NCBI GenBank assembly: GCA_029881725.1
Contig: JAOUMB010000028.1
Location: 1-36,034 of the forward strand
Length of the DNA stretch: 36,034 nucleotides
Direction of reading: 5' to 3'
Origin: Nitrospirota bacterium
GTDB lineage: Bacteria; Nitrospirota; JACRHL01
A model generated the notes under the pieces. That model ran no database searches. It saw only the letters and a program-made list of their open reading frames with translations, and was not told the origin of the DNA. The first letter of the stretch is position 1. Each line of letters starts with the position of its first letter. A program made the position numbers and the translations under genes. Positions 1 through 36,034 of this stretch are shown here, one piece after another.

Positions 1-10
1 CGATGCCCGG

Positions 11-49
11 CGGGGGAACGGGGGAACGGGGGAACGGGGGAACGGGGGA
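11..49. repeat. 8-bp tandem repeat (CGGGGGAA), about 4.9 copies
   Basis: Four exact copies of the 8-base unit CGGGGGAA lie at 11-42, with a partial fifth copy at 43-49. The repeat is in the non-coding stretch beyond the end of mrp, outside its terminator-like hairpin. It is a simple, strand-asymmetric G-rich repeat, likely variable in copy number by slippage. No function can be read from it. Confidence 0.8.
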
Positions 50-66
50 GTGGTGGGATGGGGGGT

Positions 67-103
67 GTCCTCCCCCGCCACCTCACCGGGGGCGGGGGAG
101 GAC
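67..103 (-). terminator. Hairpin downstream of mrp
   Basis: A perfect 13-bp inverted repeat (arms 67-79 and 91-103, 11-base loop) starts 12 bases after the mrp stop codon. It is very GC-rich, but no T-tract follows on the minus strand. It is therefore either a factor-assisted terminator or a 3'-end stabilising hairpin rather than a textbook intrinsic terminator. Confidence 0.5.
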
Positions 104-114
104 GAAAGGCAGGG

Positions 115-1179
115 TCAGATGATGCGCAGCACGTTGCTCTGGTTGCGCACGGCAATGCGGCTGGCGATGCCACGGGCGATTTCGGTGATGGCTTGGGCCT
201 GCGGGGCTTCCGGGTTGGTGGCCACCAGTGGCGCACCCAGGTCGCCACCCTCGCGGATGGCCACTTCAATGGGGATGGCGCCCAAAAAATCGACCCCCAG
301 TTTGTCCGCCGCCAGCTTGCCGCCGCCGGTGGAGAAGATGTCGGTGCGGCAGTCGCAGTTGGGGCACTGGAAGTAGCTCATGTTCTCCACGATGCCGAGC
401 AGCGGCACATTCACCTTCTGGAACATGGCCAGGCCCCGGCGGCTGTCCAGCAGGCTGACTTCCTGCGGGGTGGTGACGATCACCGCGCCGGTGACCGGCA
501 TCAACTGGCAGATGGAGAGCTGGGCGTCGCCGGTGCCGGGGGGAAGGTCGACCACCAGGTAGTCGATCTCGCCCCAGTCCACGTCGCGCAGGAACTGCTG
601 AATGGCGCCGTGGATCATCGGGCCGCGCCACACCAGCGGGGTGTCGTCCGGCACCATGAAGCCCATGGACATGACGTGCACGCCGTGGGCCTCGGGGGGA
701 ATCATCTTGCCGTCGCGGGACAGGGGCTTGGTGTTGATGCCCATCATCTTGGGCACGTTGGGGCCGTAGATATCCGCATCCAGAATGCCCACGCTGGCCC
801 CTTCACGCGCCAGCGCCACCGCCAGATTGACCGCGATGGTGGATTTGCCCACGCCGCCCTTGCCGGAGGAAACGGCGATCACGTTCTTGATGCCGGGGGC
901 CATGTCGTCCATCTGCTGGTTCATGGTGGCGCGCTGCACCTGGGAACCCCATTTCACCTCTATGTGGTTCAGCCCCTCGACCCCGGCCAGTCCTTCCCGG
1001 CACCGCTTTTCGATCTCGCTCTTGAGCGGGCAGGCGGGAGTGGTCAGCTGCACCGTGAAGGTCAGCTTGTCGCCGTCGATTTGAATGTCCTTGACCATGT
1101 TCAGGGTGACAAGGTCTTTGCCCAGTTCCGGCTCCTGCACCTTGGACAGGGCCTCCAGTACGGCTTTTTCGGTCAACAT
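115..1179 (-). CDS. mrp: Mrp/ApbC (NBP35-type) P-loop ATPase, iron-sulfur cluster carrier
   Basis: The protein has 354 residues. Residues about 5-75 are a DUF59/MIP18-like domain. The ParA/MinD-type ATPase follows, with the deviant Walker A SGKGGVGKST near residues 105-114. A CPNC motif (Cys272 and Cys275, with Cys277 adjacent) is the cluster-bridging cysteine pair of Mrp/NBP35 proteins. The family binds and transfers Fe-S clusters as a cytosolic dimer. The ATG at 1179 was chosen because an AAGGAGA ribosome site sits 11 bases upstream and the DUF59 domain begins right after it; the open frame continues upstream without homology. The gene is transcribed away from lexA and ends before a strong hairpin. 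It may help mature Fe-S proteins, but nothing in this window is an obvious client. Confidence 0.93.
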   Translation of the reverse strand: MLTEKAVLEALSKVQEPELGKDLVTLNMVKDIQIDGDKLTFTVQLTTPACPLKSEIEKRCREGLAGVEGLNHIEVKWGSQVQRATMNQQMDDMAPGIKNVIAVSSGKGGVGKSTIAVNLAVALAREGASVGILDADIYGPNVPKMMGINTKPLSRDGKMIPPEAHGVHVMSMGFMVPDDTPLVWRGPMIHGAIQQFLRDVDWGEIDYLVVDLPPGTGDAQLSICQLMPVTGAVIVTTPQEVSLLDSRRGLAMFQKVNVPLLGIVENMSYFQCPNCDCRTDIFSTGGGKLAADKLGVDFLGAIPIEVAIREGGDLGAPLVATNPEAPQAQAITEIARGIASRIAVRNQSNVLRII

Positions 1180-1281
1180 GGTGACGGGTATCTCCTTTTC
1201 CCCGGCGGGGCGAGGTGGGCCGGCAAAAATCATTGGTTTTACGGGAGCGGACACAAAAGCAGTCCCCGCACCCGGATACGC

Positions 1282-1311
1282 ATTATCAGGCCGGTTTTCG
1301 GGGCTGGTCAA
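1282..1311 (-). promoter_or_regulatory. Candidate sigma-70 promoter of mrp
   Basis: On the minus strand TTGACC (1306-1311) and GATAAT (1282-1287) are separated by 18 bases, each hexamer matching consensus at five of six positions. A start near 1275 would give mrp a leader of roughly 95 bases. The region 1180-1395 is otherwise the divergent mrp/lexA spacer. Confidence 0.5.
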
Positions 1312-1342
1312 GGTGAGATGCGGCCTAGCGGCGTTGCCGGGG

Positions 1343-1372
1343 TTGATTTGTGCAAACGGATGTTTGTATGGT
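1343..1372 (+). promoter_or_regulatory. Candidate lexA promoter with palindromic LexA operator
   Basis: TTGATT (1343-1348) and TATGGT (1367-1372) are 18 bases apart. Between them is the perfect palindrome CAAAC-GGAT-GTTTG (1353-1366), ending directly at the -10. This has the arm length and 4-base spacer of the Gram-positive LexA (DinR) box CGAAC-N4-GTTCG, differing only at the second base of each arm. It has no resemblance to the E. coli CTGT-N8-ACAG box. The position fits negative autoregulation of lexA. The operator assignment is inference. Confidence 0.5.
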
Positions 1373-1395
1373 GTCCGCAAAGGGAGGGCCGCGCC

Positions 1396-2010
1396 GTGCA
1401 CGAGTTATCCGCAAGGGAACGAACGGTACTGGGGTACATCGATGAATTTGCCGCCCGCCACGGCTATCCTCCCACCATGCGGGAGATCGGCGAGGGGTGC
1501 GGAATTCCCTCCACGCGTACGGTAAGTGATGACCTGGCGCGGCTGGAGCGGGCCGGGCGCATCCGCCGCAACCGGGGGCGCTCGCGGGGGCTGGAGGTGG
1601 TTCGCGCGGAGCGCGGCGGCGGCATTCCACTGCTGGGGCGCATTGCCGCCGGGGGGCCGTTGGCCGCCGAGGCGGTCCACGAGGGGGCGGTGGCCGCCGA
1701 CTCCGCGGCCCTGTTCGGCGCGCCGGACTGTTTTGCCCTTACCGTGAAGGGCGATTCCATGCTCGGGCGGCACATTGTGGACGGGGACCTGGCTGTCATT
1801 CGCCCCCAGTCCACTGCAAGGAATGGGGATGTGGTGGCGGCGGAGGTGGACGGAGAGGTGACCCTCAAGGTGTTCCGCAGGGCGGACGGGCAGATTCTGT
1901 TGCTGCCCGCGAACGACGCCTATTCGCCCATCGTGCTGGACGGCTCCCGGCCGTGCCGGATTCTGGGGGTGATGGTGGGGTTGATCCGGGGCGGCGGCGC
2001 GATTTTTTAG
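1396..2010 (+). CDS. lexA: LexA SOS repressor / self-cleaving protease
   Basis: The protein has 204 residues, close to the usual 200-205. An N-terminal winged helix (about 1-65) is followed by the S24 peptidase domain. The autocleavage site is Ala85-Gly86, the nucleophile is Ser121 in GDSM, and the general base is Lys158 in the VTLKVF strand. The start is taken as GTG at 1396 because AGGGAGG lies 8 bases upstream and the usual HxLSxRE-like start follows; an upstream in-frame ATG at 1360 falls inside the candidate operator and would add 12 residues. The recognition-helix region (STRTVSDDLARL, then RAGRIRR) resembles the Gram-positive and cyanobacterial type rather than E. coli LexA. RecA-stimulated cleavage would derepress DNA-repair genes; no other SOS gene is visible here. 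Confidence 0.93.
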   Translation: MHELSARERTVLGYIDEFAARHGYPPTMREIGEGCGIPSTRTVSDDLARLERAGRIRRNRGRSRGLEVVRAERGGGIPLLGRIAAGGPLAAEAVHEGAVAADSAALFGAPDCFALTVKGDSMLGRHIVDGDLAVIRPQSTARNGDVVAAEVDGEVTLKVFRRADGQILLLPANDAYSPIVLDGSRPCRILGVMVGLIRGGGAIF

Positions 2011-2015
2011 AACGG

Positions 2016-2033
2016 GTGCGGCGTCAGCCGCAC
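2016..2033. terminator. Hairpin between convergent lexA and DUF1963 genes
   Basis: A 7-bp perfect inverted repeat (2016-2022 / 2027-2033, 4-base loop) contains the stop codon of the minus-strand DUF1963 gene in its loop and lies 5 bases after the lexA stop. No T-tract follows on either strand, so terminator function is only a guess from position. Confidence 0.3.
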
Positions 2034-2884
2034 TGGAGAATCAGCCACACGTTATCGAAATTGCCCGCGCGGGCCTCTTCCGCGCGCACCCAGAAATAGA
2101 TGCGTCCGGCATCCCCCCACCACATGTTGACCCTCTCGTCCGTGTCCAGTTGCAGCAGCAGGCGCCAATGGGCGGCTCCCGCTTCCAGTTCGGCGCGGCG
2201 GGGGTCGTTGTAGCCGGTGGAATCACCGCAATAGAGCCCGTGGGAGACCAGTTCGCACTGGAGTTCCATGCCATCGTTCTGCACCACGTCCGGGAAGCCC
2301 CCCATCTGGTGATGGGCGGTGTTTTCCGGGTAGCGGTCGATGGTGTAATCGATGTAATCGTCGGTTTCCTCATCCGACAGGCGCAGGGCCTTGACGGTGT
2401 CGCTTTGCACGTCCGGAGCCACCAGGACTTTACCGAAATCAACCCGCCGGGCGGGAAGCGGCTCCGCGCCCGCATGGGGAGCGGCGGCGGACAGCCCGCC
2501 CGCGGAGGGCTCCAGGTAGATCACCCGGCAGGCGTCCCGGTCGGCCGGGTCGAAGCCCCAGGGCTGGTTGTTGTCGTCATAAAAGAACAGCAGGGTGCCC
2601 GCAGCCGGCAGAAAATCCAGATCCGCCACCTGATGGGTGCGCGCGGCGGCGCGCACCTCGGCCAGATCGATGGAGGCCAGGAAGGTGAGCGGCCGCTCGC
2701 CGAAGCGGGGCCACACGAACCCGGGGGGTACATGCGGCAGACCGCCCAGGCGGCTTTTCCGTAAACCGTCCCCCCCGGTCAGCAGCAGGGCCGGCTTCAG
2801 CAGATTCCGCGCCAGCGCCGCCACATCCCGTGGGGGGTGGGCGCCGGGTCCGTTGCCGGGTGTGGATTTGGACAAAAATCCCAT
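2024..2884 (-). CDS. DUF1963 (YwqG-like) protein
   Basis: The protein has 286 residues. The overall pattern fits the DUF1963/YwqG family: a SRLGGLPHVPPGFVWP segment, a short FLASIDLAE strand, LLFFYDDNNQPWGF in the middle, and HHQMGGFPDVVQ followed by a C-terminal LLLQLDTD and MWWGDAGRIYFWV. The molecular function of that family is not known; members are soluble and often sit beside unrelated genes. No signal peptide is present, so it is probably cytoplasmic. The ATG at 2884 was selected because GAAAGGTG lies 4 bases upstream; the open frame extends to 3067 without similarity to the family. It converges on lexA, and I see no functional link. Confidence 0.75.
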   Translation of the reverse strand: MGFLSKSTPGNGPGAHPPRDVAALARNLLKPALLLTGGDGLRKSRLGGLPHVPPGFVWPRFGERPLTFLASIDLAEVRAAARTHQVADLDFLPAAGTLLFFYDDNNQPWGFDPADRDACRVIYLEPSAGGLSAAAPHAGAEPLPARRVDFGKVLVAPDVQSDTVKALRLSDEETDDYIDYTIDRYPENTAHHQMGGFPDVVQNDGMELQCELVSHGLYCGDSTGYNDPRRAELEAGAAHWRLLLQLDTDERVNMWWGDAGRIYFWVRAEEARAGNFDNVWLILQCG

Positions 2885-3234
2885 GTCGCACCTTTCGGAA
2901 CATTCTCCCAGAAAATGGAGGTAAAGCGTACAGTTTTTTGCGGCCACCGCTCGGTTACGACGCATAAGGCGCACCTGGGTGCATTCCCCCGGTTGCCGTG
3001 TAAAAGATTCATGTTGGAATCCGGAAGGTGTCCAAAAATGTCTGTATGCAGGCAATTTGTAGGGCATTGACTAACCACTTGAATGCCCGGAATCCGGCCA
3101 GTTACCCCCGTGACTCCCGGATGGCACGCGAGCTGCACATACACGAAATTCCGGACCGGAGGGAGGCGGCTTCGTCTGAACGGGGGATTCCCCGCGATCG
3201 CGAACGGCCTCCATAACCTGAGAATCGTTGCAGC
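2885..3234. other. Divergent intergenic region (350 bases)
   Basis: This spacer separates the minus-strand DUF1963 gene from the plus-strand multiheme cytochrome gene, so it should hold promoters for both. It is more AT-rich than its surroundings around 2920-3060. I found no convincing -35/-10 pair. The clearest structure is the inverted repeat at 3062-3088, annotated separately. No open frame here looks protein-like. Confidence 0.6.
3062..3088. promoter_or_regulatory. Inverted repeat upstream of the multiheme cytochrome gene
   Basis: GGGCATT (3062-3068) and AATGCCC (3082-3088) form a perfect 7-bp inverted repeat with a 13-base spacer that begins GACTAACC. It lies about 150 bases before the cytochrome start codon. 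It could be an operator for a dimeric regulator or an RNA hairpin; the sequence does not decide. Confidence 0.3.
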
Positions 3235-6200
3235 ATGGTACGTTCGATGTGGATCCACGGGAAAATTCGGGCACTTGCCGGGCTTCTGCCCGCGTTCATA
3301 CTGACCCTGTTGGTGGTTGGATGTGGCGGCGCCGGAGGGGGCGAAAGTGTGACCGATCCCGGGCAGGTGACGCCGCCCGGGGATACGCAATTCGCGGATG
3401 TGATCGGCGTATTCTCCCGGCCCGGTCCGATCGTGGCGGTCCGTGTTGGCGAAGTGGCCAATCTGGACGGCAGCCGGTCGACCACCTCCTCCCCCTTTGT
3501 GCCGATTTCGGGGTACAGCTGGACCTTTACCTCCAAGCCGGCCGCCAGCAATGCCCTGTTGCAGGATGTCACGGCAGTGAACCCATGGTTTGTGCCGGAT
3601 GCCCCTGGGGTCTATACGGTGCAACTGGTTGTCACCGCCAATGGAATTACCAGCCCGCGCCAGGTCGGAATCGTGGTGGCCACCATCGCGCCCGAGCGGT
3701 ACACCGGTCCGTTCAACCACATGGGGTTGTCGTCCAATTGCGTCAACTGCCACAGCGGCGACCTGGACATGGCTTCGACCGGTGGCAAGATTCCGGGTAA
3801 ATCGATCACCCACTTCGCTTCCAGCAATGCCTGCCAGACCTGTCACACGCCCCAGGGATTCAAGCTCATCCCGTTTGTGGATCACCAGGAGATTTTTGGC
3901 AATTGCAGCGAGTGCCATAACGGAGTGGTTGCGGTTGGAAAATCGGAATTTCACACCCCCACGAACGGGGAGTGCGGCAACTGCCACAATACGACCTCCT
4001 TTCTGGAGTTGGCGCTGGATGGAAGCTTCGACCACTCGAACATATCCAGGTCATGTACCGGGTGCCATAACGGTACGATCGCCACGGGAATGAGTCCGGG
4101 TCATATCGTTACCAACACCCAGTGCGGGTACTGTCATACCACGGTAAGTTTCCTGCCGGCCTACCCGGATCACACCGGCCCGGATGTGGTGGGGCAGCGG
4201 TGCGATTCATGCCATGGCGTTGGGCAGGTTCCGGGGCAGTCGATCGGCCATCCGGTGACGGCGGTGGACTGTGGCGCATGCCATGGCATCACCACATTCA
4301 GTCTGGGGGGTGTTTTCGACCACTCCCTCCTCGATTCCATTACCCAACCGTGCGAGGCCTGCCACAACGACACCAACAGCATCAATGCACGCGGAAAATC
4401 GTCTGCGGTGCCCACCCATCCGCAAACGACCTCCGATTGCGGCAACTGCCATAACACGGTGTCGTTTGTTGGCGCGTTTATCGATCACACCGGAATCGTG
4501 TCCAACTGCAATGCGTGTCACGGGGTCACGGCGATCGGTAAATCACCCAACCACATGCCAACCACTCCCGACACCCAGGATTGCGCGGCGTGCCATACGC
4601 CGGGCACCTTCAGCAGCGGAACCTACGACCATGCCGGTGTGATCAGCGGGTGCGCGTTGTGCCACAACAACGTGATCACCGTTGGCAAGCTGGTCAACCA
4701 CATCCCCACCAATCCGGTGGATCAGGATTGCGCCGATTGCCACACCACCACCGAGTTTGCAAACACGCCCTTTTCCCACGTGGGCATCGACCCCGCCAAT
4801 TGCACCCTGTGCCACAATGGGGATATCAGCCTCGGCAAGCCGCTGAACCACGTGCCGACGGCCCTGGACTGTTCCGGTTGTCATGACGTAAACAACTTTG
4901 CCACCTTCGCGGGCATCCTCTTTGGCCACCAGGGAATCGATCCGGCCAATTGTGCCGTCTGCCACGATACGGGCCTCGCGCTCCCCAAGCCGGCTACCCA
5001 CATACCGGCGCGGGATGATTGCAGCGTTTGTCACGATTCCACCGTGGTGTTTACCTCGACCACGTTTCTTGCCACCACCCATCCGGGAATCACCCGCGGG
5101 TGTGAAGGGTGCCACACCGCCAGGTTCTTCCCCACCCGGCCGACGTTATACAAATCGGCCGCGCACCTGCCGACCACGCAGGATTGCTATCGATGCCATA
5201 CCACCACTGCATTCGTTCCGGCAATCACGCCGTTTTTGCATGTGGGCATCACCGATAACTGTGCCTCCTGCCACGATGGAAGTGCGGGGTATGTCGCGCT
5301 CGGAGCCAGAGGAAAGACCAGTTCGGCCATTCATCTGAACACCACCAGCGACTGTTCGGTGTGCCATAACACGACGAATTTCCTCAACGCGTTTGTGGAT
5401 CACACCGGCCCCCAGGTGGTGGGTAAACGGTGTGACTCCTGCCACAACGGGATCAGTGCGACCGGCAAGGATGCAAAGACCAATCCCCCGCACGTAATCA
5501 CCAGCCAGGATTGCGGTGTCTGTCACGTGCCCGGCGGCACCTTTGTGCCCGCGGTGTTCAACCACACCGGCATTGTTAACAACTGTGCCTCCTGCCACGA
5601 TGGCACGGCGGCGACCGGTCTGTCCCTGACCCATATTCCCGTGGCGCCTGGCCAGGACTGTTCCGAGTGTCATAACACCACGGCGTTTGCCGGTGCAAAA
5701 TACGATCACCAGGGCATCGTCAGCGATTGCGCGGTGTGCCATAACGGTATTTCGGCGCGGGGAAAAATCCCGCCGCCGGATCACGTACCGACCAACCGGG
5801 ACTGCGCGGATTGCCATCAAACCACCGGATTTCTTCCGGCCACCTTTGATCACGCGGGAATCGTGGATAACTGCGCGTCCTGTCACGGTGCCGGTTTTGC
5901 CACGGGAAAACCCGCGCTTCACGTGCCGACCTTTGAGGACTGCGGCGTGTGTCACAACACCAATACGTTCATCGGCGCGGTGTTCAATCACACCGGCATC
6001 GTGGACAATTGCGCATCCTGCCACGGCACCACGGCGATCGGAAAGAATTTCGGCCACCTGGCCACCGACCTGGACTGCCATTTCTGCCACACCACCGCCA
6101 CCTTCCTGGGCGGTACATGGGTGCACGATGCCAGCACCGCGGGGACATGTGATGGATGCCACACCAATGGCGGTGGCGCCACCGCCAAGCCCGGGTGGCA

Positions 6201-6513
6201 TTTGAGCACCAACGTACAGTGCGACGTGTGCCATTCCACCAGCGGCTGGGTTCCGAGCACGTTCCGTCACAGTCCGGCGGGGGATTACCCGGGCGACCAC
6301 CGCATCGACCCCGGGTGCCTCGGTTGCCACGGCAGCAGCGTGAGCACCACGTTTGCGTGGCCCTCACCCCAATACGCTCCGTTCTGCGCCGCCTGTCACG
6401 AGCGCGATTTCCGAAGTGTAAGCGACCACAACGGCGGAAGAAGTGGCACGGTGGAGCAGAACAAGAACTGCGGCGCCAGCGGATGTCACCGGATCACCAG
6501 CAGCGGGTTTTGA
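3235..6513 (+). CDS. Giant multiheme c-type cytochrome lipoprotein (36 CxxCH plus one CX4CH)
   Basis: The protein has 1092 residues. A lipoprotein signal ends in VVGC (Cys30), so it is probably exported and lipid-anchored. Residues about 55-150 look like a PKD/REJ-type beta-sandwich. From residue 169 to the C-terminus I count 36 CxxCH haem-binding motifs and a final CX4CH at about residue 1079, one haem per about 25 residues. Haems alternate in two-haem modules of about 50 residues. One half reads like NCASCHxGxAxGK, then HxPT; the other reads DCxxCHNTTxF, then FxHxGI. The extra His in each half can serve as distal ligand, so bis-His low-potential haems are expected. The likely role is long-range extracytoplasmic electron transfer. 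No porin or other partner lies next to it. ATG 3235 is used; ATG 3247 is possible. The ribosome site is weak. Confidence 0.93.
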   Translation: MVRSMWIHGKIRALAGLLPAFILTLLVVGCGGAGGGESVTDPGQVTPPGDTQFADVIGVFSRPGPIVAVRVGEVANLDGSRSTTSSPFVPISGYSWTFTSKPAASNALLQDVTAVNPWFVPDAPGVYTVQLVVTANGITSPRQVGIVVATIAPERYTGPFNHMGLSSNCVNCHSGDLDMASTGGKIPGKSITHFASSNACQTCHTPQGFKLIPFVDHQEIFGNCSECHNGVVAVGKSEFHTPTNGECGNCHNTTSFLELALDGSFDHSNISRSCTGCHNGTIATGMSPGHIVTNTQCGYCHTTVSFLPAYPDHTGPDVVGQRCDSCHGVGQVPGQSIGHPVTAVDCGACHGITTFSLGGVFDHSLLDSITQPCEACHNDTNSINARGKSSAVPTHPQTTSDCGNCHNTVSFVGAFIDHTGIVSNCNACHGVTAIGKSPNHMPTTPDTQDCAACHTPGTFSSGTYDHAGVISGCALCHNNVITVGKLVNHIPTNPVDQDCADCHTTTEFANTPFSHVGIDPANCTLCHNGDISLGKPLNHVPTALDCSGCHDVNNFATFAGILFGHQGIDPANCAVCHDTGLALPKPATHIPARDDCSVCHDSTVVFTSTTFLATTHPGITRGCEGCHTARFFPTRPTLYKSAAHLPTTQDCYRCHTTTAFVPAITPFLHVGITDNCASCHDGSAGYVALGARGKTSSAIHLNTTSDCSVCHNTTNFLNAFVDHTGPQVVGKRCDSCHNGISATGKDAKTNPPHVITSQDCGVCHVPGGTFVPAVFNHTGIVNNCASCHDGTAATGLSLTHIPVAPGQDCSECHNTTAFAGAKYDHQGIVSDCAVCHNGISARGKIPPPDHVPTNRDCADCHQTTGFLPATFDHAGIVDNCASCHGAGFATGKPALHVPTFEDCGVCHNTNTFIGAVFNHTGIVDNCASCHGTTAIGKNFGHLATDLDCHFCHTTATFLGGTWVHDASTAGTCDGCHTNGGGATAKPGWHLSTNVQCDVCHSTSGWVPSTFRHSPAGDYPGDHRIDPGCLGCHGSSVSTTFAWPSPQYAPFCAACHERDFRSVSDHNGGRSGTVEQNKNCGASGCHRITSSGF

Positions 6514-6636
6514 TGGTGGCCGGGTAACCCGCGTCGGGTTGTCTGTCACACCAGCAGAGGCGGTCATTCGTGCGGTAACGGCATCCCGGTTGCGCGGGGG
6601 TTCCCCGAATCTCATTGTCCCCGGAATTTCAACGGG

Positions 6637-6668
6637 CTGATTCTTGCGCGGAGCCGCGCAAGAATCAG
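6637..6668 (+). terminator. Perfect 15-bp hairpin downstream of the multiheme cytochrome
   Basis: Arms 6637-6651 and 6654-6668 are perfectly complementary with a 2-base centre (AG). It lies 124 bases after the cytochrome stop. A C-run rather than a T-run follows, so it may be a factor-dependent terminator, an mRNA-protecting stem or a small palindromic repeat element. A second, smaller hairpin (6701-6706 / 6710-6715) follows. Confidence 0.45.
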
Positions 6669-7013
6669 AAGTCCCCCCCTTCCCCGCCATCTTCCCATCC
6701 CCCCGCCTTGCGGGGTTAGGGGAAATCTCGCTGCTAAATTGTTTAAAAAAATGACAAAAATCGATGTTTGCTTTATCTTGGTCATAAGCCGGCACTGAAC
6801 GTACGGCAAGTGTGGTGTATCCGCGAATGCGCGTGTGTTTGAGTCGCGAGCGTGAATGGTTCACCAGTTTAGAGCCAGAGTTGGAAACGAAAGAGATGGG
6901 CGGAGTTGTGGCCGGTGTCGGAGTTGCTCCAAACCACGTGGGGTGACGGGCGATCGGCGCTCCGTTGCGGACCAACCTGGTTCCTTTTCCGTGTTATATA
7001 TGGGGTGACAGCA
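6669..7013 (+). other. Intergenic leader region before the SGNH hydrolase gene
   Basis: This is the second part of a 500-base gene-free stretch. It holds a small GC hairpin at 6701-6715 and then an unusually AT-rich segment at about 6731-6790 with the promoter candidate. The following 220 bases show no recognisable element except GGGGTGA just before the start codon at 7014. A continuous open frame runs through from 6906, but its upstream residues do not resemble a signal peptide. Confidence 0.5.
6751..6779 (+). promoter_or_regulatory. Candidate promoter for the SGNH hydrolase gene
   Basis: ATGACA (6751-6756) and TATCTT (6774-6779) are exactly 17 bases apart within the only strongly AT-rich stretch of the intergenic region. 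A start near 6786 would give a leader of about 225 bases before the ATG at 7014, which leaves room for leader regulation, though no known leader element is recognised. Confidence 0.4.
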
Positions 7014-8267
7014 ATGATGGGGTCCAACTTATCCGCGAAATCTATCATGAGTCCGATGGGAGAATTGGTGGTTGCCGCGCTGCTTCTCGCCGCTTGCGGT
7101 GGGGGCGACGTGGCCGGTGGCGGGGGATCGGATTTGCAGTCCGGCATCCCCGCCCCGGTCGCCCTGGTCGATCGGTTTGAGTCCGATCTGGTTCCATGGA
7201 CAAGCACCGGATCGGTGGCGGTTGAAATCAACGGGAACGACGAGAAACTGGCGTTCAAGGCGGCGGGTTCGCAAGCCGAACGGCCGTTTATCGAACCGGC
7301 CACCGATTACCTGGTGGAGTTCGACCTCATGGCGGAGAGTCCGGCCACCATTTCAGGCTCCCTGGTGGGTGTCTCCGATCAGGTGCTGGCCACGGTGTCG
7401 TTCGATGCCGCCGCTGCAACCGGCCATTTTTCCACCGATGCTGCCGAGCCGATCCCGTTCCCGTGGACCGCTTCCACCTATCGCCAGATGGTTGTGCGCG
7501 TCAATCACCACACCAACACGCTTACGCTGTGGAATGCGGTGAACGGGGATGCCTCCTGGCGGCGGATCGGCTCCCTGCCGTATTCCGGAGGCATCGCCGC
7601 CAAGTTACGCTTTTCCGGCGGCGATGCAGCGGCTTTCGCGTGGGTCGACGAACTGCGGGTGTATGCGCAAGGCACGGTGGTCATCGGCGACTCCCTTGCG
7701 GCCGGAGCGATGACCTGGAGTCCGTTCCCTGGCTTCCCCGGCCGTTTGCGCGCAACCGAAGATGAACAGCACGATGTCGCCACGCAACTGTATCGCCTTA
7801 ACCCGGAGGGGGGCTGGGTGGCCAATCGTGGCATCAATGCGCAACGGACGTTTCATATTTACGCCCGCCGCTCGGACGTCATCGATCAGGGCTTCAAACG
7901 GGCGGTACTGCTGGTTGGCGTCAATGACGTAGCACTTGGCCGGGCGACGGAAGACATCATTGTGGACTACCAATCCATCCTGTCCGTCCTGCTGGAGGCG
8001 GGGGTGGAACCGGTGTTGTGCACGGTCCCGCCGCGCACGGCCCCCACGCCCAAACAGGTGGCCGATACGGATGCCATCAACCAGTGGCTGCGTGCCCAGG
8101 CATCCCCGGCGGTGCGCGTGGCCGATATTTTCTCGGTGCTTGTGGATCCGGAAACGAAGAAGCTCTTCACCTGGGCCGCGGGCGACTATGTGCATTGGAC
8201 CCAGGCCGGATTGGAGGCCGCCAGTCAGGAAATCCACCGGGCGCTGACGGCCCCCGCGTTGCCCTGA
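7014..8267 (+). CDS. SGNH/GDSL-family hydrolase lipoprotein
   Basis: The protein has 417 residues. A lipoprotein signal ends in LAAC (Cys28) and is followed by a Gly-rich linker. Residues about 50-215 form a beta-rich region resembling a concanavalin/LamG-like sandwich. The C-terminal half is an SGNH hydrolase: GDSL block with Ser227, a Gly in the NRGI segment, GVND with Asn304, and the DxxH block with Asp391 and His394. All four catalytic blocks are present, so it is probably an active esterase, for example removing acyl or acetyl groups from surface glycan. The ATG at 7014 has GGGGTGA 5 bases upstream. It lies downstream of the cytochrome but seems to have its own promoter. The substrate cannot be told; a beta-sandwich ahead of the catalytic domain suggests carbohydrate contact (inference). 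Confidence 0.82.
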   Translation: MMGSNLSAKSIMSPMGELVVAALLLAACGGGDVAGGGGSDLQSGIPAPVALVDRFESDLVPWTSTGSVAVEINGNDEKLAFKAAGSQAERPFIEPATDYLVEFDLMAESPATISGSLVGVSDQVLATVSFDAAAATGHFSTDAAEPIPFPWTASTYRQMVVRVNHHTNTLTLWNAVNGDASWRRIGSLPYSGGIAAKLRFSGGDAAAFAWVDELRVYAQGTVVIGDSLAAGAMTWSPFPGFPGRLRATEDEQHDVATQLYRLNPEGGWVANRGINAQRTFHIYARRSDVIDQGFKRAVLLVGVNDVALGRATEDIIVDYQSILSVLLEAGVEPVLCTVPPRTAPTPKQVADTDAINQWLRAQASPAVRVADIFSVLVDPETKKLFTWAAGDYVHWTQAGLEAASQEIHRALTAPALP

Positions 8268-8332
8268 CGGGGGGCTGGAGGACAGGAAGCGGACGATTGG
8301 CTGGGGGGGCGAGGCGCGGATTCACACGGTGG

Positions 8333-9235
8333 TCACGCGGTTTCCACCCGCCACACCACCTCCGTCACCGTCTTCCCGTCCGCCACCCGCCCACCGGCAA
8401 TCAGCAGCGCATCGCCGGTGGAAGCCATGACTCCCATCACGCGGGGTTCGGGCAGGTCGGGCAGTTCCTCCCAGGCATTACCGGTCCAGCGGGCGTGACG
8501 GGGGGTGATGGCGCCGTCCTCGTTGCCGCCCGCCACATGCAAAAAGCCGTGGTGCACATCCGCATACAGCCCGGCGGCGGCCCACGGCAGGGGGGTCGGG
8601 GCGGTGCCCCACACGCCGCCCAGGGGGTCGTAGACCTCGATGGTGTCCAGGTTGCGGAACGTGCCGTCCTGATACGCGCCGCCGCCCATCACCCAGATGC
8701 CGTCCGGCATGGGCACCGCGCACAGGGAAAACCGGGCCGTCGGCATGGCTTCCAGCTTGCCCCACTCGTGGGCGCCGCCGGGAAGCCGCTCACAAAAATC
8801 AAAGGCCGGGTCGGTGAGCGGTCCGCCGTCCGCGTCCGGGTGGTGGCCGCCAAACAGAAACACATCCCCGTTCACCACCGTCGCCGCCGGGGCGTCGTGG
8901 CGCATGATCAGGCTCGGCGCCGGTTCCCACCGGTCCTGGTCGGGCAGGTAGGCCTCGACGATGCTCTTGAAATCGAAGGTGCCGTCCGGTCGCTTGAAGC
9001 CGCCGCCCATCACGTAAATCCGGTCCCCCACCGTGGCGCAGGCGATGCCGGAGCGGTGCGAGCTCATGGGCGCGCGGCGCTCCCAGCGGTCGCTGGCCGG
9101 GTCGTACATCTCCACGCTGTCCAGGCTCTGGAAGTCGGCGCCGCCGCCGCCAAAGACATACAGCTTGCCGTTGTGCACCGCGCTGCCGAAATGGGAGCGC
9201 GCCTGCTGCATGGGGGCGACGGGAATGGCGCGCAC
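8333..9235 (-). CDS. Kelch-repeat beta-propeller protein (second of a tandem pair)
   Basis: The protein has 300 residues. Six Kelch blades are visible through LYVFGGGG, IYVMGGGF, VFLFGGHH, IWVMGGGA, a LHVAGG-type strand and LLIAGG, spaced about 50 residues, so a closed six-blade propeller is expected. There is no signal peptide and no extra domain, so it is probably cytoplasmic. It starts at a GTG only five bases after the stop of the upstream Kelch gene, which points to translational coupling. It is clearly a paralogue of that gene: both carry GGGF-x-PDG, HHPDA-x-GGP and DPAF at the same places. Kelch propellers bind proteins or, in NanM-type enzymes, sialic acid; no nan genes are nearby, so function is open. 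Confidence 0.85.
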   Translation of the reverse strand: MRAIPVAPMQQARSHFGSAVHNGKLYVFGGGGADFQSLDSVEMYDPASDRWERRAPMSSHRSGIACATVGDRIYVMGGGFKRPDGTFDFKSIVEAYLPDQDRWEPAPSLIMRHDAPAATVVNGDVFLFGGHHPDADGGPLTDPAFDFCERLPGGAHEWGKLEAMPTARFSLCAVPMPDGIWVMGGGAYQDGTFRNLDTIEVYDPLGGVWGTAPTPLPWAAAGLYADVHHGFLHVAGGNEDGAITPRHARWTGNAWEELPDLPEPRVMGVMASTGDALLIAGGRVADGKTVTEVVWRVETA

Positions 9236-9240
9236 GGGGG

Positions 9241-10161
9241 CTAGCCGAGGTCCAGGGCTTCGACCCGGTTGGTTACCTCGCGGCCGTCCCCCTTCCAGCC
9301 GCCCACCGCATACAGGCGGTTGTCGATGATGGCCATGCCCATGGCCGCGCGCGGCGCATCCAGGCTGGGCAGGTCCTTGTGGGAGCCGTTGGCGATGGAG
9401 AACTGCACCGCCTTGTCGTGAATGCCGGGGCCGGAGTAGCCGCCGACCACATACACCGTGTCACCCCGGTGGGCGACACCATGGGCGGCAGCGGGCCACG
9501 GCATGGTGAAATCGGGGGTGGACCAGGTGCCGGTGGCCGGATCGAACACGTCGATGCGGTCGAAATCGCGGATGCCGTCCACCTCGGCCACGTAGCGGCA
9601 GCCGCCGATGGCGTGAATCTTCCCCCCCCAGGTGAAGCCCATGGCCGCGAACCGGGGAATCGGCAGATCCGCCACCTGCTCCCACGCGCTGGCGCCTTTT
9701 ACCAGACGCTCCGTATAGCCGAAGGCCGGGTCGCTGGAGGGACCGCCCTCGGTTGCGTCCGGGTGGTGCCCGGCGATGATGTAGATGGTGCCGTTCAACT
9801 GGGCGCAGGCCGGATAGTCGTGGGGCTGGGTCATGTCCGGTCCGGTGGACCACTCGTCGCGGACCGGATCGTAGATTTCCACCGTGGGCAGAAACCGGAA
9901 TTTTCCGTCCGGCTTGCAGAACCCGCCGCCGATCACCCAGATTTTTCCGTCGATCACCGCGGTTACCGCCCCGGAGCGCAGGGTGGGCATGGGGGCGGCT
10001 TCATCCCAGCGGTCGGTGACCGGATCGTAAATCTCGGTGGTGTTCAGGCTGGCAAAGCGCGGGCCGCCGCCGCCGAATACGTAGATGCGCTCGTCCCAGA
10101 CGGCGGTGGCCGGGTGGGAGCGGATGTGATTCAGGGGGGCGGTGTCGGTCCAGCGGGCCAT
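9241..10161 (-). CDS. Kelch-repeat beta-propeller protein (first of a tandem pair)
   Basis: The protein has 306 residues with six Kelch blades: IYVFGGGG, IWVIGGGF, IYIIAGHH, IHAIGGCR, VYVVGGYS and LYAVGGWK, each followed by a YDP-x3-W type strand in most blades. There is no secretion signal. The ATG at 10161 was chosen because GAGG lies just upstream and the next gene upstream ends 26 bases away; the frame stays open beyond it without Kelch character. It sits between a small single-pass membrane protein and its own paralogue, all in one direction, so the three are likely co-transcribed. The pair probably arose by tandem duplication, now well diverged. Function unknown. Confidence 0.86.
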   Translation of the reverse strand: MARWTDTAPLNHIRSHPATAVWDERIYVFGGGGPRFASLNTTEIYDPVTDRWDEAAPMPTLRSGAVTAVIDGKIWVIGGGFCKPDGKFRFLPTVEIYDPVRDEWSTGPDMTQPHDYPACAQLNGTIYIIAGHHPDATEGGPSSDPAFGYTERLVKGASAWEQVADLPIPRFAAMGFTWGGKIHAIGGCRYVAEVDGIRDFDRIDVFDPATGTWSTPDFTMPWPAAAHGVAHRGDTVYVVGGYSGPGIHDKAVQFSIANGSHKDLPSLDAPRAAMGMAIIDNRLYAVGGWKGDGREVTNRVEALDLG

Positions 10162-10187
10162 GGGGTCCTCGTGATGAAAGGAAAAAA

Positions 10188-10394
10188 CTACGGAAAGCCG
10201 GGCACGGCCGGGGTCATGTGCTCGGTATCCGGCTGGAAGGTGTTGAACATGTGGAACCCGCGCAGCATGAACAGCAGGATTCCCACGCACACCAGGCTGA
10301 GCAGCACAAACAGGATAATGAGGTTCAGCGGCAGCCCTTTTTTGGGCGGGGCCGGGTCCGGCTGGCGAAGGGTAGGGTCCGTCGTGTCATTCAT
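10188..10394 (-). CDS. Small single-pass membrane protein upstream of the Kelch pair
   Basis: The protein has 68 residues: a Pro/Asp-rich N-terminus (TDPTLRQPDPAPPKK), one strong transmembrane helix (about residues 21-44, LPLNLIILFVLLSLVCVGIL) and a C-terminal tail of about 22 residues. The lysine pair before the helix suggests the N-terminus stays in the cytoplasm. It ends 26 bases before the first Kelch gene on the same strand. I do not recognise a family. The ATG at 10394 lacks a good ribosome site; an in-frame TTG/GTG further upstream is possible. One possibility is a membrane tether for the cytoplasmic Kelch propellers, which is only inference from position. Confidence 0.6.
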   Translation of the reverse strand: MNDTTDPTLRQPDPAPPKKGLPLNLIILFVLLSLVCVGILLFMLRGFHMFNTFQPDTEHMTPAVPGFP

Positions 10395-10471
10395 AATAGG
10401 GTGATGATACGGGTCACCGGGGGGGTGACGCAATCGTGCCGGAGGCCGGAAAGGGGCGGCGCCGGGGCATC

Positions 10472-10480
10472 TGCTACACT
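10472..10480 (+). promoter_or_regulatory. Extended -10 promoter candidate of pepP
   Basis: TGCTACACT matches the extended -10 form (TG-n-TAnnnT). A start near 10487 would give pepP a leader of about 60 bases. No -35 is evident, which is normal for extended -10 promoters. It lies in the 155-base divergent spacer between pepP and the small membrane protein gene. Confidence 0.4.
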
Positions 10481-10549
10481 TGGGCGGTTGTGGGGGGATT
10501 GCGCGGGGCTTCCATCGGATTCCCCGTGCGGAACATGTAGAGGGGAACA

Positions 10550-11866
10550 GTGACCAGTCAGGCCAACGGAATTTACGCCCGCCGCCGGGAGCGCTTCATG
10601 GCCTCCATGGATGGCGGCATCGCCATCTTTCCCGGCGCGCCGGAAACCATCCGCTCCGGCGATGTGCACCACCGGTACCGGCAGGATTCGGACTTTTTAT
10701 ATCTGACCGGCTTCACCGAGCCGGGGGCGGTGCTGGTGCTCGACCCGGAGCACCCCAAACACCGCTTCCGCCTGTATGTGCAGCCCAGGGATCCGGACAA
10801 GGAACGATGGACCGGCCGCCGCGTGGGGGTGGCGGGAGCGCGCAGCCGCTTCGGCGCCGATGCGGCCTTCGAGGCCCACACCTTTCGCACGGATCTGCCC
10901 GACCTGCTGGCCGGGCGCGGCAAGGTGTTTTTGCGCGTGGGTTCCGACCCGCATCTGGATCAGGACGTGCTGGGGCATATCGCCACCTTGCGCACCCGCA
11001 CGCGGGCGGGGCAGAGGGGACCGCTGGAGGTGGTCGATCCGGCCCCCACCCTGGCCGAGTTCCGCCTGCTCAAGAGCGAGGACGAGATCGAGGCCCTGCA
11101 ACGGGCCGCCGAGGTGACTGCCGATGGCCATCTGGCCGCCATGTGCGTCACCCGTCCCGGCGTCTGGGAGTACGAGGTGGAGGCGGCCATCGAATACGCC
11201 TTCCGCAAGGCGGGCGCCACCGGGCCGGCCTATCCCACCATCTGCGGCGCGGGCGAGAACGCCACCATCCTGCACTACATCGACAACGACCACAAAATGA
11301 AGCGCGGCCAACTGCTGCTGATCGACGCGGGGGCCGAGGTGAACGGCTATGCGGGGGACGTGACCCGTACCCTGCCGGTTTCCGGCCGCTTTACCGACGC
11401 CCAGCGGGCGCTCTATACCCTGGTGCTGGACGCGCAAAAGGCGGCCATTCGCAAGGTGAAGCCGGGGGTGACCTTCGACGCGGTACACCAGGTGGCGGTG
11501 AAAAAACTGGCCGAGGGGCTGGTGGCGCTGGGGCTGCTGGAGGGGCCGCCCGCGCGGGTGGTGAGGTCGGGCGATTTTCGTCGTTTCTACATGCACCGCA
11601 CCAGCCATTGGCTGGGGCTGGACGTGCATGATGTGGGCAGCTACGTATCGCCCCAGGGCAACAGCCGTCCGCTGGAGCCGGGCATGGTGCTCACCGTGGA
11701 GCCGGGGCTGTATATCGGCGCCGAGGCGGGCATTCCGAAGGACATGCATCATACCGGCATCCGCATCGAGGACGACGTGCTGGTGACCGAGCGCGGCTGC
11801 CGGGTTCTGACCGAGTCGATCCCCAAGGAAGTGGATGACATTGAGCGCATCATGGCGGACGGCTAG
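10550..11866 (+). CDS. pepP: Xaa-Pro aminopeptidase (PepP type, M24 family)
   Basis: The protein has 438 residues, matching E. coli PepP (441). The N-terminal AMP_N domain shows SDFLYLTGF. The C-terminal pita-bread domain carries the dinuclear-metal ligands: Asp259 in LLIDAGAE, Asp270 in YAGDVTRT, the His of HRTSHWLGLDVHD, the Glu of TVEPGLYI, and the Glu of IRIEDDVLV. It removes an N-terminal residue preceding proline, in the cytoplasm. The start is GTG at 10550 with AGGGGA 4 bases upstream. The last 32 bases overlap the start of the following cytochrome gene in another frame, so the two are translationally linked though functionally unrelated. Confidence 0.93.
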   Translation: MTSQANGIYARRRERFMASMDGGIAIFPGAPETIRSGDVHHRYRQDSDFLYLTGFTEPGAVLVLDPEHPKHRFRLYVQPRDPDKERWTGRRVGVAGARSRFGADAAFEAHTFRTDLPDLLAGRGKVFLRVGSDPHLDQDVLGHIATLRTRTRAGQRGPLEVVDPAPTLAEFRLLKSEDEIEALQRAAEVTADGHLAAMCVTRPGVWEYEVEAAIEYAFRKAGATGPAYPTICGAGENATILHYIDNDHKMKRGQLLLIDAGAEVNGYAGDVTRTLPVSGRFTDAQRALYTLVLDAQKAAIRKVKPGVTFDAVHQVAVKKLAEGLVALGLLEGPPARVVRSGDFRRFYMHRTSHWLGLDVHDVGSYVSPQGNSRPLEPGMVLTVEPGLYIGAEAGIPKDMHHTGIRIEDDVLVTERGCRVLTESIPKEVDDIERIMADG

Positions 11867-12347
11867 CGCCCTGGTCCTGGCGGCCCTGAGCGCCGCCTGT
11901 ACCCCGACCCAGCCCCCCGCCGCCGAAAATTACGACCCACGGGCGGTGGTGGCCCGGGTGCTGGCGCTGACCCCGGACCCGGAGGCGGGGCGCGCGGTGT
12001 TCCGCTCCTGGTGCATTTTCTGCCATGGAGACCAGCAGGCCGGGGAGCCGCCCACGGATTTCGGTTTCGGCGACGAGAATCCCCGCCGCTTCCGGGGCTA
12101 TGCCGGGCTTACCCCGGAAACCCACGTGACCGCCATCGTGGAGGGGTTCGTGAGCGCATCCACCGGCCACCGCAACATGCCCCCCTTCGGCCAGCGCCTG
12201 AGCGCCCAGGACATCGCCAACGTGGCCGGCTATGAGCGGTGGGTGACCGAACTGGCGCCGGGGGCCTACTGGGAGCGCTCCATGTACTCCTGGTGGCCGG
12301 AGGATCCGCCGCATATTCCGGGGGTTCCGCCCGGCAGCACCCGTTGA
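11835..12347 (+). CDS. Monoheme cytochrome c lipoprotein
   Basis: The protein has 170 residues. A signal sequence ends in LSAAC, a lipobox, so it is probably anchored to a membrane facing the periplasm. It has one CIFCH haem site (residues 60-64) preceded by EAGRAVFRSWC, the usual class I cytochrome c helix. The candidate sixth ligand is Met115 in NMPPFGQRLS, followed by QDIANVAGY, the C-terminal helix of the fold. The start at 11835 lies inside pepP and is supported by AAGGAAG just upstream; no later start preserves the signal. A short Trp/Pro-rich C-terminal tail follows the domain. It could be an electron carrier; its physiological partner is unknown, though the same window holds a giant multiheme cytochrome. 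Confidence 0.85.
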   Translation: MTLSASWRTASALVLAALSAACTPTQPPAAENYDPRAVVARVLALTPDPEAGRAVFRSWCIFCHGDQQAGEPPTDFGFGDENPRRFRGYAGLTPETHVTAIVEGFVSASTGHRNMPPFGQRLSAQDIANVAGYERWVTELAPGAYWERSMYSWWPEDPPHIPGVPPGSTR

Positions 12348-12510
12348 GCCCCTTTGCTTTTCGCGCCGGGTCGGGTAGCCTTGAACGGATCTTGAAAACA
12401 CCTGTCGGGAGGACGGAAGCGCCCGGCCCTTCAGAGTTTTCTCGCGATTGCCGACAAAGATGTTGGAGGTGTGCCCCGCGTGGGACGTGGGCGCACCCGC
12501 GATAGTGAAA

Positions 12511-12538
12511 GGCGGCCATGCACGGATGCACGGCCGCC
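12511..12538 (+). other. Hairpin in the leader of the TPR protein gene
   Basis: GGCGGCC (12511-12517) pairs with GGCCGCC (12532-12538), extended inward by TGCA pairing across one mismatch. It lies about 20 bases before the start codon at 12558, ahead of the AGGGAT ribosome site. No T-tract follows. It may end transcription from the cytochrome gene or shape the mRNA leader. Confidence 0.35.
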
Positions 12539-12557
12539 AAACCGGTTAGGGATGACC

Positions 12558-13601
12558 ATGAAACGCACCATTGCCTGCATTTCCGCCACGTTGCTGCTTT
12601 CCCTGGGAGGCGTTGCCGCCGCCCAGGGCGATGGTGACGTGGATGCACTGCTCAAGGACCTGGAGGGGATTCTCACCGATGTGATGGGGTCCGATACCAC
12701 CAGTGCCCCGGCTCCGGCCCCGACGACCGCCGAACCCACCGGGACCGACGTGCCCATGGAGGATGTGGCGGCCGCACCCGAGTCCACCCCGGACACCCAG
12801 AGCGCGGATGCATCCCCGGCCATGGATGAGGGAGCGCTGGAGGCGCAATTGGCCGACATGATGAGCGGCACGGGAGAGAACCTGGACAGCGACGTGTCTG
12901 TGGATGCCGAGCCCGTGGCCGAGGCCGACTCCGGGATGGATGCCGAGGCGGTGCCCGAAGTGGCCGCTAAACCCGACACCGACAGTGAGGTTGATGCCGA
13001 GGCGGAACTGGCCACCATGCAGGCCGGTGCGATCGTTTTGCCGACGGAAAAGCCCGCCGCCACCAAGGAAGTGGCGACGCGCCCGACCACGGTGGCGATT
13101 CCGGACGCGGACGGCATGATCGAGATGCAGCCCGCCACCCCGGAGGTGCCGCCCGCGGTGGCGCCGAACGCCACGCCCAACCGCCCGTTGCTGGCCGGCG
13201 AGGTCGAAAAGCTGTTCAATCAGGGCCTGAGTTGGTTCGCGGTGGGGGAATACTCCCGCGCGGCGGCGCGCATGGAGGAAATCCTGTGGTCCGACCCCTC
13301 CCATACCGAGGCGCGCTACTACCTGGCCTTCTGCCGCTACAAGATGGGTGATTTCAAGCAGGCCCGGGCCGAGTTCCACGCCCTGTACCAGGTGAAGTAC
13401 GACTTTACCCCGGTACGCCGTGGCGTGATGGCGGAGCTGGGCAACACCGGCAACGCGGCGGCTGTGGCCCCGGCCTTTGACGAGGCCCCGGAACTGGCCC
13501 CGGATACCTCCGCCGATTCGGCTCCGGAACTGTCGCTGGATTCCGCCTTCGACATGGAAGAGGCGCTGCCGGAAGGCACCGGCACCCCGGCCGGAGTGTA
13601 G
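12558..13601 (+). CDS. Secreted acidic TPR-containing protein
   Basis: The protein has 347 residues. A Sec signal peptide (MKRTIACISATLLLSLGGVAAA) is followed by a region of about 190 residues rich in Ala, Asp, Glu, Pro and Thr with no clear fold. About residues 215-285 hold two TPR-like helical hairpins (a LFNQGLSWFAVGEYSRAA-type hairpin, then ARYYLAFCRYKMGDFKQA). An acidic Ala/Pro-rich tail completes the protein. The probable location is the periplasm. The ATG at 12558 is preferred over 12552 because AGGGAT sits 6 bases upstream and the Lys/Arg-containing signal begins there. I do not recognise a specific family; a protein-binding or scaffolding role would suit TPRs. It follows the cytochrome gene by 210 bases and may be separately transcribed. 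Confidence 0.75.
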   Translation: MKRTIACISATLLLSLGGVAAAQGDGDVDALLKDLEGILTDVMGSDTTSAPAPAPTTAEPTGTDVPMEDVAAAPESTPDTQSADASPAMDEGALEAQLADMMSGTGENLDSDVSVDAEPVAEADSGMDAEAVPEVAAKPDTDSEVDAEAELATMQAGAIVLPTEKPAATKEVATRPTTVAIPDADGMIEMQPATPEVPPAVAPNATPNRPLLAGEVEKLFNQGLSWFAVGEYSRAAARMEEILWSDPSHTEARYYLAFCRYKMGDFKQARAEFHALYQVKYDFTPVRRGVMAELGNTGNAAAVAPAFDEAPELAPDTSADSAPELSLDSAFDMEEALPEGTGTPAGV

Positions 13602-13668
13602 CCGGAATAGGCCGCATCAGGCCGCTCCGTCCCGTCCGTCCAATACCCGGTTGTAGTGCGAATTTCCG

Positions 13669-13690
13669 GGCGCGCCCGTGAGGACGCGCC
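13669..13690. terminator. Possible terminator hairpin between convergent genes
   Basis: GGCGCG (13669-13674) and CGCGCC (13685-13690) can pair across a 10-base loop in the 122-base space between the convergent TPR-protein and CorC-family genes. There is no T-tract. Position is the main argument. Confidence 0.3.
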
Positions 13691-13723
13691 GGCCTGCGTT
13701 CACGCTGGCCGATCCGTGACCGG

Positions 13724-15019
13724 CTAGGCCGCCTTCTTGGGCTGAAGGTCGATCTTCACCTTGGAGATGCGCATGCCGTCCATGTCCACGATGGTGAACT
13801 TGTTCTGGCCGTGCTGCACCACCTCCCCCCCCTTGGGGATACCCTGCAACTGGGACAGCATGAAACCCCCCAGGGTCTCGTAATCGGAGGAGTCCGGAAG
13901 GTCGATGGGATAGTCCTCGATCAGGTCGCTGACACTGGTGTCGGCGTCCACCACCAGCGAGCCGTCGCGCATGCGCTGCACCGGCGCCTCGGCGGTGTCG
14001 TACTCGTCGCGGATGTCGCCCACGATCTCCTCGATGATGCCGACGATGGTCACCAGCCCGGCCACGTCCCCGTATTCGTTGAGCACGATGGCCATCTGCA
14101 TGCGGCGTTGCTGCAACTCCTTGAGCAGGCGCAGGGCCTTCATGGTCTCCGGCACGAAATAGGCGGTGTGCAGCATGTCACGGATGCCGCCTTCGGCCTG
14201 ATCCGGGTCGCGCAGCAACTGGATCAGATCCTTGTAGTTGAGGATCCCCACCACCTTGTCCCCGTCATACACCGGATAGCGGGCGTGCATGTTGTCGGCG
14301 ATCAGGTTGAGGATCTCCTCCATGGGCATGCGCACGTCCACCGAGCACATTTTGGGGCGCGGCACCATGACCTCGCGTACCACCGTGTCGGCGAACTCGA
14401 ACACGCTGTGGATCAACTGCTGCTCCCCCGCCTCGATCTCGCCCTTTTCGCGTCCTTCGCGCAGCAGCAGCTTGATGTCCTCCTCGGTTTCCGGCTCCTG
14501 GATGGGGCGGGTGTCGATGCGCAGGAGTTTGAGCACCACCTTGCTGGAGCCGGACAGGAGGTGGGCAAACGGCGTTACCAGACGGCTGATCCGGTGCATG
14601 GGAACGCCCAGCGACAGGGCGATGCGGTCCGGTTGGCGGAGGGCCAGGGCCTTGGGCACCAACTCGCCCAGCACCAGGGACAGGTAGGAGATCACCGCCA
14701 CCGCGCTGGCCAGGGCCAGCCAGTGGGCGACATCCGGCGACAGGTTCAGGCGGGATTCAAAAAAAGGTTGCAGGTGTTCGCTGGAGGAAGCGCCCCCCAC
14801 GGCCGCGGCCATTGCCCCCACCACGGTAATGCCCACCTGTACGGTGGCCAGAAACCGGTCCGGGTCCGCATGCATGGCGGTGACGTGTATGGCATCGCCG
14901 TCCCCCTCCTCCGCCATCATCTTGATGCGGGCTTTGTGAGAGGAAATGATGGCGATCTCGGCACAGGCAAAAAAACCGTTGGCGATGATCAGGCCGAGAA
15001 TGACCATCGCCTCGAACAT
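13724..15019 (-). CDS. CNNM/CorC/HlyC-family membrane protein with CBS pair
   Basis: The protein has 431 residues. An N-terminal DUF21/CNNM membrane domain (about 1-190, with GLIIANGFFACAEIAIIS in the first helix and SLVLGELVPKALAL) is followed by two CBS domains (about 205-330, with VMVPRPKM and the ARYPVYDG motif). A CorC_HlyC transporter-associated domain closes the protein (about 345-430, with DYETLGGFML and VVQHGQNKFTIVDMDGMRI). The family is linked to Mg2+/Co2+ or Na+ dependent cation export in the inner membrane; substrate here is unknown. The ATG at 15019 has GGAAGG 5 bases upstream, and the preceding in-frame TTG is inside that site. It is a monocistronic gene, divergent from the rml operon. 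Confidence 0.9.
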   Translation of the reverse strand: MFEAMVILGLIIANGFFACAEIAIISSHKARIKMMAEEGDGDAIHVTAMHADPDRFLATVQVGITVVGAMAAAVGGASSSEHLQPFFESRLNLSPDVAHWLALASAVAVISYLSLVLGELVPKALALRQPDRIALSLGVPMHRISRLVTPFAHLLSGSSKVVLKLLRIDTRPIQEPETEEDIKLLLREGREKGEIEAGEQQLIHSVFEFADTVVREVMVPRPKMCSVDVRMPMEEILNLIADNMHARYPVYDGDKVVGILNYKDLIQLLRDPDQAEGGIRDMLHTAYFVPETMKALRLLKELQQRRMQMAIVLNEYGDVAGLVTIVGIIEEIVGDIRDEYDTAEAPVQRMRDGSLVVDADTSVSDLIEDYPIDLPDSSDYETLGGFMLSQLQGIPKGGEVVQHGQNKFTIVDMDGMRISKVKIDLQPKKAA

Positions 15020-15121
15020 GACGCCTTCCAAGTGGCGTTTCCCTCCATTCTACAGGGGCCGTGCGCCGCACCTGCCTTGACTGGCGGGGCCGCGCAACGA
15101 CCGGAGGCCATTCATCATGAC

Positions 15122-15131
15122 GTGTATACAC
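15122..15131. promoter_or_regulatory. Perfect 10-bp palindrome in the corC/rml divergent spacer
   Basis: GTGTATACAC is a perfect palindrome in the 267-base spacer between the CorC-family gene and rmlA, about 155 bases before rmlA. It may be a regulator site for either gene. A weak promoter candidate for rmlA is TATCCT at 15234-15239, with a poor -35 near 15211; the rmlA start is at 15287. Confidence 0.25.
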
Positions 15132-15286
15132 CTCCAATTGTGAAGCATAGACGCAAGGGAACCGTGGGGCAAGCCCATCCTTGGCAGTGGGAGTGAAGGT
15201 GACCGGACGCTTTTGATTTGGGCGCGGGCGCGGTATCCTTCTGCCACGCTCCGGCACTGGACGCCGGGTTTGGAAAAGGGGAAATC

Positions 15287-16168
15287 ATGGCGGTCAAGGG
15301 CATCATTCTGGCGGGCGGATCGGGCACCCGGCTATACCCTCTTACCCATGCGGTGAGCAAGCAGCTGATGCCGGTATACGACAAGCCGATGATCTATTAC
15401 CCCCTGTCCACCCTGATGCTGCTGGGTATCCGGGACATTCTGCTCATCACCACCCCTCACGACCGGTCCGCTTTCGAGCGCCTGCTGGGGGACGGTTCCG
15501 ACTGGGGCATCCGCCTCACCTATTGCGAGCAGCCGCGTCCGGAGGGACTGGCCCAGGCCTTCGTGCTGGGTGCCGACCACATCGGCGACGACCGGGTCTG
15601 CCTGATCCTGGGCGACAATATCTTTTACGGCCACCACCTGATTGCCACCCTCAGAAAGGGGGCGGACCAGGCATCCGGTGGAACCATCTTCGCCTATCGG
15701 GTGCGTGACCCGCAGCAGTACGGCGTGGTCTCCTTCGGCCCCGACGGGCGGGTGATGGACATTGAGGAGAAGCCGGCAAAACCAAAATCGCGCTACGCCG
15801 TGCCCGGCATCTATTTTTTCGACTCGGGTGTGGTGGAGGTCGCCCACAACCTGAAGCCGTCACCCCGTGGCGAGCTTGAAATCACCGACGTCAACCGTCA
15901 CTACATGCAACGGGGCGACCTGCAGGTGGAGGTGCTGGGCCGGGGGGTGGCCTGGTTGGACACCGGCACCCATGAATCCCTGCTGATGGCCGCCAACTAT
16001 GTGGAAGCCATCGAGCAGCGTCAGGGCCTCAAGGTGTCCTGTCTGGAAGAAATCGCCCTGCGCATGGGCTTTATTGATGAGGGTCAGGTGGAAAAACTGG
16101 CACATACCATGGCCAAGAACAGTTACGGGCAGTACCTGCTTGATCTGCTGGCGGAGCGCCGCGCATGA
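15287..16168 (+). CDS. rmlA: Glucose-1-phosphate thymidylyltransferase
   Basis: The protein has 293 residues, the usual length. It converts glucose-1-phosphate and dTTP to dTDP-glucose, the first step of dTDP-sugar synthesis. The nucleotide-binding motif GGSGTRL is at residues 10-16. Further family signatures are [25 protein letters not shown] and the TGTHESL segment near the C-terminus. The ATG at 15287 follows AAGGGGAA. It is the first gene of a long plus-strand glycan operon and overlaps rmlC by 4 bases. Confidence 0.97.
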
Positions 16169-16722
16169 AGTTTCACACCACACCGCTGGCAGGGGTGCAG
16201 GTCATTGAGCCCACCGTGTTCGGTGACGCGCGCGGTTTTTTCATGGAGGTCCACCACCAGGGGCGCTTTGCCGAGGCCGGCATCGACGCCCGTTTCGTGC
16301 AGGACAACCATTCCGGATCGGTGCGCAATACCCTGCGCGGCCTGCACTATCAGATTGAACACCCGCAGGGAAAGCTGGTGCGCTGCATCGTGGGCGAGAT
16401 TTTCGACGTGGCGGTGGACCTGCGCCGGGGCTCGCCCACGTTCGGCCAGTGGCACGCCACCACCCTGTCGGCGGAAAACCGGCTGCAACTGTGGGTCCCG
16501 CCCGGCTTCGCCCATGGCTTTGCCGTCACCTCGGATCGGGCGGAGGTGATCTACAAGTGCACCGACGTCTACTTCCCCGCGGGGGAACGTTCCCTGCGCT
16601 GGAACGATCCGCGGGTGGGCATTGCCTGGCCGGTCGGCGATCCGGTCCTGTCGCCCAAGGACGCGGAGGCGCCGCTGCTGGATGCCATCCCCGACAGCGA
16701 TCTGTTTTCCCTGGAGGCGTAA
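16165..16722 (+). CDS. rmlC: dTDP-4-dehydrorhamnose 3,5-epimerase
   Basis: The protein has 185 residues with a cupin fold. The catalytic base is His61 in LRGLHYQ, and the family segments [31 protein letters not shown] and [10 protein letters not shown] are all present. It epimerises dTDP-4-keto-6-deoxyglucose at C3 and C5 in the rhamnose branch. The start codon overlaps the rmlA stop (ATGA), and rmlB begins 3 bases after its stop. Confidence 0.97.
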
Positions 16723-16725
16723 GTT

Positions 16726-17766
16726 GTGAGCGGCACCATTCTGGTTACCGGCGGCGCCGGGTTTATCGGCTGCAATCTGGTGCGCCTGCTGCTGGCGGAG
16801 CGGCCGGAACTGAACGTCATCAACCTGGATCTGCTCACTTACGCCGGGCGGCGCGAGAATCTGGTGGACCTGCCCCACCCGGAACGGCACCTGCTGGTGC
16901 ATGGGGACATCCGGGATGCGGGGCTGGTGGCCTCCCTGTTCGACGGCAGCCACCCGGATCTGGCCGCCCGCGGCTGGGAGGCGCCCACCCGGGTGGCGCA
17001 CCTGGCGGCGGAATCCCACGTGGACCGCTCCATCACCGGGCCGGAGGTGTTCGTGACCACCAACGTGCACGGCACCCAGATTCTGCTGGAGGCCGCCCGC
17101 CGGGCCTGGGACGGGCGCAACGGGGTGCGCTTTCTGCACGTCTCCACCGACGAGGTGTACGGCTCCCTGGGGCCCACCGGCTACTTCACCGAGGCCACCC
17201 CACTGGCCCCCAACAGCCCGTACTCCGCCAGCAAGGCCGGTTCCGACCTGATGGCCCGCGCCTATGTGGAAACCTTCGGCCTGCCGGTGGTGATTACCCG
17301 CTGCTCCAACAACTATGGCCCCTACCAGCTGCCGGAAAAGTTCATTCCGGTGGTCATCGACCGGATTCTGGAGCGGCAGCCGATTCCGGTGTATGGCGAC
17401 GGCGGCAACGTGCGCGACTGGTTGTACGTGATGGACCATGCCCGCGCCCTGCTCACGGCCCTGGAGGCGGGCAGGGACGGTGAGGTATACAACATCGGCG
17501 GCCACAACGAGTGGGCCAACATCGACATTGCCGGCCTGCTGTGTGACATGGTGGATGCCCGCGCCGATACGGACGGTTCGCGGAAGCTGATCACCTTCGT
17601 CGAGGACCGTCTGGGCCACGACCGGCGCTACGCCATCGACCCGTCCAAAACCAGCAGCGAACTGGGGTGGAAGCCGGAACATACGTTTGAAACCGGCATT
17701 GCGGTGACCGTGGACTGGTATCTGGCCAACCGGGAATGGGTCCGCGCCGCCAAGGCGGGATTGTAA
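16726..17766 (+). CDS. rmlB: dTDP-glucose 4,6-dehydratase
   Basis: The protein has 346 residues. It is an extended short-chain dehydrogenase with the NAD motif GGAGFIG (residues 9-15), the dehydratase triad T141-D142-E143, and the YxxxK pair Tyr166/Lys170. Other signatures are NLDLLTYAGRRENL, AAESHVDRSI and NNYGPYQLPEK. It forms dTDP-4-keto-6-deoxyglucose, the branch point between the RmlC/RmlD route and the WecE-type aminotransferase encoded at 24799. The start is GTG at 16726 with GGAGG 8 bases upstream. Confidence 0.97.
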   Translation: MSGTILVTGGAGFIGCNLVRLLLAERPELNVINLDLLTYAGRRENLVDLPHPERHLLVHGDIRDAGLVASLFDGSHPDLAARGWEAPTRVAHLAAESHVDRSITGPEVFVTTNVHGTQILLEAARRAWDGRNGVRFLHVSTDEVYGSLGPTGYFTEATPLAPNSPYSASKAGSDLMARAYVETFGLPVVITRCSNNYGPYQLPEKFIPVVIDRILERQPIPVYGDGGNVRDWLYVMDHARALLTALEAGRDGEVYNIGGHNEWANIDIAGLLCDMVDARADTDGSRKLITFVEDRLGHDRRYAIDPSKTSSELGWKPEHTFETGIAVTVDWYLANREWVRAAKAGL

Positions 17767-17774
17767 CCGGCGCC

Positions 17775-18623
17775 ATGCGGATTCTGATTACCGGCGCCAA
17801 CGGCATGCTGGGGCGGGACGTGACCGCCGAACTGGCTCCGCGCCACGAGGTGCGCCCCTTCCCCCGCGCGGCGCTGGACATTGCCGACTTTGCCGCCGTG
17901 CGCGACGAGGTGGGACGGGTGGCGCCGGACCTGATCGTCAACTGCGCCGCCTATACCGACGTGGATGGCTGCGAGTCCGACCCGGAGGGCGCGTACCTGG
18001 GCAATGCCCTGGGGCCGCGCCATCTGGCGGTGGCGGCGGCCGCCGTCGGCGCCGCCCTGCTGCACGTCTCCACCGATTATGTCTTTCCCGGCGACGCGGA
18101 GCGCCCGTATACGGAATTCGACCCGGTGGGACCGGCCACCGTGTACGGCCGCAGCAAGCTGGCCGGGGAGGTGGCGGTGCGCGATCACTGCCCGCGCCAC
18201 TACATCGTGCGTACCGCCTGGCTGTATGGGGAGCACGGCCACAACTTCGTTCATACCATCCGCCGTCTGGCGGCGGAAAAGGACCGCCTGACGGTGGTGG
18301 ACGACCAGATCGGCAACCCCACCTGGACCGCCGACCTAGCGCGGATGATCGGGCAGTTGATCGAAACCGGTGCCTACGGCACTTACCATGCCACCGCCGT
18401 CGGGGAGGTGAGCTGGCACGGTTTTGCCACCGAAATCGTGCGCCTGTCCGGCCTGTCCACACCGGTGGACCCGGTGCCCAGCGAGCGCTTTCCGCGCCCC
18501 GCACCGCGCCCGGCCTATTCGGCGCTGGACAACCTCTGCCTGCGGCAATTGGGCATCGAAATGCTCCCCTGGCGGGAGGCGTTGGAGGATTTTTTTGCCC
18601 GGCAGCGGGAGTCCGCCGGTTAA
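17775..18623 (+). CDS. rmlD: dTDP-4-dehydrorhamnose reductase
   Basis: The protein has 282 residues. It is an NAD(P)H-dependent reductase of the SDR superfamily with ITGANGMLG at the N-terminus, NCAAYTDVDGCE, STDYVFPG, and the catalytic Tyr124/Lys128 in YGRSK. It completes dTDP-L-rhamnose. The start at 17775 lies 8 bases after the rmlB stop and has only a weak ribosome site, suggesting translation by coupling. The gene order rmlA-C-B-D differs from the common rmlB-D-A-C of enterobacteria. Confidence 0.96.
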   Translation: MRILITGANGMLGRDVTAELAPRHEVRPFPRAALDIADFAAVRDEVGRVAPDLIVNCAAYTDVDGCESDPEGAYLGNALGPRHLAVAAAAVGAALLHVSTDYVFPGDAERPYTEFDPVGPATVYGRSKLAGEVAVRDHCPRHYIVRTAWLYGEHGHNFVHTIRRLAAEKDRLTVVDDQIGNPTWTADLARMIGQLIETGAYGTYHATAVGEVSWHGFATEIVRLSGLSTPVDPVPSERFPRPAPRPAYSALDNLCLRQLGIEMLPWREALEDFFARQRESAG

Positions 18624-18657
18624 GCCCCCGCGCGGGACGTCCGATCAGTCAGACAGG

Positions 18658-19605
18658 ATGATGAACAAGGCCAAATACAGCGTGGTGATTCCCGTATACA
18701 ACAGTGAGGGGATCGTGGCCACCACCCTGGACCGCACCGCGGCGTTTTTCGAGCAGGCCGGGCTCGATTACGAGATCGTTGCCGTCAACGACAACAGCCG
18801 TGACGGCAGTTGGGAGGTGATCGCCGCGAAGGCGCGGGAAAATCCACGCATCGTGGCCATCAACCTGCTGCGCAATTACGGTCAGCACAACGCCAACATG
18901 TGTGGGTTCATGCATGCCACCGGCGATTGGGTGGTGACCATGGACGACGACCTGCAAAACCCGCCGGAAGAAATCGCCCACCTGATCGAAAAGGCCGCCG
19001 AAGGGCATGATCTGGTGATCGGACGTTTCCGCGAAAAAAAACACGTCTTTTACCGGCGCATCGGCAGCAAGCTGATCGGCGCCATCAATCACCGCATTTT
19101 CTACAAGGACAAGGATCTGGTGCTGACCAACTTCCGCCTGATCCGGCGCGACGTGATCGACCGCATCACCGGCTACCGCACCAGTTACCCCTACGTGCCG
19201 GGGCTGTCCCTGATGTTCTCCAACAGCCGCGCCAACACCTGGGTGGAGCACCATCCGCGCACCGTGGGGCAGACCAACTACAGCCTGTACAAGATTCTCA
19301 AGCTGGTGGCCACCATCCTGTTCAACTACTCCTCCTATCCGCTGCGGGTGGTGGCGGCGGGGGGCCTGGTGGTTTCCCTGCTCAGTTTCCTGCTGGGAGG
19401 TGTCTATCTGGGCATGGCCCTGTTCCGCGAGACCCAGGTGCCGGGCTGGACCACGCTGGTGGTGTTGCTGTCGTTTTTCAACGGAATCACCATGATGATC
19501 CTCGGCATGCTGGGGGAATACGTGGTGCGCCTGCTCAACCAGAGCAGTTCCAGCGAGTCGTTCCACGTGAAGGAAGTGGTGCGCGTGCCGGCGGAGGGGG
19601 CATGA
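18658..19605 (+). CDS. Membrane-anchored family 2 glycosyltransferase (ArnC/DPM1-like)
   Basis: The protein has 315 residues. The GT2 domain (SVVIPVYNSE at 8-17, VNDNSRDGS, and the metal site DDDLQ near 96-100) is followed by two C-terminal transmembrane helices (about 215-245 and 260-290). This layout is that of enzymes that load a sugar onto undecaprenyl or dolichyl phosphate, such as ArnC, GtrB and DPM1. It would act at the inner face of the cytoplasmic membrane. Two small 4-TM proteins just downstream resemble the flippase halves that accompany ArnC-type enzymes. The donor sugar cannot be read; dTDP-sugars are made by neighbouring genes, but ArnC-type enzymes generally use UDP- or GDP-sugars. 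The start may be 18658 or 18661. It overlaps the sulfotransferase gene by 4 bases. Confidence 0.9.
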   Translation: MMNKAKYSVVIPVYNSEGIVATTLDRTAAFFEQAGLDYEIVAVNDNSRDGSWEVIAAKARENPRIVAINLLRNYGQHNANMCGFMHATGDWVVTMDDDLQNPPEEIAHLIEKAAEGHDLVIGRFREKKHVFYRRIGSKLIGAINHRIFYKDKDLVLTNFRLIRRDVIDRITGYRTSYPYVPGLSLMFSNSRANTWVEHHPRTVGQTNYSLYKILKLVATILFNYSSYPLRVVAAGGLVVSLLSFLLGGVYLGMALFRETQVPGWTTLVVLLSFFNGITMMILGMLGEYVVRLLNQSSSSESFHVKEVVRVPAEGA

Positions 19606-20381
19606 GCGGGCACCTGTTCATCGTTGGCGCCCAGCGCTGCGGCACCACCTGGCTGTACCAGTTGCTGGACCAGCACCCGCAGATCGTCATGGCCCGTCCA
19701 GTGCGGCCGGAGCCGAAGTTCTTTTCGCAGGACGCGTTGTACGAGCGGGGTCTCGATTACTACGAGCAGACCTTCTTCGCCGGGCTGGAGACCGGGGAGG
19801 GGATCCGCTACCGGGGTGAAAAGAGCACATCGTATCTGGACTCGGACGAAGCCGCCGAGCGCATCGCCCGCCACTACCCGGACGCCCGCATCCTGATTCT
19901 GGTGCGCGACCCGGTGGCGCGGGCGGTGTCCCATTGGCGGTTCTCGGTGGAAAATGCGGTGGAAAACCTGCCTATCGAGGAGGCCTTCAGCGGCGAGGAA
20001 GCCCGCCTGGAGGCCTTCGACCCGACCCGAATTTCCGTTTCGCCCTACGCCTATCTCACCCGGGGACGCTACATCGAGGGGGTGGAGCGGTATGCCCGTC
20101 ACTTCCCCGCATCGCACATTCACGTGTTGGTCAACGAGCAACTGGTGGGCCGCCGGGAGGCGGTGCGGGAGTTGTATCAGGCACTGGGGGTGGATGCATC
20201 GTTCCAGCCCGCGGGCCTGGACCAGCGGGTCAACGCCTCCAGCGTCGAAACGGAACGGCGAGCCGCCCTGAGCCCGGAACTGGAGGCATGGGCACGGGAT
20301 TACTTTGCGGGGCCCACCGCCCGCCTGGAGGCGTGGCTGGGGCGCCCCATCCCCGAGTGGCGCAGGGGAGTGCCCCGTTGA
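19602..20381 (+). CDS. PAPS-dependent sulfotransferase
   Basis: The protein has 259 residues. The 5'-phosphosulfate-binding loop is QRCGTTWL (residues 11-18) just after the first strand, and the 3'-phosphate motif is [11 protein letters not shown] (102-112) with the conserved Arg and Ser. This is the heparan-sulfate/NodH-like carbohydrate sulfotransferase pattern; GEKSTSYL resembles the acceptor-side catalytic segment. It would transfer sulfate from PAPS to a sugar hydroxyl. The start overlaps the previous stop and its own stop (TGA) overlaps the TTG start of the next gene, so it is embedded in the operon. No PAPS synthesis genes are visible here. Confidence 0.88.
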
Positions 20382-20713
20382 TCCCGTTTCTGGTGGTGCT
20401 GGCCACCGTGGCGCTGCAAATCGGCGCGGCGCTGGTGCTCAAGGGGCTGGCCGACCGGCCCCAGGCCCCGATGCTGCTGCTGGCGGGGGGCATGGCGCTG
20501 GTGGTGGCCTTCAACGGACTGCGCTTTGTGATGTGGGGGGTCGCGCACCGGCGCTATCCCTTGAGCCTTACCTATCCAATGAGCGCCGTGTTTTTTCCGC
20601 TCATGCTGCTGATTTCCCACCAGTTCGGCGAGCCGGTGGCGGCCCGGCAGGTGGCCGGTACCGTGCTGATCACCTGCGGGGTGCTGTGGATGCTGGCGCG
20701 GGTGAAGGCATGA
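20378..20713 (+). CDS. Small 4-TM EmrE/ArnE-like membrane protein
   Basis: The protein has 111 residues with four predicted membrane helices (about 2-24, 31-50, 57-78, 85-107). It starts at TTG 20378, which overlaps the upstream TGA and has AGGGGAG 7 bases before it; an ATG start would lose the first helix. The SMR-fold signature [11 protein letters not shown] is clear. It lacks the TM1 glutamate that EmrE needs for proton-coupled drug export, so it is more likely a lipid-linked-sugar flippase subunit like ArnE/ArnF. Its probable partner is the protein at 21306. The pairing is inference from context. Confidence 0.75.
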
Positions 20714-21309
20714 GCGGCCTGAAGGGGATGCTGGCCCGCAATCAGGTGGTCAAGCTGACCGTCAACCACGCCTATGTTTATCTGCTTCACCTGTTGCACA
20801 CGGTGCTGGATCTGCTGCCGTGGTTTCTGCGCGGGCTGGTGTGGCGCATGTTCATGCCCAGGGCCGGGCGGCACCTGTTTTTTGACCACAAGGTATACAT
20901 CAAGTTTCCGTGGTTGCTGGAGGCCGGGGACCGGGTGTCCATCAACCGGGGGGTGTCGTTTTATCCCGACTTTTTCGGCGGGCACCGGATCATCCTCGGC
21001 AGCGACGTGCGGGTGGCGCCGGGGGTGCGCTTTCACGCCGCCAGCCACGACACCGGGGATACCGAATACCGCCACACCGGCGGCACCATCACCGTGGGCA
21101 ATCAGGTGTGGATCGGTGCCGGTGCGATTATCCTGCCGGGGGTGACCATCGGCGACGGCAGCGTTGTGGGGGCGGGCAGCGTGGTAAACCGCGACGTTCC
21201 CCCCGGCGTGGTGGTGGCGGGGGTGCCGGCCCGGGTGGTCCGGGAGCGAATGCTGGCCGCCGGGGATGGGTCGGCCGCTGCCGAAAACCCCGCCGCGGAC
21301 CCGTCATGA
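20710..21309 (+). CDS. Left-handed beta-helix (hexapeptide) acyltransferase
   Basis: The protein has 199 residues. After a hydrophobic N-terminal part (about 20-50) the C-terminal half carries hexapeptide repeats ([13 protein letters not shown], then [16 protein letters not shown], then [11 protein letters not shown]) ending in [13 protein letters not shown]. This is the WcaF/NodL/maltose acetyltransferase type, which uses acetyl-CoA or acyl-CoA to modify sugars. The His in AASHDTGD is the likely catalytic base. The start overlaps the previous stop by 4 bases (ATGA). It probably O-acetylates the glycan or its lipid-linked precursor; acceptor unknown. Confidence 0.85.
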
Positions 21310-21617
21310 GCGGTTCGCTGGCCGCGCTGGCCGGGGCACTGATTTCCACCGCCTTGGCCCAGGTGTCCTACAAGGCATATTTTCGTGATCGCCGTTTGCC
21401 GCTGCTGGTCCTGGCGCTGGGGCTGTTCGTGAGCGCCGCTGCCTGTTCCTATCTGGCCCTGCGCGGCCTGACCCTGGGGGTGGTGTACATGAGTACCGCC
21501 CTCACCCACGTGATGGTGGCGGCCCTCTCCTGGCGCCTGCTGGGTGAGCGCCTGACCCGCGATCACGGCATCGGACTGGCGCTGATCACAGCCGGTATTG
21601 TGATGTATGCCGCCTGA
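21306..21617 (+). CDS. Small 4-TM EmrE/ArnF-like membrane protein
   Basis: The protein has 103 residues with four membrane helices and no TM1 glutamate. It shares the small DMT/SMR fold with the protein at 20378 ([11 protein letters not shown] then [23 protein letters not shown]) but is clearly a different subunit. The start overlaps the acyltransferase stop (ATGA). Two unequal SMR-like proteins close to an ArnC-like glycosyltransferase parallel ArnE/ArnF, the flippase for undecaprenyl-phosphate-aminoarabinose. It is the last gene before a 235-base non-coding gap. Confidence 0.72.
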
Positions 21618-21722
21618 TTCGGGTCTCCGACTTCCGGGAAAAGGAGGCGCCAAGGAAGCCCCTTCACACGAATTTCACGCTAAAAAAACAGGCGTTTTCC
21701 GGTAATCAAACCCCCGTAAATG

Positions 21723-21743
21723 ACCGATTGGATATAGATCGGT
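21723..21743 (+). promoter_or_regulatory. Inverted repeat with a TATAGA box upstream of the GT-C gene
   Basis: ACCGAT (21723-21728) and ATCGGT (21738-21743) are perfect inverted arms around a 9-base spacer that contains TATAGA (21733-21738), a possible -10. I see no good -35. An operator overlapping the promoter of the second half of the glycan locus would suit this position. The surrounding 235 bases also contain a poly-A tract near 21682. Confidence 0.35.
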
Positions 21744-21756
21744 ACCGGAGCGCACA

Positions 21757-21780
21757 GGCCTCCCATCCCGTGGGGAGGCC
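21757..21780 (+). terminator. Hairpin in the leader of the GT-C gene
   Basis: GGCCTCCC (21757-21764) pairs perfectly with GGGAGGCC (21773-21780) around an 8-base loop. GGGCGTTTC follows, a short T-containing stretch. It may terminate the upstream rml operon or act as an attenuator, because the next start codon is 73 bases further on. Confidence 0.4.
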
Positions 21781-21852
21781 GGGCGTTTCACCTACATGCG
21801 TGGCCGGGCAACGCCCGCTGCCATGTCTTGCGTTATTTTCAGGGATCCAGTC

Positions 21853-24768
21853 ATGTCGACCAATACGCCGCCCTCCTCCAACCGTGGAAACGACAACAGC
21901 GCACCCAAGGCCCCGGCCGCTCCGGACCAGCTTCCGCTGGAGAACTCCGCCGGAGTGCCGTTCGATCCGAGCGAGATCGATCTGGGCGGCCCGTCGGAAC
22001 CGGCCGCACCGGCGGCACCGGCCTCATCCGCGGCACCGGGCGGGGTGGGCGATATTCAGTTGGGCAACCCGACGCCGGGCGCCCATCGACCGGCCCCCGG
22101 CGGGCTGGAAAATTTTCAACTGGGAAACCAGACCCCCGAGCCTGAACCGCAACCGGCCCGGCCCCCGGCGGGCACCCCGCAGGCGGGTGGAGGCCCGGCC
22201 AAACCGGCTTCTCCCCAATCGCCCCCGGTGGGCGGCTCACCGCTTCCGGGGGGCATCGGTGCCCCGCGCCCCGCGCAGGCGGGTGGCGGACCGGCTGCCG
22301 GCGGCAATCCGCTGCGCCCGTCCGGCGGTGGACCGGCTGCCGGCGGCAATCCGCTGCGCCCCTCCGGTGGCGGACCGGCTGCGGGTGGCAATCCGTTGCG
22401 CCCGTCCGGCGGCGGACCGGCCGCCGGCGGCAATCCGTTGCGGCCCCAGGGGGGAGGCGTGGCCACCCCAACGGCACCGGGGATCAAGGAAGAAAAGGTC
22501 ATCGGTGGCTCGGTGCATAAAAAGCTCAGCGCCAGTGGCATGACACCGGAGGAGCGCCTCAAGGCGGTCATGTCGTCCATGGCCCAGACCAAGCGGCGTA
22601 ACAGCAAGCTGTTGCTGGTGATTCCGGTCATCCTGTTCACCCTGCTGGTAACCGACCTGCTGTTTTTCCAATACGGCACCTATCCGGACCCGGTGCTGAC
22701 CACCCAGAGCCACATGATTCCCGGCCCGGTGATGGCTGACCTGCCCTGGCCCGGCGATGGCGCGGATACCCGCCCGGCAGTGCGCCAGGGGGCGGCCTAT
22801 TCCATGCTGATGGGCGTGGTGGCTGGCGCCCTGGGTGATCCGGTGGCCATGGGGCGGATCGTAAACGCCCTGTTGCATGCGGCCACCGGCCTGATGCTGT
22901 TCCTGCTGGCCACGCGCATCGCGTCGTTCGCCATGGGGGTTACCGCGCTGGCCATGTTCGCCCTGTATCCGGCGTTCAATTACCTGTCCTCCCAACTGCT
23001 GGCGGAAAACCTGGCGGTGTTCCTGGTGACCCTGACCGGCTGGCTGGGGTCGTATCTGGCCCGGCCGGAGCGCAGGTGGCATACCATGGGGGCGGCCTCG
23101 GGCATGGGGCTCGCCTTGTTCGTCCTGGCGCTGACCCGTCCCGGCCTGGCGCCGCTGGCGGTGTTGCTGACCGTGGCCATGGCCATGTTGCTGCTCTCCC
23201 GCTTCAAGCGGGACCGCAAACGGGAACAGCTGGGGGCCCTGGTGCTGGGCCTGGCCCTGTTCCTGGCACCGCTGGCGGTGTGGCAGATGCACGTGACCGC
23301 GTTGTTTGCCGCCGACGGATTTGTTTTCTCCCCTGGTGGACCGGTGACCAGTGGTGGCCTGATTGCCGCCGCCCACGACCCGGCCATGGAAGGCTGGCCG
23401 CACCCGGTGGCCGAAACCGGCTCCGTTGATGCCTACACGGCGCCGCCCCTGTTGCAGTCCATCACTGGCGACCCGTTGGGCAGCGCCCTGTTGCTGGCCG
23501 AAAAGGTCTACCGCCTGTGGGCGTCCCCCATGGGTGCGTCTTCCATTCCGGCGCCGTTCCATTGGTGGACCGGACTGCTGCACCTGGCGGTGCTGGGGCT
23601 GGCGGTGGTGGGGGTGGCGCGCATGCAGATGCGGCCCACTTTGCCCTATTTGCTGCTGCCGGTGGCCTATGTGGGGCTGGTCTATCCGTTTGCCTGGTCG
23701 GAGGAGCGCCGCTTTGCGATCGTGGCCATGCCCATGGTGATTCTGCTGGCCAGCATTTCCTTGCGTTACCTGTGGCTGCCGCTCAAGGAGCGCCTGTGGC
23801 CGATCCGCAGATTGCGCCCCAGCCGGGCGGAACTCGGATCGGTGCTGCTGTTCGCGGGCGCGGCCTATGTGGCCCTGATGGGCGACGGTTTTGTGCTGTA
23901 TGACTCGGTCAGCCCGTGGCTGACCCATGCGGCCATCGTGGGGGTACTTTCCGTGGCGATCCTTTCGGCTACCTGGTGGGTGGCCGGAGGCGTGCACCGG
24001 GAGGATCCGGGCCGCCGCGCGGCGGCCACCGGTCTGATGCTGTTCCTGTTGCTGGGCCCCATGGTGGTGCATCAACTGTGGTTTGCCGACTGGCACGCCT
24101 TTTCGGTCACCCTGAAGCGGGAGGGGCAACGGGTGGAGCAGGTGTTTACCCTTCCGGCCGGGATGGACCTGTCCACCGCCCGTGCGGTGACGGTACAGAT
24201 CGATGTGCGCGACCGGGACGGCAGTGCGGACAATCTGGTGTTGCAGGTGGATGGGGTGCCCTCCGGAACCCTGGTGCCGATGGTGGATACGCCCGCCTAT
24301 CGGCAGGTGGCCGTGGGCGAGCACAAGGAACTGCTTCCCGGTGAACAGCAGTGGTTGGTGTATCGGCTGGACCCGCGCAAACTGGCCGGTAAATCCCGCT
24401 TGAACGTCTCCCTCGGGATGGCCGGCAATGCCGACTGGAGCCAGCGTACCGAGGTGTTTGGCGATCTGCCCCACGGCGATCCCAAGCGCACCCAGGGGCC
24501 CGCCCCGTGGATCGTGCCGGAAGACCGGGCGTTGGTGGGCAGTTCGCCGGCCAACGGACGCGCCTCCCTGTGGCGTCATGCGACCTATGGCGACATGCGT
24601 TTGCGCGGCGTTACCTGGCTGGGCGGCCAGCGTCTGTCCCAATACGTTTCCGACGCGGGTCAGCCGAGCGATACCAGCGACCTGTCCCCGGCGCTATACT
24701 TGCAGCCCGGCGCCTATCGCATTCATCTTCAGGTGATTCTGGACAATGGCGCCGAAGTGATTCTGTAG
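21853..24768 (+). CDS. GT-C-like polytopic membrane protein with repetitive Pro/Gly-rich N-terminal tail
   Basis: The protein has 971 residues. Residues 1-249 are low-complexity, rich in Pro, Gly and Ala. They contain three copies of a short xLG[GN]-type motif (EIDLGGP, DIQLGNP, NFQLGNQ) and four tandem 14-residue repeats (143-198). A short charged segment follows (TPEERLKAVMSSMAQTKRR), then about a dozen membrane helices from about residue 250. The helical part resembles GT-C transferases (PMT/ArnT-like): a first external loop with acidic residues, then GRIVNALLHAATGL and LLAENLAVFLVTL. About 750-971 is a soluble, probably periplasmic, beta-rich domain. The tail should be cytoplasmic by topology. 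ATG 21853 follows AGGGATC. It is likely a lipid-linked-sugar transferase or a related glycan protein; the catalytic Asp is not certain. Confidence 0.72.
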   Translation: MSTNTPPSSNRGNDNSAPKAPAAPDQLPLENSAGVPFDPSEIDLGGPSEPAAPAAPASSAAPGGVGDIQLGNPTPGAHRPAPGGLENFQLGNQTPEPEPQPARPPAGTPQAGGGPAKPASPQSPPVGGSPLPGGIGAPRPAQAGGGPAAGGNPLRPSGGGPAAGGNPLRPSGGGPAAGGNPLRPSGGGPAAGGNPLRPQGGGVATPTAPGIKEEKVIGGSVHKKLSASGMTPEERLKAVMSSMAQTKRRNSKLLLVIPVILFTLLVTDLLFFQYGTYPDPVLTTQSHMIPGPVMADLPWPGDGADTRPAVRQGAAYSMLMGVVAGALGDPVAMGRIVNALLHAATGLMLFLLATRIASFAMGVTALAMFALYPAFNYLSSQLLAENLAVFLVTLTGWLGSYLARPERRWHTMGAASGMGLALFVLALTRPGLAPLAVLLTVAMAMLLLSRFKRDRKREQLGALVLGLALFLAPLAVWQMHVTALFAADGFVFSPGGPVTSGGLIAAAHDPAMEGWPHPVAETGSVDAYTAPPLLQSITGDPLGSALLLAEKVYRLWASPMGASSIPAPFHWWTGLLHLAVLGLAVVGVARMQMRPTLPYLLLPVAYVGLVYPFAWSEERRFAIVAMPMVILLASISLRYLWLPLKERLWPIRRLRPSRAELGSVLLFAGAAYVALMGDGFVLYDSVSPWLTHAAIVGVLSVAILSATWWVAGGVHREDPGRRAAATGLMLFLLLGPMVVHQLWFADWHAFSVTLKREGQRVEQVFTLPAGMDLSTARAVTVQIDVRDRDGSADNLVLQVDGVPSGTLVPMVDTPAYRQVAVGEHKELLPGEQQWLVYRLDPRKLAGKSRLNVSLGMAGNADWSQRTEVFGDLPHGDPKRTQGPAPWIVPEDRALVGSSPANGRASLWRHATYGDMRLRGVTWLGGQRLSQYVSDAGQPSDTSDLSPALYLQPGAYRIHLQVILDNGAEVIL
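22279..22446 (+). repeat. Four 42-bp tandem coding repeats
   Basis: Units start at 22279, 22321, 22363 and 22405, each encoding 14 residues of the form (S/A)GGGPAAGGNPLRP. The copies differ mainly at third codon positions, so selection holds the peptide while the DNA drifts. Copy number may vary between strains by recombination. Confidence 0.9.
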
Positions 24769-24798
24769 GCGGATTTCCCTGCCGCCGGGGAGTGTTGT

Positions 24799-25932
24799 GT
24801 GACCTTGCGCTTCAATCAGCCGTTCGTTACCGGCAAGGAACTCGCCTACGTGTGCGAGGCCATCGAGACCGGCCGCCTGGCCGGTGACGGCCCGTTCACC
24901 AAGCGGTGTGCCGAATGGCTGGAGGCGCATGCCGGGTGCCGGCGGGCGCTGCTCACCCACTCCTGCACCGGCGCGCTGGAAATGGCCGCGATCCTGGCCG
25001 GGGTGGGGCCGGGGGATGAAGTCATCATGCCGTCCTACACCTTCGTGTCCACCGCCAACGCCTTTGTGCTGCGCGGTGCGGTGCCGGTGTTCGTGGATAT
25101 CCGCCCCGATACCCTGAACATGGACGAAACCGCCGTGGCGGCGGCGGTGACCGAGCGGACCCGCGCCATCGTGCCCGTGCACTACGCCGGGGTGGGGTGC
25201 GATATGGAACCGATTCTGGAGGTGGCCGAGCAGCACCGGCTGACCGTGATCGAGGACGCCGCCCAGGGGGTGATGGCCACCTGGCGGGAACGGCCGCTGG
25301 GCACCATCGGCCACCTGGGTTGCCTGAGCTTCCACGAAACCAAAAACATCATTTCCGGCGAGGGCGGCGCGCTCCTGGTCAACCACCCCGAACTGGCCGA
25401 GCGGGCCGAGATCATCTGGGAAAAAGGCACCAACCGGCGCCAGTTTTTCCGCGGTCAGGTGGACAAATACACCTGGGTGGACGTGGGTTCGTCGTTTCTG
25501 CCCAGCGAACTGGTCGCCGCCTTCCTGCTGGCGCAGTTGGAAGAGGCGGAGGACATCACCCGGCGGAGAATGGCGGTGTGGGATGCCTATCATCAGGCCT
25601 TTGCCGGCCTGGAGGCGAACGGCCTGCTGCGGCGGCCGATCATTCCCGCCCACACGCGCCACAACGCCCACATGTACTACCTGCTGCTGCCGGACGGCGC
25701 CACCCGCGACCGGGTGCTGGCGGACCTGAACGCGGACGGCGTCCGGGCGGTGTTCCATTACGTGCCGTTGCACGACTCGCCGGCGGGAAAACAATTCGGC
25801 CGCGTCGCGGGGCCTCTTCCCCACACCGAAAATCTGGCCGCGCGGCTGCTGCGCCTGCCTCTTTGGGTGGGTCTGTCCGATCATCAGGTGGTGCACATCC
25901 GTGACCGGGTGGAACGGGTCTTGACCGGCTGA
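24799..25932 (+). CDS. wecE: dTDP-4-amino-4,6-dideoxygalactose transaminase (WecE/RffA type)
   Basis: The protein has 377 residues, a PLP-dependent DegT/DnrJ/EryC1 family enzyme. It matches enterobacterial WecE closely along its length: GDEVIMPSYTFVSTANAFVL, RAIVPVHYAGV, IEDAAQGVM with Asp153, LSFHETKN with the PLP lysine Lys182, and REGTNR-like EKGTNRRQFFRGQVDKYTW, with a typical AVFHYVPLH near the end. It would aminate dTDP-4-keto-6-deoxyglucose (product of RmlB) using glutamate. The start is GTG 24799 after GGGGAG. It lies 30 bases after the GT-C gene and 1 base before the next one. The usual wec companions (wecD, wzxE, wecF) are absent from this window. Confidence 0.92.
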   Translation: MTLRFNQPFVTGKELAYVCEAIETGRLAGDGPFTKRCAEWLEAHAGCRRALLTHSCTGALEMAAILAGVGPGDEVIMPSYTFVSTANAFVLRGAVPVFVDIRPDTLNMDETAVAAAVTERTRAIVPVHYAGVGCDMEPILEVAEQHRLTVIEDAAQGVMATWRERPLGTIGHLGCLSFHETKNIISGEGGALLVNHPELAERAEIIWEKGTNRRQFFRGQVDKYTWVDVGSSFLPSELVAAFLLAQLEEAEDITRRRMAVWDAYHQAFAGLEANGLLRRPIIPAHTRHNAHMYYLLLPDGATRDRVLADLNADGVRAVFHYVPLHDSPAGKQFGRVAGPLPHTENLAARLLRLPLWVGLSDHQVVHIRDRVERVLTG

Positions 25933-25933
25933 C

Positions 25934-27676
25934 ATGAGGGTGCCTGCCAACATGCGCGGCCTCGCACTGCGCTGGGGGCTGATGGGGATGGCCGTCCTGC
26001 TGCTCTCGGTTCTGCGCTGCGGTGCGGTGACCGGTTATTCCGTATTCCAGATCGACGAAGAGTCCGTGGTCAGCCTTGCGCTTGGCTTTTTTGATGGCGA
26101 CCTGAACCCGCACTGGTTCGATTATCACACCCTGCCGATTTATCTGGTGGCGGGGGTGTACGCAGTGATCTACGGATGCATGCATCTGTTCGGGCAGGTG
26201 CCCTCGGTGGACGCATTCGCGGCGCTGCTGTTTTCCAATGACGCGGTGTTTTACGTTTCCGCCAAGCTCCTGTGTGCATTCGCATATACCGCCGGATGCG
26301 CGACGCTGGCCTGGATCGTTTGGCGCCGCTGGCGGGCCGGAGGGGCGGCGCTTGCCCTGTTTGCGGTGACTTTCGTGCTTCCGGACGCACTGGTGGCGTC
26401 GGATCAGATCAAGGCCGAGGCGTTCGTGCTGCTATTCATGGCCGGGCTTTTGTGGTTCGGGTTCCTGGCGCCGCGCACGGGCCCGAACATGCTGATCGGA
26501 GCCGTTCTGCTGGCCGCCGCGGTGGATTCCAAGGTACCTGCGGTCACCCTGATCCCGGTATTTGCGGCGCAGGTGGCCGTGGACCTGTGGGGGCGCCGCT
26601 ACTCGTGGAAATGGGCGGCGGGAATCGCGGGCATGTTTCTGGCGGCGTTGGTTGTGTTCATGCCATACGCGTTTATCGACTTTGACACCTATCGCGGGAC
26701 CCTGGAGCGCATGGGCGAGCGTGCCGTGGGCGAGCTTCAGCACCTGGGCAAGGAGGAGCGCACCGGGCTGCTGCCCAAGGGATCGCGGATTGTGGCGGAG
26801 TTGGCCAACGGCGCCGGCACCGCGCCGTTGGTCCTGTGTGTCGCCCTGGCCGCCCTGGCCCTGTGGCGGCGGCGCGAACTGCTGCTGCCGCTTGCCTTGC
26901 CCGCCGCCTACGCCACCGCGTTTATCACCAGCCGTACCCTTGATGGGTACTGGCTGCGCCCGGTATTTCCGTTTGTGGCCTTTTTCGGCACGGTCCTGCT
27001 GCTGGAGGCGGCCGCGACGCCGTGGGCGGCGGAGCGGATACGGCGTCTGGCCGGAACGCGCGGATGGTCACCGGGGCGGTTGACCGGCGTGGCGGTGGCG
27101 GCGCTGGTAGTGCTGACCTGTCTGCTGCCGTTTGGGGGCAACCTGCCGCAGGCGTTCGCGGCGCTGCGGAGCCAGCCGGAGGATACCCGGGTGGTGGCGG
27201 CCCGCTGGATCCGCGAAAACCTGCCACCCGGATCGGGTATCGTGCTGGATGGCACCATCCCGCACTATCATCCGGTGATTCCGGCCACGGATCCCCGGGT
27301 TCACCTGGAAAACCTGGGATACCCGTGGCCGATGGCGGAGAAACCCCTGTACGGCCGCGCATACCGGGATTACTACATGCGGAGCGTGGCACCGGGGCCC
27401 GTGTGGCAGGTGGGAATTCTGCCCGCCGAGGCGGGTGGTTTCGACCTGTCCAAACTGACCTTCCGGGCCGGAGTGTACGTGGTGCTGAGCAGTTCGTATT
27501 ACAAGCGGTTTTTCCTGCCGCAAACCGACCGATCGCATCCGGAACTGGCCGCCGCGGCACGCCGCTATTACGGGTTCATCCGTTCCCAGCAGCCGGTGAT
27601 GCAATTTTCCGGGCGTGGCCCGACGATCGAGATCTGGCGGATTACCGGCAGCGTGCCGGCGCCCCTTCGCCCGTAA
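25934..27676 (+). CDS. GT-C family membrane glycosyltransferase (PMT/ArnT-like)
   Basis: The protein has 580 residues with about 10-12 transmembrane helices and a C-terminal soluble part of about 170 residues (from about 415). The first external loop carries Asp41-Glu42 in FQIDEES, the place of the GT-C catalytic acid. Further features are ASDQIKAEAFVLLFMAGLLW and DSKVPAVTLIPVF, as in PMT_2 members. Such enzymes use polyprenyl-phosphate-linked sugars at the periplasmic face. The start is 1 base after the wecE stop, so it is co-translated. The C-terminal domain contains WIRENLPPGSGIVLDG, frequent in this family. Acceptor unknown. It ends the glycan locus and converges on the sulfur operon. Confidence 0.82.
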   Translation: MRVPANMRGLALRWGLMGMAVLLLSVLRCGAVTGYSVFQIDEESVVSLALGFFDGDLNPHWFDYHTLPIYLVAGVYAVIYGCMHLFGQVPSVDAFAALLFSNDAVFYVSAKLLCAFAYTAGCATLAWIVWRRWRAGGAALALFAVTFVLPDALVASDQIKAEAFVLLFMAGLLWFGFLAPRTGPNMLIGAVLLAAAVDSKVPAVTLIPVFAAQVAVDLWGRRYSWKWAAGIAGMFLAALVVFMPYAFIDFDTYRGTLERMGERAVGELQHLGKEERTGLLPKGSRIVAELANGAGTAPLVLCVALAALALWRRRELLLPLALPAAYATAFITSRTLDGYWLRPVFPFVAFFGTVLLLEAAATPWAAERIRRLAGTRGWSPGRLTGVAVAALVVLTCLLPFGGNLPQAFAALRSQPEDTRVVAARWIRENLPPGSGIVLDGTIPHYHPVIPATDPRVHLENLGYPWPMAEKPLYGRAYRDYYMRSVAPGPVWQVGILPAEAGGFDLSKLTFRAGVYVVLSSSYYKRFFLPQTDRSHPELAAAARRYYGFIRSQQPVMQFSGRGPTIEIWRITGSVPAPLRP

Positions 27677-27683
27677 ACGAAAA

Positions 27684-27725
27684 CCGGCCCGCGGGTGCGC
27701 CGTGAACGGGCAGCCGTCGGGCCGG
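27684..27725. terminator. Inverted repeat between convergent operons
   Basis: CCGGCCCG (27684-27691) and CGGGCCGG (27718-27725) are perfect 8-bp arms around a 26-base GC-rich interior in the 85-base space between the GT-C gene and dsrE2. It could act as a bidirectional terminator stem; there is no T-tract. Confidence 0.35.
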
Positions 27726-27761
27726 GATTTCGGGACAGGGCCGGGACTCCCGGCCGATCCA

Positions 27762-28364
27762 TCAAACGAACAGGCTGGTTTTGGCCTTGCTGGAGAACTC
27801 CAGGAAGGTGGCGGCGCCACCGATCTGCACCCCGTCGATCAGGTCGGACTGCCGGGTGCCCATCACGTCCATGGTCATCTGGCAGCCGATCAGCTTCACG
27901 TCCAGGTCCAGGGCCATGTCCAGGAACTCGGGGACCGATTGCAGCTTCACCCGGCCCATCCAGTTTTTCATCATCATGGTGGCGGCAGAGGTCATGCCCG
28001 GCAGCATGCCGATGATGTTCGGCACCGGTACCGGCATGGCCGGGTTGCCCACCGGCGGCACGCCCAGGGAGCGGTTCTTCTTCTTGTTGATGATGTCCAG
28101 GCCGTAGAAGGTGAAGAAGATGCCCGCCTCCATGCCCATGGCCGCGGCGGTGGTGGCCAGAATCAACGGCGGGTAGGCCATGTCCAGGCTGCCCTTGGAG
28201 GCCACGATGGCGATGCGGTCCAGTTGGCCGGGGGCCTGACGGGCCTCGTGCTCGGCCAGGGCGCGGGCCACCCGCTCGTCCACCAGGGCGTCCAGCTTCC
28301 GGTCCAGAACCGCCTGGACCCGCTCCTCGACGATGGCGTCGATGTCTTTTTCGGTTGCACCCAT
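27762..28364 (-). CDS. DsrE2-type sulfur carrier protein
   Basis: The protein has 200 residues. An N-terminal amphipathic stretch (about 5-45, many Arg, Asp and Glu, coiled-coil-like) precedes the DsrE/DrsH-like domain. The domain signatures are ASKGSLDMAYPPLILATTAAAMGME and IFFTFYGLDII, then a single Cys161 in LIGCQMTMDVMG, the persulfide-carrying cysteine of DsrE2. The hydrophobic MPVPVPNIIGMLPGM segment is typical of this group. It has AAGGAGA before its start and is the last gene of the operon, separated from tusA by 94 bases. In sulfur oxidisers DsrE2 works with TusA to pass persulfide sulfur. Confidence 0.9.
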   Translation of the reverse strand: MGATEKDIDAIVEERVQAVLDRKLDALVDERVARALAEHEARQAPGQLDRIAIVASKGSLDMAYPPLILATTAAAMGMEAGIFFTFYGLDIINKKKNRSLGVPPVGNPAMPVPVPNIIGMLPGMTSAATMMMKNWMGRVKLQSVPEFLDMALDLDVKLIGCQMTMDVMGTRQSDLIDGVQIGGAATFLEFSSKAKTSLFV

Positions 28365-28446
28365 GGGTCGGTCTCCTTATCTGTTCCGCGCCCGCGATCC
28401 GGTGTCACACACGCTCCGGATACGCCCAATAAAGGCGCAATATATC

Positions 28447-28463
28447 GGTAAATCCAGTTTACC
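28447..28463 (-). promoter_or_regulatory. Inverted repeat over the tusA stop, ahead of dsrE2
   Basis: GGTAAA (28447-28452) and TTTACC (28458-28463) are perfect 6-bp arms with a 5-base centre, overlapping the TAA stop of tusA. On the minus strand TATATT (28439-28444) follows immediately and could be a -10, but the -35 position is poor. It may be an RNA hairpin or a site for a second promoter serving dsrE2. Confidence 0.3.
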
Positions 28464-28701
28464 CGACTTTTCGGATATAGTAAGTATAAATTCCCTCGCC
28501 CTCTTCCCGGTCCACCATTTCGTTCCCGGTTTTGCTGACCCAGGCGGCCATGTCGTTGATCGATCCCGGATCGGTAGCCAGCATTTTCAGCACCTGACCG
28601 GCCTGCATGCCGTCGATGGCCTTTTTGGTTTTGATGATCGGCAACGGGCAGCTCAGGCCCCGGCAATCGATCTCTTCATCCACGTGAACCTGACTGCTCA
28701 T
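28459..28701 (-). CDS. tusA: TusA-family sulfur carrier
   Basis: The protein has 80 residues with the TusA/SirA two-layer fold. The signature DCRGLSCPLPIIKTKKAI carries Cys18 in a CPLP motif, the persulfide site. The GQVLKMLATDPGS strand and the EMVDREEGEGIYTYYIRK end are as expected. It accepts and donates protein-bound sulfane sulfur. AGGAG lies 7 bases before the ATG at 28701. It is the second TusA-like protein of the operon and the more canonical one. Confidence 0.9.
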   Translation of the reverse strand: MSSQVHVDEEIDCRGLSCPLPIIKTKKAIDGMQAGQVLKMLATDPGSINDMAAWVSKTGNEMVDREEGEGIYTYYIRKVG

Positions 28702-28715
28702 ACAAACACTCCTCG

Positions 28716-28958
28716 TTACCAGACAACGGCCCGTTCGTGGGCCAGCATGAGTTCCCGGATGCCGTCGTAATCCAACTGGGGGTAGGGGCTTTCCACCTGC
28801 CGGGCGGCCACGTCGTCCTTGCTGGCCGACACCGGGCACGGAAAGCCGTTTTTGTGCAGCACGCCGTCCTGCACCAGCAGCACGGCATCTCCCCGCGGGT
28901 CGAGCACTTCCAGACAGTGGCGCACATCCAGGGTACGCACGATATGCAGGGTGGACAT
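28716..28958 (-). CDS. DsrH/TusB-like protein
   Basis: The protein has 80 residues. It fits DsrH/TusB: MSTLHIVRTL at the start, AVLLVQDGV in the middle and a C-terminal LDYDGIRELMLAHERAVVW ending in the conserved Trp. It has two cysteines (15 and 41); neither lies in a clear copy of the usual DsrH site. DsrH normally forms a heterohexamer with DsrE and DsrF (or TusD and TusC). The order here, DsrE-like, DsrF-like, DsrH, matches dsrEFH. The start at 28958 follows GAAAGAGG. Confidence 0.82.
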   Translation of the reverse strand: MSTLHIVRTLDVRHCLEVLDPRGDAVLLVQDGVLHKNGFPCPVSASKDDVAARQVESPYPQLDYDGIRELMLAHERAVVW

Positions 28959-28970
28959 GGGCCTCTTTCC

Positions 28971-29315
28971 TTAAAACGGGATGACCACGTCGGCGGTGCG
29001 CAGGGTGGCGATGATCTCCTTGCGGTCCACCGTCTGTACGTCCTCGCGCAGGCGGGTCACGCCATACTTTTCCAGCGATTCCCGCTCCACCAACTGCCGC
29101 ACGCCCACCGCCTCGTAATAGCTGACGAATTCGGCCACCTCCGGCCGGTCCACCACCTCCGGGTGAAACGACACCGCGTTGAACACCCCTTCATCGAGCA
29201 TGGCCACGGTCACTTCGTTGTGGCCCAGGGTGAGGCCGAGCCCGAGGCGGAACGCCTCCAGGTTCTTGATGTGGTTGAGCGGGGTGTGCCGAAGCAGCAG
29301 GACGACGTGTTTCAC
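28971..29315 (-). CDS. DsrE/DsrF-like protein without cysteine
   Basis: The protein has 114 residues and starts MKHVVLLLRHTPLNH, with a Rossmann-like DsrE-fold pattern (LGLGLTLGHNEVTVAMLDEGV, then AVGVRQLVERESLEKYG). It occupies the DsrF/TusC position between DsrE-like and DsrH genes. It contains no cysteine at all, so it cannot itself carry persulfide and is probably the structural subunit of a DsrEFH-like complex. It begins 4 bases after the upstream stop. Assignment to DsrF rather than a general DsrE-like protein rests on position. Confidence 0.78.
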   Translation of the reverse strand: MKHVVLLLRHTPLNHIKNLEAFRLGLGLTLGHNEVTVAMLDEGVFNAVSFHPEVVDRPEVAEFVSYYEAVGVRQLVERESLEKYGVTRLREDVQTVDRKEIIATLRTADVVIPF

Positions 29316-29319
29316 CGGG

Positions 29320-29661
29320 TCACCCGAAATGGAGGAAATAGTCGGAATCGGCCACGATATCCGCCAGGTGATCCTGACTGCGGCATTCCACCCCGTTCAC
29401 GAAGTCGCTCTCGCCAAAGCCGCGGATATCCCCGGTGGTGAGGCACAGGGACACCTTCAGCCCCTTGCCCATCAACTCCTCCAGGCCGCCGAACAGGCGG
29501 TAGGGGGAGCTGTTCTTGAGCACGTTGTAGATGCCGTCGTTCATCAGGAACAGCTCCGCCTCGTGCCCGCCCTCCAGAAAGGAGGCCAGCAGGCGGCAGG
29601 CGGTATAGGTGTTCTGATGCTCGGGGCTGGTGTTCAGCAGGATGCCCAGCTTTTTGGCCAA
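29320..29661 (-). CDS. DsrE-like sulfur relay protein
   Basis: The protein has 113 residues of the DsrE/TusD fold: KKLGILLNTSPEHQNTYTA, then FLEGGHEAELFLMNDGIYNV, with Cys73 in KVSLCLTTGDIRGFG at the place of the active DsrE/TusD cysteine. Cys22 and Cys93 are additional. It would accept sulfur from, or donate it to, TusA. It lies 10 bases after the TusA-like gene and 4 bases before the DsrF-like gene, so the operon is tight. GDIRGFGE is unlike the common DsrE end and may mark a subfamily. Confidence 0.82.
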   Translation of the reverse strand: MAKKLGILLNTSPEHQNTYTACRLLASFLEGGHEAELFLMNDGIYNVLKNSSPYRLFGGLEELMGKGLKVSLCLTTGDIRGFGESDFVNGVECRSQDHLADIVADSDYFLHFG

Positions 29662-29671
29662 GGTGCGTCTC

Positions 29672-29923
29672 CTACGCCTTCTTCACCAGCAGGGTCCACA
29701 GGGGGCCTTCGGTTTCGGTGATGGACAGGATCTCGTGCCCTTCCATGTCCAGGCTGCGGGGCACGTTTTCGGCCGAGGGTGGATAGTCGATCAGCACGCG
29801 CAGCACCTGCCCCGATTCCATCTTTTCCAGGGTCAGCTTGCTCTTCACAAAGGTGATCGGGCAGGTCACTCCGCGAATGTCCAGCTCGTTGTCCACCTGA
29901 ATATCCATAACCGGTTCGCTCAT
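29672..29923 (-). CDS. TusA-like protein with CPIT motif
   Basis: The protein has 83 residues. LDIRGVTCPITFVKSKLTLE gives the TusA/SirA helix with Cys21, but the motif is CPIT instead of CPxP. The rest fits (SGQVLRVLIDYPPS, then VPRSLDMEGHEIL). The ATG at 29923 overlaps the ArsR stop by 4 bases and has TGGAGAT upstream; a more upstream in-frame ATG would lie inside arsR. The two TusA-like proteins of this operon may serve different partners. Confidence 0.85.
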   Translation of the reverse strand: MSEPVMDIQVDNELDIRGVTCPITFVKSKLTLEKMESGQVLRVLIDYPPSAENVPRSLDMEGHEILSITETEGPLWTLLVKKA

Positions 29924-30264
29924 CTGGCAATCTCCATTAAACATTCCGCCTGGCCCCCGGCTTCCTGCAATCGTTCTTTCAACACACCCCGGAGCAGGTC
30001 CAGCGCCTGCAGTACCGCCGGGTACCGCAGCCGATAGAACATGGTGGTTCCGGACCGCTCCGCCGTAACCAGCCCCCGGTCGCGCAGCACCGCCAGGTGC
30101 TGGGACGCGTTGGACTGGCGAATGCCCAGTTGGTCGGCCAGTTCACCCACCGGAGTGGGGCCGTCGGCCAGGGCATACAACATCAGAATGCGCTTCGGGT
30201 CGGCCAGGGCCTGACACAACTCCGCGTGCAACTGGTGGATCTCTTCTACAAACGCACGTTTCAT
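29920..30264 (-). CDS. ArsR/SmtB-family repressor of the sulfur operon
   Basis: The protein has 114 residues. Its winged helix shows LADPKRILMLYALADG, VGELADQLGIRQSNASQHLAVLRDRGLV (recognition helix) and the wing ERSGTTMFYRL. It has only two cysteines, Cys17 in the first helix and Cys108 near the C-terminus. In sulfide/persulfide sensors of this family (BigR, SqrR) two cysteines form the switch, but theirs lie elsewhere in the fold, so thiol sensing is inference. ATG 30264 is used because KRAFVEE begins the usual first helix; an in-frame ATG at 30303 would overlap the promoter. It is the first gene of the operon and overlaps the TusA-like gene by 4 bases. Confidence 0.9.
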   Translation of the reverse strand: MKRAFVEEIHQLHAELCQALADPKRILMLYALADGPTPVGELADQLGIRQSNASQHLAVLRDRGLVTAERSGTTMFYRLRYPAVLQALDLLRGVLKERLQEAGGQAECLMEIAR

Positions 30265-30275
30265 AATTGTCCGCG

Positions 30276-30297
30276 TATATTCGTGGGTATGAATATA
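30276..30297 (-). promoter_or_regulatory. Candidate ArsR operator
   Basis: TATATTC (30276-30282) and GAATATA (30291-30297) form a perfect 7-bp inverted repeat with an 8-base spacer. The distal arm contains the whole -10 hexamer of the arsR promoter. An AT-rich palindrome at this place is what ArsR-family repressors bind, so autoregulation is likely. Confidence 0.6.
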
Positions 30298-30320
30298 ATT
30301 CACCCTGTCGATCGTGTCAA
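30292..30320 (-). promoter_or_regulatory. Strong sigma-70 promoter of the arsR-tus-dsr operon
   Basis: On the minus strand a perfect TTGACA (30315-30320) is separated by exactly 17 bases from TATATT (30292-30297, five of six). The expected start is near 30285, about 21 bases before the arsR ATG. This is the best promoter in the window and is overlapped by the candidate ArsR operator. Confidence 0.7.
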
Positions 30321-30396
30321 CAACTGAACAATTCGTAGCATCCGCCTCCCCGGGGGAGTGGTGGCGGATCGGGCGGCGGCGCCGGCGCTATCCCGG

Positions 30397-31155
30397 TCAG
30401 TTCGCGGCGTTGATGGCGTCGGCAAAGTCCTCGTAGGGCTTGGCGCCGATCACCAGTTCCCCGGAAATCACCCCGTCCGCCGAACTCCTGCCCACCACGA
30501 AGGTGGGGGTTCCGGAGACCCCGGCGTTCTGTCCATAGCGGCGGCCGGTGGCGATCAGGGTGTCGAACCGGGTGTCGTCGATGCACGCCTTGAAAGCGGT
30601 CATGTCCGGCACCCCGGCGGCGCGGGCCATGGATTCCAGGTTGTCCGGGCGGATGTCGCCCTGGCGCTCGAACAGGTAGTCGTGCATTTCCCAGTATTGG
30701 CCCTGCTCCCCGGCGCAATGGGCGGCCTCGGCGGCCTCGCGGGCATAGCTTTTCACGGCGAAGTCCATATAGACGTACCGCACCTTGCCGGTATTCACGA
30801 AGTTGCGCACGATCTGCGGCAGCACTTCCCGCGAGTGGCGGCCGCAGAACGGGCAGCGGTAGTCGGAAAACTCCACCACCGTCACCGGGGCGCTGTCCTT
30901 GCCCATGGACGGGTATCCCGCCGTGGGCACCGGGGTCTGGGCGGTGTCGGGGCGGGCGGCGGACGGGGAGGGGGCTCCCGGCTGGAGGCTGTCCAGCCGG
31001 TCGGACAGTTCGCGCAGTTCGGCGCGCAGGGCCTTCAGTTCCGCCAGCACCTCGGCATTGCCGGAATCTCCGTTGCCGGAGGGGGCGCCGCCGCCACAGG
31101 CGCTCAGGATCACGGCCGCCGCACAGGCGGACAGGATGGCTTTGAAGCCGGTCAT
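30397..31155 (-). CDS. DsbA-like thiol-disulfide oxidoreductase lipoprotein
   Basis: The protein has 252 residues. The signal ends in a lipobox (LSAC, Cys20), followed by a short coiled-coil-like stretch (about 33-57, AEVLAELKALRAELREL) and a Pro-rich linker. The thioredoxin-fold domain (about 85-250) has the CPFC active site (Cys101/Cys104) and the cis-Pro in SGTPTF, with the DsbA-type helical insert containing EAAHCAGEQGQYWEMHDYLF. It should act in the periplasm in disulfide formation or isomerisation. The ATG at 31155 overlaps the secF stop by 4 bases and has AGGGAG upstream. It may aid folding of secreted cysteine-rich proteins, but that is conjecture. Confidence 0.9.
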   Translation of the reverse strand: MTGFKAILSACAAAVILSACGGGAPSGNGDSGNAEVLAELKALRAELRELSDRLDSLQPGAPSPSAARPDTAQTPVPTAGYPSMGKDSAPVTVVEFSDYRCPFCGRHSREVLPQIVRNFVNTGKVRYVYMDFAVKSYAREAAEAAHCAGEQGQYWEMHDYLFERQGDIRPDNLESMARAAGVPDMTAFKACIDDTRFDTLIATGRRYGQNAGVSGTPTFVVGRSSADGVISGELVIGAKPYEDFADAINAAN

Positions 31156-32093
31156 GCGGTGGCTCCCTGCGTCTCGGCTTCCGGGTCGTCTCCGCTGTCG
31201 TCCGGGGTGCTTCCGCGCCATACCAGCACCATGGAACTGGCCACAAAGATGGAGGAATAGTTGCCCACCAGCACCCCCAGCAGCAGCGCCAAGGCAAAGT
31301 CGTGCAGCACCTCACCGCCCCACAGGGTGAGGGTGATCAGCACCAGCAGGGTGGTGAGGGTGGTGACCACGGTGCGGCTGAGCACCTGGTTGATGCCCCG
31401 GTTCATCAGCTCTTCCAGGCTTTCGCCGTGGCGCTTGCGCATGTTTTCACGGATACGGTCGTACACCACCACGGTGTCGTTCAGCGAATATCCCGCCAGG
31501 GTCAGCAGGGCGGTGACCAGCAGCAGGTTCACCTCGTTACCCATCAGCAAAAACAGCCCCAGCACCGCCAGCACGTCGTGGAAGGTGGCCACCGCCGCGG
31601 CCACGCCGAAGCGGAACTCGAAGCGCATGGCAATGTAGATCACGATGCCGACGAAGGACAGGAAGATGGCCAGCGCGGCGTCCTTCTGCAGCCGGTCGCC
31701 GATGGTGGGGCCGATTTCGGTTTCGCTGTCCAGCACGAAGGGGTTGTCCGGCAGGGCCTCGCGGAACACGGCGCGCACCTTGGTGCCCAGGTTTTCCTCG
31801 ATGGTGGCGTCGCCCTTGATGCGGATCAGCAGCTTGCCGGTGCCGGTGAAGTTCTGCAGGTCGGCCTGAATGCCCGCCCCGGCCAGAATCTCACGCGCCT
31901 CTTCCATGGGTACCGCGTGCTGGAAGTGGAGCTGCACGCTGGTGCCGCCGGCGAAGTCGATGCCCAGGTTGGCGGTGCCGGTGACGATGCGCACCACCGC
32001 TACCAGTCCCAGGGTGATCAGGATGCCGGATACCAGGAAGGCGATCTTGCGCTTTCCCAGGAAGTCGATGTTGGTTTGTCCGATAATCTCCAT
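31152..32093 (-). CDS. secF: Protein translocase subunit SecF
   Basis: The protein has 313 residues with six membrane helices and the large periplasmic loop after the first. Signatures are LGIDFAGGTSVQLHF in the loop start and LAGYSLNDTVVVYDRIREN in the fourth-fifth helix region. With SecD it uses the proton gradient to complete Sec export at the periplasmic side. It begins 13 bases after secD. Confidence 0.96.
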   Translation of the reverse strand: MEIIGQTNIDFLGKRKIAFLVSGILITLGLVAVVRIVTGTANLGIDFAGGTSVQLHFQHAVPMEEAREILAGAGIQADLQNFTGTGKLLIRIKGDATIEENLGTKVRAVFREALPDNPFVLDSETEIGPTIGDRLQKDAALAIFLSFVGIVIYIAMRFEFRFGVAAAVATFHDVLAVLGLFLLMGNEVNLLLVTALLTLAGYSLNDTVVVYDRIRENMRKRHGESLEELMNRGINQVLSRTVVTTLTTLLVLITLTLWGGEVLHDFALALLLGVLVGNYSSIFVASSMVLVWRGSTPDDSGDDPEAETQGATA

Positions 32094-32106
32094 GGAATTC
32101 GCCCCG

Positions 32107-33696
32107 TCAGATGCTCAAGGTGGCCAGGCGGCGTTTGGCGTTCATCCAGTCGAAGAACACGCGGGTGCCGACAAAAGCGGTAAAGAAGTTGATCAGGATG
32201 CCCAAGGACAGGGTGACCGCGAAGCCCTTGACCGGCCCGGAGCCGAACAGGAACAGCACCGCCGCGGTGATCAGGGTGGTGACGTGGGCGTCGATGATGG
32301 TTACCAGCGCCCGGTCGTACCCCTGGTCGATGGCCAGACGCACGGTCTTGCCCATCTTCAGTTCCTCGCGGATGCGCTCGAAGATCAGCACGTTGGAGTC
32401 CACCCCCATGCCCACGGTAAGCAGGATGCCCGCGATGCCGGGCAGGGTGAGGGTGGCGTGCATGGCCCCCAGGGCGCCCATCAGCACCAGCAGGTTGAGC
32501 ACGATGGCGATCACCGAGATGCCGCCGGCCATGCGGTAGTAAACCACCATGAACGCCACCACCAGGGAAAGTCCCGCCAGGGTGGCCACCAGCCCGGCGT
32601 TGATGGAGTCGGCCCCCAGGCTTGGCCCCACGGTGACGTTCTGCAGGATGGTCACCGGCGCGGGCAGGGCACCGGCCCGCAGCACGATGGCCAGGTCGTT
32701 GGCCTCGGCCGGGGTGAAGCTGCCGCTGATGGAAGCGCGGCCGCCGGGAATGGCCTCCCGGATTACCGGGGCGGAATAGACGTTACCGTCCAGAATGATG
32801 GCAAACCGGCGTCCCACGTTTTCGGCGGTCACCTGCCCGAAAATCTTCGCCCCGGTGGAATCGAAGTCGATGCCCACATACGGCTCGTTGAACTGGTCGA
32901 TGGAAACCCGTGCGTCGGTGAGGGTATCGCCGGTGAGCATGGCGCGGCGCTTGACTACATGCGGCTCCCGGTCGATTTCGACGCCGGTGAGCGGGTCGGT
33001 GATGCGCTGGTAGAGGATTTCCGAGTCCTCCGGCACCGTATCGCCCCGATTCAGGTTGACCTCCTCGTTCACCAGCCGGAACTCCAGCAGTGCGGTCTTG
33101 CCGATCAGGTCGATGGCCCGGTCCGGATCCCCCACGCCGGGCAACTGCACCAGAATTTCGTCCAGGCCCTGTTGCTGTATGAGCGGCTCGGCCACACCGA
33201 ACTGGTCGATCCGGTTGCGGATGGTCTCCACCGCCTGGGTTACCGCGCCGGTGCGGATGCGTTCCTGTTCCTCTTCGGTGAGGCGCAGGAACATGAACAT
33301 CCCCTCCGGCGGCCGGGCCTGCTCCACACTGCGGAAGTGCTTGTCGATCTGGGCCTGAATCAGGCTGCGCACCTCGCCGGTGCCGTCGTAGGTGATGCGG
33401 AAACCGTAGCCGTCCTCCGCCTTGGCGCTGGCGCCGGTCTTTTCCTCGGCCAGGGTGCGGTTGAGGCTCTCCAGGGTGCGTTCGGCAAAGTTTTCCACGG
33501 CCGCCTCGCGCTCCACGCGCAGCACCAGATGGATGCCGCCCTGCAGGTCCAGCCCCAGGGTCAGTCCTTCCCCGAGGGTAACGGCGCGCAGCGGGGCCGG
33601 AATGCGGTCTTCCGAAAAGCTGGGCAAAAAATAGAGCAGTGAAAGGAGGGCCACCACGGCCACGGCGATCAGTCTGCCGGCGAGTTTTTTCTGCAT
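32107..33696 (-). CDS. secD: Protein translocase subunit SecD
   Basis: The protein has 529 residues, the shorter SecD type. The first helix is followed by LGLDLQGGIHLVLRVE, a periplasmic domain, then five helices with VGMGVDSNVLIFERIREELKMGK and DAHVTTLITAAVLFLFGSGPVKGFA. It forms a complex with SecF and YajC. GGGAGA lies just before the ATG at 33696. The gene lies between yajC and secF as in most Proteobacteria. Confidence 0.97.
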   Translation of the reverse strand: MQKKLAGRLIAVAVVALLSLLYFLPSFSEDRIPAPLRAVTLGEGLTLGLDLQGGIHLVLRVEREAAVENFAERTLESLNRTLAEEKTGASAKAEDGYGFRITYDGTGEVRSLIQAQIDKHFRSVEQARPPEGMFMFLRLTEEEQERIRTGAVTQAVETIRNRIDQFGVAEPLIQQQGLDEILVQLPGVGDPDRAIDLIGKTALLEFRLVNEEVNLNRGDTVPEDSEILYQRITDPLTGVEIDREPHVVKRRAMLTGDTLTDARVSIDQFNEPYVGIDFDSTGAKIFGQVTAENVGRRFAIILDGNVYSAPVIREAIPGGRASISGSFTPAEANDLAIVLRAGALPAPVTILQNVTVGPSLGADSINAGLVATLAGLSLVVAFMVVYYRMAGGISVIAIVLNLLVLMGALGAMHATLTLPGIAGILLTVGMGVDSNVLIFERIREELKMGKTVRLAIDQGYDRALVTIIDAHVTTLITAAVLFLFGSGPVKGFAVTLSLGILINFFTAFVGTRVFFDWMNAKRRLATLSI

Positions 33697-33729
33697 CGTT
33701 TCTCCCCCGGTCGAAAACCGGCGTTCTCC

Positions 33730-34071
33730 TTATGCGTCGATTTCGGCCTGCATCCCCATGATCTCGGAACGCAGCATCTTGATTTTGACGTTGTCGGCCA
33801 CCTGCAGGGTGATGGTCTCGCTGGAGACGGCCATGACGGTGCCGAACATACCACCGTTGGTAATCACTTTGTCGCCCTTTTTCAGGTTGTCCACCAGGGA
33901 ACGGTGTTCCTTCTGCCGTTTTTGCTGAGGGCGGATGAGCAGGACCCAGAACAGCACGAAAATGACAATAAACGGTGCAAAGCTGGTCAGGAAGGCACCG
34001 CCTCCGGTGGGGGCGGTACCGCCCTGGGCGTAGGCGGTGGCGGGGCCGATCAGTTCGGTCCAGTCAGTCAT
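33730..34071 (-). CDS. yajC: Sec translocon accessory protein YajC
   Basis: The protein has 113 residues: a short Gly/Ala/Pro-rich N-terminus, one membrane helix (about 29-46, FAPFIVIFVLFWVLLIRPQQK, including the family signature RPQQKR), then a small cytoplasmic barrel (KKGDKVITNGGMFGTV). The ATG at 34071 overlaps the end of tgt by 8 bases and has AGAGGAGAG upstream. It is part of the SecDF-YajC complex. Confidence 0.96.
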   Translation of the reverse strand: MTDWTELIGPATAYAQGGTAPTGGGAFLTSFAPFIVIFVLFWVLLIRPQQKRQKEHRSLVDNLKKGDKVITNGGMFGTVMAVSSETITLQVADNVKIKMLRSEIMGMQAEIDA

Positions 34072-35209
34072 TGGAACTCTCCTCTTTCCAGGCGGCGGCC
34101 GCCTCGCGCCGGAAGGCGCCAAAGCGTCCCTCGCGGATGGCCGCGCGAATGGTACGCATCAGGTTCAGGTAATGATGCACGTTGTGCACCGTGTTCAGTT
34201 GGCGTCCCAGCATTTCGCCGGAGACGAACAAGTGGCGCAGGTAGGCGCGGGAGAAATTGCCGCACGTATAGCAGGTGCAGCCCTCCTCCACCGGCCCCTG
34301 ATCCGCGCGGAAACGGGCGTTCTTGATGTTGACCCGCCCCCAGCCGGAAAACAGGTAGCCGGTGCGGGCGTGGCGGGTGGGCATCACGCAGTCGAACATG
34401 TCGATGCCGCGCGCCACCGCCTCCACCATGTCGATGGGCAGGCCCACCCCCATCAGGTAGCGGGGGGAATCCTCCGGCAGCCACGGCACCGTGTGCTCCA
34501 CCACGTGCAGCATGCGCTGGTGCCCTTCCCCCACCGATACCCCGCCGATGGCGTAGCCGTCGAACCCCATGCCGGTGATGGCGCAGGCGGAGGTCACCCG
34601 CAGGTCGTCCTCGAAGCCCCCCTGCACGATCCCGAACAGGGCCTGATCCGGCTTGGTGTGGGCCGCCTTGGAACGCTCCGCCCAGCGCAGGGAACGTTCC
34701 ATGGAGCGGCGCGTCTGCTCCCGCTCCGCCGGGTACTGGAGGCATTCGTCGAAGATCATCGCAATGTCCGAACCGAGCGCCTGCTGGATCTCGATGGACA
34801 GTTCCGGGGTGAGCAGGTGGCGGCTGCCGTCCACATGGCTGGCGAACCGTACCCCTTCCTCCTCCACCTTGCGCAACTCCCCCAGGCTGAACACCTGATA
34901 GCCGCCGCTGTCGGTGAGGATGGGCCGGTCCCAGGCCATGAACCGGTTCAGGCCGCCGAGCTGTTTCACCAGCTCGTGACCGGGGCGCAGGTACAGGTGA
35001 TAGGTGTTGCCGAGCACGATCTGCGCGCCCAGGTCGGTCAGGTCACGGGGGCTCAGCCCCTTCACCGTGCCCTGGGTGCCCACCGGCATGAACACCGGGG
35101 TGCGGAGGGTGCCGTGAGCCAGTTCCACGGTACCGGTGCGCGCCGCCGTTTCCGTGCAGCGGGATTCGACCCGGAACGCCAGCGCGGAAGGGGCGGACAC
35201 CGGGGTCAC
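34064..35209 (-). CDS. tgt: Queuine tRNA-ribosyltransferase (tRNA-guanine transglycosylase)
   Basis: The protein has 381 residues. It inserts preQ1 at position 34 of tRNAs with GUN anticodons. The base-binding Asp is in LTDSGGYQVFSL, the nucleophile Asp in MFDCVMPTRHARTG, and the zinc site is CTCYTC with the His of NTVHNVH. The GTG at 35209 overlaps the argS stop (ATGTGA context), with another possible GTG at 35200; the frame remains open far upstream but inside argS. It lies directly before yajC-secD-secF, the common proteobacterial order. Confidence 0.96.
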   Translation of the reverse strand: MTPVSAPSALAFRVESRCTETAARTGTVELAHGTLRTPVFMPVGTQGTVKGLSPRDLTDLGAQIVLGNTYHLYLRPGHELVKQLGGLNRFMAWDRPILTDSGGYQVFSLGELRKVEEEGVRFASHVDGSRHLLTPELSIEIQQALGSDIAMIFDECLQYPAEREQTRRSMERSLRWAERSKAAHTKPDQALFGIVQGGFEDDLRVTSACAITGMGFDGYAIGGVSVGEGHQRMLHVVEHTVPWLPEDSPRYLMGVGLPIDMVEAVARGIDMFDCVMPTRHARTGYLFSGWGRVNIKNARFRADQGPVEEGCTCYTCGNFSRAYLRHLFVSGEMLGRQLNTVHNVHHYLNLMRTIRAAIREGRFGAFRREAAAAWKEESSND

Positions 35210-36034
35210 ATGCGCTCCGGGGCGCTTACGCCCATCAGGTCCAGGCCATTGCGCACCACCTGCCCCACGGCGGCGGCCAGCACCAACCGGGCGCGGGTTA
35301 CCGTCAGGTCGTCGCCGATAAAGCGGTTTTTGTAGTAATAGGCATGAAAGCCCGAGGCCAGTTCCTGAAGGTAGTAGGGGATGCGGTGCACCGCCAGTTC
35401 CCGGGCGGACAGATCCACCACCTGCGGGAATTGCAGCAGCTGCTTGATCAGTTGCACCCCTTCCGGGTCGGCCAGCGGCGACAGGTCCCATCCGGCGCCC
35501 TCGGCGTAGATTTCCTTCTGCCCGAAGCCGCACTGCTCCTGGGCCTTGGCATACAGCTGGTACACGCGGGCGTGGGCGTACTGCACGTAGTAGACCGGGT
35601 TGTCGGAGGTCTGCGCCTTGGCCACCGCCAGGTCGAACTCCAGTTGGGCGTCGCTCTTGCGGGTAAGAAAGAAGAAGCGGGTGGCGTCCGCGCCGATCTC
35701 CTTGAGCACCTCCTCCAGGGTGACGAACTGGCCGGCGCGGGTGGACATGGCCACCGGCTCGCCGTCCCGCAGCAGGGAAACCAGCTGCACCAGCACCACG
35801 GTCAGGTCTTCCGGATCGTGTCCGAGCATGGTGCAGGCGGCCTTCATGCGGGCGATGTAGCCGTGGTGATCGGCGCCCCACACGTCGATCAGGCGCTTGA
35901 AGCCGCGTTCGAATTTTTCCTTGTGATAGGCCACGTCGGAGGCGAAGTAGGTGGTCACCCCGTTGCCGCGGATCATCACCCGGTCCTTGTCATCCCCGTG
36001 GCGGGTGGTGGCCAGCCACACGGCGTCGTCCTTT
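35206..36034 (-). CDS. argS: Arginyl-tRNA synthetase, C-terminal part (5' end outside the window)
   Basis: About 275 residues of the C-terminal half are present; the gene runs off the window at 36034. Visible are VWGADHHGYIARMKAA, the KMSKS-equivalent AMSTRAGQFVTL, DATRFFFLTRKSD, a YYVQYAHARV helix and the anticodon-binding DALR domain up to the stop at 35206. Charging of tRNA-Arg with arginine is the role. Its last codon overlaps the tgt start. Near the KMSKS site the lysine is replaced by alanine (AMST), as some ArgRS lack a canonical lysine there. Confidence 0.96.
   Translation of the reverse strand, partial: KDDAVWLATTRHGDDKDRVMIRGNGVTTYFASDVAYHKEKFERGFKRLIDVWGADHHGYIARMKAACTMLGHDPEDLTVVLVQLVSLLRDGEPVAMSTRAGQFVTLEEVLKEIGADATRFFFLTRKSDAQLEFDLAVAKAQTSDNPVYYVQYAHARVYQLYAKAQEQCGFGQKEIYAEGAGWDLSPLADPEGVQLIKQLLQFPQVVDLSARELAVHRIPYYLQELASGFHAYYYKNRFIGDDLTVTRARLVLAAAVGQVVRNGLDLMGVSAPERM

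Follow-up and report, generated by a model that had tools for sequence, protein, structure and literature searches.

The gene P0001, on the forward strand at positions 3235-6513 of the window (the whole 36,034-nucleotide stretch of DNA analysed here), encodes a 37-haem lipoprotein cytochrome that, to judge from sequence and genome comparison, is likely to form the outer section of a porin-cytochrome conduit of the PCC3 type, anchored by lipid and constant in length. Its main interest is as a conserved companion of PCC3 with 37 haems and a lipid anchor. PCC3 comprises a porin, extracellular and periplasmic multihaem cytochromes and an inner-membrane protein in which the motif HX13H occurs twice; He et al. 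(2017, PMC5566968) modelled it as receiving electrons from a donor outside the cell. We infer the export of P0001 to the outer face, its contact with the PCC3 complex, its wire-like shape and its function. In the literature text, no multihaem cytochrome that is a lipoprotein or has a PKD domain was found linked to PCC3; supplementary tables may list one.

The P0001 reading frame is unbroken across 1092 residues and contains 36 CxxCH motifs (residues 169-1051) and one CX4CH motif (residue 1079), giving 37 haem sites spaced 22-32 residues apart. These counts agree with the preliminary description of a lipoprotein with about 37 haems, one every 25 residues or so. When the sequence was shuffled with its composition kept, CxxCH occurred 0.38 times on average and three times at most. 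All but one of the 75 cysteines (74) lie within haem motifs, the exception being Cys30 of the lipobox. A frameshift, raised earlier as grounds for doubt, is unlikely because the G002 ortholog, with 68% identity, has an equal set of 36+1 haem sites. Of the cytochrome c maturation genes, whose absence was the other ground for doubt, CcmF (for haem attachment) is present in the genome of P0001.

The haem chain (3739..6489, forward strand; residues 169-1085) is built on a two-haem repeat of about 49 residues and matches Pfam Cytochrome_C7 with an E value of 1.7e-49. All but one of the 37 haem sites have a candidate distal histidine 6-14 residues upstream, and 38 non-motif histidines, about one per haem, are found from just ahead of the first motif onward; these spare histidines fit bis-His ligation throughout the chain. 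AlphaFold returned no confident structure for the haem chain, either at full length (pLDDT 28.5 with three sequences) or in a 304-residue fragment.

A haem number in the thirties, which the preliminary description took to be exceptional, is by itself not unusual. The extracellular cytochromes of PCC3 have a median of 34 haems and a maximum of 85, and the periplasmic ones a median of 21 (PMC5566968), while the extracellular part of PCC3 in Gallionellaceae has 10-35 haems (PMC10734462; clusters 241/242/331). Large c-type cytochromes of Geobacter contain 12, 27 and up to 34-37 haems, the 12- and 27-haem proteins being fusions of c7 modules (PMC2996986), and the largest of them are comparable with P0001 in haem number. 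What differs from the PCC3 cluster cytochromes, which had 7 to 47 CxxCH in the genomes examined, is constancy: all ten full-length P0001 orthologs (nine from one clade, plus that of G482) have 37 haem sites, including one in which a lost CxxCH is offset by a second CX4CH. Between species, haem segments are 56% identical at matching positions versus 22% at other positions, which indicates that each repeat is maintained individually. The G436 ortholog is split across two contig ends: one piece carries 8 sites and a further, truncated one, the other carries 28, and the total would again be 37 if nothing is missing between the two pieces. Among more distant P0001-type members the number of CxxCH varies from 10 to 40. 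One ortholog, from an uncultured gammaproteobacterium (L006 9986-13498), runs off its contig; its haem sites exceed 37, with CxxCH occurring at least 38 times, and a portion of its haem chain seems to be present twice, reflecting either a duplication or an assembly fault.

Direct reading and a family lipobox scan place a type II signal peptide at the N terminus (3235..3324, forward strand), with the lipobox VVGC, a predicted lipidated Cys30, Gly at position +2 and then a Gly-rich tether. Cys30-Gly31-Gly32 is invariant in a three-way alignment of P0001 relatives, and Gly after VVGC30 predicts, by sequence rule, an outer-membrane lipoprotein. The orthologs in G403 and G404 have Asp directly after the lipobox Cys, a residue that in E. 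coli holds lipoproteins in the inner membrane. Residues 54-153 (3394..3693, forward strand) form a PKD (Ig-like) domain, modelled by AlphaFold in the 304-residue fragment with a pLDDT of about 73-95 (19 sequences). The PKD-like domain proposed earlier is borne out by Foldseek, in which the model matched solved PKD domains (best match E 4.2e-6); the Pfam match, to K319L-like_PKD (PF22352), was weak (E 6.7e-5, below the family cut-off). The earlier suggestion of a wire fit for the cell surface is likewise supported. The type II system exports surface cytochromes in Shewanella, and its secretin GspD is present in the genome of P0001. Immediately downstream of P0001, a gene at 6906-8267 encodes a GDSL-type hydrolase with its own lipobox and Gly-rich tether, likely another surface lipoprotein, and is followed by two tandem kelch beta-propeller genes at 8333-10290.

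P0001 resembles the Shewanella decahaem lipoproteins MtrC and OmcA in having a lipid anchor and a beta-sandwich domain and, putatively, in forming the surface end of a conduit, and searches of solved structures found weak local sequence similarity between MtrC and its haem part. In contrast to P0001, MtrC and OmcA have 10 haems and another domain layout; with its 37 haems, P0001 reached 97.5 of the 209.3 bits set for the OmcA/MtrC family (TIGR03507, NCBIfam). OmcS, OmcE and OmcZ are, like P0001, chains of c-type haems thought to move electrons outside the cell; they have few haems per subunit and polymerise. The relatives of P0001 constitute a distinct family of lipoproteins with a PKD domain. 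Scanning contigs with P0001 yielded a single close ortholog and, at a greater distance, three multihaem loci; a plasmid search yielded remote matches only.

P0001 is tied to PCC3 by its C-terminal cap, about 80 residues (6268..6510, forward strand) ending in the CX4CH site. A profile of this cap scored 109 bits on P0001 and 140 bits on the PCC3 extracellular cytochrome encoded on contig C108 of the same genome, and matched P0001-type and PCC3 extracellular cytochromes, with no match among the PCC3 periplasmic cytochromes tested. Residues 872-1090 of P0001 are 42% identical to the C108 cytochrome. The spacing of the last cap site varies: most orthologs have CX4CH and two have CX6CH, while PCC3 cytochromes have CX3CH and a single distant relative has CxxCH. 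This interchange suggests a genuine, loosely spaced haem site. P0001 and the PCC3 extracellular cytochromes also have in common a Cytochrome_C7-type haem repeat of about 23-26 residues, a haem number within the reported range of 10-85 and co-occurrence with the porin. P0001 differs in being a lipoprotein with a PKD domain, in being often encoded outside the cluster, and in lacking a start module, FDHFxTGFPLxG, defined in this analysis. The module is absent from P0001 and its orthologs, is found in most PCC3 extracellular cytochromes and resembles repeats of the periplasmic cytochrome.

The window is the entire contig C59 of a 2.96-Mb genome that is 98% complete. The preliminary description had noted that no porin or partner cytochrome is adjacent to P0001. 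This holds within C59, where no PCC3 porin or inner-membrane protein was found, but not genome-wide: a complete PCC3 cluster, having all the features tested (porin, two cytochromes and inner-membrane protein), is located on C108, apart from P0001. The C108 porin (945 aa) contains SPOR repeats, TPR and a C-terminal region that, from sequence and homology, is probably a barrel. The periplasmic and extracellular cytochromes are adjoining 21-haem proteins, and the 720-aa inner-membrane protein has WX3HX13H at residues 514 and 695 and SGxxG at residue 555. Homologues of this porin occur in all four genomes of the organism's class, only two of which have a P0001 ortholog, as well as in the genome of L006. 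Beside the cluster (L010, G000:C108:22000-41999) lie a TPR-type gene and a divergent gene for an Fe-S/FAD pyridine-nucleotide oxidoreductase; both neighbours recur at L026, L027, L028, L063 and L066, suggesting that the oxidoreductase is part of the PCC3 pathway. Elsewhere in the window are a single-haem (CIFCH) CBB3 subunit III-type cytochrome with a lipobox-like signal (11835-12347), adjoining an Xaa-Pro aminopeptidase-like gene, and a sulfur-relay cluster of DsrE-type genes, a TusA-like gene and an ArsR-like regulator (27762-30303), of a kind often found in sulfur oxidisers.

L006 served as the entry point to the family and led to a survey of 54 genomes of its order, in which P0001 orthologs are present in 10 and the PCC3 porin in 25. 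All ten ortholog-bearing genomes carry the porin (Fisher 1.4e-4, with related genomes treated as independent). Likewise, in a class sample of 369 genomes, P0001-type proteins occur in 7 and the porin in 46, and all seven carry the porin (p 2.5e-6 without the seed genome, again treating related genomes as independent); five further genomes of this sample match in haem repeats only and were left out of the family count. Neither the 54-genome order nor the 369-genome class sample contains a P0001-type gene without a PCC3 porin. Four genomes (G550, G765, G485 and G748; L078-L080, L083-L085) have 88-271 first-look multihaem cytochrome candidates each, with several P0001-type paralogs of varied lengths, two of them in tandem in G748 (L084). 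In a tree built from the N-terminal part, the window's protein and that of G002 group with each other inside the clade of orthologs from the other order, a placement compatible with either transfer between lineages or weak rooting.

Gene linkage points in the same direction. Across 12 ortholog-bearing genomes, including those of the window and G002, the ortholog lies in or beside PCC3 genes in seven. It is inside the PCC3 cluster in G403 (L063) and G404 (L066), following the porin directly on the same strand; it is convergent with and beside the porin in G436 (L108), behind the porin with ribonucleotide reductase genes in between in G396 (L006) and G408 (L058), and adjoining a short extracellular cytochrome gene in G400 (L059) and G448 (L060). 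In the window's genome, G002, G407, G414 and G420 the gene is away from PCC3 genes, on short contigs in some. Linkage and co-occurrence fall short of proving contact between P0001 and PCC3.

The presence of an ortholog is accompanied by a difference in the cluster itself. Seven ortholog-bearing genomes have a short cluster extracellular cytochrome, of 7-11 haems, that lacks a cap. In G420, G002 and the window's genome the cluster extracellular cytochrome is capped; none was seen in G408 and G414. In contrast, genomes of the same order without an ortholog have the cap in all 12 clusters (11 genomes). Capless cytochromes are found in 7/10 ortholog-bearing genomes versus 0/12 clusters without an ortholog (p 7e-4), and, within the order only, in 7/8 versus 0/11 genomes (p 1.6e-4), with related genomes treated as independent in both comparisons. 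A lone capless 7-haem cytochrome, similar to the short extracellular cytochromes that PCC3 has in genomes with an ortholog, is also encoded in the window's genome on C36 (L011 9483-10217), with no second porin cluster found around it. These patterns lead to a bolder proposal, for which the case is evenly poised: that PCC3 has a further, unrecognised redox part, a lipid-anchored PKD cytochrome with a fixed 37 haems, which in many lineages took over the outer, capped end of the wire while the cluster cytochrome was reduced to a 7-11-haem porin adaptor.

In the arrangement envisaged, electrons could move in either direction. The b-type inner-membrane protein and the 21-haem periplasmic cytochrome would provide the first links, followed by a porin-embedded short extracellular cytochrome or a longer capped one, with the start module presumably at the porin. 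P0001 would come next, its lipid tethering it to the outer leaflet. Its cap would meet the external partner, which may be a mineral, an electrode, a partner cell or a soluble metal, and electrons would be exchanged there. Without a start module of its own, P0001 would exchange electrons with the rest of the conduit through the short or capped extracellular cytochrome. Since the C108 cytochrome has its own cap and P0001 is encoded outside the cluster, P0001 could also serve another path in this organism.

P0001 might instead simply duplicate the 21-haem extracellular cytochrome of PCC3, with no division of labour between the two; the cap already present on the cluster cytochrome in the window's genome, G002 and G420 speaks for this. 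This reading is unlikely: a lipid anchor and PKD domain replace the FDHFxTGFPLxG module in P0001, the cluster cytochrome lacks a cap in seven of the genomes that have P0001 but in none of those that do not, and the window's genome also has the capless cytochrome on C36. Improbable, too, is a role as a capacitor that stores electrons at the surface, or as a redox-active adhesive coat, in which 37 haems would buffer electrons at times when no acceptor or donor is available and the PKD domain would bind polysaccharide or mineral. The large haem number and the frequency of PKD domains in surface binding proteins speak for this reading; the strictly fixed haem number and the position-specific repeats, which a pure store does not need, speak against it. 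The capacitor idea has been raised for PCC3 cytochromes (PMC10734462), and a store would be compatible with the PCC3 model rather than an exclusive alternative to it.

The preliminary description suggested a stand-alone conduit or an extracellular filament. The stand-alone reading is probably wrong, since in the genomes surveyed the family is found only with the PCC3 porin, is often encoded beside PCC3 genes and shares the cap with PCC3 cytochromes. A self-sufficient surface wire or filament apart from PCC3, with P0001 polymerising or conducting while fed by other cytochromes, would accord with the five genomes in which the gene is apart from PCC3 genes and with the low ratio of about 25 residues per haem, but it is quite improbable given that distribution and cap, a lipid anchor and fixed length better suited to a membrane-tethered monomer than to a shed filament, and the lack of any match to OmcS, OmcE or OmcZ relatives among solved structures.

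The reading of P0001 as an outer section of the PCC3 conduit bears on a system that is widespread and a candidate, biochemically untested, for oxidising iron and for extracellular electron transfer of other kinds. If the proposed replacement of the capped end is true, the exterior wire would have two parts, an adaptor and an extension of measured length. A surface extension distinct from the cluster and constant in haem number would help to account for the wide variation in length among the cluster cytochromes. P0001-type genes can be missed by searches confined to the PCC3 cluster. The family offers a biological wire of defined length, in which conduction may be related to haem number, and a simple genetic test of PCC3 conduction.
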